Positions 1 to 64,000 of a stretch of 64,000 nucleotides of DNA are shown piece by piece. The stretch's first letter is position 1. Every line of letters begins with the position of its first letter. The notes beneath the pieces were generated by a model. That model had not been told where the DNA came from and made no database searches. It worked only from the letters and a program-made list of their open reading frames with translations. A program made the translations under genes and the position numbers. The stretch comes from Polytrichum commune (taxonomy: Eukaryota > Streptophyta > Polytrichopsida > Polytrichales > Polytrichaceae), in contig OX485808.1 of the NCBI GenBank assembly GCA_950295325.1, positions 9,612,501 through 9,676,500 on the forward strand, read 5' to 3'.

Positions 1-727
1 GCCGGAGCAACACTACAACAACCCGAACCATACTAGGAAACTATGGCCTCACATTGGGCCAATGCCCATGGACGCCTTGCCGTTTGGCCTCGGGTGGGTG
101 AGGCCACACCACCTCACCCATATAAGCCTCTAGGACTCTACGCGGGGCCCCTACCCCACCGTCAACCAACCTCTTGTCTCTCTACCAAGAGTTGGGGCCA
201 AGTGGACATTTTCCCTTAGCCGCTGGGCCTAGAAGCCCCCACAGCTTCAGACCATCATAACTTCCTTGTATGATGTCTGATGCTAACACTTGACCACTCC
301 ATCTTCATCTACGCTTCATGTAGATGCCGATGGACTCCTCACTTGCCCCATTCGGGCAAGTGGTGAGGAAGTTATGCCTGTTTGAACCTTGGCAGTCCCG
401 GGAATCACTCCCAGGCACTGCTGTACCAGGGCGCTGTCCCGGGACAGCGCCCCACTCAAATGGCCATAACTCCTAGCTCACACCTCCGATTGAGGTGTTC
501 TTGAGCATTCTAGAATCACCACGCCATGAGCTACGCATAACTCATGGCCTTACCCTTGTGCCTCCTAATCTTCGTGGGTGGGAGGCGTTCCCAACGCCCG
601 GGGCCCTCACCCACACTAGGATCACTTGGGCCCTCTCACCAACGGCGCCACAAGTCCCGGGTGTCACTCCGGGGTCCCCCTTGTGCCCATGGTGTTTCGG
701 GCACTCCTCATGGAGAGGTGCGCGACA
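1..727 (-). mobile_element. Partial LTR of the Ty3/gypsy chromovirus family
   Basis: The window opens inside a minus-strand copy of the ~973-bp LTR that recurs throughout the first 48 kb. On the plus strand it ends in GGTGCGCGACA at 727, the reverse complement of the LTR start TGTCGCGCACC. It contains the LTR's hairpin series, including the GGGCGCTGTCCC palindrome near 430-455. The other LTR end lies outside the window, so no TSD can be checked. The flank after 727 is non-LTR sequence with a transposase remnant. Confidence 0.85.
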
Positions 728-1075
728 ATCTTCTCTAGCCATCAGTTTTCTTTTCACTTCAGCAATTCCTGTTTTTTCTCCCCGTAGTTTACTGCTCTTT
801 CGTAATTCTCTTTTGGTATCTTTTCTGGCTAGTTTATTTTTTGTTTCTACAATCCATTCCTCTTTAATATCTTCATTAATTAGAATGCATTGATTGTGCA
901 ATACTATGCATGTTGTTACAATATGTGATATATTCCTCAAAGGTACCTCCGATTGCTTCATTATGAACCTCCATCTACCCTTTAAAATACCAAATGCCCG
1001 TTTTACACACATTTTGGTTAAAGATTGGAAAAAAATTCCAGTTTGCCTCTTTCCTTGATAATGCACCGTTCCCAC
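728..1075 (-). pseudogene. PIF/Harbinger-type transposase C-terminal fragment
   Basis: The minus-strand translation contains VKRAFGILKGRWRFI followed by ISHIVTTCIVLHNQCI. This matches the conserved C-terminal block of PIF/Harbinger (HARBI1-like, DDE_Tnp_4) transposases, where the catalytic Glu lies in an xERAFGxLKxRW context and a C-LHN motif follows. Here the usual Glu of ERAF is Lys (KRAF), so the catalytic acid is probably lost. The downstream part is Lys/Glu-rich and is cut by the LTR ending at 727. The N-terminal two thirds are absent. It is a dead fragment; the family assignment rests on motif recognition only. Confidence 0.7.
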
Positions 1076-1149
1076 CCTTAAATGGACAGTGTATCTAAGA
1101 CCTCACCGGATATACAACGTCTCCTACAAATTTATACAATTGGAAATTT

Positions 1150-1290
1150 CCTTCTATACATGCCTGTCCAATTCTCGTCACCTAAAAGACCGCCATGGAT
1201 TTCTTTCTATACATGCCCGTCCAATTCTCGTCACCTGAAATACTGCCATGGATTTCCTTCTATACATGCCCGTCTAGTTCATGGATTTGT
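1150..1290. repeat. About 53-bp tandem repeat, ~2.7 copies
   Basis: The phrase TTCTATACATGCCCGTCCAA followed by TTCTCGTCACCT and CCATGGATTT recurs near 1152, 1204 and 1257. The last copy is truncated. It lies in the pre-insertion host sequence beside the Harbinger fragment and codes for nothing recognisable. Confidence 0.6.
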
Positions 1291-1967
1291 GGAATTGTTT
1301 CGGCTTTAGCAGCAACAACTATTTTGCACAACTCTGATACTTCGTGGTTTTGGGAATGGACGCTGCTCAGGGATACGCTATTACAACTTGAGTTCAGATG
1401 TTACAACTTCCTCGGGTCCTCTGACCAGGAGTCCTCGGTAAACAGGAGCAGTAGTTTCAACGACAACAGCAACAACAAATTCAAGTTCTTTTCTTTTAGT
1501 AGATTCAAACTTCAGATCTAAACTTTCAAAGTTCTCTGTGAAACTAGATTAGAGGTTGGTAAGTTGTCCAACTTAACTTTGTAGACGTAACTCTACTTTG
1601 GAATCTGTCCAAGTTAGTACTTCAGATCTAGACACATTCGGATCTAAATTTCTTTTTCAAACTAAAATTCAGACTTAATTCGGGAGTTGAAACTCCAGCA
1701 AGATTAACTCAACTTCAGAGTCTGCTCAGCATAACACATCACTTCGGATATATACTCCAGAATCCTCACTCAACTTCAGACTGGACCTTAACAGACTAGA
1801 GTTATCATTTAGGATCTAGACTTCAATTTTCTCTTCTCAAACTAGGTCTCAGTATCAGCTGCAAGAGTCTGCTCAGTGTTAAGTCCAGAAAGTAACAATA
1901 CTCATCACTTTATCGCTTCAGATCTAGGCAACTTCTGATCTAAACTTCTTTCTCAAACTAGTCTCAC
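1291..1967. other. Old host sequence left of insertion A, no gene seen
   Basis: AT-rich non-coding stretch with many scattered copies of a CTTCAGATCTAAACTT-like phrase and CTCAG/CTGCTCAG words. Similar wording continues at 32439-32600. This supports the idea that 728-1967, 18439-18465, 32439-32686 and 42352-43115 were once one continuous locus split by retrotransposons. Confidence 0.5.
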
Positions 1968-2858
1968 TGTCGCAACCCTTGCTAAGCCCCTTTGACAATC
2001 TTGCCAATTTTCAATTTAAGCAAAGGTAACGAGCGCTAGCCATTCGCATTCCGCCATGCTTATGGTTAGCTCCTCCTACCCCGGACCTTATAGTTCATAG
2101 GAGGGAACCAACCCTCCTACTTTGCTTTTGGGACTCACCCCTTAATCGGTAACCATTCCTTAGATGTGGACTTCCATCCATGGAAGTCCAATCCTATGTT
2201 GATCATCGCATTGCCGGAGCAACACTACAACAACCCCAACCATACTAGGCAACTATGGCCTCACAATGGGCCAATGCCCATGGAGGCCGTGCCGTTCGGC
2301 CTCGGGTGGGTGAGGCCACACCACCTCACCCATATAAGCCTCTAGGACTTCACGCGGGGCCCCTACCCCACCGTCAACCAACCTCTTGTCTCTCTACCAA
2401 GAGTTGGGGCCAAGTGGACATTTTCCTTTAGCTGCTGGGCCTAGAACCCCCTAGCAGCTTCAGACCATCATAACTTCCTTGTATGATGTCTGATCATAAC
2501 AACCAACCACTCCATCTTCATCTACGCTTCACGTACATGCCGATGGACTCCTCACTTGCCCCATTCGGGCAAGTATTCAGGAAGTTATGCCTGTTTGAAC
2601 CTTGGCAGTCCCGGGAATCACTCCCAGGCACTGCTGTACCAGGGCGCTGTCCCGGGACAGCGCCCCACTCAAATGGCCATAACTCCTAGCTCACACCTCC
2701 GATTGAGGTGTTCTTGAGCTTTCTAGAATCACCACACCATGAGCTACGCATAACTCATGGCCTTACCCTTGTGCCTCCTAGTCTCCGTGGGTGGGAGGCG
2801 TTCCCAACGCCCGGGGCCCTCACCCACACTAGGATCACTTGGGCCCCCTCACCAACGG
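1968..2858 (-). mobile_element. LTR of insertion A, truncated at its PPT side
   Basis: Starts on the plus strand with TGTCGCAACCC directly after the CTCAC duplication. The last ~120 bp (in plus coordinates) are missing. LTR sequence jumps at CACCAACGG straight into internal sequence AGTCGATGCC, removing the PPT. The complete junction elsewhere reads CACCAAACGGAGTC, so the deletion probably used a CACCAA(A)CGG microhomology. Confidence 0.8.
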
Positions 2859-3526
2859 AGTCGATGCCCTCATCGACTATACTCGTAGTCGGCACACCAA
2901 TTCTCAAGTTGCCATCCTCTATGGTGCGGCATTGTGTTTACCTTAGGGCGCGACCCCCACAATGCATCTTCAAATTTGGCATAGTCCCAAAGGTGTCGTT
3001 CCTAGGTGGTCCGTTAGCGACCTTGGATCTCTCCTCCAAGGACCCAACCTACACTAGACCCACCTACTTTGGGACTCACTTGGGTTGCCCTTCCTTTGGG
3101 GCCTCCCCCGTTAGGCTTCACTAGCCTAACATGACACATCTAGGCGAGACCTCAACGCTTCCACTAAGTTGTCTCGGTTGCAACTCCGAGATGGCTTTCC
3201 ATTGTTAAGCCACGCCTCGATCGCACGGGGGTGATGCCAAGTCCCGCCCGACTCGGTTCCCACTTTGCTCTTTCGAGACATGGGTTCATGACTCCCATGC
3301 GCCAACTCTCGTTAGCTCGCGGGTAGCACTTTTATGAGCACGCGCCATCACCTTGTCCCCGCCCGGACAAGCACAAGTACAAGACTAGGACCTCATCTCA
3401 TACTTTTCTCTTTGCACCACTAAAGTTTGGAATTTATTCCCTCAAGCCAAAGAATAAGTTCATGTTGTGGAGTAATTAACCTCGAAGCTAAGTGTGCTAC
3501 TAGCGTCTCTCCCCCAATAAAGGAGA
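2859..3526 (-). mobile_element. Internal region 1: 3' non-coding segment
   Basis: Non-coding 3' part of the retrotransposon between chromodomain and LTR. It is conserved in all copies (compare 19442-20240, 26275-27076, 40561-41378, 48233-48884). This copy lacks ~115 bp found in the others after GGACAAGC. No ORF here matches a known protein. Confidence 0.6.
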
Positions 3527-4724
3527 TTGATGTCCTCATCAATGCCTACGCTTCATTTTATTGGAATCCTTAGCCTTAGTTTCTTCAAAGTGCTTCACCA
3601 ATTCATTGGTGTTCACCATGTCTCTTGCCGCCACCCAAGCGGTTTCTTTTTCATGGTATCCTCACCATTTCACCAAGTACTCCTTTGTACATTTTCTTTC
3701 ATTTTCACTTGGGCTTCCTACACTTGAGGATGCCCTCCTACCTCATGTTGCAAATGACGTTCACAAGGTCGGGAGGTGGCCTAATCACTTGCTTGTGATC
3801 GGGCCACAAGGTGTTGTCCTTAAATGGTTTTAGGAATGAGACATGAAATGTCGGATGCACTTTGATCTTGGGCGGTAATTTCAACTTATACATGTCCTTG
3901 AACATTTGTTCCACAACGGGAAGCGGAGTTCCAATTTTGGACATGAACTTTGGAGTGAGGCCTTTCGGCTAAGTGAAGTTGTTCACATTCAACAACACCT
4001 TTTGGCCCACCTCATTCTCCACTTCGCGTCTTCCGGCATTGACTTGCACTCCGTAGCACCTTCGGGCTTTCTCCACCAACAACTTGGTCATCTCCAAGAC
4101 TTGTTTACCATCCTTGGCCAAGTCTTCACCATCTAGGTTGAACTCTAGTGTTAAATGTGCCCCCTCGAGAGCTAGGTTAATAGGTTGGAGCGCATCCACT
4201 CCATAAGCCACCACCAAAGACCACCCCTTGGTAGCCAAGTGCGTGGCTACATTGCAATTACACTCCGCTCGACCCACATAGTCCGCCCAATCTCCTTGGT
4301 CCGCCCCCACCAAGTTCCTCAAGTATTGCTTCAAGACTCCATTCACACGCTCTGCTTTCCCATCCATTTGGGAATGCAAGGCCGTGCTAAACCTTAGTTT
4401 CATTCCGACCTCCTTAGAGAAATGCATTGAAAATGCACTTGTGAACTTTGGATCTTGATCCGACACAATCACTCTTGGCAACCCGTGGTGCCTCAACCAT
4501 CCTTTGAGAAAAGACTATGCGGTCTTCAACGCGGTGGCAGTTCCCACAATCGGCACCATGTGTGCCAACTTGGCAAACCGCTCTACCATCAACAAGATGG
4601 CATCATACCCATGTGACTCCGGCAAACTTGTGATCAAGTCCATGCACATACTATGCCATGGCGCCGACGGGATAGGCAACGGTTGCAAGAAACCGCCTTG
4701 CTTTTGGTAAGAGGCTCGGTTCAC
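3527..4724 (-). pseudogene. Integrase with chromodomain remnant (copy 1)
   Basis: Read on the minus strand, the order is catalytic core, C-terminal domain, chromodomain. The DDE core shows [12 protein letters not shown] (first Asp, 4515-4724), VIVSDQDPKFTSAF (second Asp) and QMDGKAERVNGVLKQYL (Glu), the last two in 3969-4496. The C-terminal segment KVHPTFHVSFLKPF lies at 3738-3944. A KEYLVKW-type chromodomain follows near 3560-3700. These mark a Ty3/gypsy chromovirus integrase, which would join element cDNA to host DNA. Stops and frameshifts separate the blocks, so it is inactive. Confidence 0.8.
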
Positions 4725-5800
4725 TTGGCACTTTATTCACGCCTTCACAAAGTGGGTTATATCCTCCTTCAAAACCGATAGCCTCAGCTTGCCTTGTGGC
4801 ACATACACCCGACTTTGCTTGCATTTGAACAATCCGTCCACCAACTTAACCTCTTTGAGCACCTTGCTCTTGCGAATCTCACCTAAAAGCTTTTGTGCTT
4901 TGGGGTAGTTAATTTACCCCTCCCGTATCTTGCATCACAAGTTTCCTTCGCCGGCACACATTAACCACAAGGTTTGGATGGTTCTCATTGCTTGGAACTC
5001 TTCCGGTCTACTTCGCGCATCCGGCACCACATTTCCTTGGTCCGGTTTGTGGATCAAATCCACCTTCATAAGCACCAAACTATCATGCCACTGCAATGAC
5101 TTGGCGCTCACTTGCGCTTGAATGTCAAAATTCTTTTAGGACACATTGTCCATGTAGACCTTTGCTTTGTGCGACCCCAAATAGTGTCGCCACATCTTCA
5201 AGCAATGCACTACGCCAAAGATGTTCTTTGTCATGAGTTGGTTGTCTTCTTTGACAACCATCGAGCTTCATGCTCCCATATGCAATGGCCATCCAATTAC
5301 ACATAATCCACCATTGGCAAAGTCACTCACCCCCGTATGCACCTCAAAAGGTTTGTCAAGCTCCGCGAACTTGAGCACGGGCGGCGAAGAGAACTTACTC
5401 TTAAGCTCCCCAAAGACTTGGTGACAAGGCTAGTCCCACTCTTGGGATAGCCATTTCTTGCACAAGTTGGACAAGGTCGAACAACCATGAAGGTTAATGC
5501 TCCCATAAGCAATGATCAATCCATCTTGGATCAACATCCGCCAATGGTAAAGTCCTTCGCCTCCATGTGCACCTCAAAATGCTTACGAAAATCCGGAAAA
5601 TTAACCACATCTTGTGAAGAGAACTTGCTCTTGAGCTCCCCAAAGGCTTGGTGACAAGGCTCATCCCACTCTTGGGATAGCCATTTTCCTCAATAAGTTG
5701 ATTAAGGTCCTAGCAACCTTCAAAAACTCTTGAATGAAGTGATGGTAGTAGTTGGCTAGGCCAACAAATGACCTAAGCCCTTTTTGAATGAAGGGCCAAT
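4725..5800 (-). pseudogene. RNase H / connection remnant (copy 1), zinc-binding part deleted
   Basis: Minus-strand fragments match the Ty3/gypsy connection and RNase H region: SQEWDEPCHQ, VLKFAELDKPFEVHT, HDKELL and NVVPDAR-like pieces. The block from WLSQEWDEP to the AYGS step occurs twice (anchors near 5434 and 5665, period ~231 bp). Relative to 11041-11130, this copy has lost ~95 bp of the integrase zinc-binding (HHCC) segment near 4760. Many frameshifts are present. Confidence 0.65.
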
Positions 5801-6409
5801 TCTCCTTTTGGATTGCTTTGACATTCTTCATGTTCGTCCACCAACTTCCTTTGTCACCACATACCTCAAGAACTCAATCTCTCGTTGAGCAAAGTTATTT
5901 TTCACTCCTTGGCGGTAACTTTTTGGGCAACACATTGGTGAATACATCCTTGTATCTCACCAACATCCCACCCATGTGGTTTGGGGGAGGCCCATCTTTC
6001 CTAGCCTCCCCATGAGTTCCTTGGAATTGCTCCAATTGAACCACGACCATTATGTTTACCGTTTTTTATTTGGTCCATTGAGACCAAATTCAACTTGGGT
6101 CCTCCTACCATAGGAGTCTTTGTCAATTTGTAGTTCAATTCTTTGCCATCATGGCACATCACAAATGCACCGCAAGCTCACCGGCTTGCACCTCACATCT
6201 ATCATGGGAGTTTCAAAGAAGGCGGCCTTCACAATGACATGCATTTCATCTATTTCACATGGTGTGAAATTTTGACAAATATCCAATGTCCCACATTGAA
6301 AGGTTACATGCATCGCGGCCTCCTTTGTCTTATGCGGTTCGCCCTTTCCAAACCACACCTTGGTGGGCTTCACCACTCTACCAATCGGCAAACCCCAACT
6401 CCCTTGTGA
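5801..6409 (-). pseudogene. Post-protease to RT-start remnant (copy 1)
   Basis: Minus-strand reading at 6149-6391 gives a segment around AMHVTFQCGTLDICQNF and CEIDEMHVIVKAAFFET. It resembles the region between retropepsin and RT in chromoviruses, where an EMDVILG-type motif is usual. It continues to LVRYKDVFTNV and a Leu-Pro-Pro stretch, typical of the RT N-terminal edge, and then passes directly to the RT-thumb/connection sequence near 5700-5880. The RT palm, with its YxDD box, is missing. Confidence 0.55.
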
Positions 6410-6479
6410 GCTTTGGGGTCATGAAAGAATGCCTTAACTCTTTGTCAACCCATGAGATAAGTCTCCCATTCATTTGAGC

Positions 6480-6825
6480 CTCAAGGTACAAAATACTTGG
6501 CCTCGGCTTAAGGCTACTAGCCTTGGCCACAAAGCCATCGTCCAACATTCCGTCCTCGGCAACTTGGCTTGGCTTGGTCCGCAAAGCCAACTTTAAACAT
6601 TCCGTCCGCGGGACAAATTGGTTTGGTGCCACAAAACCAATTTCTAATAGTTTGTCCGCGGAACAAACATGATTTGCCTTGGTAGCACAAAGCCACCTTT
6701 CACACTTTGTCCGCGGCACGAACATGAGTTGCCTTGGTAGGATCAACCCACCTCCCAAAATTCCATCCGCGGCACGACTATGTTTTGCCTTAGTATAATG
6801 GGCCAAACTACTTTCGCCCATTTCT
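6480..6825 (-). repeat. Gag-region tandem repeat with CCGCGG boxes (copy 1)
   Basis: Five diverged units of ~55-60 bp, each centred on TCCGCGG and followed by a GCCTTGGTAGCACAAAGCC-like phrase. On the minus strand they read as repeated PRTEC / CATKANH-like peptides. They stand where the gag C-terminus (nucleocapsid) should be. A decayed CCHC knuckle array is possible but not demonstrable. Confidence 0.5.
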
Positions 6826-7299
6826 TTGGGACCAATATCGGATAAAACCCACTTTGTGGCGATGCGCCATCCAACTTCTTTTCGGGACCATCGGCTTCAA
6901 TGTTCTTCAAATCTTAAAGATTCCCGATACGTCATCAAGAAGCTTTGGGGAGTTGAACATGGTATTCACCACCCGCTTTTGAAACCCCATTTAAAACGAT
7001 GTGTTTCTTAGCCAACTAGTCAATCTTAGTTGTGCCATTCATTATGGTGGTTAAATCGCACACATAGGCCTAAAAGCCTTGAGTGCCGCATTTGCACCCA
7101 TTCCAACTTCACCACATTCTAAGCAATTTGGATTGGAATTTCAATCCAATATTACCACCGTCCAAGCTTTCGGATGCATTCGGTATTCTAGCCCCCGAAT
7201 ACTTTTCGAGGTTTGTGGGAGCCCTTTCAAAGCACTCCTCCATTTTCCTCACCGAATCCACCCTCATGCCCACCATTGTCATTAGAATCAATGGTATGG
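6826..7299 (-). mobile_element. 5' leader/gag-start remnant, copy 1
   Basis: Homologous to the leader next to the PBS in other copies. It stops at TATGG (7295-7299), where an LTR follows directly, so the last ~150 bp with the PBS are separated. The same TATGG restarts after the LTR at 15058, giving a 5-bp duplication for an LTR inserted into the leader. Confidence 0.6.
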
Positions 7300-8024
7300 T
7301 GTCGCAACCCTTGCTAGCCCCCTTAGCAATCTTGCCAATTTTCCTTTCTAGCAAAGGTTACAAGCGCTAACCCTTCGCATACCGCCATGCTAATGGTTAG
7401 CTCCTCTTACCCCGGACCATATAGCTCATAGGAGGGAACCAACCCTCCTACTTTGCTTTCGGGACTCACCCCTTAATCGGTAACCCATTCCTAGATGTGG
7501 ACTTCCATCCATGGAAGCCCAATCCTATGTTGATCATCGCATTGCCGGAGCAACACTACAACAACCCGAACCATACTAGGCAACTATGGCCTCACAATGG
7601 GCCAATGCCCATGGACGCCTTGCCGTTTGGCCTCGGGTGGGTGAGGCCACACCACCTCACCCATATAAGCCTCTAGGACTCTACGCGGGGCCCCTACCCC
7701 ACCGTCAACCAACCTCTTGTCTCTCTACCAAGAGTTGGGGCCAAGTGGACATTTTCCCTTAGCCGCTGGGCCTAGAAGCCCCCACAGCTTCAGACCATCA
7801 TAACTTCCTTGTATGATGTCTGATGCTAACACTTGACCACTCCATCTTCATCTACGCTTCATGTAGATGCCGATGCACTCCTCACTTGCCCCATTCGGGC
7901 AAGTGGTGAGGAAGTTATGCCTGTTTGAACCTTGGCAGTCCCGGGAATCACTCCCAGGCACTGCTGTACCAGGGCGCTGTCCCGGGACAGCGCCCCACTC
8001 AAATGGCCATAACTCCTAGCTCAC
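7300..8024 (-). mobile_element. LTR inserted in leader, then truncated
   Basis: Begins TGTCGCAACCC after TATGG. LTR sequence breaks off at TAGCTCAC and jumps into PPT-proximal sequence CAAACGGAGTCGATGCC, so ~250 bp of LTR and most of the PPT were deleted. CTCAC/CACC microhomology exists at the joint, making the exact breakpoint ambiguous by a few bases. Confidence 0.75.
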
Positions 8025-8407
8025 CAAACGGAGTCGATGCCCTCATCGACTATACTCGTAGTCGGCACACCAATTCTCAAGTTGCCATCCTCTATGGTGC
8101 CGCATTGTGTTTACCTTAGGGCGCGACCCCCACAATGCATCTTCAAATTTGGCATAGTCCCAAAGGTGTCGTTCCTAGGTGGTCTGTTAGCGACCTTGGA
8201 TTTCTCCTCCAAGGACCTAACCTATACTAGACCCACCTACTTTGGGACTCACATGGGTTGCCCCTCCTTTGGGGCCTCCCCCGTTAGGCTCCACTAGCCT
8301 AACGTGACACATCTAGGCGAGACCTCAACGCTTCCACTAAGTTGTCTCGGTTGCAACTCCGAGATGGCTTTCCATTGTTAAGCCACGCCTCGATCGCACG
8401 GGGGTGA

Positions 8408-9381
8408 TGTCGCGCACCTCTCCATGAGGAGTGCCCGAAACACCATGGGCACAAGGGGGACCCCGGAGTGACACCCGGGACTTGTGGCGCCGTTGGTGAG
8501 AGGGCCCAAGTGATCCTAGTGTGGATGAGGTCCCCGGGCGTTGGGAACGCCTCCCATCCACGAAGACTAGGAGGCACAAGGGTAAGGCCATGAGCTATGC
8601 GTAGCTCATGGCGTGGTGATTCTAGAATGCTCAAGAACACCTCAATCGGAGGTGTGAGCTAGGAGTTATGGCCATTTGAGTGGGGCGCTGTCCCGGGACA
8701 GCGCCCTGGTACAGCAGTGCCTGGGAGTGATTCCCGGGACTGCCAAGGTTCAAACAGGCATAACTTCCTCACCACTTGCCCGAATGGGGCAAGTGAGGAG
8801 TCCATCGGCATCTACGTGAAGCGTAGATGAAGACGGAGTGGTTGGTTGCTGGAATCAGACATCATACAAGGAAGTTATGATGGTCTGAAGCTGCAGGGGG
8901 GGTTCTAGGCCCAGCAGCTAAGGGAAAATGTCCACTTGGCCCCAACTCTTGGTAGAGAGACAAGAGGTTGGTTGACGGTGGGGTAGGGGCCCCGCGTAGA
9001 GTCCTAGAGGCTTATATGGGTGAGGTGGTGTGGCCTCACCCACCCGAGGCCGAACGGCAAGGCCTCCATGGGCTTTGGCCTATTGTGAGGCCATAGTTGC
9101 CTAGTATGGTTCGGGTTGTTGTAGTGTTGCTCCGGCAACGCGATGATCAACATAGGATTGGACTTCCATGGATGGAAGTCCACATTGGGGAAATGGGTTA
9201 CCGATTAAGGGATGAGTCCCGAAAGCAAAGTAGGAGGGTTGGTTCCCTCCTATGAACTATTGGTCCGGGGTAAGAGGAGCTATCCATTAGCATGGCGGAA
9301 TGCGAATGGTTAGCGCTCGTAACCTTTGCTAGAATTGAAAATTGGCAAGATTGTCAAGGGGGGCTAGCAAGGGTTGCGACA
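8408..9381 (+). mobile_element. Solo LTR, TSD GGTGA
   Basis: Complete 974-bp LTR from TGTCGCGCACC to GGGTTGCGACA in plus orientation, opposite to its host element. It is bordered by GGTGA at 8403-8407 and 9382-9386. The host sequence (GGGGGTGATGCCAAGTCC in other copies) is restored when LTR and one repeat are removed. This is a clean solo LTR, formed by insertion and LTR-LTR recombination. Confidence 0.92.
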
Positions 9382-9794
9382 GGTGATGCCAAGTCCCGCC
9401 CGACTCGGTTCCCACTTTGCTCTTTCGAGACATGGGTTCATGACTCCCATGCGCCAACTCACGTTAGCTCGCGGGTACCACTTTTATGAGCACGCGCCAT
9501 CACCTTGTCCCCGCCCGGACAAGCCCACAACTAAGAAGTTTCTTGGTTTTATCCAAGGCCCCTCCAAGCCATGGCCCCCAATTACTCGGCTTACCCAACC
9601 TAGTTTGGCATGTCTATTCCCCCTCTTCCATTAACCAAGCACAAGTACAAGACTAGGACCTCATCTCATACTTTTCTCTTTGCACCACTAAAGTTTGGAC
9701 TTTATTCCCTCAAGCCAAAGAACAAGTTCATGTTGTGGCGTAATTAACCTCGAAGCTAAGTGTGCTACTAGCGTCTCTCCCCCACTAAAGGAGA

Positions 9795-10990
9795 TTGATG
9801 TCCTCATCAATGCCTACGCTTCATTTTATTGGAATCCTTAGCCTTAGTTTCTTCAAAGTGCTTCACCTATTCATTGGTGTTCACCATGTCTCTTGCCGCC
9901 ACCCAAGCGGTTTTTTTTTTTTCATGATATCCTCACCATTTCACCAAGTACTCTTTTGCACATTTTCTTTCATTTTCACTTGTGCTTCCTACACTTGAGG
10001 GTGCCCTCCTACCTCATGTTCCAAATGACCTCCACAATGTCGGGACGTGGCCTAATCACTTGCTTGTGATCGGGCCACAAGGTGTTGTCCTAAAATGACT
10101 TTCGTAATGAGACATGAAATGTCGGATGCACTTTGATCTCCGGCGGTAATTCCAACTTATACATGTCCTTGAACACTTGTTCCACAATGGAAAACGAAGC
10201 TCCAATTTTGGACATGAACTTTTGAAGTAAGGCCTTTGGGCAAGGTGAAGTTGTCCACATTCAACAACACCTTATTGGCCCACCTCGTACTCCACTTCGC
10301 GTCTTCCGGCATTGATTTCCACTCCGTAGCACCTTCGGGCTTTCTCCACCAACAACTTGGTCATCTCCAAGACTTGTTTACCGTCCTTGGCCAAGTCCTC
10401 ACCATCTTGGTTGAACTCTAGTGTTGAATGTGCCCCCTCGAGAGCTAGGTTAATAGGTTGGAGCGCATCCACTCCATAAGCCACCACGAAAGACCACCCC
10501 TTGGTAGCCAAGTGCGTGGCTACATTGCAATTACACTCCGCTCGACCCACATAGACCGCCCAATCTCCTTGGTCCGCCCCCACCAAGTTCCTCAAGTATT
10601 GCTTCAAGACTACATTCACATGCTCCGCTTTCCCATTCATTTGGGAATGCAAGGCCGTGCTAAACCTTAGTTTCATTCCGACCTCCTTAGAGAAATGCAT
10701 TGAAAATGCACTTGTGAACTTCGGATCTTGATCCCACACAATCACTCTTGGCAACCCGTGGTGCCTCAACCATCCTTTGAGAAAAGACTATGCGGTCTCC
10801 AACGCGGTGGCGGTTCCCACAATCGGCACCATGTGTGCCAACTTGGCAAACCGCTCTACCATCAACAAGATGGCATCATACCCATGTGACTCCGGCAAAC
10901 TTGTGATCAAGTCCATGCACATACTATGCCATGGCGCCGACGGGATAGGCAACGGTTGCAAGAAGCCGCCTTATTTTTGGTAAGAGGCTC
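9795..10990 (-). pseudogene. Integrase with chromodomain remnant (copy 2)
   Basis: Same blocks as copy 1. The DDE core lies at 10272-10769 (WDQDPKFTSAF, QMNGKAEHVN) and the first-Asp part ends near 10980. The integrase C-terminal segment is at ~10030-10230 and the chromodomain remnant at ~9800-9990. Frameshifts lie between core and C-terminal part near 10235. A T-run at 9910-9921 disrupts the chromodomain reading. Inactive. Confidence 0.78.
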
Positions 10991-12430
10991 GGTTCACTTG
11001 GCACTTCATCCAAGCCTTCACAAAGTGGGCTATATCCTTCTTTATGCACCGCCAATGGTACCCCATGACACCATTCTATGGCGGCTTTTTCTTTCTCCTC
11101 TATGGCCGGCAATAGGACTATCACATTCTTCCTTCAAAACCGATAGCCTCAACTTGCCTTGTGGCACATACACCCGACTTTGTTTACACTTGAACAATCC
11201 GTCCACCAACTTAACCTCTTTGAGCACCTTGCTCTTGCGAAGCTCACCTAAAAGCATTTGTGCTTTGGGGTAGTTAATTTACCCCTCCCGTATCTTGCAT
11301 CACAAGTTTCCTTCGCCGGCACACATTAGCCACAAGGTTTGGATGGTTCTCATTGCTTGGAACTCTTCCCGTCTACTTAGCGCATCCGGCACCACATTTC
11401 CATGGTCCGGTTTGTGGATTAAATCCACCTTCATAAGCGCCAAGCTATCATGCCAACGCAATGACTTGGCGCTCACTTGCGCTTGTATGTCAAAATACTT
11501 TTAGGACACATTGTCCTTGTAGACCTTTACTTTGTGCGACCCCAACTAGTGTCACCACATCTTCAAGCAATGCACTACCGCAAAGAAGTTCTTTGTCATG
11601 AGTTGGTTGTCTTCTTTGACAACCATCGAGCTTTATGCTCGCATATGCAATGGCCATCCATCTTACACATAATCCACCATTGGCAAAGTCACTCACCCCC
11701 GTATGCACCTCAAAAGGTTTGTCAAGCTCCGCGAATTTGAGCACGGGCGGCGAAGAGAACTTGGTCTTAAGCTCCCCAAAGACTCGTGACAAACATCATC
11801 CCACTCTTGGGATAGCCATTTCTTCCACAAGTCGAACCATCGAGCTTCATGCTCTCATATGCGATGGCCATCCATCTTGCATCAACATCCGCCAATGGTA
11901 AAGTCACTCGCCCCCCGTATGCACCTCAAAAGGTTTTTCAAGCTCCGCGAACTTGAACACGGGTGGTAAAGAGGAACTTGGTCTTAAGCCCCTCAAAGAC
12001 TTGGTGGCAAGGCTCATCCCACTCTTGGGATAGCCATCTCTTGCACAAGTTGGACAAGCTTCTACAACCATGGAGCTTAATGCTCCTATAAGCAATGGTC
12101 ATCCATCTTGGATCAACATCCGCCAATGGTAAAATCCTTCGCCTTCATGTGCACCTCAACATGCTCATGAAAACCCGGAAACTTAACCACATGTTGTGAA
12201 GAGAACTTACTCTTGAGCTCCCCAAAGGCTTGGTGGCAAGGCTCATCCCACTCTTGGGATAGCCATTTTTTCCAACATGTTGACTAAGGTTCTAGCAACC
12301 TTAGAAAAACCATGAATGAAGTGGTGGTAGTAGTTGTCTAGGCCAACAAATGACCTAAGCCCTTTTCTTGAATCAAGGGCCAATTCTCTTCTTGGATTGC
12401 CTTGACATTCTTCATGTTCGTCCACCAACT
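10991..12430 (-). pseudogene. Zinc-binding region, RNase H reiterations, RT-connection (copy 2)
   Basis: The minus strand at 11042-11257 shows the pre-integrase segment (LVDGLFKCKQSRVYVPQGKL, then AGHRGERKSRH) that precedes the HHCC module. RNase H fragments span 11290-12250. The SQEWDE...PFEVHTG block occurs three times (anchors near 11799, 12018 and 12247). SFVGLDNYYHHFIHGFSKVA at 12243-12428 is the RT-connection motif. Numerous stops. Confidence 0.65.
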
Positions 12431-12985
12431 TCCTTTGTCACCACATACCTCAAGAACTCAATCTCTCGTTGAGCAAAGTTATTTTTCACTTCTTGGCGGT
12501 AACTTTTTGGGCAACACATTGGTGAATACATCCTTGTATCTCACCAACATCCCACCAATGTGGTTTGGAGGAGGCCCATCTTTCCTAGCCTCCCCATACA
12601 TTCCTTGGAGTTGCTCCAATTGAACCACGACCATTATGTTTTCTATTTTTCATTTGGTCCATTAAGACCAAATTCAACTTGGGTCCTCCTACCATAGGAG
12701 TCCTTGTCAATTTGAACTTCAATTCTTTGCCATTATGACACATCATAATGCACCGCAAGCTCACCGGTTTGCACCTCACATCTAATGTGAGTTTCAAACA
12801 AGGCGGCCTTCACAATGACATGCATTTCATCTATTTCACATGGTGTGAAATTTTGACAAAAATCCAATGTCCCACATTGAAAGGTTACATGCATCGCGGC
12901 CTCCTTTGTCTCATGCGGTTCGCCCTTTCCAAACCGCACCTTGGTGGGCTTCCTTTCTCTATCAATCGGCAAGCCCCAACTCCCT
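12431..12985 (-). pseudogene. Post-protease / RT N-edge remnant (copy 2)
   Basis: Minus-strand readings 12585-12797 and 12733-12972 carry TRTPMVGGPKLNLVLMDQ and GTLDFCQNFTPCEIDEMHV. As in all copies, the sequence passes from the Leu-Pro-Pro edge of RT to the connection domain within ~100 bp, with no palm. Confidence 0.55.
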
Positions 12986-13079
12986 TGTGAGTTTTGGGCT
13001 CAAGAAGGACTGGTAGCCTCTTTGTCAACACATGAGACATTTCTCCCATTCATTGAGCCTCAAGGTACAAAAGATTTGG

Positions 13080-13440
13080 CCTTGGCTTAAGGCTACTAGC
13101 CTTGGCCACAATGCCATCGTCTTACATTCGGTCCTCGGCAACTTGGCTTGGCTTGGTCCGCAAAGCCAACTTTAAACATTTCGTCCGCGGGACAAATTGG
13201 TTTGGCGCCACAAAACCAATTTCTAATAGTTTGTCCGCAAAACAAACATGTTTTGCCTTGGTAGCACAAAGCCATCTTCCCACACTCCGTCCGCGGCACG
13301 AACATGAATTGCCTTGGTAGGACAAACCCACCTCCCAACATTCCGTCCGCGGCACAAGTATGATTTGCTTTGGAAGCATAAAGCCACCTTTCAACATTCC
13401 GTCCGCGGCACCAACATGTTTTGCCTAAGTAAAATGGACC
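13080..13440 (-). repeat. Gag-region CCGCGG repeat (copy 2)
   Basis: Tandem ~55-60-bp units with TCCGCGG(C/G) cores at ~13182, 13287, 13341 and 13400, plus one degenerate core (TCCGCAAAAC, 13224). They encode repeated PRTEC-W-type peptides on the minus strand. Longest version of this tract in the window. Confidence 0.5.
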
Positions 13441-14066
13441 AAACAATTTGCACTCATTTCTTTGGGACCTACTTTGGCTAAAGCCACTTGTGGTGATGCG
13501 CCGCCACACTTCTCTTTGGGACCATCGGCTTCAATGCTCTTGCAAACTTGATGGTCCCCACCATGTCCTCAAGAAGCCTTGGGGACTTAAACAAGGCATC
13601 CACCACCCGCTTTTAAAACCCCACCTAAAAGGATGCATTTCTTAGAAAGCTCGTCCGTTTTAGGTGTATCCTTCATTTGTGCGTTTGAATAGCGCACATA
13701 GGCCTTAAGAGGCCCCGGGTGCCTCATTAGCACCAAGTTCATTTCAACATCCGAACCTTCGAAGCATCTCGAATTGAATTTTCAATCCAACATTAATACC
13801 CTCCAAGGTTTTGGGTGCATTCGGTATTCTAGGCCCCAAATACTATTTGAGGTTTGCGGGAGCCCTTTCAAAGGACACCTCCATTTTCCTCACCGAATTC
13901 ACCGTCATGCCCACCATTACCATTAAAATCAATGGTATGGTCAAACTCCATAAACACATGATCTTTGTTCCAATTTGAGCCTCACAACCTTTTGGAAACC
14001 CCGGGTCACCATCACAACCCTCTTATTTGATAGCCATGCTTCCCTCAAAATGCTAGCTCAAAAATT
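13441..14066 (-). mobile_element. 5' leader / gag N-terminal remnant (copy 2)
   Basis: Non-coding or decayed gag sequence between the CCGCGG repeat and the PBS. It is recognisable by MREAW- and VMMVSPGFPKGCE-type readings and an ATGG-rich stretch also present at 24834-25275, 30840-31281, 33681-34276 and 44114-44750. Confidence 0.5.
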
Positions 14067-14086
14067 GGAACCCTGCTCTGATACCA
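14067..14086 (-). promoter_or_regulatory. Primer-binding site (initiator tRNA-Met)
   Basis: The minus strand reads TGGTATCAGAGCAGGGTTCC two bases after the LTR end. TGGTATCAGAGC is the usual plant LTR-retrotransposon PBS complementary to the 3' end of initiator tRNA-Met. The same site occurs at 25276-25295, 31282-31301, 33661-33680 and 44094-44113 and in each leader unit at 15.1-17.5 kb. Confidence 0.88.
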
Positions 14087-14088
14087 AG

Positions 14089-15057
14089 TGTCGCAACCCT
14101 TGCTAGCCCCCTTAGCAATCTTGCCAATTTTCCTTTCTAGCAAAGGTTACGAGCGCTAACCCTTCGCATACCGCCATGCTAATGGTTAGCTCCTCTTACC
14201 CCGGACCATATAGCTCATAGGAGGGAACCAACCCTCCTACTTTGCTTTCGGGACTCACCCCTTAATCGGTAACCCATTCCTAGATGTGGACTTCCATCCA
14301 TGGAAGCCCAATCCTATGTTGATCATCGCATTGCCGGAGCAACACTACAACAACCCGAACCATACTAGGCAACTATGGCCTCACAATGGGCCAATGCCCA
14401 TGGACGCCTTGCCGTTTGGCCTCGGGTGGGTGAGGCCACACCACCTCACCCATATAAGCCTCTAGGACTCTACGCGGGGCCCCTACCCCACCGTCAACCA
14501 ACCTCTTGTCTTTACCAAGAGTTGGGGCCAAGTGGACATTTTCCCTTAGCCGCTGGGCCTAGAAGCCCCCACAGCTTCAGACCATCATAACTTCCTTGTA
14601 TGATGTCTGATGCTACCACTTGACCACTCCATCTTCATCTACGCTTCACGTAGATGCCGATGCACTCCTCACTTGCCCCATTCGGGCAAGTGGTGAGGAA
14701 GTTATGCCTGTTTGAACCTTGGCAGTCCCGGGAATCACTCCCAGGCACTGCTGTACCAGGGCGCTGTCCCGGGACAGCGCCCCACTCAAATGGCCATAAC
14801 TCCTAGCTCACGCCTCCGATTGAGGTGTTCTTGAGCATTCTAGAATCACCACGCCATGAGCTACGCATAGCTCATGGCCTTACCCTAGTGCCTCCTAGTC
14901 TCCGTGGGTGGGAGGCGTTCCCAACGCCCGGGGCCCTCACCCACACTAGGATCACTTGGGCCCTCTCACCAACGGCGCCACAAGTCCCGGGTGTCACTCC
15001 GGGGTCCCCCTTGTGCCCATGGTGTTTCGGGCACTCCTCATGGAGAGGTGCGCGACA
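14089..15057 (-). mobile_element. LTR adjoining PBS of internal region 2
   Basis: Complete LTR (969 bp) from TGTCGCAACCC to GTGCGCGACA. It is the 5' LTR relative to internal region 2, with the PBS on its left. On its right the next leader unit begins at TATGG. Confidence 0.9.
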
Positions 15058-18000
15058 TATGGTCACAATCCACTTGCACATGATCCTTGTTCCAATTTGA
15101 GCCTCACAACCTTTTGGAAACCCCGGGCTCACCATCATAACCCGCATTTTTGATAGCCATGTCTACCTCAAAGTGCTAACTCAAATATTGGAACCCTGCT
15201 CTGATACCAAGTGTCGCAACCCTTGCTAAGCCCCTTTGACAATCTTGCCAATTTTCAATTTTAGCAAAGGTAACGAGCGCTACCCATTCGCATTCCGCCA
15301 TGCTTATGGTTAGCTCCTCCTACCCCGAACCTTATAGTTCATAGGAGGGAACCAACCCTCCTACTTTGGTTTTGGGACTCACCCCTTAATCGGTAACCAT
15401 TCCTTAGATGTGGACTTCCATCCATGGAAGTCCAATCCTATGTTGATCATCGCATTGCCGGAGCAACACTACAACAACCCGAACCATACTAGGCAACTAT
15501 GGCCTCACAATGGGCCAATGCCCATGGAGGCCGTGCCGTTCGGCCTCGGGTGGGTGAGGCCACACCACCTCACCCATATAAGCCTCTAGGACTTCACGCG
15601 GGGCCCCTACCCCACCGTCAACCAACCTCTTGTCTCTCTACCAAGAGTTGGGGCCAAGTGGACATTTTCCTTTAGCTGCTGGCCCTAGAACCCCCTAGCA
15701 GCTTCAGACCATCATAACTTCCTTGTATGATGTCTGATCATAACAACCAACCACTCCATCTTCATCTACGCTTCACGTACATGCCGATGGACTCCTCACT
15801 TGCCCCATTCGGGCAAGTGGTGAGGAAGTTATGCCTGTTTGAACCTTGGCAGTCCCGGGAATCACTCCCAGGCACTGCTGTACCAGGGCGCTGTCCCGGG
15901 ACAGCGCCCCACTCAAATGGCCATAACTCCTAGCTCACGCCTCCGATTGAGGTGTTCTTGAGCATTCTAGAATCACCACGCCATGAGCTACGCATAGCTC
16001 ATGGCCTTACCCTAGTGCCTCCTAGTCTCCGTGGGTGGGAGGCGTTCCCAACGCCCGGGGCCCTCACCCACACTAGGATCACTTGGGCCCTCTCACCAAC
16101 GGCGCCACAAGTCCCGGGTGTCACTCCGGGGTCCCCCTTGTGCCCATGGTGTTTCGGGCACTCCTCATGGAGAGGTGCGCGACATATGGTCACAATCCAC
16201 TTGCACATGATCCTTGTTCCAATTTGAGCCTCACAACCTTTTGGAAACCCCGGGCTCACCATCATAACCCGCATTTTTGATAGCCATGTCTACCTCAAAG
16301 TGCTAACTCAAATATTGGAACCCTGCTCTGATACCAAGTGTCGCAACCCTTGCTAAGCCCCTTTGACAATCTTGCCAATTTTCAATTTTAGCAAAGGTAA
16401 CGAGCGCTACCCATTCGCATTCCGCCATGCTTATGGTTAGCTCCTCCTACCCCGAACCTTATAGTTCATAGGAGGGAACCAACCCTCCTACTTTGGTTTT
16501 GGGACTCACCCCTTAATCGGTAACCATTCCTTAGATGTGGACTTCCATCCATGGAAGTCCAATCCTATGTTGATCATCGCATTGCCGGAGCAACACTACA
16601 ACAACCCGAACCATACTAGGCAACTATGGCCTCACAATGGGCCAATGCCCATGGAGGCCGTGCCGTTCGGCCTCGGGTGGGTGAGGCCACACCACCTCAC
16701 CCATATAAGCCTCTAGGACTTCACGCGGGGCCCCTACCCCACCGTCAACCAACCTCTTGTCTCTCTACCAAGAGTTGCGGCCAAGTGGACATTTTCCTTT
16801 AGCTGCTGGGCCTAGAACCCCCTAGCAGCTTCAGACCATCATAACTTCCTTGTATGATGTCTGATCATAACAACCAACCACTCCATCTTCATCTACGCTT
16901 CACGTACATGCCGATGGACTCCTCACTTGCCCCATTCGGGCAAGTGGTGAGGAAGTTATGCCTGTTTGAACCTTGGCAGTCCCGGGAATCACTCCCAGGC
17001 ACTGCTGTACCAGGGCGCTGTCCCGGGACAGCGCCCCACTCAAATGGCCATAACTCCTAGCTCACACCTCCGATTGAGGTGTTCTTGAGCTTTCTAGAAT
17101 CACCACACCATGAGCTACGCATAACTGATGGCCTTACCCTTGTGCCTCCTAGTCTCCGTGGGTGGGAGGCGTTCCCAACGCCCGGGGCCCTCACCCACAC
17201 TAGGATCACTTGGGCCCTCTCACCAACGGCGCCACAAGTCCCGGGTGTCACTCCGGGGTCCCCCTTGTGCCCATGGTGTTTCGGGCACTCCTCATGGAGA
17301 GGTGCGCGACATATGGTCACAATCCACTTGCACATGATCCTTGTTCCAATTTGAGCCTCACAACCTTTTGGAAACCCCGGGCTCACCATCATAACCCGCA
17401 TTTTTGATAGCCATGTCTACCTCAAAGTGCTAACTCAAATATTGGAACCCTGCTCTGATACCAAGTGTCGCAACCCTTGCTAAGCCCCTTTGACAATCTT
17501 GCCAATTTTCAATTTTAGCAAAGGTAACGAGCGCTACCCATTCGCATTCCGCCATGCTTATGGTTAGCTCCTCCTACCCCGAACCTTATAGTTCATAGGA
17601 GGGAACCAACCCTCCTACTTTGGTTTTGGGACTCACCCCTTAATCGGTAACCATTCCTTAGATGTGGACTTCCATCCATGGAAGTCCAATCCTATGTTGA
17701 TCATCGCATTGCCGGAGCAACACTACAACAACCCGAACCATACTAGGCAACTATGGCCTCACAATGGGCCAATGCCCATGGAGGCCGTGCCGTTCGGCCT
17801 CGGGTGGGTGAGGCCACACCACCTCACCCATATAAGCCTCTAGGACTTCACGCGGGGCCCCTACCCCACCGTCAACCAACCTCTTGTCTCTCTACCAAGA
17901 GTTGCGGCCAAGTGGACATTTTCCTTTAGCTGCTGGGCCTAGAACCCCCTAGCAGCTTCAGACCATCATAACTTCCTTGTATGATGTCTGATCATAACAA

Positions 18001-18438
18001 CCAACCACTCCATCTTCATCTACGCTTCACGTACATGCCGATGGACTCCTCACTTGCCCCATTCGGGCAAGTGGTGAGGAAGTTATGCCTGTTTGAACCT
18101 TGGCAGTCCCGGGAATCACTCCCAGGCACTGCTGTACCAGGGCGCTGTCCCGGGACAGCGCCCCACTCAAATGGCCATAACTCCTAGCTCACACCTCCGA
18201 TTGAGGTGTTCTTGAGCTTTCTAGAATCACCACACCATGAGCTACGCATAACTGATGGCCTTACCCTTGTGCCTCCTAGTCTCCGTGGGTGGGAGGCGTT
18301 CCCAACGCCCGGGGCCCTCACCCACACTAGGATCACTTGGGCCCTCTCACCAACGGACCCACAAGTCCCGGGTGTCACTCCGGCGTCCCCCTTGTGCCCA
18401 TGGTGTTTCGGGCACTCCTCATGGAGAGGTGTGCGACA
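15058..18438 (-). repeat. 1127-bp tandem array: leader+PBS plus LTR, three units
   Basis: Three nearly identical units, each a 154-bp leader/PBS piece starting TATGGTCAC plus a ~973-bp LTR: LTRs 15212-16184, 16339-17311 and 17466-18438. Units differ by very few bases, so amplification is recent. The TATGG at each junction equals the TSD of an LTR inserted in the leader. Crossing-over between that LTR and the element's own LTR gives exactly this repeat. Confidence 0.88.
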
Positions 18439-18465
18439 CTCACGCCTCTCTATGGACTGCGGCAG
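18439..18465. other. 27-bp host sequence between insertions A and B
   Basis: CTCAC, then a short unique piece, then GGCAG. The first five bases are the right TSD of A and the last five the left TSD of B. Two large insertions of one family therefore landed 17 bp apart, not counting the duplications. Confidence 0.75.
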
Positions 18466-19441
18466 TGTCGCAACCCTTGCTAGCCCCCCCTTGACCATCT
18501 TGCCAATTTTCAATTCTAGCAAAGGTTACGAGTCGCTAACCCTTCGCATTCCGCCATGCTAATGGATAGCTCCTCTTACCCCGGACCAATAGTTCATAGG
18601 AGGGAACCAACCCTCCTACTTTGCTTTCAGGACTCACCCCTTAATCGGTAACGCATTTCCCCAATGTGGACTTCCATCCATGGAAGTCCAATCCTATGTT
18701 GATCATCGCGTTGCCGGAGCAACACTACAACAACCCGAACCATACTAGGCAACTATGGCCTCACAATGGGCCAATGCCCATGGACGCCTTGCCGTTTGGC
18801 CTCGGGTGGGTGAGGCCACACCACCTCACCCATATAAGCCTCTAGGACTCTACGCGGGGCCCCTACCCCACCGTCAACCAACCTCTTGTCTCTCTACCAA
18901 GAGTTGGGGCCAAGTGGACATTTTCCCCTTAGCCGCTGGGCCTAGAAGCCCCCCACAGCTTCAGACCATCATAACTTCCTTGTATGATGTCTGATGCTAA
19001 CACTTGACCACTCCATCTTCATCTACGCTTCACGTAGATGCCGATGGACTCCTCACTTGCCCCATTTGGGCAAGTCGTGAGGAAGTTATGCGTGTTTGAA
19101 CCTTGGCAGTCCCGGGAATCACTCCCAGGCACTCCTGTACCAGGGCGCTGTCCCGGGACAGCGCCCCACTCAAATGGCCATAACTCCTAGCTCACACCTC
19201 CGATTGAGGTGTTCTTGAGCATTCTAGAATCACCACGCCATGAGCTACGCATAACTCATGGCCTTACCCTTGTGCCTCCTAGTCTCCGTGGGTGGGAGGC
19301 GTTCCCAACGCCCGGGGCCCTCACCCACACTAGGATCACTTGGGCCCTCTCACCAACGGCGCCACAAGTCCCGGGTGTCACTCCGGGGTCCCCCTTGTGC
19401 CCATGGTGCTTCGGGCACTCCTCATGGAGAGGTGCGCGACA
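18466..19441 (-). mobile_element. LTR at left end of insertion B
   Basis: Complete LTR (976 bp) between the GGCAG duplication and the PPT CTCACCCCCACC of internal region 3 at 19442. Confidence 0.9.
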
Positions 19442-20242
19442 CTCACCCCCACCAAACGGAGTCGATGCCCTCATCGACTATACTCGTAGTCGGCACACCA
19501 ATTCTCAAGTTGCCATCCTCTATGGTGCGGCATTGTGTTTACCTTAGGGCGCGACCCCCACAATGCATCTTCAAATTTGGCATAGTCCCAAAGGTGTCGT
19601 TCCTAGGTGGTCCGTTAGCGACCTTGGATCTCTCATCCAAGGACCTAACCTATACTAGACCCACCTACTTTGGGACTCACTTGGGTTGCCCCTCCTTTGG
19701 GGCCTCCCCCGTTAGGCTCCACTAGCCTAACATGACACATCTAGGCGAGACCTCAACGCTTCCACTAAGTTGGCTCGGTTGCAACTCCGAGATGGCTTTC
19801 CATTGTTAAGCCACGCCTCGATCGCACGGGGGTGATGCCAAGTCCCGCCCGACTCGGTTCCCACTTTGCTCTTTCGAGACATGGGTTCATGACTCCCATG
19901 CGCCAACTCTCGTTAGCTCGCGGGTAGCACTTTTATGAGCACGCGCCATCACCTTGTCCCCGCCCGGACAAGCCCACGGCTAAGAAGTTTTTTGGTTTTA
20001 TCCAAGGCCCCTCCTAGCCATGGCCCCAATTACTCGGCTTACCCAACCTAGTTTGGGATATCTATTCCCCCTCTTCCACTAACCAAGCACAAGTACAAGA
20101 CTAGGACCTCATCTCGTACTTTTCTCTTTGCACCACTAAAGTTTGGACTTTATTCCCTCAAGCCAAAGAACAAGTTCATGTTGTGGAGGAATTAGCCTCG
20201 AAGCTAAGTGTGCTACTAGCGTCTCTCCCCCACTAAAGGAGA
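19442..20242 (-). mobile_element. PPT and 3' non-coding segment (copy 3)
   Basis: On the minus strand a purine tract GGTGGGGGTGAG abuts the LTR start. This is the second-strand primer of LTR retrotransposons. The rest is the conserved non-coding 3' segment. Confidence 0.7.
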
Positions 20243-21440
20243 TTGATGTCCTCATCAATGCCTACGCTTCATTTTATTGGAATGTCTAGCCTTAGTTTCT
20301 TCAAAGTGCTTTACCAATTCCTTGGCGTTCATCATGTCTCTTGCCGCTACCCAAAGGACTTCTTTCTCATGGTATCCTCACCATTTCACCAAGTACTCCT
20401 TTGTCCATTTTTCTTTCCTTTTCATTTGGGCTTCCTACACTTGAGGATGCCCTCCTACCTCATGTTCCAAATGACGTCCACAAGGTCGGGAGGTGGCCTA
20501 ATCACTTGCTTGTGATCGGGCCACAAGGTGTCGTCCTAAAATGACTTTCGTAATGAGACATGGAATGTCGGATGCACTTTGATGTCCGGCGGTAATTCCA
20601 ACTTATACATGTCCTTGAACACTTGTTCCACAATGGAAAACGAAGCTCCAATTTTGGACATGAACTTTTGGAGCGAGGTCTTCCGGCTAAGTGAAGTTGT
20701 TCACATTCAACAACACCTTTTGGCCCACCTCATTCTCCACTTCGCGTCTTCCAGCATTGATTTGCACTCCGTAGCACCTTCGGGCTTTCTCCACCAACAA
20801 CTTGGTCATCTCCAAGACTTGTTCACGCTTCTTGGCCAAGTCCTCACCATCTTGGTTGAACTCTAGTGTTGAATGTGCCCCCTCGAGAGCTAGGTTAATA
20901 GGTTGGAGCGCATCCACTCCATAAGCCACCACCAAAGACCACCCCTTGGTAGCCAAGTGCGTGGCTACATTGCAATTACACTCCGCTCGACCCACATAGT
21001 CCGCCCAATCTCCTTGGTCTGCCCCCACCAAGTTCCTCAAGTATTGCTTCAAGACTCCATTCACACGCTCCGCTTTCCCATTCATTTGGGAATGCAAGGC
21101 CGTGCTAAACCTTAGTTTCATTCCGACCTCCTTAGAGAAATGCATTGAAAATGCACTTGTGAACTTTGGATCTTGATCCCACACAATCACTCTTGGCAAC
21201 CCGTGGTGCCTCAACCATCTTTTGAGAAAAGGCTATGCGGTCTCCAACGCGGTGGCGGTTCCCACAATCGGCACCATGTGTGCCCACTTGGCAAACCGCT
21301 CTACCATCAACAAGATGGCATCATACCCATGTGACTCCGGCAAACTTGCGATCAAGTCCATGCACATACTATGCCATGGTGCCGACGGGATAGGCACGGT
21401 TGCAAGAAACCGCCTTGCTTTTGGTAAGAGGCTCGGTTCA
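20243..21440 (-). pseudogene. Integrase with chromodomain remnant (copy 3)
   Basis: The core at 20687-21214 retains WDQDPKFTSAF and QMNGKAERVNGVLKQYL. The first-Asp segment lies at 21233-21430. The C-terminal HPTFHVS segment and chromodomain lie leftward (20250-20660), broken by stops. Confidence 0.78.
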
Positions 21441-22690
21441 CTTGGCACTTTATTCACGCCTTCACAAAGTGGGTTATATCCAACTTTACGCACCGCCAAT
21501 GGTACCTCTTTGACACCATTCTATGGTGGTTTTTTTTTCTCCTCTATGGCCGGCAATAGGACTATCATATTCCTGCTTCAAAACCGATAGCCTCAACTTG
21601 CCTTGTGGCACATACCCCCAACTTTGCTTGCACTTGAACAATCCGTCCACCAACTTAACCTCTTTGAGCACCTTGCTCTTGCGAAGCTCACCTAAAAGCT
21701 TTTGTGCTTCGGGGTAGTTAATTTACCCCTCCCGTATCTTGCATCACAAGTTTCCTTCGCCGGCACACATTAGCCACAAGGTTTGGATGGTTCTCATTGC
21801 TTGGAACTCTTCCGGTCTACTTCGCGCATCCGGCACCACATTTCCACGGTCCGGTTTGTGGATCAAATCCACCTTCTTAAGCGCCAAACTATCATGCCAC
21901 CGCAATGACTCGGCGCTCACTTGCGCTTGTATGTCAAAATTCTTTTAGGGCACATTGTCCATGTAGACCTTTGCTTTGTGCGACCCCAAATAGTGTCGCC
22001 ACATCTTCAAGCAATGCACTACGACAAAGAAGTTCTTTGTCATGAGTTGGTTGTGTTCTTTGACAACCATCGAGCTTCATACTCCCATATGCAATGGCCA
22101 TCCATCTTATGCATAATCCACCATTGGCAAAGTCACTCACCCCCTTATGCACCTTAAAAGGTTTATCAAACTCGGCGAACTTGAGCACGGGCGGCGAAGA
22201 GAACTTAGTCTTAAGCTCCCCAAGGACTTGGTGACAAGGCTCATCCCACTCTTGGGATAGCCATTTCTTTCACAAGTTGTCAAGGTCGGACAATCATGGA
22301 CCTTCATGCTCCCATATGCAATGGCCATACGTCTTGCATCAACATCCGCCAATGGTAAAGTCGCTCGCCCCCGTATGCACCTCAAAAGGTTTGTCAAAGT
22401 CCGCGAACTTGAGCACGGGCGGCGTAGAGAACTTGGTCTTAAGCTCCTCAAGGACTTGGTGGCAAGGCTCATCCCACTCTTGGGATAGCCATTTTTCAAC
22501 AAATTGACTAAGGTTCTAGCAACCTTAGAAAAACCTCGAATGAAGTGGTGGTAGTAGTTGGCTAGGGCAACAAATGACCTAAGCCCTTTTCTTGAGTCAA
22601 GGACCAATTCTCCTTTTGGATGGCCTTGATATTCTTCATGTTTGTCACCAACTTCCTTTGTCACCACATACCTCTAGAACTCAATCTCTT
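21441..22690 (-). pseudogene. Zinc-binding region, RNase H, RT-connection (copy 3)
   Basis: KEVKLVDGLFKCKQSWGYVP near 21486-21671, then RNase H fragments with two SQEWDE...PFEVH units (anchors ~22244 and 22470). SFVALANYYHHFIRGFSKVARTL at 22137-22667 is the RT-thumb/connection motif. Multiple frameshifts. Confidence 0.65.
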
Positions 22691-23250
22691 GTTGAGCAAA
22701 GTTATTTTTCACTTCTTGGCGGTAACTTTTGGGCAACACATTGGTGAATACATCATTGTATCTCACCAACATCCCACCAAAGTGGTTTAGGGGAGGCCCA
22801 TCTTTCCTAGCCTCCCCATAAGTTCTATCGAGTTGCTCCAATTGAACCACGACCCTTATGTTGGCCATTTTTCATTTGGTCCATTAAGACCAAATTCAAC
22901 TTGGGTCCTCCTACCATAGGAGTCCTTATCAATTTGAACTTCATCTCTTTGCCATTATGACACATCATAATGCACCGCAAGCACACCGGCTTGCACCTCA
23001 CATCTCTCATGTGAATTTCAAAGAAGGTGACCTTTCCAATGACATGCACCTCATTTATTTCACATAGAGTGAAATCTTGACAAAAATCTAATGTCCCACA
23101 TCAAAAGGTTACATGCATCGCCGCCTCCTTTGCTTCATGCGGTTCGCCCTTTGCAAACCATACCTTGGTGGGCTTGCCGGCTCTACCCGTCGGCAAGCCC
23201 CAACCCCCTTGTGAGCTTTGGGCTCATGAGAGAGTCCGTTGCCTCTTTGA
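22691..23250 (-). pseudogene. Post-protease / RT N-edge remnant (copy 3)
   Basis: RTPMVGGPKLNLVLMDQ and GGMLVRYNDVFTNVLP appear on the minus strand (22674-23049). No RT palm motif is present between here and the connection. Confidence 0.55.
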
Positions 23251-23319
23251 CAACTCATGAGACATATCTCCCATTCATTTGAGCCTCAAGGTATACATGA
23301 CTTGGCCTTGGCTTAAGGC

Positions 23320-23650
23320 TACTAGCCTTGGCCACAAAGCCACCATCTAATTCTCGGTCCACCGCAACAATATGTTTTGGCTCGGTCCGCAAAGCCAACT
23401 TTTAACATTCCGTCCGTGGAACGAATTGGTTTAGTGCCACGAAAACAATTTCTAATAGTTTGTCCGCAAAACAAACATGTTTTCCCTTCATAGCACAAAG
23501 CCACCTTCCCACACTCCGTCTGCGGCACGAACATGAATTGCCTTGGTAGGACAAACCCACCTCCCAACATTCCGTCCGCGGCATGATTATGATTTGCCTT
23601 GGAAGCATAAAGCCACCTTTCAACATTCCGTTAGCGGCACCAACATGTTT
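23320..23650 (-). repeat. Gag-region CCGCGG repeat (copy 3)
   Basis: Four or five ~55-60-bp units with partly mutated cores (CCGTCCGTGG, CCGTCTGCGG, CCGTCCGCGG). Confidence 0.45.
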
Positions 23651-23859
23651 TGCCTAAGTAAAATGGACCAAACAATTAACACTCATTTCTTTGGGACCTA
23701 CTTTGGCTAAAGCCACTTGTGGTGATGCGCCGCCAAACTTCTCTTTGGGACCATCGGCTTCAATGCTCTTGCAAACTTGATGGTCCCCACCATGTCCTCA
23801 AGAAGCCTTAGGGACTTAAACAAGGCATTCACCACCCGCTTTTAAAACCCCACCTAAAA

Positions 23860-24833
23860 TGTCGCAACCCTTGCTAGTCCCCCTTGACAATCTTGCCAAT
23901 TTTCAATTCTAGCAAAGGTTACGAGCGCTAACCATTCGCATTCCGCCAAGCTAATGGTTAGGTCCTCCTACCCCGGACCATATAGTTCATAGGTGGGGAA
24001 CCAACCCTCCTACTTTCCTTTCGGGACTCACCCCTTAATCGGTAACCAATTCCCAAATGTGGACTTCCATCCATGGAAGTCCAATCCTATGTTGATCATC
24101 GCATTGCCGGAGCAACACTACAACAACCCGAACCATACTAGGCAACTATGGCCTCACATTGGGCCGATGCCCATGGAGGCCGTGCCGTTCGGCCTCGGGT
24201 GGGTGAGGCCACACCACCTCACCCATATAAGCCTCTAGGACTCTACGCGGGGCCCCTACCCCACCGTCAACCAACCTCTTGTCTCTCTACCAAGAGTTGG
24301 GGCCAAGTGGACATTTTCCTTTAGCTGCTGGGCCTAGAACCCCCCAGCAGCTTCAGATCATCATAACTTCCTTGTATGATGTCTGATCATAACAACCAAC
24401 CACTCCATCCTCATCTACGCTTCACGTAGATGCCGATGGACTCCTCACTTGCCCCATTCGGGCAAGTGGTGAGGAAGTTATGCCTGTTTGAACCTTGGCA
24501 GTCCCGGGAATCACTCCCAGGCACTGCTGTACCAGGGCGCTGTCCCGGGACAGCGCCCCACTCAAATGGCCATAACTCCTAGCTCACACCTCCGAATGAG
24601 GTGTTCTTGAGCATTCTAGAATCACCACGCCATGAGCTACGCATAGCTCATGGCCTTACCCTTGTGCCTCCTAGTCTCCGTGGGTGGGAGGCGTTCTCAA
24701 CGCCCGGGGCCCTCACCCACACTAGGATCACTTGGGCCCTCTCACCAACGGCGCCACAAGTCCCGGGTGTCACTCCGGGGTCCCCCTTGTGCCCATGGTG
24801 TTTCGGGCACTCCTCATGGAGAGGTGCGCGACA
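23860..24833 (-). mobile_element. Solo LTR inside internal region 3
   Basis: Complete minus-orientation LTR splitting the leader between CACCTAAAA and TAAATGGATGC. Compare the uninterrupted CACCTAAAAGGATGC at 13612. The expected 5-bp repeat is TAAAA on the left and TAAAT on the right, a TSD with one mismatch. Confidence 0.82.
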
Positions 24834-25275
24834 TAAATGGATGCATTTCTTAGAAAGCTCGTCCGTTTTAGGTGTATCCTTCATTTGTGCGTTTGAATAG
24901 CGCACATAGGCCTTAAGAGGCCCCGGGTGCCTCATTAGCACCAAATTCATTCCAACATCAATACCTTCCAAGCATTTCGAATTGGAATTTCAATCCAACA
25001 TTAATGCCCTCCAAGGTTTTGGGTGCTTTCGGTATTCTAGGCCCCAAATGTTTTTTGAGGTTTGAGGGAGCCCTTTCAAAGCACTCCTCCATTTTCCTTA
25101 CCAAATCCACCCTCATGCCCACCATTGTCATTAGAACCAATGGTATGGTCAAATTCCACTTGCATATGATCCTTGTTCCAATTTGAGTCTCACAACCTTT
25201 TGGAAACCCCGGGCTCACCATCATAACCCGCTTATTTGATAGCCATGCTTCCCTCAAAGTGCTAGCTCAAAAATT
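24834..25275 (-). mobile_element. Leader continuation (copy 3)
   Basis: Resumes the leader after the solo LTR and runs to the PBS at 25276-25295. Homologous to 13650-14066. Confidence 0.6.
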
Positions 25276-25295
25276 GGAACCCTGCTCTGATACCA
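25276..25295 (-). promoter_or_regulatory. Primer-binding site (copy 3)
   Basis: GGAACCCTGCTCTGATACCA on the plus strand, two bases from the LTR at 25298; complementary to initiator tRNA-Met. Confidence 0.85.
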
Positions 25296-25297
25296 AG

Positions 25298-26274
25298 TGT
25301 CGCAACCCTTGCTAGCCCCCCCTTGACCATCTTGCCAATTTTCAATTCTAGCAAAGGTTACGAGTCGCTAACCCTTCGCATTCCGCCATGCTAATGGATA
25401 GCTCCTCTTACCCCGGACCAATAGTTCATAGGAGGGGAACCAACCCTCCTACTTTGCTCTCGGGACTCACCCCTTAATCGGTAACCCATTTCCCCAATGT
25501 GGACTTCCATCCATGGAAGTCCAATCCTATGTTGATCATCGCGTTGCCGGAGCAACACTACAACAACCCGAACCATACTAGGCAACTATGGCCTCACAAT
25601 GGGCCAATGCCCATGGACGCCTTGCCGTTTGGCCTCGGGTGGGTGAGGCCACACCACCTCACCCATATAAGCCTCTAGGACTCTACGCGGGGCCCCTACC
25701 CCACCGTCAACCAACCTCTTGTCTCTCTACCAAGAGTTGGGGCCAAGTGGACATTTTCCCCTTAGCCGCTGGGCCTAGAAGCCCCCCACAGCTTCAGACC
25801 ATCATAACTTCCTTGTATGATGTCTGATGCTAACACTTGACCACTCCATCTTCATCTACGCTTCACGTAGATGCCGATGGACTCCTCACTTGTCCCATTT
25901 GGGCAAGTCGTGAGGAAGTTATGCGTGTTTGAACCTTGGCAGTCCCGGGAATCACTCCCAGGCACTGCTGTACCAGGGCGCTGTCCCGGGACAGCGCCCC
26001 ACTCAAATGGCCATAACTCCTAGCTCACACCTCCGATTGAGGTGTTCTTGAGCATTCTAGAATCACCACGCCATGAGCTACGCATAGCTCATGGCCTTAC
26101 CCTCATGCCTCCTAGTCTCCGTGGGTGGGAGGCGTTCCCAACGCCCGGGGCCCTCACCCGCACTAGGATCACTTGGGCCCTCTCACCAATGGCGCCACAA
26201 GTCCCGGGTGTCACTCCGGGGTCCCCCTTGTGCCCATGGTGTTTCGGGCACTCCTCATGGAGAGGTGCGCGACA
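25298..26274 (-). mobile_element. LTR shared by internal regions 3 and 4
   Basis: Complete LTR with a PBS on the left and a PPT (CTCACCCCCACC) on the right, so it serves two tandem internal regions. Confidence 0.9.
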
Positions 26275-27076
26275 CTCACCCCCACCAAACGGAGTCGATG
26301 CCCTCATCGACTATACTCGTAGTCGGCACACCAATTCTCAAGTTGCCATCCTCTATGGTGCGGCATTGTGTTTACCTTAGGGCGCGACCCCCACAATGCA
26401 TCTTCAAATTCGGCATAGTCCCATTGGTGTCGTTCCTAGGTGGTCCGTTAGCGACCTTGGATCTCTCCTCCAAGGACCTAACCTACACTAGACCCACCTA
26501 CTTTGGGACTCACTTGGGTTGCCCTTCCTTTGGGGCCTCCCCCGTTAGGCTCCACTAGCCTAACATGACACATCTAGGCGAGACCTCAACGCTTCCACTA
26601 AGTTGTCTCGGTTGCAACTCCGAGATGGCTTTCCATTGTTAAGCCACGCCTCGATCGCACGGGGGTGATGCCAAGTCCCGCCCGACTCGGTTCCCACTTT
26701 GCTTTTTCGAGACATGGGTTCATGACTCCCATGCGCCAACTCTCGTTAGCTCGCGGGTAGCACTTTTATGAGCACGCGCCATCACCTTGTCCCCGCCCGG
26801 ACAAGCCCACAACTAAGAAGTTTCTTGGTTTTATCCAAGGCCCCTCCAAGCCATGGCCCCCAATTACTCGGCTTACCCAACCTAGTTTGGCATATCTATT
26901 CCCCCTCTTCCATTAACCAAGCACAAGTACAAGACTAGGACCTCATCTCATACTTTTCTCTTTGCACCACTAAAGTTTGGACTTTATTCCCTCAAGCCAA
27001 AGAACAAGTTCATGTTGTGGAGGAATTAGCCTCGAAGCTAAGTGTGCTACTAGCGTCTCTCCCCCACTAAAGGAGA
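26275..27076 (-). mobile_element. PPT and 3' non-coding segment (copy 4)
   Basis: PPT beside the LTR, then the conserved 3' segment, with the full GGACAAGCCCACAACTAAGAA stretch deleted in copy 1. Confidence 0.7.
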
Positions 27077-28270
27077 TTGATGTCCTCATCAATGCCTACG
27101 CTTCATTTTATTGGAATGTCTAGCCTTAGTTTCTTCAAAGTGCTTTACCAATTCCTTGGCGTTCATCATGTCTCTTGCCGCTACCCAAAGGACTTCTTTC
27201 TCATGGTATCCTCACCATTTCACCAAGTACTCCTTTGTCCATTTTTCTTTCCTTTTCATTTGGGCTTCCTACACTTGAGGATGCCCTCCTACCTCATGTT
27301 CCAAATGACGTCCACAAGGTCGGGAGGTGGCCTAATCACTTGCTTGTGATCGGGCCACAAGGTGTCGTCCTTAAATGGCTTTAGGAATGAGACATGAAAT
27401 GTCGAATGCACTTTGATCTCCGGCGGTAATTCCAACTTATACATGTCCTTGAACACTTGTTCCACAATGGAAAATGAAGCTCCAATTTTGGACATGAACT
27501 TTGGAGTGAGGCCTTCCGACTAAGTGAAGTTGTTCACATTCAACAACACCTTTTGGCCCACCTCATACTCCACTTCGCGTCTTCCGGCATTGACTTGCAC
27601 TTCGTAGCACCTTCGGGCTTTCTCCACCAACAACTTGGTCATCTCCAAGACTTGTTTACCATCCTTGGCCAAGTCCTCACTATCTAGGTTGAACTCTAGT
27701 GTTGAATGTGCCCCCTCGAGAGCTAGGTTAATAGGTTGGAGCGCATCCACTCCATAAGCCACAACGAAAGACCACCCCTTGGTTGCCAAGTGTGTGGCTA
27801 CATTACAACTAAACTCCGCTCGACCCACATAGTCCGCCCAATCTCCTTGGTCCGCCCCCACCAAGTTCCTCAAGTATTGCTTCAAGACTCCATTCACCCG
27901 CTCCGCTTTCCCATCCATTTGGGAATGCAAGGTCACGCTAAACCTTAGTTTCATTCCGACCTCCTTAGAGTAATGCATTGAAAATGCACTTGTGAACTTT
28001 GGATCTTGATCCCACACAATCACTCTTGGCAACCCGTGGTGCCTCAACTATCCTTTGAGAAAAGGCTATGCGGTCTCCAACGCGGTGGCGGTTCCCACAA
28101 TCGGCACCATGTGTGCCAACTTGGCAAACCGCTCTACCATCAACAAGATGGCATCATACCCATGTGACTCCGGCAAACTTGTAATCAAGTCCATGCACAT
28201 ACTATGCCATGGCGCCTACGGGATAGGCAACGGTTGCAAGAAACCGCCTTGCTTTTGGTAAGAGGCTCGG
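27077..28270 (-). pseudogene. Integrase with chromodomain remnant (copy 4)
   Basis: The core at 27520-28047 retains WDQDPKFTSAF and QMDGKAERVNGVLKQYL. The C-terminal part at 27289-27495 reads VHSTFHVSFLKPFKDDTLWP. A chromodomain remnant lies at ~27090-27280. The first-Asp part is 28060-28260. Stops between blocks. Confidence 0.8.
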
Positions 28271-29960
28271 TTCACTTGGCACTTTAATCACGCCTTCACA
28301 AAGTGGGTTATATCCTCCTTTATGCACCGCCAATGGTACCTCTTTGACACCATTCTATGGCGGTTGTTTCTTTCTCCTCTATGGCCGGCAATAGGACTAT
28401 CATATTCCTCCTTCAAAACCGATAGCCTCAACTTGCCTTGTGGCACATACACCCAACTTTGCTTGCACTTGAACAATCCGTCCACCAACTTAACCTCTTT
28501 GAGCACCTTGCTCTTGCGAAGCTCACCTAAAAGCTTTTGTGCTTCGGGGTAGTTAATTTACCCCTCCCGTATCTTGCATCACAAGTTTCCTTCGCCGGCA
28601 CACATTAGCCACAAGGTTTGGATGGTTCTCATTCCTTGGAATTCTTCCGATCTACTTCGCGCATCCGGCACCACATTTCCACGGTCCGGTTTGTGGATCA
28701 AATCCACCTTCTTAAGCGCCAAACTATCATGCCACCGCAATGACTTGGCGCTCACTTGCGCTTGTATGTCAAAATACTTTTAGGACACATTGCCCATGTA
28801 GACCTTTGCTTTGTGCGACCCCAAATAGTGTCGCCACATCTTCAAGCAATGCACTACGGCAAAGAAGTTTTTTTGTCATGAGTTGGTTGTCTTCTTTGAC
28901 AACCAACGAGCTTCATGCTCCCATATGCAATGGCCATCCATCTTACATCAACATTCCATCATTGGCAAAGTCACGCACCCCCATATGCACCTCAAAAGGT
29001 TTGTCAAGCTCCGCGAACTTGAGCACGGGCGGCGAAGAGAACTTGGCCTTAAGCTCCCCAAAGACTCGTGACAAACATCATCCCACTTTTGGGATAGCCA
29101 TTTCTTTCACAAGTCGGACAAGGTGGGACAACCATCGAGCTTCATGCTCTCATATGCAATGGCCATCCATATTGCATCAACAACCGCCAATGGTAAAGTC
29201 ACTCGCCCCCGTATGCGCCTCCAAAGGTTTATCAAGTTCCGCGACTTGAACACGGGCGGCAAAGAGAACTTCGTCTTAAGCTCCCAAAAGACTTGGGGAC
29301 ACGGCTCATCCCACTATTGAGATAGCCCTTTTTTTCACAAGTCGCACTAGGTTCGACAATCATTAAGCCTAATGCTCCCATATGCAATGGGCATCCATCT
29401 TGGATTAACATCCGCCAAAGGTAAAGTTACTTGCCCCCGTATACACCTCAAAAGGTTTGTCAAACTCCGCGAACTTGAGCACGGGCGGCGAAGACAACTT
29501 GCTCTTAAGCTCCCCAAAGACTTGGTGACAGGGCTCATCCCACTCTTGGGATAACCATATCTTTTACAAGCCGGACAAGGTTCGACAACCATGGAGCTTA
29601 ATACTCCCATAAGCAATGGTCATCCATCTTGGATCAACATCCGCCGATGGTAAAGTCCTTCGCCTCCATGTGCACCTCAAAATACTTATGAAAACCCGGA
29701 AACTTAACCACATCTTGTGAAAAGAACTTGTATTGAGCTCCCCAAAGGCTTGGTGACAAGGCTCATCCCGCTCTTGGGATAGCCATTTTCCTCAATAACT
29801 TGAGTAAGGTCCTAGCAACCTTCAAAAACTCTCCATTGAAGTGGTAGTTGTAGTTGGCTAGGCCAACAAATGACCTAAGTCATTTTTGAATGAAGGGCCA
29901 GTTCTCCTTTTGGATTGCCTTGACATTCTTCATGTTCGTCCACCAACTTCCTTTGTCACC
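28271..29960 (-). pseudogene. Zinc-binding region and RNase H reiterations (copy 4)
   Basis: The pre-integrase zinc-binding segment is at 28288-28506. The RNase H block is repeated four times in tandem (anchors ~29083, 29310, 29538 and 29767), then the RT-connection remnant. This is one of the two longest versions of the reiterated block. Confidence 0.65.
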
Positions 29961-30505
29961 ACATACCTCAAGAACTTAATCTCTCGTTGAGCAAAGTTAT
30001 TTTTCACTCCTTGGCGGTAACTTTTTGGGCAACACATTGGTGAGTACATCCTTGTATCTCAACAATATCCCACCAATGTGGTTTGGGGGAGGCCCATCTT
30101 TCCTAGCCTCCCCATACGTTCCTTGGAGTTGCTCCAATTGAACCACGACCATTATGTTTTTTATTTTCCATTTGATCCATTAAGACCAAATTCAAGTTGG
30201 GTCCTCCTACCATAGGAGTCCTTGTCAATTTGAACTTCAATTCTTTGCCATTATGACACATCATAATGCACCGCAAGCACACCGGCTTGCACCTCACATC
30301 TAATGTGAGTTTCAAACAAGGCGGCCTTCACAATGACATGCATTTCATCTATTTCACATGGTGTGAAATTTTGACAAAAATCCAATGTCCCACATTGAAA
30401 GGTTACATGCATCGCGGCCTCCTTTGTCTCATGCGGTTCGCCCTTTCCAAACCGCACCTTGGTGGGCTTGCCTGCTCTATCAATCGGCAAGCCTTAACTC
30501 CCTTG
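29961..30505 (-). pseudogene. Post-protease / RT N-edge remnant (copy 4)
   Basis: 30103-30315 and 30251-30490 on the minus strand carry TRTPMVGGPNLNLVLMDQ and GTLDFCQNFTPCEIDEMHV. The RT palm is absent. Confidence 0.55.
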
Positions 30506-31281
30506 TGAGTTTTGGGCTCAAGAAGGAATGATTAGCCTCTTTGTCAACCCATGAGACATTTATCTCATTCATTTGAGCCTCAAGGTACAAAAGACTTGGC
30601 CTCGGCTTAAGGCTACTAGCCTTGGCCACAATGCCATTGTCTTACGTTCGGTCCGTGGCACAAGTATTATTTGGCTTGGTACCTATCTCCCCTCAACGTC
30701 CATTGTTGTAAGGCACCGCCAAATTTCTTATTGGGGTCATCGGCCTTAATGCTCGTGGCAATTTTGATGATCCCCGCCACAACCTCAATAAATTTTGGAA
30801 ATTTGAACTTGGTATTCACCACCCGCTTTTGAAACCCCACCTTAAACGATGTATTTCTTAGAAAACTCGTTCATCTAAGATGTACAATTCATTTGGGTGT
30901 GAAATTCGCGCATATACGCCTTAAGAGGCCCGGACGCCTCATTTCCACCAAATTCATTCCAACATCAATACCTTCCAAGCATTTCGAATTGGAATTTCAA
31001 TCCAACATTAATGCCCTCCAAGGTTTTGGGTGCATTCGGTATTCTAGGCCCCAAAATGTTTTTTGAGGTTTGCGGGAGCCCTTTCAAAGGACTCCTCCAT
31101 TTTCCTTCCGGAATCCACCATCATGCCCACCATTGACATAAGAACAAATGGTAAGGTCAATTTCCATTTACACATGATCTTTGTTCCAATTTGAGCCTCA
31201 CAACCTTTTGGAAACCCCGGTCATCATCATGACCCGCATTTTTGATAGCCATGTCTCCCTCAAAGTACTAGCTCAAATATT
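30506..31281 (-). mobile_element. Shortened gag region and leader (copy 4)
   Basis: The CCGCGG repeat is reduced to a single degenerate unit near 30650. The remainder is leader up to the PBS. About 300 bp are missing relative to copies 1-3, and element D shows the same shortening, so the two may share a subfamily. Confidence 0.5.
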
Positions 31282-31301
31282 GGAACCCTGCTCTGATACC
31301 A
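31282..31301 (-). promoter_or_regulatory. Primer-binding site (copy 4)
   Basis: Same 20-base initiator-tRNA-Met complement; the two bases before the LTR are CG here instead of AG. Confidence 0.85.
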
Positions 31302-31303
31302 CG

Positions 31304-32275
31304 TGTCGCAACCCTTGCTAGGTCCCTTAACAATCTTGCCAATTTTTGTTTCTAGCAAAGGTTACGAGCGCTAACCCTTCGCATTCCGCCATGCTAATGG
31401 ATAGCTCCTCTTACCCCGGACCAATAGTTCATAGGAGGGAACCAACCCTCCTACTTTGCTTTCGGGACTCACCCCTTAATCGGTAACCCATTTCCCCAAT
31501 GTGGACTTCCATCCATGGAAGTCCAATCCTATGTTGATCATCGCATTGCCGGAGCAACACTACAACAACCCGAAGCGTACTAGGCAACTATGGCCTCACA
31601 ATGGGCCAATGCCCATGGAGGCCTTGCCGTTCGGCCTCGGGTGGGTGAGGCCACACCACCTCACCCATATAAGCCTCTAGGACTTTACACGGGGCCCCTA
31701 CCCCACCGTCAACCAACCTCTTGTCTCTCCACCAAGAGTTGGGGCCAAATGGACATTCTCCCTTAGCCGCTGGGCTAAGAAGCCTCTAGCAGCCTCAGAC
31801 CATCATAACTTCCTTGTATGATGTCCGAGGCTAGCAACCAACCACTCCATCTTCATCTACGTTTCACGTAGATGCCGATGGACTTCTCACTTGCCCCATT
31901 TGGGCAAGTTATGAGGACGTTATGCCTCTTTGAACCTTGGCAGTCCCGGGAGTCACTCCCAGGCACTGCTGTACCAGGGCGCTGTCCCGGGACAGCGCCC
32001 CACTCAAATGGCCATAACTCCTAGCTCACACCTCCGATTGAGGTGTTCTTGAGCATTCTAGAATCACCACGCCATGAGCTACGCATAGCTCATGGCCTTA
32101 CCCTTGTGCCTCCTAGTCTCCGTGGGTGGGAGGCGTTCCCAACGCCCGGGGCCCTCACCCGCACTAGGATCACTTGGGCCCTCTCACCAATGGCGCCACA
32201 AGTCCCGGGTGTCACTCCGGGGTCCCCCTTGTGCCCATGGTGTTTCGGGCACTCCTCATGGAGAGGTGCGCGACA
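31304..32275 (-). mobile_element. LTR at right of internal region 4
   Basis: Complete 972-bp LTR. It is not followed by a TSD but by inverted LTR fragments. Confidence 0.9.
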
Positions 32276-32438
32276 TAACCATTAGCATGGCGGTATGCGA
32301 AGGGTTAGCGACTCGTAACCTTTGCTAGAATTGAAAATTGGCAAGATGGTCAAGGGGGGGCTAGCAAGGGTTGCGACATCCGGGGTCCCCCTTGTGCCCA
32401 TGGTGCTTCGGGCACTCCTCATGGAGAGGTGCGCGACA
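32276..32438. mobile_element. Rearranged LTR pieces at the right end of B
   Basis: 32276-32378 is the last ~103 bp of an LTR in plus orientation, ending GGGTTGCGACA. 32379-32438 is the 60-bp outer tip of a minus-orientation LTR, ending GTGCGCGACA before the TSD GGCAG. The simplest reading is that a plus LTR inserted into B's terminal LTR and most of both was then lost by recombination. Confidence 0.7.
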
Positions 32439-32686
32439 GGCAGTCTCAGTTTTGGCAGTTTAAGCTTCGAAAACTTTTGGATCTTAACAGATTTAAACTT
32501 CAAATTCCAAATCTAAACTTAAAACTTCTCTTCTCAAGCTGCATTTAGTCTCAGCTATGCAGAGCTTGGTTTTCCACAGCAATTATCATATTAAATCACT
32601 AACTAGGGGAACGACTGCGAGTTACAGACGGACCTGTTGAGTTCGGAAAGCTATGGGGTTGAATCCTGAGCATAATAGTAGCTTTC
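32439..32686. other. Host sequence between insertions B and C, no gene seen
   Basis: About 248 bp of AT-rich sequence with CTTCAAATTCCAAATCTAAA-type wording like 1400-1967. Ends in CTTTC, the left TSD of element C. Confidence 0.5.
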
Positions 32687-33658
32687 TGTCGCGCACCTCT
32701 CCATGAGGAGTGCCTGAAACACCATGGGCACAAGGGGGACCCCGGAGTGACACCCGGGACTTGTGGCGCCGTTGGTGAGAGGGCCCAAGTGATCCTAGTG
32801 TGGGTGAGGGCCCCGGGCGTTGGGAACGCCTCCCACCCACGGAGACTAGGAGGCATGAGGGTAAGGCCATCAGCTATGCGTAGCTCATGGCATGGTGATT
32901 CTAGAATGCTCAAGATCACCTCAAGCGGAGGTTTGAGCTAGGAGTTATGGCCATTTGAGTGGGGCGCTGTCCCGGGACAGCGCCCTGGTACAGCAGTGCC
33001 TGGGAGTGATTCCCAGGACTACCAAGGTTCAAACAGGCATAACTTCCCAAAGACTTGGCCGAATGGGGCAAGTGAGGAGTCCATCGGCATCTACGTGAAG
33101 CGTAGATGAATATGGAGTGGTTGGTTCTAATGACCAAACATCATACAAGGAAGTTATGATGGTCTGAAGCTGATGGGGGCTTCTAGGCCCAGCGGCTAAG
33201 GGAAAGTGTCCACTTGGCCCCAACTCTTGGTGGAGAGACAAGAGGTTGGTTGACGGTGGGGTAGGGGCCCCGCGTGAAGTCCTAGAGGCTTATATGGGTG
33301 AGGTGGTGTGGCCTCACCCACCCGAGGCCGAACGGCAAGGCCTCCATTGGCATTGGCCCATTGTGAGGCCATAGTTGCCTAGTATGGTTCGGGTTGTTGT
33401 AGTGTTGCTCCGGCAACGCGATGATCAACATGGGATTGGACTTCCATGGATGGAAGTTCACATCTAGGAATGGGTTACCGATTAAGGGGTGAGTCCCGAA
33501 AGCAAAGTAGGAGGGTTGGTTCCCTCCTATGAACTATAAGGTCCGGGGTAGGAGGAACTAATCATTAGCATGGCGGTATGCGAATGGTTAGCACTTGTAA
33601 CCTTTGCTAGAATTGAAAATTGGCAAGATTGTCAAGGGGGCTAGCAAGGGTTGCGACA
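32687..33658 (+). mobile_element. 5' LTR of element C
   Basis: 972 bp, TGTCGCGCACC to GTTGCGACA. A CTTATATGGG TATA-like box lies near 33290. The hairpin series, including the GGGCGCTGTCCC palindrome, is intact. Confidence 0.92.
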
Positions 33659-33660
33659 CT

Positions 33661-33680
33661 TGGTATCAGAGCAGGGTTCC
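33661..33680 (+). promoter_or_regulatory. Primer-binding site of element C
   Basis: TGGTATCAGAGCAGGGTTCC, two bases after the LTR; complementary to initiator tRNA-Met. Confidence 0.9.
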
Positions 33681-34478
33681 AATATTTGAGCTAGCACTTT
33701 GAGGGAAGCATGGCTATCAAAAATGCGGGTTATGATGGTGAGCCCGGGGTTTCCAAAAGGTTGTGAGGCTCAAATAGGAACAAGGATCATGTGCAAGTGG
33801 ATTGTGACCATACCATTGATTCTAATGACAATGGCGGGCATGAGGGTGGATTCGGTGAGGAAAATGGAGGAGTGCTTTGAAAGGGCTCCCGAAACCTCGA
33901 AAAGTATTCGGGGGCTAGAATACCGAATGCATTCGAAAGCTTGGACGGTGGTAATATTGGATTGAAATTCCAATCCAAATTGCTTAGAATGTGGTGAAGT
34001 TGGAATGGGTGCAAATGCGGCACTCAAGGCTTTTAGTGTGCGATTTAACCACCATAATGAATGGCACAACTAAGATTGACTAGTTGGCTAAGAAACACAT
34101 CGTTTTAGATGGGGTTTCAAAAGCGGGTGGTGAATACCATGTTCAACTCCCCAAAGCTTCTTGAGGATGTATCGGGAATCTTTAAGATTGAAGAACATTG
34201 AAGCCGATGGTCCCGAAAAGAAGTTGGGCGGCACATCACCACAAAGTGGGTTTTAGCCGATATTGGTCCCAAAGAAATGGGCGAAAGTAGTTTGCCCCAT
34301 TATACCAAGGCAAAACATAGTCGTGCCGCGGACGGAATGTTGGGAGGTGGGTTGATCCTACCAAGGCAATTCATGTTCGTGCCGCGGACAAAGTGTGAAA
34401 GGTGGCTTTGTGCTACGAAGGCAAATCATGTTTGTTCCGCGGACAAACTATTAGAAATTAGTTTTGTGGCACCAAACC
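33681..34478 (+). pseudogene. Leader and gag remnant of element C
   Basis: Leader, then a decayed gag segment whose end (34277-34478) carries ~57-bp CCGCGG repeats reading PRTKCERWLCATKANHV. The next LTR cuts it at 34478. No complete Gag protein can be read. Confidence 0.5.
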
Positions 34479-35451
34479 TGTCGCGCACCCCTCCATGAGG
34501 AGTGCCCGAAACACCATGGGCACAAGGGGGACCCCGGAGTGACACCCGGGACTTGTGGCGCCGTTGGTGAGAGGGCCCAAGTGATCCTAGTGTGGGTGAG
34601 GGCCCCGGGCGTTGGGAACGCCTCCCACCCACGGAGACTAGGAGGCACAAGGGTAAGGCCATGAGCTATGCGTAGCTCATGGCGTGGCAATTCTAGAATG
34701 CTCCAGATCACCTCAATCGGAGGTGTGAGCTAGGAGTTATGGCCATTTGAGTGGGGCGCTGTCCTGGGACAGCGCCCTGGTACAGCAGTGCCTGGGAGTG
34801 ATTCCCGGGACTGCAAAGCTTCAAACAGGCATAACTTCCTCAATACTTGCCCGAATGGGGCAAGTGAGGAAATCATCGGCATCTACATGAAGCGTAGATG
34901 AAGATGGAGTGGTTGGTTGTTATGATCAGACATCATACAAGGAAGTTATGATGGTCTGAAGCTGCTGGGGGGTTCTAGGCCCAGCGGCTAAGGGAAAGTG
35001 TCCACTTGGCCCCAACTCTTGGTAGAGAGACAAGAGGTTGGTTGACGGTGGGGTAGGGGCCCCGCGTAGAGTCCTAGAGGCTTATATGGGTGAGGTGGTG
35101 TGGCCTCACCCACCCGAGGCCGAACGGCAAGGCCTCCATGGGCATTGGCCCATTGTGAGGCCATATTTGCCTAGTATGGTTCGGGTTGTTGTAGTGTTGC
35201 TCCGGCAACGCGATGATCAACATGGGATTGGACTTCCATGGACGGAAGTCCACATCTAGGAATGGGTTACCGATTAAGGGGTGAGTCCCTCAAGCAAAGT
35301 AGGAGGGTTGGTTCCCTCCTATGAACTATAAGGTCCGGGGTAGGAGGAGCTAACCATTAGCATGGCCGAATGCGAATGGTTAGCGCTCATAACCTTTGCT
35401 AGAATTGAAAATTGGCAAGATTGTCAAGGGGGGCTAGCAAGGGTTGCGACA
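34479..35451 (+). mobile_element. Nested LTR without TSD, associated with a deletion
   Basis: Complete LTR. Flanks are CAAACC on the left and ACCAAGG on the right, with no 5-bp match. Compared with copy 1 (reverse complement, ~6360-6640), about 270-300 bp of host element are missing at this point. It may be the product of recombination between two LTR insertions. Confidence 0.8.
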
Positions 35452-35990
35452 ACCAAGGTGCAGTTTGGAAAGGGCGAACCGCATGAAACAAAGGAGGCCG
35501 CGATGCATGTAACCTTTCAATGTGGGACATTGGATTTTTGTCAAAATTTCATAACATGTGAAATAGATGAAATGCATATCATTGTGAAGGCCGCCTTCTT
35601 TGAAACTCACATGATAAATGTGAGGTGCAAGCCGGTGTGCTTGCCGTGCATTATGATGTGTCATAATGGCAAAGAATTGAGGTTCAAATTGACAAGGACT
35701 CCTATGGTAGGAGGACCCAAGTTGAATTTGGTCTTAATGGACCAAATGAAATATGGTAAACATAATGGTCGTGGTTCAATTGGAGCAACTCCAAGGAACT
35801 CATGGGGAGGCTAGGATAGATGGGCCTCCCCCAAACCATACTTGTGGGATGTTGGTGAGACACAAGGATGTATTCACCAATGTGTCGCTCAAAATGTTAC
35901 CGCCAAGGAGTGAATTGGAACTTTGCTCAAGAAGAAATTGAGTTCTTGAGGCATGTGGTGACAAAGGAAGTTGGTGGACAAACATGAAGA
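35452..35990 (+). pseudogene. Post-protease / RT N-edge remnant of element C
   Basis: Reads VQFGKGEPHETKEAAMHVTF, CEIDEMHIIVKAAFFETHM and RTPMVGGPKLNLVLMDQ (35362-35814). The frame shifts into GMLVRHKDVFTNV and Pro-Pro-Arg at the RT edge. The next recognisable piece is EFLRHVVTKEVG of the RT thumb/connection, so the palm is missing. Confidence 0.6.
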
Positions 35991-37216
35991 ATTTCAAGGC
36001 AATCCAAGAGGAGAATTGGCCCTTGACTCAAAAAAGGCTTAGGTCATTGGTTGGCCTAGCCAACTACTACCACCACTTCATTCTAGATTTGTTTTAAGGT
36101 TGCTAAGACCTTACTCAACTTATTGAGGAAATGGCTATCCCAAGAGTGGGATGAGCCTTGTCACCAAGCCTTTGGGAAGCTCAAGAGCAAGTTCCCTTCA
36201 CAAGATGTGGTTAAGTTCCGGGTTTTCATAAGCATTTTGAGGTGCACATGGAGACGAAGGACTTTACCATTGGCGGATGTTGATCCACGATGGAGGACCA
36301 TTGCATATGAGAGCAATAAGCTCAATGGTTGTTAAACCTTGTCCGGCTTGTGCAAGAAATGGCTATCCCAAGAGTGGGATGAGCCGTGTCACCAAGCCAT
36401 TGGGGAGCTTAAGAGCAAGTTGTCTTTGCCGCCCGTGCTCAAGCTTGCGGAGTTTGCCAAACCTTTTGAGGTGCATACGGGGGCGAGTCACTTTGCCATT
36501 GGCGGATGTTGATCCACGATGGAGGACCATTGCATATGAGAGCAATAAGCTCAATGGTTGTTAAACCCTGTCCGGCTTGTGCAAGACATGGCTATCCCAA
36601 GAGTGGGTTGAGCCGTGCCACCAAGTCTTTGAGGAGCTTAAGACGAAGTTCTCTTCGCCGCCCGTGCTCAAGTTCGCGGAGTTTGACATACCTTTTGAGG
36701 TGCATACGGGGGCGAGTGACTTTATCATTGGTGGATGTTGATGTAAAAAAAAACAAAATGGCCATTGTATATGGGAGCTTGACGCTCGATGGTTGTCAAA
36801 GAAGACAACCAACTCATGACAAAGAACTTCATTGTCATAGTGCATTGCTTGAAGATGTGGCGACACTATTTGGGGTCGCACAAAGCAAAGGTCTACATGG
36901 ACAATGTGTCCTAGAAGTATTTTGACATACAAGCGCAAGTGAGCGCCAAGTCATTGCGGTCGCATGATAGTTTGGCGCTTATGAAGGTGGATTTGGTCCA
37001 CAAACCGGACCGTGTAAATGTGGTGCCGGATGCGCTAAGTAGACGGGAAGAGTTCCAAGCAATGAGAACCATCCAAACCTTGTGGCTAATGTGTGCCGGC
37101 GAAGGAAACTTGTGATGCAAGATACGGGAGGGGTAAATTAACTACCCCGAGGCACAAAAACTTTTAGGTGAGCTTGGCAAGAGCAAGGTGCTCAAAGAGG
37201 TTAAGTTGGTGGGCGG
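35991..37216 (+). pseudogene. RT-connection and RNase H reiterations of element C
   Basis: SLVGLANYYHHFI-type connection, then three copies of the ~230-bp SQEWDEPCHQAFG...FEVHTG block (anchors ~36130, 36361 and 36592). The last runs into CQRRQPTHDKELH and a GQCVLEVF segment. The pre-integrase segment (LLGELGKSKVLKEVKLVG) is interrupted by an LTR at 37217. Stops throughout. Confidence 0.65.
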
Positions 37217-38191
37217 TGTCGCGCACCTCTCCATGAGGAGTGCCCGAAACACCATGGGCACAAGGGGGACCCCGGAGTGACACCCGGGACTTGTGGCGCC
37301 GTTGGTGAGAGCGCCCAAGTGATCCTAGTGTGGGTGAGGGCCCCGGGCGTTGGGAACGCCTCCCACCCACTGAGACTAGGAAGCATGAGGGTAAGGCCAT
37401 GAGCTATGCGTAGCTCATAGCGTGGTGATTCTAGAATGGTCAAGAACACCTCAATCGGAGGTGTGAGCTAGGAGTTATGGCCATTTGAGTGGGGCGCTGT
37501 CCCGGGACAGCGACCTGGTGCAGCAGTGCCTGGGAGTGACTCCCGGGACTGCCAAGGTTCAAAGAGGCATAACGTCCTCATAACTTGCCCAAATGGGGCA
37601 AGTGAGGAGTCCATCGCCATCAACGTGAAACGTAGATTAAGATGAAATGGTTGGTTGCTAGCATTGGACATCAAACAAGGAAGTTATGATGGTCTGAAGC
37701 TGCTGGGGGGTTCTAGGCCCAGCAGCTAAAGGAAAATGTCCACTTGGCCCCAACTCTTGGTAGAGAGACAAGAGGTTGGTTGACGGTGGGGTAGGGGCCC
37801 CGCGTGAAGTCCTAGAGGCTTATATGGGTGAGGTGGTGTGGCCTCACCCACCCGAGGCCGAACGGCAAGGCCTCCATGGGCATTGGCCCAATGTGAGGCC
37901 ATAGTTGCCTAGTATGGTTCGGGTTGTTGTAGTGTTGCTCCGGCAACGCGATGATCAACAAAGGATTGGACTTCCATGGATGGAAGTCCACATCAAAGAA
38001 ATGGGTTACCGATTAAAGGGTGAGTCCCAAAACCAAAGTAGGAGGGTTGGTTCCCCTCCTATGAACTATAAGGTCCGGGGTGAGAGGAGCTAACCATTAG
38101 CATGGCGGTATGCGAAGGGTTAGCGCTCGTAACCTTTGCTAGAATTGAAAATTGGCAAGATTGGCAAGGGGGGCTAGCAAGGGTTGCGACA
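37217..38191 (+). mobile_element. Solo LTR, TSD GGCGG
   Basis: Complete 975-bp LTR flanked by GGCGG at 37212-37216 and 38192-38196. Removing it restores the GTGG(G/A)CGGATTGTTCAAGTG sequence of other copies. Same orientation as its host element. Confidence 0.93.
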
Positions 38192-38399
38192 GGCGGATTG
38201 TTCAAGTGTAAGCAAAGTCGGGTGTATGTGTCACAAGGCAAGTTGAGGCTATCGGTTTTGAAGGAGGAATATGATAGTCCTATTGCCGGCCATACAGGAG
38301 AAAGAAAAAACCGCCATTGAATGGCATCAAGGAGGTTCCATTGGCGGTGCATAAAGCAGGATATAACCCACTTTGTGAAGGCTTGAATCAAAGTGCCAA
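38192..38399 (+). pseudogene. Integrase zinc-binding segment of element C
   Basis: GLFKCKQSRVYVSQGKLRLSVLKEEYDSPIAGH-type reading, split here as GLFKCKQSRVYV and SPIAGHTGERKNRH. This is the chromovirus HHCC region before the core. A frameshift precedes the HFVKA / KCQ half. Confidence 0.6.
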
Positions 38400-38740
38400 G
38401 TGAACCGAGCCTCTTACCAAAAGCAAGGCGGTTTCTTGCAACCGTTGCCTATCCCGTCGGCGCCATGGCATAGTATGTGCATGGACTTGATCACAAGTTT
38501 GCCGGAGTCACATGGATATGATGCCATCTTGTTGATGGTAGAGCGGTTTGCCAAGTTGGCACACATGGTGCCGATTGTGGGAACCGCCACCGCGTTGGAG
38601 ACCGCATAGCCTTTTCTCAAAGGATGGTTGAGGCACCACGGGTTGCCAAGAGTGATTGTGTTGGATCAAGATCCGAAGTTCACAAGTGCATTTTCAATGC
38701 ATTTCTCTAAGGAGGTCGGAATGAAACTAAGGTTTAGCAC
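38400..38740 (+). pseudogene. Integrase core, first half (element C)
   Basis: [17 protein letters not shown] leads into [16 protein letters not shown] with the first catalytic Asp. After a stop, the second-Asp region (LDQDPKFTSAF) follows. The reading is interrupted by a solo LTR at 38741. Confidence 0.75.
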
Positions 38741-39713
38741 TGTCGCGCACCTCTCCATGAGGAGTGCCCGAAACACCATGGGCACAAGGGGGACCCCGGA
38801 GTGACACCCGGGACTTGTGGCGCCGTTGGTGAGAGGGCCCAAGTGATCCTAGTGTGGGTGAGGGCCCCGGGCGTTGGGAACGCCTCCCACCCACGAAGAC
38901 TAGGAGGCACAAGGGTAAGGCCATGAGCTATGCGTAGCTCATGGCGTGGTGATTCTAGAAAGCTCAAGAACACCTCAATCGGAGGTGTGAGCTAGGAGTT
39001 ATGGCCATTTGAGTGGGGCGCTGTCCCGGGACAGCGCCCTGGTACAGCAGTGCCTGGGAGTGATTCCCGGGACTGCCAAGGTTCAAACACGCATAACTTC
39101 CTCAAGACTTGCCCGAATGGGGCAAGTGAGGAGTCCATCGGCATCTACGTGAAGCGTAGATGAGGATGGAGTGGTTGGTTGTTATGATCAGACATCATAC
39201 AAGGAAGTTATGATGGTCTGAAGCTGCTGGGGGGGTTCTAGGCCCAGCAGCTAAAGGAAAATGTCCACTTGGCCCCAACTCTTGGTAGAGAGACAAGAGG
39301 TTGGTTGGCGGTGGGGTAGGGGCTCCGTGTAGAGTCCTAGAGGCTTATATGGGTGAGGTGGTGTGGCCTCACCCACCCGAGGCCGAACGGCAAGGCCTCC
39401 ATGGGCTTTGGCCTATTGTGAGGCCATAGTTGCCTAGTATGCTTCGGGTTGTTGTAGTGTTGCTCCGGCAATGCGATGATCAACATAGGATTGGACTTCC
39501 ATGGATGGAAGTCCACATTGGGGAAATGGGTTACCAATTAAGGGGTGAGTCCCGAAAGCAAAGTAGGAGGGTTGGTTCCCTCCTATGAACTATTGGTCCG
39601 GGGTAAGAGGAGCTAACCATTAGCATGGCGGAATGCGAATGGTTAGCGCTCGTAACCTTTGCTAGAAACGAAAATTGGCAAGATTGTTAAGGGACCTAGC
39701 AAGGGTTGCGACA
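38741..39713 (+). mobile_element. Solo LTR, TSD AGCAC
   Basis: 973-bp LTR inside the integrase core, flanked by AGCAC at 38736-38740 and 39714-39718. Removing LTR plus one repeat restores GGTTTAGCACGGCCTTGC. Confidence 0.94.
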
Positions 39714-40560
39714 AGCACGGCCTTGCATTCCCAAATGAATGGGAAAGCGGAGCATGTGAATGTAGTCTTGAAGCAATACTTGAGGAACTTGGTGGGGGCG
39801 GACCAAGGAGATTGGGCGGACTATGTGGGTCGAGCGGAGTGTAATTGCAATGTAGCCACGCACTTGGCTACCAAGGGGTGGTCTTTGGTGGTGGCTTATG
39901 GAGTGGATGCGCTCCAACCTATTAACCTAGCTCTCGAGGGGGCACATTCAACACTAGAGTTCAACCAAGATGGTGAGGACTTGGCCAAGGATGGTAAACA
40001 AGTCTTGGTGATGACCAAGTTGTTGGTGGAGAAAGCCCGAAGGTGCTACGGAGTGCAAATCAATGCCGGAAGACGCGAAGTGGAGTATGAGGTGGGCCAA
40101 TAAGGTGTTGTTGAATGTGGACAACTTCACCTTGCCCAAAGGCCTTACTCCAAAAGTTCATGTCCAAAATTGGAGCTTTGTTTTCCATTGTGGAACAAGT
40201 GTTCAAGGACATGTACAAGTTGGAATTACCGCCGGAGATCAAAGTGCATCCGACATTTCATGTCTCATTACGAAAGTTATTTAAGGACGACACCTTGTGG
40301 CCCGATCACAAGCAAGTGATTAGGCCACGTCCCGACCTTGTGGAGGTCATTTGGAACATGAGGTAGGAGGGCACCCTCAAGTGTAGGAAGCCCAAGTGAA
40401 AATGAAAGAAAATGTACAAAGGAGTACTTGGTGAAATGGTGAGGATACCATGAAAAAGAAACCGCTTGGGTGGGCCGCCAGAGACATGGTGAACACCAAT
40501 GAATTGGTGAAGCACTTTGAAGAAACTAAGGCTAAGGATTCCAATAAAATGAAGCGTAGG
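39714..40560 (+). pseudogene. Integrase core second half and chromodomain (element C)
   Basis: ALHSQMNGKAEHVNVVLKQY carries the catalytic Glu. VHPTFHVSLRKLFKDDTLWP (40115-40366) is the C-terminal domain. KEYLVKW, a stop, then GYHEKETAWVG near 40405-40480 is the chromodomain (aromatic-cage type W and Y). This is the clearest chromodomain trace in the window and places the family among chromoviruses. Confidence 0.78.
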
Positions 40561-41378
40561 CATTGATGAGGACATCAATCTCCTTTAGTGGGGGAGAGAC
40601 ACTAGTAGCACACTTGGCTTCGAGGTTACTTACTCCACAACATGAACTTGTTCTTTGGCTTGAGAGAATAAAGTCCAAACTTTAGTGGTGCAAAGAGAAA
40701 AGTATGAGATGAGGTCCTAGTCTTGTACTTGTGCTTGGTTAATGGAAGAGGGAGAATAGATATGCCAAACTAGGTTGGGTAAGCCGAGTAATTGGGGGCC
40801 ATGGCTTGGAGGGGCCTTGGATAAAACCAAGAAACTTCTTAGTTGTGGGCTTGTCCGGGCGGGGACAAGGTGATGGCGCGTGCTCATAAAAGTGCTACCC
40901 GCGAGCTAACGAGAGTTGGCGCATGGGAGTCATGAACCCATGTCTCGAAAGAGCAAAGTGGGAACCGAGTCGGGCGGGACTTGGCATCACCCCCGTGCGA
41001 TCGAGGCGTGGCTTAACAATGGAAAGCCATCTCGGAGTTGCAACCGAGACAACTTAGTGGAAGCATTGAGGTCTCGCCTAGATGTGTCACGTTAGGCTAG
41101 TGGAGCCTAACGGGGGAGGCCCCAAAGGAGGGGCAACCCAAGTGAGTCCCAAAGTAGGTGGGTCTAGTGTAGGTTAGGTCCTTGGAGGAGTTCCAAGGTC
41201 GCTAACGGACCACCTAGTAACGACACCTTTGGGACTATGCCAAATTTGAAGATGCATTGTGGGGGTCGCGCCCTAAGGTAAACACAATGCCGCACCATAG
41301 AGGATGGCAACTTAAGAATTGGTGTGCCGACTACGAGTATAGTCGATGAGGGCATCGACTCCATTTGGTGGGGGTGAG
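40561..41378 (+). mobile_element. 3' non-coding segment and PPT of element C
   Basis: Conserved 3' segment ending in the purine tract GGTGGGGGTGAG at 41367-41378, immediately before the LTR. It would prime plus-strand DNA synthesis. Confidence 0.75.
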
Positions 41379-42351
41379 TGTCGCGCACCTCTCCATGAGG
41401 AGTGCCCGAACCACCATGGGCACAAGGGGGACCCCGGAGTGACACCCGGGACTTGTGGCGCCGTTGGTGAGAGGGCCCAAGTGATCCTAGTGTGGGTGAG
41501 GGCCCCGGGCGTTGGGAACGCCTCCCACCCACGAAGACTAGGAGGCACAAGGGTAAGGCCATGAGTTATGCGTAGCTCATGGCGTGGTGATTCTAGAAAG
41601 CTCAAGAACACCTCAATCAGAGGTGTGAGCTAGGAGTTATGGCCATTTGAGTGGGGCGCTGTCCCGGGACAGCGCCCTGGTACAGCAGTGCCTGGGAGTG
41701 ATTCCCGGGACTTCCAAGGTTCAAACAGGCATAACTTCCTCACCACTTGCCCGAATGGGGCAAGTGAGGAGTCCATCGGCATCTACGTGAAGGGTAGATG
41801 AAGATGGAGTGGTCAAGTGTTATGATCAGACATCATACAAGGAAGTTATGATGGCCTGAAGCTGTGGGGGCTTCTAGGCCCAGCGGCTAAGGGAAAATGT
41901 CCACTTGGCCCCAACTCTTGGTAGAGAGACAAGAGGTTGGTTGACGGTGGGGTAGGGGCCCCGCGTGAAGTCCTAGAGGCTTATATGGGTGAGGTGGTGT
42001 GGCCTCACCCACCCGAGGCCAAACGGCACGGCCTCCATGGGCATTGGCCCAATGTGAGGCCATAGTTGCCTAGTATGGTTCGGGTTGTTGTAGTGTTGCT
42101 CCGGCAACGCGATGATCAACATAGGATTGGACTTCCATGGATGGAAGTCCACATCCAAGAAATGGGTTACCGATTAAGGGGTGAGTCCCGAAAGCAAAGT
42201 AGGAGGGTTGGTTCCCTCCTATGAACTATAAGGTCCGGGGTAGGAGGAGCTAACCATTAGCATGGCGGAATGCGAATGGTTAGCGCTCGTTACCTTTGCT
42301 AGAATTGAAAATTGGCAAGATTGTCAAGGGGGGCTAGCAAGGGTTGCGACA
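41379..42351 (+). mobile_element. 3' LTR of element C
   Basis: 973 bp, followed by the TSD CTTTC (42352-42356). It differs from the 5' LTR at scattered positions, so the insertion is not very recent. A pairwise alignment would date it. Confidence 0.92.
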
Positions 42352-42356
42352 CTTTC

Positions 42357-43115
42357 GGTGGAGTCTTAGCAACAACTCTCAGTGGGTTTTAGGAGCAGCT
42401 TCTGGTGGTGGTAGAGAGAGCGTGGTGGTGTGTTCGGGGCAGTGTTCAAGATTGAAGCCCTCGTATGAGTTTCATTTTGAAGGGCTCTCAAAATTTAGCC
42501 TTTCAATTGAAGGGCTGGTTCAAATCCAAGACGTCAATCCAAGAATATAGAAATGAAATACAAAACTCATATTAAACTTGTGCATGAATTATATGGTACA
42601 TGTTTCCAAGACAATGTGAAGAATTAAGAATCAACCATGTGACTCCATTTCTTGTAGTGACAATGCCCTACGTTTTGTTGGTTCTTGTGACAAGCATATT
42701 ATATTGAGGACTTCAATTGACATCTTCATTTTCAATTTGGGGTTGCGTTTTGAAAAGTTGTTTTGAGAGAGGTATATTCTGAAGGGCCAAATCGTGTTTG
42801 AAGGGTATTGAAGACTTCAATCTTGAGCAGTGGTTCGGGGGAGTGAGCGTGGTGGTACTCATATGTTGTTGGTATGTTGTAGTAGGTTATGCGGCGAGGA
42901 AGATGTCGTTGCCACACAACTCTCTCCTTCCTGCCTCCAAGCAGCACTTCGGGACTCAAGAGCCTCGCAACCTCAGTGCTCTCTTAGCTCTTTATTGTCT
43001 AGATTCCCACCATGCATCACATTCTGATCATAAACAATCCATACCAAGGCTACTTACCACTTACCCTCTGGCTACTTGCCTCTTTTCTCTCTTTTCAACA
43101 TCTCTTAGCCTTCAG
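42357..43115. other. Host sequence between elements C and D, no gene recognised
   Basis: About 760 bp of unique sequence. It has repeated GAAGGGC words and a GGTTCGGGGGAGTGAGCGTGG phrase that partly repeats GTGGTGGTGTGTTCGGGGCAG near 42420. No ORF resembles a known protein. Probably the right part of the locus whose left part is 728-1967. Confidence 0.45.
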
Positions 43116-44091
43116 TGTCGCGCACCTCTCCATGAGGAGTGCCCAAAACACCATGGGCACAAGGGGGACCCCGGAGTGACACCCGGGACTTGTGGCGCCG
43201 TTGGTGAGAGGGCCCAAGTGATCCTAGTGTGGGTGAGGGCCCCGGGCGTTGGGAACGCCTCCCACCCACGAAGACTAGGAGGCACAAGGGTAAGGCCATG
43301 AGTTATGCGTAGCTCATGGCGTGGCGATTCTAGAAAGCTCAAGAACACCTCAATCAGAGGTGTGAGCTAGGAGTTATGGCCATTTGAGTGGGGCGCTGTC
43401 CCGGGACAGCGCCCTGGTACAGCAGTGCCTGGGAGTGATTCCCGGGACTGCCAAGGTTCAAACAGGCATAACTTCCTCACCACTTGGCCGAATGGGGCAA
43501 GTGAGGAGTCCATCGGCATGTACGTGAAGCGTAGATGAGGATGGAGTGGTTGGTTGTTATGATCAAACATCATACAAGGAAGTTATGATGGTCTGAAGCT
43601 GCTAGGGGGTTCTAGGCCCAGCAGCTAAAGGAAAATGTCCACTTGGCCCCAACCCTTGGTAGAGAGAAAAGAGGTTGGTTGACGGTGGGGTAGGGGCCCC
43701 GCGTGAAGTCCTAGAGGCTTATATGGGTGAGGTGGTGTGGCCTCACCCACCCGAGGCCGAACGGCACGGCCTCCATGGGCATTGGCCCAATGTGAGGCCA
43801 TAGTTGCCTAGTATGGTTCGGGTTGTTGTAGTGTTGCTCCGGCAACGCGATGATCAACATGGGATTGGACTTCCATGGATGGAAGTCCACATCAAAGAAA
43901 TGGGTTACCGATTAAGGGATGAGTCCCGAAAGAGCAAAGTAGGAGGGTTGGTTCCCCTCCTTTGAATTATATGGTCCGGGGTAAGAGGAGCTAACCATTA
44001 GCATGGCGGTATGCGAAGGGTTAGCGCTCGTAACCTTTGCTAGAAAGGAAATTTGGCAAGATTGCTAAGGGGGCTAGCAAGGGTTGCGACA
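43116..44091 (+). mobile_element. 5' LTR of element D
   Basis: Complete LTR, flanked on the left by TTCAG (43111-43115) and on the right by the PBS (44094-44113). No matching TTCAG is visible at the element's far end because D is truncated. Confidence 0.9.
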
Positions 44092-44093
44092 CT

Positions 44094-44113
44094 TGGTATC
44101 AGAGCAGGGTTCC
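44094..44113 (+). promoter_or_regulatory. Primer-binding site of element D
   Basis: TGGTATCAGAGCAGGGTTCC after the LTR and two bases. Confidence 0.88.
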
Positions 44114-45603
44114 AATATTTGAGCTAGCACTTTGAGGGAGACATGGCTATCAAACCTGAGGGTTATTATGGTGAGCCCGGGGTTTCCAAAAGGTTGTGAG
44201 GCTCAAATTGGAACAAAGATCATGTGTAAGTGGAATTTGACCATACCATTAGTTCTAATGACAATGGTGGGCATGATGGTGGATTCGGTAAGGAAAATGG
44301 TGGAGTCCTTTGAAAGGGCTACCGCACACCTCAAAAAACATTTGGGGCCTAGAATACCGAATGCACCCAAAACCTTGGAAGGCATTAATGTTGGATTGAA
44401 ATTCCAATTCCAAATGCTTGGAAGGTATTGATGTTGGAATGAATTTGGTGGAAATGAGGCGTCTGGGCCTCTTAAGGCGTATATGCGCTCATTTCACACC
44501 CAAATGAATTGTACATCTTAGATGAACGAGCTTTCTAAGAAATGCATCGTTTTAGGTGGGTTTCAAAAGCGGGTGGTGAATACCAAGTTCAAATTTCCAA
44601 AGTTTATTGAGGTTGTGGCGGGGATCATCAAAATTGCCATGAGCATCAAGGCCGATGACCCCATTAAGCAATTTGGCGGTGCGTTACAACAATGGACGTT
44701 GAGTGGAGATAGGTACCCCGCCAAATAATACTTGTGCCGCGAACCGAATGTAAGACGATGACATTGTGGCCAAGGCTAGTAGCCTTAAGCCGAGGCCAAG
44801 TCTTTTGTACCTTGAGGCTCAAATGAATGGGAGAAATGTCTCATGTATTGACAAAGAGGCTACCACTCTTTCTTGAGCCCAAAACTCATAAGGGAGTTGG
44901 GGCTTGCCGATTGATAGAGCGGGCAAGCCCACCAAGGTGTGGTTTGGAAAGGGCGAACCGCATGAAACAAAGGAGGCCGCGATGCATGTAACCTTTCAAT
45001 GTGGGACATTTGATTTTTGTCAAACTTTCATATCATGTGAAATAGATGAAATGCATATCATTGTGAAGGCCGCCTTCTTTGAAACTCACATGATAGATGT
45101 GAGGTGCAAGCCGGTGTGCTTGCCGTGCATTATGATGTGTCATAATGGCAAAGAATTGAAGTTCAAATTGACAAGAACTCCTATGGTAGGAGGACCCGAG
45201 TCGAATTTGGTCTTAATAGACCAAATGAAAAATAAAAAACATAATGGTCGTGGTTCAATTGGAGCAACTCCAAGGAACGTATGGGGAGGCTAGGAAAGAT
45301 GGGCCTCCCCCAAAGCACATTGGTGGGATGTTGGTGAGATACAAGGATGTATTCACCAATGTGTGCCCAAAAGTTACCGCCAAGGAGTGAAAATAACTTT
45401 GCTGAACGAGAGATTGAGTTCTTGAGGTATGTGGTGACAAAGGAAGTTGGTGGACGAACATGATGAATGTCAAGGCAATCCAAAAGGAGAATTGGCCTTT
45501 CATTCAAAAGGGCTTAGGTCATTTGTTGGCCTAGCCAACTACTACCACCACTTCATTCGAGAGTTTTTGAAGGTTGCTAGGATCCTATTCAACTTATTGA
45601 GGA

Positions 45604-46440
45604 AAATGGCTATCCCAAGAGTGGGGTGAGCCTTGTCACCAAGCCTTTGGGAAGCTCAAGAGCAAGTTCTCTTCACAAGATGTGGTTAAATTTCCGGGTT
45701 TTCATAAGCATTTTGAGGTGCACATGGAGGCGAAGGACTTTACCATTGGCGGATGTTGATCCAAGATGGATGACCATTGCTTATGGGAGCATTAAGCGCC
45801 ATGGTTGTCGAACCTTGTCCGGCTTGTGCAAGAAAAGGTTATCCCAAAAGTGGGATGAACCTTGCCACAAAGCCTTTGGGAAGCTTGAGAGCAAGTTCTC
45901 TTCACCGCCCGTGCTCAAGTTTGCGGAATTTGACAAACCTTTTGAGGTGCATACGGGGGCGAGTGACTTTACCATTGGTGGATGTCGATCCAAGATGGAT
46001 GCCCATTGCATATGGGACCATTAAGCTTAAAGGTGGTCGAACCTTGTGCGACTTGTGAACGAAATGGCTATCTCAAGAGTGGGATGAGCCTTGTCCCAAA
46101 GTCTTTGGGAAACTTAAGACAAAGTCCTCTTTACCACCCGTGTTCAAGTTCGCGGAGCTTGAAAAACCTTTTGAGGTGCATACGGGGGGCGAGTGACTTT
46201 ACCATTGGCGGATGTTGATGCAAGATGGATGGCCATTGCATATGAAAGCATGAAGCTCGATGGTTGTCCCACCTTGTCCGACTTGTGGAAGAAATGGCTA
46301 TCCCAAGAGTGGGATGATGTTTGTCACGAGTCTTTGGGGAGCTTAAAACCAAGTTCTCTTCGCCGCCCGTGCTCAAGTTCGCGGAGCTTGACAAACCTTT
46401 TGAGGTGCATACGGGGGTGAGTGACTTTGCCAATGGTGGA
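45604..46440 (+). repeat. About 229-bp tandem reiteration of an RNase H segment
   Basis: Four copies of a block that starts at TGGCTATCCCAAGAGTGGG and includes TTTTGAGGTGCATACGGGGG. Spacing is 228, 229 and 229 bp. Other copies of the family carry two to four units (copies 1 and 3: two; copy 2 and element C: three; copy 4: four). Confidence 0.75.
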
Positions 46441-47237
46441 TTATGTGTAATTGGATGGCCATTGCATATGGAAGCATGAAGCTCGATGGTTGTCAAAGAA
46501 GACAACCAACTCATGACAAAGAACATCTTTGGCGTAGTGCATTGCTTGAAGATGTGGCGACACTATTTGGGGTCGCACAAAGCAAAGGTCTACATGGACA
46601 ATGTGTCCTAAAAGAATTTTGACATTCAAGCGCAAGTGAGCGCCAAGTCATTGCAGTGGCATGATAGTTTGGCGCTTATGAAGGTGGATTTGATCCACAA
46701 ACCGGACCAAGGAAATGTGGTGCCGGATGCGCGAAGTAGACCGGAAGAGTTCCAAGCAATGAGAACCATCCAAACCTTGTGGTTAATGTGTGCCGGCGAA
46801 GGAAACTTGTGATGCAAGATACGGGAGGGGTAAATTAACTACCCCAAAGCACAAAAGCTTTTAGGTGAGCTTCGCAAGAGCAAGGTGCTCAAAGAGGTTA
46901 AGTTGGTGGACGGATTGTTCAAATCCAAGCAAAGTCGGGTGTATGTGCCACAAGGCAAGTTGAGGCTATCAGTTTTGAAGGAGGAATATGATAGTCCTAT
47001 TGCCGGCCATAAAGGAGAAAGAAGCAACCGCCATAGAATGGTCTCAAAGAGGTACCATTGGTGGTGCATAAAGGAGGATATAACCCACTTTGTGAAGGCG
47101 TGAATAAAGTGCCAAGTGAACCGAGCATCTTACCAAAAGCAAGGCGGTTTCTTGCAACCGTTGCCTATCCCGTCGGCGCCATGGCATAGTATGTGCATGG
47201 ACTTGATCACAAGTTTGCCGGAGTCACATGGGTATGA

Positions 47238-48232
47238 TGTCGCAACCCTTGCTAGCCCCACCTTGACCATCTTGCCAATTTTCAATTCTAGCAAAGGTTA
47301 CGAGTCGCTAACCCTTCGCATACCGCCATGCTAATGGTTAGCTCGTCTAACCCCGGACCATTAGTTCATAGGAGGGGAACCAACCCTCCTACTTTGACTT
47401 CGGGACTCACCCCTTTAATCGGTACCCAACCCCTTTTATCGGTAACCAATCCTTAGATGTGGACTTCCATCCATGGAAGTCCAATCCTATGTTGATCATC
47501 GCGTTGCCGGAGCAACACTACAACAACCCGAACCATACTAGGCAACTATGGCCTCACAATGGGCCAATGCCCATGGAGGCCGTGCCGTTCGGCCTCGGGT
47601 GGGTGAGGCCACACCACCTCACCCATATAAGCCTCTAGGACTCTACGCGGGGCCCCTACCCCACCGTCAACCAACCTCTTGTCTCTCTACCAAGAGTTGG
47701 GGACAAGTGGACATTTTCCCTTAGCCGCTGGGCCTAGAAGCCCCCACAGCTTCAGACCATCATAACTTCCTTGTATGATGTCTGATTCTACCAGTTGACC
47801 ACTCCATCTTCATCTACGCTTCACGTAGATGCCGATGGACCCCTCACTTGCCCCATTAGGGCAAGTGGTGAGGAAGTTATGCCTGTTTGAACCTTGGCAG
47901 TCCCGGGAATCACTCCCAGGCACTGCTGTACCAGGGCGCTGTCCCGGGACAGCGCCCCACTCAAATGGCCATAACTCCTAGCTCACACCTCCGCTTGAGG
48001 TGTTCTTGAGCATTCTAGAATCACCACGCCATGAGCTACGCATAGCTTATGGCCTTACCCTCATGCCTCCTAGTCTCCGTGGGTGGGAGGCGTTCTCAAC
48101 GCCCGGGGCCCTCACCCACACTAGGATCACTTGGGCCCTCTCACCAACGGCGCCACAAGTCCCGGGTGTCACTCCGGGGTCCCCCTTGTGCCCATGGTGT
48201 TTCGGGCACTCCTCATGGAGAGGTGCGCGACA
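47238..48232 (-). mobile_element. Minus-orientation LTR truncating element D
   Basis: Complete LTR, 995 bp. The extra length is a local duplication of the CCCCTTTAATCGGTA phrase near 47408-47450. PPT sequence of a minus-strand element follows at 48233. Left flank is TATGA. Confidence 0.88.
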
Positions 48233-48884
48233 CTCACCCCCACCAAACGGAGTCGATGCCCTCATCGACTATACTCGTAGTCGGCACACCAATTCTCAAG
48301 TTGCCATCCTCTATGGTGCGGCATTGTGTTTACCTTAGGGCGCGACCCCCACAATGCATCTTCAAATTTGGCATAGTCCCAAAGGTGTCGTTCCTAGGTG
48401 GTCCATTAGTGACCTTGGATCTCTCCTCCAAGGACCTAACCTACACTAGACCCACCTACTTTGGGACTCATTTGGGTTGCCCCTCCTTTGGGGCCTCCCC
48501 GGTTAGGCTCCACTAGCCTAACATGACACATCTAGGCGAGACCTCAACGCTTCCACTAAGTCGTCTCGGTTGCAACTCCGAGATGGCTTTCCATTGTTAA
48601 GCCACGCCTCGATCGCACGGGGGTGATGCCAAGTCCCGCCCGACTCGGTTCCCACTTTGCTCTTTCGAGACATGGGTTCATGACTCCCATGCGCCAACTC
48701 TCGTTAGCTCGCGGGTTGCACTTTTATGAGCACGCGCCATCACCTTGTCCCCGCCCGGACAAGCCCACAACTAAGAAGTTTCTTGGTTTTATCCAAGGCC
48801 CCTCCAAGCCATGGCCCCCAATTACTCGGCTTACCCAACCTAGTTTGGCATGTCTATTCCCCCTCTTCCATTAACCAAGCACAA
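48233..48884 (-). mobile_element. PPT and 3' segment of a minus-strand element, truncated
   Basis: Conserved 3' non-coding segment that breaks off at CCAAGCACAAG, where other copies continue to the chromodomain. Marks the right edge of the retrotransposon domain. Confidence 0.75.
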
Positions 48885-49441
48885 GAGCCACTAACACTAT
48901 ATTCGTTAAATTGAGACTTTTTGGGCATTTTGAGACATTCATAAAAATAAGAACAAGGATAAATGGAACACATATTGGAGAAAGTTGTAAGATGCGAACA
49001 CTTTGAAGCGGGTGTTTAGACCAAAAAACCCCATATATAACTCATATTTGTGATGGTTTAGGGTGGGCAACCCAAACCTTAGACCAAATTGAAGGGGAAA
49101 CCTTAAAACATTCATATTATTGCACACAAAATATTAGAGCTTGTACGAATATGGTTTAGGTAGGGCAATCCAAACCATAGATCTTATTGAAGGGTTAATA
49201 TGTTAACCAATATAATATGGCATACAAAATATTCCAAACTCATATTTGTGATGGTTTAGGTAGGGCAATCCAAACCTTAGACCATATGGAAGGGGAAATC
49301 ATATGACACTTATATTATTGCAAATAGAACATACAAAGTATGGCATGTAAAATGCATAGCATGCTAACACCTAAACATCCATTGGATAGTGCGACCCAAA
49401 ATGTTCTTGCCTATGGCCCAAAACCCTACGCCTACTATGGC
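48885..49441. repeat. About 100-bp imperfect repeats in AT-rich spacer
   Basis: A phrase starting ATGGTTTAGG(G)T(A)GGGCAA and ending in CCAAACC recurs at 49053, 49151 and 49251 (spacing 98 and 100 bp). No gene is seen. Each unit carries a GGTTTAGG...CCAAACC inverted pair, of the same total length as the 24-bp palindrome GGTTTGGG...CCCAAACC found in the 60.9-61.8 kb array. Confidence 0.55.
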
Positions 49442-49759
49442 CTATCTAGCCTCGGAGAGTGCCTCTTTTTCTTTTGCTTTTTTTTCTTTTGCCTCTTTTT
49501 CTTTTGCCTCTTTTTCTTTTGCTGCGGCTTCTTTTGCTCGCATTGCTTCAACATTCCTGAAAATCTCCGCCCCGCGACTATAGCCATTCTTGGGGTGACA
49601 GCCAACAATAACACATTTTGGATTCCGTCGGCCGCCCGAATTATACGACGAAGAATTCGAATACGATGAAGTGGACTGTCTTGCATTTCTGGTCATGGAG
49701 TAGAAACGCTCCAACTCGACGGACGGATCATCCCGCATAGGTTTACGGGCGGGAGCAAC
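49442..49759 (-). CDS. Terminal exon of an unrecognised minus-strand gene
   Basis: Acceptor GTTGCAG|GTTGCTCCC at 49760/49759; 106 codons including the stop. The encoded peptide has a Ser-rich stretch (STSSYSNSSSYNSGG), a NPKCVIVGCHPKNGY segment, then a coiled-coil-like Lys/Glu/Ala tail made of repeated KEKEA units. The tail comes from 15-bp tandem repeats (GCCTCTTTTTCTTTT on the plus strand). It joins in phase 0 to the exon at 50241-49888. Function unknown. Confidence 0.5.
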   Translation of the reverse strand, partial: VAPARKPMRDDPSVELERFYSMTRNARQSTSSYSNSSSYNSGGRRNPKCVIVGCHPKNGYSRGAEIFRNVEAMRAKEAAAKEKEAKEKEAKEKKAKEKEALSEAR

Positions 49760-49887
49760 CTGCAACGCGTGAATGCAAGAACACACGTGTTAGTTAAGGG
49801 AGGAAGACCCAAACGTGTCACACGTTCATTTTTTAAGTGCGGGATGATTGTAATGCGCGGTTAACCATGTTGGGGGGGGGGGTTCAC

Positions 49888-50241
49888 CTTGTCACCGGGG
49901 GCGTTCCCGTCGGAGTTGGCGAGGAGGGGCAAGGCGTCCCGCAAAGGAATAGGAAGGGTTCCACTCTTCGTTGGCCGAGCGTCCATCCGCAGCCGCCGTT
50001 GAGGTGTAATATGGCCGCCGGGTCGAGAGGGGGACGTCCGGACGCATTTGCGATTTATGCCCTTGAGCGGCGACGGGGACGCAGATCGCCGGAAGATTTG
50101 CTTGGGTGGGGGGCTATCGACGACGCCGGCGTCAATAGGCTCCTTGGAGTAGTCAATGGTTGACGCGGCGTCGTAAACAGTCTCGTAGAAGAAGCTCCCC
50201 AAGTTTGACTCGCTCACGATGTCAATCGAGGGATCCAAACG
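49888..50241 (-). CDS. Internal exon of an unrecognised minus-strand gene
   Basis: Acceptor CTCCAG|CGTTTGGATCCC after a T-rich tract; donor GACAAG|GTGAAC at 49888/49887. 118 codons, phase 0 at both ends. The product is Ser/Pro/Arg-rich with an acidic start (DIVSESNLGSFFYETVYDAA), like a disordered linker. No upstream partner exon is obvious. It could be an alternatively spliced 3' extension of the ParB/MTase/FCP1 gene, whose stop lies only 138 bp upstream (one weak phase-0 donor, CCT|GTAAAC, lies near 50489), or a separate gene. An intron of 128 bp separates it from the next exon. Confidence 0.45.
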
Positions 50242-50346
50242 CTGGAGCCAAAATTAAAACAAAACAAAACCCAAGGGAGGAGGGTTTGATAGAGCGCGTG
50301 AAAATCAAGATACATATGAAGCATATATTACACAAAGTGGGCGGGC

Positions 50347-50372
50347 ACACACACACACATACAAACACACAT
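50347..50372. repeat. (CA)n microsatellite
   Basis: CACACACACACACATACAAACACAC just downstream of the 50379 stop codon on the minus strand, so probably in the 3' UTR. Confidence 0.8.
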
Positions 50373-50378
50373 AGTGCC

Positions 50379-51191
50379 TCAAATGAGCTTGTTGAATTTC
50401 GCGTGTGAGAACAACTCTCTGTACAAATGGTCTCGTGGATCCAAGTATCTCTCGCCTATCGGATTGTTCCTAACAAAATTGTTTACAGGTAGCCCGCTAC
50501 CCCAGAGCGCCTGGAGGTATTTACTAAGGTCTAACAAAAATCGGTCCCGGACCTTCTCGACCGTCCATGTAGGGCAAACTATGAGGTTGGCCGTCGGGTT
50601 CAACATGTTCTTTGCGGCGCTGTCGTCCACCATGAGCGTGTTCTCGCGGGTGGGGCGGACGTCGTAGGGGACGCCTATCAAGGACGGACGTTGGTCCCAA
50701 AAAATGGGCTTCAAGACCTTGAGATATTGGGGGGAAGCGGGGTTGTTTGGTTTTTTGACGACTTTGCCGTCAGGTGTGTACAATATTCTACAGGCTTCTT
50801 GTGCTAGGACCATGCAGGGGGGCTCGATGCCCTTGAAGATGAACTCCACGACGGCATTGGTGTTCTCGGCCTTCATGGAGCTCCAGACGACCACCCACCA
50901 TCGTTGTTGGGCGATCTGGAGGAAGGTCCGAAGCCACGGGCGGAGGTGAACTAGTTTGCTCTTTATGAACGTGGGCGGCCCGTCGTAATTAGCGTCCTCG
51001 GGCTTGCAAAAGGGCACCGTGGGGGTCCTAGGGCAATGAACGCATTGGACGAGGACCCCGTTCAGGTCTAACACCAGGAATCGTTTCTTCGGCAGCGGGG
51101 GCGGGGCGGGTAAAACCGGGGGCGCCGCCGCGCTGCCCTCTCCGCTCCTTGGGGAAGAGCGTCGGGGAGCCGCTACGCTATGCTCCGAGCC
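50379..51191 (-). CDS. Exon 4: FCP1/NIF-type HAD phosphatase domain
   Basis: 270 codons plus TGA. After a proline-rich start, motif I reads FLVLDLNGVLV, motif II VVVWSSM and motif III LMVDDSAAKN. These match NLI-interacting-factor/FCP1-like HAD phosphatases (PF03031), with the terminal YLxxL...VNNFVRNNPIGERYLDP segment. In classical FCP1 motif I is DxDxT/V; here the second Asp is Asn. Some plant homologues also have DLNG; the proton donor would be missing, so catalysis is uncertain. FCP1 relatives act on phosphorylated C-terminal tails of RNA polymerase II; the substrate here is unknown. Confidence 0.72.
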   Translation of the reverse strand, partial: GSEHSVAAPRRSSPRSGEGSAAAPPVLPAPPPLPKKRFLVLDLNGVLVQCVHCPRTPTVPFCKPEDANYDGPPTFIKSKLVHLRPWLRTFLQIAQQRWWVVVWSSMKAENTNAVVEFIFKGIEPPCMVLAQEACRILYTPDGKVVKKPNNPASPQYLKVLKPIFWDQRPSLIGVPYDVRPTRENTLMVDDSAAKNMLNPTANLIVCPTWTVEKVRDRFLLDLSKYLQALWGSGLPVNNFVRNNPIGERYLDPRDHLYRELFSHAKFNKLI

Positions 51192-54100
51192 CTGCGGATA
51201 CGAGCGAGAGAAAACGGGGGCGACTTATGTCATGCTATGTCCAAACGAAGCATTAAGGAAACGAGCGTTCTCGGTGCAAACACAAAAGCATTTGATTCAT
51301 TTTGGAGGGGGTGCAACAAGGGATACAAGGGATACAAGAGCATACAAAATACATTCAAACACAATATACAAGTATATAGGAGTCAAAAATGGTGATTATA
51401 TTATATACAATGCTCTATGTACATCTTGATTGGGGGAGCCGCGTTGAACGATGCGTTCAAACTAGCCTACTTCTACATCTAGAAAAAATTGAAGAGACGG
51501 GCCGCCGTGATGAAGACTTCGTTGCAAAGCCGGGGGTAGGTGGACGAACGAATGGTCGCTGGGGGTGACGAAGGGCGCGAGTGCCGGGGGGGGCCTAAGT
51601 TCGTCCTAGCTAGGGGACACGACCAAGGCAACAAGTCAAAGACCCAGGAAGTTTGGGTCGACCGACCCAAACTGAGTGGGGTCAGTGCATTACCTCGCCT
51701 TGGTCGTGCCTTGACGACGTTGATGCCGGCATCGCGTGCGCTGCCCCACCTCTGTCACCGCCGCCTCCGACGACGCCGTCAGCCGCAACCTGCTCCTGCA
51801 AAGGCTGACTGTCAGGCCTTTGTCCCAACCCAACCTCCGCATGCGCATCATGCATTGGTTCATCGACTGGGTTAGGAGTAGAGGTATCACCAGGCCCTTG
51901 CGGGCCTTCAACATCTAGCATAGGCTCGTCGACCGGGGTCTGATGGGGGACGGGGTTTGGGTCGGCCGACCCAAACCCTGCTGCTTGGCGAGGGTCGCTC
52001 TGCGACGCTGCAACGTCGGCACTGTTTGGGTCGGACGACCCAAACATGTGGGGGTCGTCCCGCTGGTGGTGTGGGGGCAAGAGGATGGGAGGCCGGAGCG
52101 GGGGGGGTGCCAACGAGCTGGACGCTCCGGGGACGCGCCAAAGGTTTGGATCATCCACCTGCTGCACAGGCGCGTAAGGACGGGCGTGCGGCTGCAGCAA
52201 ATCCGCGAAGCTGAAGGAATGCTCCAACGCCGGCCGCGGGCGGATATCCTGTGGAGGGAAGCCTGCGGGCAAGTGAGGGAATGAACTCGGGGGAGCCATC
52301 ACCAATCCCTGCGCCAGCATGCCCTGGATCACTTGCGTGATGAGGTCCGCTTGGGACGGAGTTTGGGACATCGCCCTTTGCCGCTCCTGCTCCAACAGGA
52401 GAGCCCTCAACTCCGCGACTTCGTTGCGGACAGAGGGTTCCTCGGCGGCAGCCCTCTGCAGTCGCACACGCTGCTCCTCGTCTCGGAGCATTTTTGCGTT
52501 CGCCTCCTCCACGGTGAGGACCTCCGGTTTCACCCTCACATTCCCGGCGAACGCTCTGGGGGAGGCAGGATCAGACCTCAGCTTCTTGGCGAGTTCCATG
52601 TCGTCCTCGTCCTCGGAGCTTATTGCGATCGTCTCCTCCACCGCATAGTCCCCGTACAGCTTCTTCCCCTTCATCCTTCTACGCTCCCTGAAGGTGGCCG
52701 TCGCGTCCCTCGAGTACATATCCTTGGCGTCGTCCACCGTCAACGCGGGCACCAGCCTGCTCTGCGGCGTGGCAGGCCGCATGGCCTTCTTCCGCTGAGG
52801 GGCCTCGGATTCTTGAGTGAATCCTGTTGCCCCTTCCTCCACCTCCCCCTCCACTTTCTCTGCTTCCTCCTCCGCCTCCTCCTCGTCTTCCTCCCCCTCC
52901 TCCCCAACCTCGCCACCTGCTCCCATAGACGGATTGCCCGGATGCAACCCGATGAGCGGCTCTGGCAATTGAACGGGGGCCCGCATGGCGAATTCACCCG
53001 GGTTGATTCGCCTCGCAATATCCAAAGGATTCTCGCCCCCCTCGACGATCTCTTCGACGTAGGATCCGGGTATCCAGTCGAGGATGTCCATTCTCTTGGC
53101 CAGCGCCTTTTGGGTCCTGTAGAATTGAACATCGGCATCCTCCACATAGGAGTAGATGTTCAACCCAGACATCTGCACAATCAAAATCAATACTATTAGT
53201 AACACCAAATGAACATATAATGGAAAATGACTTCCAAAACAAAATAAGAATAGTTAGTTTGGGTCGCTCGACCCAAACTATGCATGGCCCTAGTTTGGGT
53301 CGCTCGACCCAAACTGTGCATGCCCCTAGTTTGGGTCGTTCGACCCAAACCGAACGTATAGGGACTTCTGGGTTTTCTGCTTACAATGGCTGCAAAAATC
53401 GGTTTGGACCCCCCGAAAACGTTGAAGATGCAGTCCCCTCTCTTCGTGAGGGTCCTCATCATCCGCAGGTAGAACTCCATGCGCAGCTCATCCGCGGGGT
53501 AGTTGGCGTACTTCGCCTCGTCATATAAGCTCCTGCTGGTACCCAACCCTTCTTGGACTTGGAAGAGCTTTTCCATCCTGGCTATGGGATGGTTTGGCAC
53601 CTTAACCAGCTCAGCTTTGTACACGAAGTACAAACACAGCACGTTGACGATCTTCGTCTTCTTGTCTTTCAGCGTGCTGTACGCCCCCTCCGCCGGTGCA
53701 GCAACGTAGTGAGATTTCGAGACGGCATACTCCGGCTGCAATTTGCGCACGATCTCGTAAACCTGCTCTGCCCTTCTGTCCTCGACAATCCAGAGCCAGA
53801 CGTCGACCTCCCTGAATTTGGGGCTGCCGTAGTCCACGAACTTCGACAAGAAAGGATCGTAAAAAGGGGTGCTCATAGTCCCCTCGAATGAGGCTCCAGG
53901 GATGTTCCTGAAGTCTATCATTCCGAAGGGGAAGCGGTCCCCGGCTCTAGTCCTGATCGCCTTCCTTGACTCAGAACCCGGCCAACCCTGGATCCTGAGA
54001 GGTTCGACAGTGACCATGTTGAATTGCGCATCGCCTTCGAAACTGACGATCTTCTTCTCCTTTATGAAGTTGGAGAAGGCCCGCACTGAGTGTTCGGGAA

Positions 54101-56305
54101 GCGCCCGGTTCCTCCCCCCCTTCACGAGCTTGGATCTGAGGAAGTCGTCTCCCGCCTCCCTCATGAGTGCCGCCATGGACGCACTGGTAAACTTATATTC
54201 GGCTTTGAAGGCCCTCCAGTGCGCCTCGTCGACCTCTCCGTCCACGATGAGCTTCTTCTCTGGCACAAGCTTGTGCAGCTCCTGGACGATGGTCGTCTTC
54301 TTCTTCCTGTTCTCCGTCCATTCCTTCATTGTGTAGCATGAAGGGACGAAGATCTTGGGTTTGGTGAAGACGATCTTAGGGTGGACCCAGCATCTCTTCG
54401 CCGTCGTCTCCACGTGTAGGATGTGGGACGCCGCTTTTCCCATCTCTGTCTCGGAGAGACCTTGAAGCGCTCTGAAGAACTCCCTCACCAGAGGCTTCAT
54501 TTGCTTGAAGCGCGTAGTCTGGTTGAAGAGCATGCCGGTGTCGGGGTCCATGAGGTCCCCCGTCTCGTGTTTTTCAAAAACACTCTTCCATCTTGCCCAT
54601 ACGGAATCGGACGCTGTGATCAAATAGATTTCTCCTCTCAGCTCGTTATACTTTTTCTGCTTGTGGCTAGCATTGTCGATCGAGGAGAATTTATTGATCA
54701 TTTGATATTTGAAGTCCTGCACAGGAAGACATTAGCACATGTTAGACAACACATAATGGAAAAACAAATGCAACAGCAGTTTGGGTCGAACGACCCAAAC
54801 TATGAACCTGGCGAAAACATCTTAACAATTTCAGAGTTTGGGTCGACCGACCCAAACTATGAACCTGGGGACAATATCAAAATAATTTCAGAGTTTGGGT
54901 CGACCGACCCAAACTATCAACCTGGCGATGACAACAAAACAATGTAGGAGTTTGGGTCGATCGACCCAAACATACTCACCTCCCATTTGGGGTTCTTGTC
55001 TTTAGCATTCTCCCTTTCCTTGGGAGGCCTTCCATAAAACTCCCACACCTCCCTCGAGGCCATGATGTTTCTGATCCACGATGCCTGATAGGCCCTCTTT
55101 TTGTTCCCCATGTTGAAGAACCTGGAGATGTCGCTGAGGACCGTCTCGTTGTCCGACCAAACCACCAAAGCCTTCCAAACTTTTAGCTTCTCCTTCTGGT
55201 TGTTCGGGTCGTCCCACTCGGTCATCAGCTGGATTTTTTTCGAGGCCTCCACACTGTGCTGCCCGTCAATCAGCCAGAAGTCTCCTTTAGAGATTGCCGG
55301 CCACATCTCAGGCGTCGGCATTCTTTTCAGCCCTTGTGGCATGACAACAATTGTCTGCCTGTCGTCCTTGAACTGCCCGCCCAAGATTTGAGCGACCATC
55401 CAGTCGACGTAGGCGTCCTCCTTGGCTCGGACGCACTTCTCTGGTGGCGCAAGGTGGCACTGCGCAATGTTGACCTCGAATTTGAAGTCCCTGCCCATGA
55501 AGAAGCAGTGCAGGCATTTTGTCTCGAAGTTGTTGTTTATTTTTTGTATTTCGCCTGCATCCACCTCTTGGCCAGGCTTCGGCATCCGGAGCTCCGGGGA
55601 AACAGGCTCGTCAGTCATCCCCGATGACTCTCTTCCCCTCTTGGAAGGGGTCGTCTGACGGCTTCCTGATGGCGTTGGCGTCTCGCTGTCAGCCGGCGTT
55701 GTTGTAGTGCTCGTCCGTCTCGAGTCTGCAGGGACCGCCCGCGGTTTCCTCACAGTTTGTGGTCTTGAGGACCCTGCGCCTTCTTCCGTCGTTGCCTTCC
55801 GCCTCACAGGCTGCTGCGTCTTGGGTTTGCTTTGCAGCGCCTTGTTGAGAACCGTGATAGCCTGTTTTAACTTCGTGAACCTGCTCGCAACCTTCGTGTT
55901 CGTTACACTACCATCTATGAATATGGCCTCCGGTTTTATGGTTTCAGGGTCGACGCAAGTCTCCTTGGCGTACAGGGGGTCGAAGGGCTCGGAGAACTGG
56001 TGCATGAACATGTGGACGTTCTGCACGGCGGAGTTCTCCAGTATCACGTCTACGTAGTCCCCGAGAGACTGGACGGACGCAACCTCCCATCCCGTCAGCG
56101 TTGCCCAGGTGTGCTGCTCGTGGGTCCCCACCTTCACCACGAATAGCAGCTTGAACATGGATGCCTTCACCACCTGAACGGACCATGCCAAAACGACGCC
56201 ATCTTTTGGGACGTAAGAATCGTCCTGTGGAGTTTCATACTCCTGCCAAAGGTGGTCTGGCGCGAGCATGAACCACCTTTCACCTGGTCTCTTTTTAGGG
56301 GCCAT
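50379..56305 (-). CDS. ParB-like / DNA-methyltransferase-like / FCP1-type phosphatase fusion protein
   Basis: Four coding exons on the minus strand: 56305-54980, 54716-53385, 53172-51694 and 51191-50379. Donors are GAG|GTGAGT, ATT|GTAAGC and GAG|GTAATG; acceptors are TGTGCAG, TGTGCAG and CCGCAG. All junctions are phase 0, each exon length is a multiple of three, and the spliced frame is open for about 1649 codons to TGA at 50379. The ATG at 56305 follows an acceptor (GATTGCAG|ATG), so the 5' leader is spliced; an upstream coding exon cannot be excluded. Domains in order: ParB/DGQHR-like (~255-360), MTase-like (~700-930), acidic/proline-rich linker (~940-1420), FCP1/NIF phosphatase (~1415-1640). 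Exons are GC-rich against AT-rich introns. Function is unknown; a DNA-binding or chromatin role is inference. Confidence 0.65.
51192..51693 (-). other. Intron 3 with one palindromic site
   Basis: 502-bp intron (GTAATG...CCGCAG), AT-rich in its middle, with a GGGATACAA tandem near 51316-51336. One intact site TTTGGGTCGACCGACCCAAA at 51652-51671, 22 bp inside the donor end. Confidence 0.65.
51694..53172 (-). CDS. Exon 3: MTase C-edge and long disordered linker
   Basis: 493 codons. After the MTase edge come a Glu-rich acidic run (EEGEEDEEEAEEEAEKVEGE, ~1000), a Lys/Arg patch, an acidic SSEDEDDME stretch, a coiled-coil-like Glu/Arg/Leu helix and a proline-rich tail. Two palindromic sites (51956-51975, 52025-52044) are in frame here and read FGSADPN and FGSSDPN. 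The linker probably separates the DNA-related half from the phosphatase. Confidence 0.6.
51956..51975. repeat. Palindromic site in coding exon 3 (centre GC)
   Basis: TTTGGGTCGGCCGACCCAAA, a perfect 20-bp palindrome. On the minus strand it encodes FGSADPN in frame with the fusion protein. Confidence 0.85.
52025..52044. repeat. Palindromic site in coding exon 3 (centre GA)
   Basis: TTTGGGTCGGACGACCCAAA; encodes FGSSDPN on the minus strand. Lies 69 bp from the previous site, so both are in the same reading phase. Confidence 0.85.
53173..53384 (-). other. Intron 2 with three palindromes at 36-bp period
   Basis: 212-bp intron. Sites at 53258, 53294 and 53330 (centres CT, CT, TT) are exactly 36 bp apart with similar spacers (ACTATGCATGGCCCTAG-like). 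They form a small tandem array filling over half of the intron. Confidence 0.75.
53385..54716 (-). CDS. Exon 2: beta-class DNA-methyltransferase-like region
   Basis: 444 codons (protein ~443-886). Near its end, YPADELRMEFYLRMMRTLTK runs into RGDCIFNVFGGSKPIFAAI. With the start of exon 3 (GLNIYSYVEDADVQFYRTQ), this aligns with the C-terminal block of N6/N4 DNA methyltransferases: a xPxxL helix, GDxVLDPFxGSGTTxxAA (motif I, AdoMet binding), then a GxxxxGxExDxxY strand. FGGSKP replaces F-GSGT, and no DPPY motif is obvious, so methylation activity is doubtful. The ParB-then-methylase order is common in prokaryotic and phage proteins. Confidence 0.5.
54717..54979 (-). other. Intron 1 with four palindromes at 57-bp period
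   Basis: 263-bp intron. Sites at 54780, 54837, 54894 and 54951 (centres AA, AC, AC, AT) have an exact 57-bp period with a shared TATGAACCTGG spacer. The last site starts 9 bp inside the donor end. Confidence 0.78.
54980..56305 (-). CDS. Exon 1: N-terminal region with ParB/DGQHR-like segment
   Basis: 442 codons from ATG (MAPKKRPGERW). Residues 1-130 are a globular part of unknown type. Residues ~165-245 are Ser/Thr/Pro/Arg-rich and probably disordered. Residues ~262-270 read CLHCFFMGRD. At ~345-358, DFWLIDGQHSVEASKK resembles the DGxHRxxA signature of ParB/Srx-like nucleases and DGQHR proteins. It is preceded by a VVMPQGL strand, as in ParB folds, but the Arg of the motif is Ser. GmrSD/DUF262-type domains share the signature, so the exact family is open. 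Confidence 0.55.
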
Positions 56306-56471
56306 CTGCAATCCAAGAAATCGAAACTGTGAGTTTCGGTCGATCGACCCAAAGTATTGCAATGTGCATTTAACATTTGGAGGATTGACCCAAACATTTA
56401 CTTAATTTTCAAAGTCGTTTTAAAAGATCTTTTAGATTTTAAAGTGTGGTTTAGGTGGTCACCCTGTAATG

Positions 56472-57671
56472 TTTGGGTCGAGCGACCCAAACATGATGAG
56501 GCTGCAAATTTAGGTATCTCAACACATTCATTTCAGACTGCAATGTTTGGGTCGAACGACCCAAACAATTACTTAATTTTCGAAGTTCTTTTATATTTTA
56601 CAATGTGGTTTAGTTCTTCTCCTTGTAATGTTTGGGTCGAGCGACCCAAATATGTTAGGCTGCAAATTTAGGTAGCTCAACCCATTCATTTCAGACTGCA
56701 ATGTTTGGGTCGAACGACCCAAACAATTACTTAATTTTCAAATTTCTTTTTTATTTTACAATGTGCTTTAGTTCTTCTCCCTGTAATGTTTGGGTCGACC
56801 GACCGAAACATGTTAGGTTGCAAATTTAGGTAGCTCAACCCAATCATTTCAGACTGCAATGTTTGGGTCGAACGACCCAAACATTCACTTAATTTTTGAA
56901 GTTCTTTTATATTTTACAATGTGGTTTAGTTCTTCTCCCTGTAATGTTTGGGTCGAGCGACCCAAACATGTTAGGCTGCAAATTTAGGTACCCAAACCCA
57001 GTCATTTCAGACTGCAATGTTTGGGTCGAACGACCCAAACAATTACTTAATTTTCGAAGTTCTTTTATATTTTACAATGTGGTTTAGTTCTTCTCCCTGT
57101 AATGTTTGGGTCGAGCGACCCAAATATGTTAGGCTGCAAATTTAGGTAGCTCAACCCATTCATTTCAGACTGCAATGTTTGGGTCGAACGACCCAAACAA
57201 TTACTTAATTTTCAAAGTTCTTTTATATTTTACAATGTGGTTTAGTTCTTCTCCCTGTAATGTTTGGGTCGAGCGACCCAAATATGTTAGGCTGCAAATT
57301 TAGGTAGCTCAACCCATTCATTTCAGACTGCAATGTTTGGGTCGAACGACCCAAACATTCACTTAATTTTCAAAGTTCTTTTATATTTTACAATGTGGTT
57401 TAGTTCTTCTCCCTGTAATGTTTGGGTCGAGCGACCCAAACATGTTAGGCTGCAAATTTAGGTACCTCAACCCAGTCATTTCAGTCTGCAATGTTTGGGT
57501 CGAACGACCCAAACATTTACTTAATTTTTGAAGTTCTTTTATATTTTACAATGTGGTTTAGTTCTTCTCCCTGTAATGTTTGGGTCGAGCGACCCAAACA
57601 TAATGAGGCTCCAATGTTTGGGTCGCTCGACCCAAACAAGAGGCTGCAATGTTTGGGTCGAACGACCCAAA
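56472..57671. repeat. 158-bp tandem array, two palindromes per unit
   Basis: Sites alternate between centre AG (56472, 56631, 56947, 57105, 57263, 57421, 57579) and centre AA (56546, 56704, 56862, 57020, 57178, 57336, 57494), with inter-site steps of ~73 and ~85 bp. 56789 has centre AC with one arm mismatch. The right end has two extra closely spaced sites (57617 CT, 57652 AA). Spacers are AT-rich (CAAATTTAGGTAGCTCAACC and TTACTTAATTTTCGAAGTTC types). Confidence 0.88.
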
Positions 57672-57780
57672 CATTTAGTTCATTTTAGGCTGCAATTCAA
57701 ATATTTATTATATTTTAATATGAGTTTGGGTCGTCTCCCCAAACTACTGTGTTTCCAGATGCATGTTTAATGCTTGGGCA

Positions 57781-57810
57781 ACATATACAATGCTTATGCA
57801 TTGTATATGT
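57781..57810. repeat. Perfect 13-bp-arm hairpin
   Basis: ACATATACAATGC, loop TTAT, then GCATTGTATATGT. Lies near the 5' end of the leader intron, with no sequence similarity to the TTTGGGTCG palindrome. Confidence 0.8.
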
Positions 57811-57865
57811 AACAGGAACCTAAAGGGAATGATGCAAATTGTGTGCACTGATGCAAATTGCTTAC

Positions 57866-58500
57866 CTTGTCTTTCAAACTCTTGAAAGCTGCTCTCACAA
57901 TCTGCTTCTTACAACCAGACTCAGAAACTCTGTTGTGGCACTAAAGAACAACTCTCACAAAGATCTCAGAAACACAATGAATCTCTCAAGCACCCTAAAA
58001 CTTTCTCACAAACCCCCTGATTCTTGCAAACTCAGGCCTAATTTGAAAGACCTCTACATTTCTATCACACTCGACCGTGCTCACTTCTACTCAACCTAAA
58101 ATCACTCCATGCATGAATTTTACAAAACAAGTAAGGAGTTCAACACAATAAACCGCTCCGAACTCACTCAAAGCTAACACTCTGGACCAAGAAGAGAGAA
58201 TAAGAAGAGGAAGACAATAACACGAGGAATAGAATGAGAGAAGAGGAGGAGAAGCATCAGAGAGGAGGAGAGGAATGAAGGAGAAAGAAGAATGAAGGGA
58301 AGCGGCGCGACCAAGACAAAAGCAAAAGGTGCGAGAGGAAGCGCTTGGCGCGGCGCTATGGAAAGCGGCGGCGGCGTTTCCAAGAGCGGCGCTTGGCGCG
58401 GAGGAAGAGAGGAAGAAAAAAAGAGAAAGGAAAAAGAGGAGGGGAGAGAAGGAGAGAGCGGAAGGGGTCACCCTAAACCCTCGAATCCGGGCCATTAGAT
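57866..58500 (-). promoter_or_regulatory. Probable 5' leader exon(s) of the fusion gene
   Basis: On the minus strand this is CT-rich (58200-58450), typical of plant 5' UTRs. It then runs through several short ORFs to the donor GACAAG|GTAAGC. The last exon could also code (a frame reading RAAFKSLKDK is open back to an in-frame stop at ~57940), but no clear start codon joins it. No convincing TATA box was found. Confidence 0.4.
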
Positions 58501-58519
58501 TGCGCCGGGCCCATCAACG

Positions 58520-58620
58520 GCTCAGAAGCCTCGCGGGCCAACACCTTGCCAGGTGTCGACACCTCCTTGGTTTAGGTGGTTGCCCGCGAGGCTTGTGGTG
58601 TTGACACCTGCCACCCTAGG
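58520..58620. repeat. GC-rich inverted repeats upstream of the fusion gene
   Basis: AAGCCTCGCGGGC (58526-58538) pairs perfectly with GCCCGCGAGGCTT (58582-58594). Between them is the palindrome AGGTGTCGACACCT at 58551-58564, and GGTGTTGACACCTG follows on the right. The tract could be a promoter-proximal structure or the remnant of a foldback element. Confidence 0.65.
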
Positions 58621-59247
58621 GAGATTGCCTTCCTGGTTGTCCTTGCCCCTAGGTGCGGGACATAGGAGGGCCGGCGCCTCTCTTGGCCGCCCGGCCCCGG
58701 CCTTCTAACCCGCTATTCATTAGCGGCAATTCAATACCACTCAAAAACCTACGTGGACTAAGGTATTCCACAAAATTAACACCATCACCAACTCATATTT
58801 TAATGGTGTTCAATTGAATGATCACCCGTTGGAATTGATAACATCGTTGAATGTAGCCATTATCGTTTTGGTGTATGAATAATGTAATTTATGGAATCAT
58901 ATGAGAGTGTTACAAAGTCTAAGAGGAGTAAGTCATAATTATATTGCAATCCACAAAGGCAATTACACGGTGCAATAATATAAATATGGTAACCATTCAC
59001 ATGGTTAACAGTTTAGGATTATGTATTGTAATTTATATGATGGTTGTTGGTAGAGGACAATGCTCTAGTCTATAATGGATACCCTAACAAGTAGCATTAG
59101 AGTGAACATTAATATATGTACTTAGAAGTTCACATTTGAAGTACATGGGAGAAACAAATGATTACAAATGTATCTACTGCAACCCCATGGAGTTCACATA
59201 TCATATGAAGTCATTTAAACATTCAGTTTGATGTTTGATGATGCCTG

Positions 59248-59280
59248 AACCCTAAACCCTAAACCCTAAACCCTAAACCT
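59248..59280. repeat. Interstitial plant-type telomeric repeat
   Basis: About four and a half tandem CCCTAAA units ending in a CCTTAAAC variant. Too short for a telomere; typical of scattered interstitial (TTTAGGG)n tracts in plant and green-algal genomes. Confidence 0.85.
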
Positions 59281-60093
59281 TAAACAACACAAACCATAAC
59301 TGGATGGCACATAGGTCAAATGACATGGGCCTTGGTGCTTGTAGTTTCCAATACAAATGTATATTGTCATCACAACATCCTAATTCACAAACGTGAAAGA
59401 TGGATGTGTGGTTTTTCACGAATGAACGCACTAAAGGAAATAAACGATATTGTGCTCACAAGTAGGTGATACAATATTAACCTATAACCTTGTCACCTGG
59501 TAAGAAAAGCATAAGAACTAGATTATAATGGATAGGATGTTGTTCATGTTAACATGTTATTTGGAATAGTGAAATATTATATATTAATTTAAAGTAGATT
59601 TCATGTTGTGAATGATATGAGGACATACCTTTTGAACTTTGCATGTTTTGCTCACACACATTGGTAGAGTTCAAGGGACTTCACGATAGGTTCAAACATC
59701 CTTGGAAGATTGAACGTGCCAAATGTCATTTGTGGTTTAGGGTTCCATTAATGACTTCCACATAGGTACTAGGTTATTGTCACACTTGGAGTCTTGAGGA
59801 TGAAGCAATATTGGGTGCACACATTACAACACAACATATGTTCTTTTAATTAGCAGAAATTGAAAGTTGGCCAAATTATTCAAGTTTGTCATGGCATTAA
59901 TTATTTGTTTTCAAAATATAAGTCCTCATGTGAGAGTCTAAATAATAGCATTAACTATTATATTTAGTGACTTTTAGTATATGAAGTTTTATAATACATG
60001 CACATCTTTTGTCAATATATTGTTTGAAATATACCATAATGTTTGACTACAAGTAGAGTAAAACCCCTTAATAGATATAATCTTACATATTGT

Positions 60094-60228
60094 CATAGGG
60101 TTATTGGTATTTAGTGTATGCGTTCATATGTAGTGTATCAAAACCTTTATATCCTTTTTAGTTATATGATAGTTAGTGTTTGATACACTTAAAACGAACG
60201 CATACACTTCCCATTACTAACCCTATGA
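60094..60228. repeat. Foldback inverted repeat, ~50-bp arms
   Basis: The left arm (CATAGGGTTATTGGTA ... GTGTATGCGTTC ... GTGTATCAAAAC) and right arm (GTTTGATACAC ... GAACGCATACAC ... ATTACTAACCCTATG) are imperfect reverse complements around a ~35-bp AT-rich loop. MITE-like or foldback structure without obvious TSD. Confidence 0.7.
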
Positions 60229-60599
60229 GAGTAAGTAACATTAAATGTAAACTCAAACACTAAATATCCACTATGGTGATATATGGAAGTTACATATAGG
60301 GATTTAGTATTAGTAAGGATGTGAGAAAAATATACAACAATGATAAAAGGAGAAAGGAGATGGCAATAGGGAAGGTGGTGGTGTATTCATGTATAAAACT
60401 AATTATGAAAGAGTTGAAGAATAGTGTTGACCAAGTTAGGGTGGTAACAACTTTAAATATATGTTGAATTATTCATTTGGTGGTTGGGGCAACGAAGAGC
60501 CAAGCTAAATATACATTCTCTATTATTGACAAGAAGCGGGAAATTGAGTCAGAAGGTTTGAATTAACCTCCAAAGGAGACCAGGTGGGAAAGGCATCCA

Positions 60600-60800
60600 A
60601 AGAGGATGCCCAAAGCGGAGGCGGGTAGTATAAAGAGCCCAACCCCCCCAAATGCTGGTTCTTTCTTTCATGTCCCAATCCTGAGATTGCTGCAAGCTCT
60701 CTAAGTTGGAGCTGTAATACACGGTTTGTATACGCTTCCATTCATGAGCAGCTAATTACAACAAGCATCTATGAGTTCAGTTGTCCCAAATAGGTTATAA
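60600..60800 (+). promoter_or_regulatory. Probable core promoter and leader for the plus-strand gene
   Basis: TATAAAG at 60629-60635 in a GC-rich context (GGCGGGTAGTATAAAGAGCC), followed by ~150 bp resembling a 5' UTR. Candidate donors GAGCT|GTAATA (~60713) and AATAG|GTTATA (~60793) would put the following 78-bp array into a leader intron ending at TGTGTAG (62016). Confidence 0.45.
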
Positions 60801-60850
60801 ATAGATTAATAGAGCATCACCCGAATAAATAGGCGGATTTTGCGGAATTG

Positions 60851-61807
60851 TTTGGGTCGGTCGACCCAAACCCAGCCTTACAGTGTGGGTGCTCTCTGTA
60901 TTGAGCCAGAACCCATCCTGCCTCAAGGTTTGGGTCGATCGACCCAAACCCAGCCCTACAGTGTGGGTGCTCACTGTTGTGAGCCTGAACCCATCCTGCC
61001 TCATGGTTTGGGTCGATCGACCCAAACCCAGCCCTACAGTGTGGGTGCTCACTGTTGTGAGCATGAACCCATCCTGCCTCATGGTTTGGGTCGGTCGACC
61101 CAAACCCAGCCTTACAGTGTGGGTGCTCTCTGTTGTGAGCCTGAACCCATCCTGCCTCATGGTTTGGGTCGATCGACCCAAACCCAGCCCTACAGTGTGG
61201 GTGCTCACTGTTGTGAGCCTGAACCCATCCTGCCTCATGGTTTGGGTCGATCGACCCAAACCCAGCCCTACAGTGTGGGTGCTCACTGTTGTGAGCCTGA
61301 ACCCATCCTGCCTCATGGTTTGGGTCGGTCGACCCAAACCCAGCCTTACAGTGTGGGTGCTCTCTGTTGTGAGCCTGAACCCATCCTGCCTCATGGTTTG
61401 GGTCGATCGACCCAAACCCAGCCCTACAGTGTGGGTGCTCATTGTTGTGAGCCTGAACCCATCCTGCCTCATGGTTTGGGTCGATCGACCCAAACCTAGC
61501 CCTACACTGTGGGTGCTCACTGTTGTGAGCCTGAACCCATCCTGCAAAAAGGTTTGGGTCGCTCGACCCAAACCCAGCCCTCTAAGTGTGGGTGCTCCCT
61601 GTCGTGACCCAAAACCCATTCTGCCAAAAGGTTTGGGTCGCTCGACCCAAACCCAGCCCCTAAGTGTGGATGCTGTCTGTAGTGAGCCTAAACCCATCCT
61701 GCCAGAAGGTTTGGGTCGCTCGACCCAAATCCAGCGCCTAAGTGTGGGTGCTCTCTGTATTGAGCCTGAACCCATCCTCCCAAAAGGTTTGGGTCGCTCG
61801 ACCCAAA
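60851..61807. repeat. 78-bp tandem array with 13 palindromic sites
   Basis: Sites start at 60851, 60929, 61007, 61085, 61163, 61241, 61319, 61397, 61475, 61553, 61632, 61710 and 61788: period 78, once 79. Centres are GT, AT, AT, GT, AT, AT, GT, AT, AT, then CT four times. Copies 1, 4 and 7 also share CAGCCTTACAG and GCTCTCT variants, so the first nine copies form a three-unit (234-bp) higher-order repeat. Spacers (TGTGGGTGCTC, AACCCATCCTGCC) are unrelated to those of the other arrays. Confidence 0.92.
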
Positions 61808-62021
61808 CCCAGCCTCTAAGTGTGGTTGGGATCTGGGTGCCGGTGTGGCCACTGGCCTTCCGAAACCTTTGCAAGCCCAATGGCATAGCAGTCATATGAA
61901 CTTGTATGAGCACTGAGTATTTGCAATTTTGTTTATATATGATGGTTTTTTTGTTCTTCGATTTGAACCTACAATTTTTGTGATTTTAAGACAATGTTCA
62001 ATGTTCATGTGTGTAGGCAGA

Positions 62022-64000
62022 ATGGATGGGTTTAGTGAAATAGGGGATTGGTCATCTGATGACATGGCCACTTGGCCATCTGCATCTGATGATGACCTAG
62101 ACATTGTCGGGGAGGCTACTATGGCTGACAGTGCGGATGAAGATCATTTGGATTTACCTTCGTCTTCCGTACCGCAGTGTCCCATTGTTGAATGTACGGG
62201 ACTTTCAAGGGCTTCGTGGGTGAATTTGGAGGTGATACTTCTTAACGATAGTGGAGTTGTTGTGGCGGAGGGGATTTGCCGTAACACCCATCCGCAAGAT
62301 TGCATTGATGAAAACCCGCTTGGCACTGAGGACGTTGGGGTTGTCATATTGGAGTCGGTCGTTCATTCCGAGGTGGATCCCACTCATAGGTTCTCCCTCC
62401 GCAGGTGGCCATTGAGGAATGTCACAATTGATGGAGTTAGCTTGCGTGAACATGAGCAACGACACATGCAAATCGAAAAGGAGGTGCAATCAAACATGCG
62501 GCCGCGCAAGGGTCAAAGAAAGTACGATACATTGGCACGTCCTGCTCCGTCTGCAACTGATTGTAAACGTCAAAGGTTGCTCGGGGAGGAGTCCATTAGA
62601 GAAGTTGCCACAAAGGATTGTTGTGTGCATCGTTGTTGCCAATTGTTTCCAAGGGATAAATTGAAGGTCATCCGCGAAGAAATGTGGCTTGGAGATTTCC
62701 GTCTAAGATCCACAAGAAAACTTGATGTCCATAGGGCGATACATGTGAATGGGACGGGTCGCAAGGTCATCACCATTGAAAGCATAGACGTGTGTTGTAA
62801 GGCATGGTACACCATTCACGGTGTGTCGAAATCGGACTTTTATAGACAAGCTGCTTATGCCAAGGAAGGCCGCCGGTCCCGTCACCATGGTAACGTGGGT
62901 TTAAAGAAGCCTAGGGAAGCAACAAGGCAAGCAACGGCCACTCTAGCAACCATCATTGTCCCTCTTGCCGATGCAATGCCGCACAAAACACGCACACTCA
63001 CAACCGGTGAAAAGGTTGTGGAGAAAGTTCTTCCCACAGGCACAAAATGGAAAGACATATTGTTGGACGTTAATGCAGTTGGCGAGAAGATTGGGTTGGA
63101 GCCAATTTCATTGTCAAAATTGAGTGCAATCAAGAAACAAAACTTTAGCGAATACATTACAAAAAGACGAGGGGACAAATTTGCCAGGTGCTCTAATTGC
63201 GAGAAGTTGAAGCGCCTCCGGGATGCACACACGATGGGCACCGAGTCATATGCAGCGCATCAATTGAACTATTTCAAGCACGTAAACATGCAAGAGGCAC
63301 ACCGTAATGATTACTACACAAATAGAGCTTTGTCCATCTCCAGGCCCTTGGAGGTTCTTACGGTCATCCATGACAAAATGGACCATGCCAAAACAGCCTC
63401 CCCATGTTTTGCAAATCGAATCAAGGCCACGGATGGGTTTTTCAAGTTGCCTGTATCGGTTACAGGTGAACTTCGAAACAATGTCATGACATACCCTAAA
63501 TGTTGTTGTATTTTATTCCGTGATGTACTGGAGAACATGGATTCCTTCATAATGGTTTATTCATACATAGATGCTAATCACGTTGGGTTGGCATTGCAGG
63601 AATGATTGCACATGGACACGGTGATGTCAAATTTGCCCATTATGCTCTTGATTTGTATCCAGCGGATTCAAACCACACGATAGGATCATTTGCAAGGCTT
63701 TTACGTGATTTAGAGAAACCACCAGCCTATTCTTCAGGATTGTTATTTGAGAACACGGGTTCAACACCTTTATATGAAGCGGTGTTGGATGGAAAAGATG
63801 TATGCTTGCATTCGTTGCCCGAGCCACCCAATGAACCCGTGATTGCCAAGAAGTTGCCTCCAACTTTGCGTGTCCAATTGGACAATTGTGCCAAGGACAA
63901 TAAAAGCAGATATGTATTTGCATATTGGTCGTTGTTGGTTGCGAAAGGCATTTTCAAGGAGGTTTTTGTGTCCTTCCTATTGGTAGGCCACACGCACGAT
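62022..64000 (+). CDS. DUF7869-type protein (RNase-H-like, transposon-associated), partial
   Basis: Starts at ATG 62022 (MDGFSEIGDWSSDD), six bases after a TGTGTAG acceptor, and runs off the window. The N-terminal third is acidic. Cys/His-containing segments follow: CVHRCCQLFPRDKL (~210-225) and ARCSNCEKLKRLRD (~390-405). The C-terminal part reads GHGDVKFAHYALDLYP, HTIGSFARLLRDLEK, LRVQLDNCAKDNKSRYVFAY and VSFLLVGHTHD. This is the QLDN...NK...R/F...VGHTHxD pattern I associate with DUF7869 proteins, multi-copy in plants, algae and animals and possibly transposase-derived. The frame breaks near 63585. An 80-nt intron (63520-63599: GTGATG donor, GCTAATC branch-like motif, TTGCAG acceptor) restores it with 1-nt phase. 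The alternative is a single-base frameshift. At least 633 aa. Confidence 0.6.

Follow-up and report, generated by a model that had tools for sequence, protein, structure and literature searches.

A palindrome with the pattern TTTGGGTCGNNCGACCCAAA recurs 39 times inside a DNA transposon, and we consider it, at a probability of roughly 0.55, to be the operator of a DNA-binding protein that the transposon itself encodes and that would work like the anti-silencing protein VANC, with another protein fold. In the mechanism proposed here, the accessory gene of the element (51.7-56.3 kb, minus strand; perhaps together with a phosphatase exon at 50.4-51.2 kb) would give rise to a protein with a ParB/Srx-like and a methyltransferase-like domain. 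A dimer of this protein would bind TTTGGGTCG-NN-CGACCCAAA in its own introns and in the arrays upstream of both transposon genes. Once bound, the protein would sustain transcription of the element in the face of silencing by the host, the part that VANC proteins play for the VANDAL elements of Arabidopsis, and a second transposon family would use the same site with a similarly built accessory gene. The accessory protein is regarded as the putative binder because two transposons with different ends have the site and a similar gene in common, and because the folds of both its candidate domains are found among DNA-binding proteins. We infer its role as the binder, its dimeric state and an effect by anti-silencing as against ordinary control of the promoter; a host protein could also bind in its place.

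The window, i.e. the whole stretch of DNA analysed (64,000 bp, C6:9612501-9676500), contains the 39 exact matches at 51652-61807, where 0.00 were expected. The preliminary description had counted 39 exact copies plus two with one mismatch and had seen none in the first 51 kb, and the pattern scan bore this out. When up to 3 mismatches were allowed, the additional sites were those at 56334 and 56789 (one mismatch each) and one at 49381 (3 mismatches). A whole-genome scan, which had been suggested as a check, covered 407.8 Mb in 64 contigs (G000) and returned 9,731 palindromes as compared to 0 for the reversed pattern, so the palindrome occurs well beyond the window. Searches with the same pattern gave 0 matches in viral contigs and 1 match in 257 Gb of prokaryote genomes, which is not above chance (about 4 by our estimate). 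The earlier interpretation was partly supported. The membership in a transposon and the recurrence in a second transposon family had gone unseen.

The family-1 DNA transposon is 16,726 bp long and runs from 48893 of the window to L010:1618, beyond the window. Its boundaries were obtained by blastn and are shared by the window copy and three palindrome-rich C1 loci (c1, c2 and c3; L012-L020). The termini are 28-bp TIRs, and each of the four copies is flanked by a different 4-bp TSD (CACT in the window, then ACTT, AAGG and ATAA), identified by eye. The element consists of two divergent genes, the DUF7869 gene (the presumed transposase) and the accessory gene, with the following features (strand given where it applies):

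48889-48892: left TSD CACT, partner at L010:1619-1622
48893-64000, on to L010:1618: family-1 transposon, boundaries common to c1, c2 and c3, with ends and TSDs
48893-48920, plus strand: left 28-bp TIR; the right TIR lies outside the window at L010:1591-1618
50379-51191, minus strand: accessory exon 4, NIF/FCP1-type phosphatase domain (PF03031, E 4.5e-15; in-frame splice model; dN/dS 0.17-0.18)
51652-51671: palindrome in accessory intron 3, arms identical in c2 and c3
51694-53172, minus strand: accessory exon 3, 493 aa, with two in-frame palindromes (splice model; dN/dS)
51956-51975: palindrome within exon 3 (pattern scan; copy comparison)
52025-52044: palindrome within exon 3 (pattern scan; copy comparison)
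53255-53350: 36-bp array with 3 palindromes, intron 2
53385-54716, minus strand: accessory exon 2, 444 aa (splice model; dN/dS 0.06-0.07)
54778-54971: 57-bp array with 4 palindromes, intron 1
54980-56305, minus strand: accessory exon 1, 442 aa (splice model)
56334-56353: one-mismatch palindrome immediately upstream of the accessory ATG
56424-57686: 158-bp array with 16 exact palindromes and a single mismatch copy (56789), upstream of the accessory gene
60850-61825: 78-bp array with 13 palindromes, upstream of the DUF7869 gene
62022-63465, plus strand: DUF7869 gene exon 1 (splice model; dN/dS 0.19-0.27)
63600-64000, plus strand: DUF7869 gene exon 2, continuing into L010 (PF25273, E 2.8e-27; translation)

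Throughout its length, c1 is 98-99.8% identical to the window copy, except for the arrays and one insertion. For c2 and c3 the identity is 75-92% in stretches of at least 150 bp, and in the intergenic region (~56.4-62.0 kb) blastn found no aligned stretch of at least 150 bp with either of them. Of 1,233 first-look candidates for accessory exon 2, 95 were scored as matches at 90-100% identity, and by our count 69 of these lack an internal stop. These counts indicate many near-identical copies, which in turn suggest recent activity of family 1. The DUF7869 protein has 68 homologues that are 30-95% identical, the moss ones (Physcomitrium, Ceratodon) at ~35-46%. Three motif patterns searched in these 68 homologues gave no match, and the predicted structure of a relative (mean pLDDT 55.7) is too poor for use.

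Within the element, 16 of the 39 exact sites precede the accessory gene and 13 precede the DUF7869 gene, on the upstream side in both cases; introns 1, 2 and 3 of the accessory gene hold 4, 3 and 1, and its exon 3 holds 2. The outermost ones lie 2,759 and 3,811 bp inside the element ends, and the TIRs contain no palindrome. Such placement bears on the idea that mobility requires binding of the transposase to the palindromes, as with the subterminal repeats of other DNA transposons. There are many sites per element and one array adjoins the DUF7869 gene, as this idea would have it. However, the subterminal transposase-binding repeats of the En/Spm type cluster beside the TIRs, whereas the palindromes do not, and the presumed transposase of the second family has no DUF7869 match. 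This explanation is thus unlikely. The palindromes could also fold as RNA hairpins in transcripts (acting in splicing, stability or small-RNA production), as the transcribed part of the accessory gene includes 10 of the 39 window sites, 8 of them intronic and 2 exonic. We hold this to be quite improbable: the other 29 are located upstream of start codons, and the hairpin reading does not predict the rule at the centre that is described below. The pairing-keeping arm change TTTCGGTCG with CGACCGAAA, the sole alternative two-arm form searched, has 0 copies in the genome of the window.

Tandem arrays hold 36 of the 39 exact window sites, and the remaining 3 are solitary. The four window arrays have unit lengths of 36, 57, 158 and 78 bp, with flanks that are unlike between arrays. 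The units are 46, 32 and 64 bp in c2, and 36, 46, 39, 121 bp and others in c3, so that the palindrome is the constant part while the array units change between copies. For each of the three single sites (one in intron 3, two in exon 3), both c2 and c3 contain an exact counterpart with 18 of 18 arm bases identical, while only 1, 1 and 0 of the 2 central bases agree and the 100-bp flanks are 58-74% alike. As c2 and c3 are mutually close, these six arm comparisons amount to three sites compared with one other lineage; the one-to-one comparison covers the single sites, array sites being left out. A functionless satellite, amplified by tandem duplication of a palindromic unit, would account for the many sites in arrays and for the variation of these arrays between copies. 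It would leave unexplained that the palindrome is common to units of unlike sequence, that the three single sites keep perfect arms despite diverging flanks and that CpGs are scarce around the sites, which makes it a highly improbable explanation.

The observed/expected CpG ratio is 0.79 for the element and 0.57 (left) and 0.54 (right) for the window repeats outside of it; this milder depletion may reflect coding content or youth alone. Outside the exact sites, the window arrays contain 2 CpGs against 59.7 expected (78-bp array), 5 against 26.9 (158-bp array) and 2 against 4.4 (57-bp array), and in the other copies there are 2 against 79.7 (78-bp array of c1), 13 against 69.4 (c3) and 10 against 39.6 (c2). 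The effect is weak in the arrays of the second family (11 against 16.1). All these figures are descriptive, as array units are copies of each other. The exact sites themselves hold 26, 32 and 8 CpGs in the 78-bp, 158-bp and 57-bp window arrays, and 34, 28, 16 and 18 in c1, c3, c2 and the second family; these counts prove nothing alone, because two CpGs are part of the pattern itself. Arrays that are nearly emptied of CpG still retain exact sites: the 78-bp window array has 13 of them, and of the 17 palindromes in the 158-bp array 16 are exact.

The spacing of the half-sites is strongly preferred, with 9,731 sites at spacing 2 genome-wide against 172 for spacings 3-20 combined. Among the matches listed for the latter, every one has spacing 11, apparently from a single repeat. 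This dispersed 29-bp palindrome, in most cases TTTGGGTCGAGCAWWWTGCTCGACCCAAA, has 11 bp between the same two half-sites (e.g. C1:1020528-1020556).

The centre had been described as free, with at least eight values. Nine central dinucleotides were indeed counted in the window, but the genome-wide tally contradicts free choice. YR centres occur in only 38 of the 9,731 sites, all of them CA/TG (TA = 0, CG = 0), and in none of the 146 sites of the fetched regions. Sites without A as the tenth base in either half number 669 of 9,731 (6.9%), where a random centre would give 9/16 (56%); many copies are clonal and no probability is therefore attached to this rule, the gap being large nonetheless. The rule points to contact with the central bases or to a readout of DNA shape there. 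It also bears on the serine recombinase that had been proposed, for which the palindromes would be crossover sites with a 2-bp core. The dyad with its 2-bp centre has the right form, but Pfam scans of the element's eight main open frames in the window found no recombinase, the sites lie in introns and upstream regions, the cores differ between adjacent sites and YR steps are avoided at the centre. The likelihood of a crossover site is negligible.

The second transposon family was found at L021-L025, with one whole copy of 12.3 kb (L024:1945 to L025:4288). This copy ends in 61-bp TIRs (87%), which start 7 bp inside, and has a TSD of 9-10 bp. Its minus-strand gene, the presumed transposase, gave neither a DUF7869 nor a MULE domain in Pfam, a SWIM finger below threshold being the sole hit. 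The family may be Mutator-like; TSDs of about 9 bp are usual for such elements. The palindromes of the second family lie between two open frames of this gene, in a gap that is probably an intron, and upstream of the divergent plus-strand gene. The latter is an accessory gene with a DGNHR motif that, in our reading, resembles the one of ParB/Srx. Its joined exons match N6_N4_Mtase (PF01555) with an E-value of 5.6e-4 and 20.4 bits, below the cut-off of 26.7. In hhalign, the accessory proteins of family 1 and of the second family showed no significant similarity. The two families appear to be unrelated, yet have the palindrome and an accessory gene of similar make-up in common.

This sharing would also be explained by a host transcription factor whose site was adopted by both families as promoter or enhancer element, and the placement in introns and upstream regions would be in line with that. 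We find this rather doubtful. The first 100 of the 9,731 genomic sites fall within three family-1 copies (81) or second-family loci (19); 2 of these 19 are in a nested stretch beside an array, and all others are in copies of the two families. In addition, both arms change within the same gene in relatives, which fits better with co-evolution with an element-encoded partner.

These relatives come from the protein searches, in which 64 homologues of the accessory protein were found, none carrying a function name; a search with the relative P0002 in viral contigs found none. Among 51 metagenomic relatives with at least 10 residues outside the exons, 21 encode the canonical site, 9 a variant and 21 neither. 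The canonical site was scored in any of its three reading frames, and shuffled controls gave no canonical match; the variant patterns were drawn up after the tails of the relatives had been seen. The distant relatives P0016-P0018, P0115-P0118, P0122 and P0132 have neither form. Reading back from the amino acids, P0005 and P0006 have changed both the fourth left-arm base and the base that pairs with it, and P0007 the seventh base together with its partner; a second site of P0005 is changed in one arm only. A motif-free test detected palindromes in 39 of 58 tails, against a mean of 19.4 and a maximum of 28 in 200 shuffled runs (tails of P0114, P0121, P0128, P0129 and P0130 left out). A site for the dimeric DNA-binding protein of the preliminary description is supported by the perfect dyad, the strongly preferred 2-bp spacing, arm conservation in the DNA sequence even within an exon and the two-arm changes in three relatives.

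The predicted structure of one relative, P0001, contains a ParB/Srx-like part, corresponding approximately to 55100-55486 of the window (exon 1), and a DNA-adenine-methyltransferase-like part over ~180 residues, corresponding approximately to 53385-54044 (exon 2). The model matched both the CTPase/Srx-domain fold and the N6/N4 DNA methyltransferase fold in Foldseek, with weak E-values (best 0.12) and with a read-through intron included in the model; the absence of a family from this list does not amount to its exclusion. Pfam reported no ParB family at E up to 10 in window exon 1 or in the exon of the second family, and no methyltransferase domain in window exon 2. Among PDB sequences, neither the exon-2 profile nor the methyltransferase-like exons of the second family had a relevant match. 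The usual catalytic motif of N6/N4 DNA methyltransferases is DPPY, (D/N/S)PP(Y/F/W). At the presumed position of this motif, all 8 sequences of alignment A1 carry an invariant DFRxxP. As DPPY is apparently replaced, methyltransferase activity is doubtful, and the methyltransferase-like domain probably lacks the usual catalytic motif.

Exon 4 could be a separate gene rather than an exon of the accessory gene. The tails of RNA polymerase II are possible substrates of NIF/FCP1-type phosphatases, and such an enzyme, with a dN/dS of 0.17-0.18, would be a striking transposon cargo.

Several known systems resemble parts of this arrangement. In Arabidopsis VANDAL21, methylation is removed by VANC21, which binds its motif in non-coding DNA (introns, intergenic stretches and the terminal regions); the targets evolve by tandem repeats and differ between families (PMC5735166). 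The likeness to the palindrome system consists in an element-encoded accessory gene, a short motif in introns, in intergenic DNA and upstream of the transposase, and non-coding tandem motif arrays that are unlike between related copies. The VANC motif, however, is the 9-base YAGTATTAY (PMC5735166) as compared to an 18-base dyad with 2-bp spacing here, and the DUF1985 and DUF287 carried by VANC are both lacking from the Pfam matches of the accessory exons. Also unlike VANDAL21, the window element has a DUF7869 gene and 4-bp TSDs, and one site is common to two transposon families. Given the long dyad site and an accessory protein without VANC domains, the palindrome system falls outside the VANC family, although it may work in a similar way.

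ParB, Noc and KorB-type proteins offer another parallel, with parS as palindromic recognition site. The likeness lies in the ParB-like fold of the accessory model and in the palindromic site; the difference, in the missing Pfam ParB match and in the fusion to a methyltransferase-like domain in a eukaryotic transposon. The DNA N6-adenine methyltransferases M.BceJIV, CcrM and MTA1 share the fold over ~180 residues with the accessory model, and differ in that DFRxxP apparently stands in place of DPPY. Tentatively, the ParB-like clamp, the catalytically altered DNA-adenine-methyltransferase fold and the operator might form a portable self-recognition module, exchanged between unrelated transposon superfamilies in a streptophyte lineage, which would load at the arrays, spread as bacterial ParB does and exclude silencing over 12-17 kb.

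In TSD, TIR, size and host, the element is similar to Sola DNA transposons: a published account mentions 4-bp TSDs, a range that includes the TIR length found here, some copies >15 kb and presence in Physcomitrella (PMC10741241). DUF7869 proteins likewise occur in Physcomitrella. Sola transposons encode a DDD transposase, and the presumed transposase of the element matches DUF7869 in Pfam. The open-licence literature searched contained no report of the palindrome/accessory-protein system and none on DUF7869.

To our knowledge, the escape of transposons from silencing is understood in sequence-specific detail for few systems, VANC among them. If the operator reading is true, a second system with another fold, a clean dyad and nearly ten thousand natural copies would mean that sequence-specific anti-silencing evolves repeatedly. 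Experiments could then address how a single protein shields a long element from so few sites, and whether unrelated transposons can share a site together with its protein. A eukaryotic ParB-methyltransferase-like binder would also be a possible epigenome tool.

A few minor observations were made in and around the element. Just inside its left end (49039-49298), 98-bp repeats contain the imperfect dyad GGTTTAGGTAGGGCAATCCAAACC, which resembles the palindrome; it could have arisen from the latter by decay or could be a site of the subterminal kind. Four plant-type telomere repeats (CCTAAAC) are found at 59251-59278, in the intergenic region of the transposon; they and the moss relatives of DUF7869 suggest a streptophyte. 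About 14 kb downstream, two more family-1 pieces (L010-L011, window coordinates 80015-84000) start with the right-end repeat in reverse orientation. Elsewhere in the window, 229-bp tandem repeats at 28898-29788, 36128-36742 and 45604-46494 are read as a repeating retrotransposon coding stretch (Gypsy-like), and the GC skew changes sign near 32 kb.
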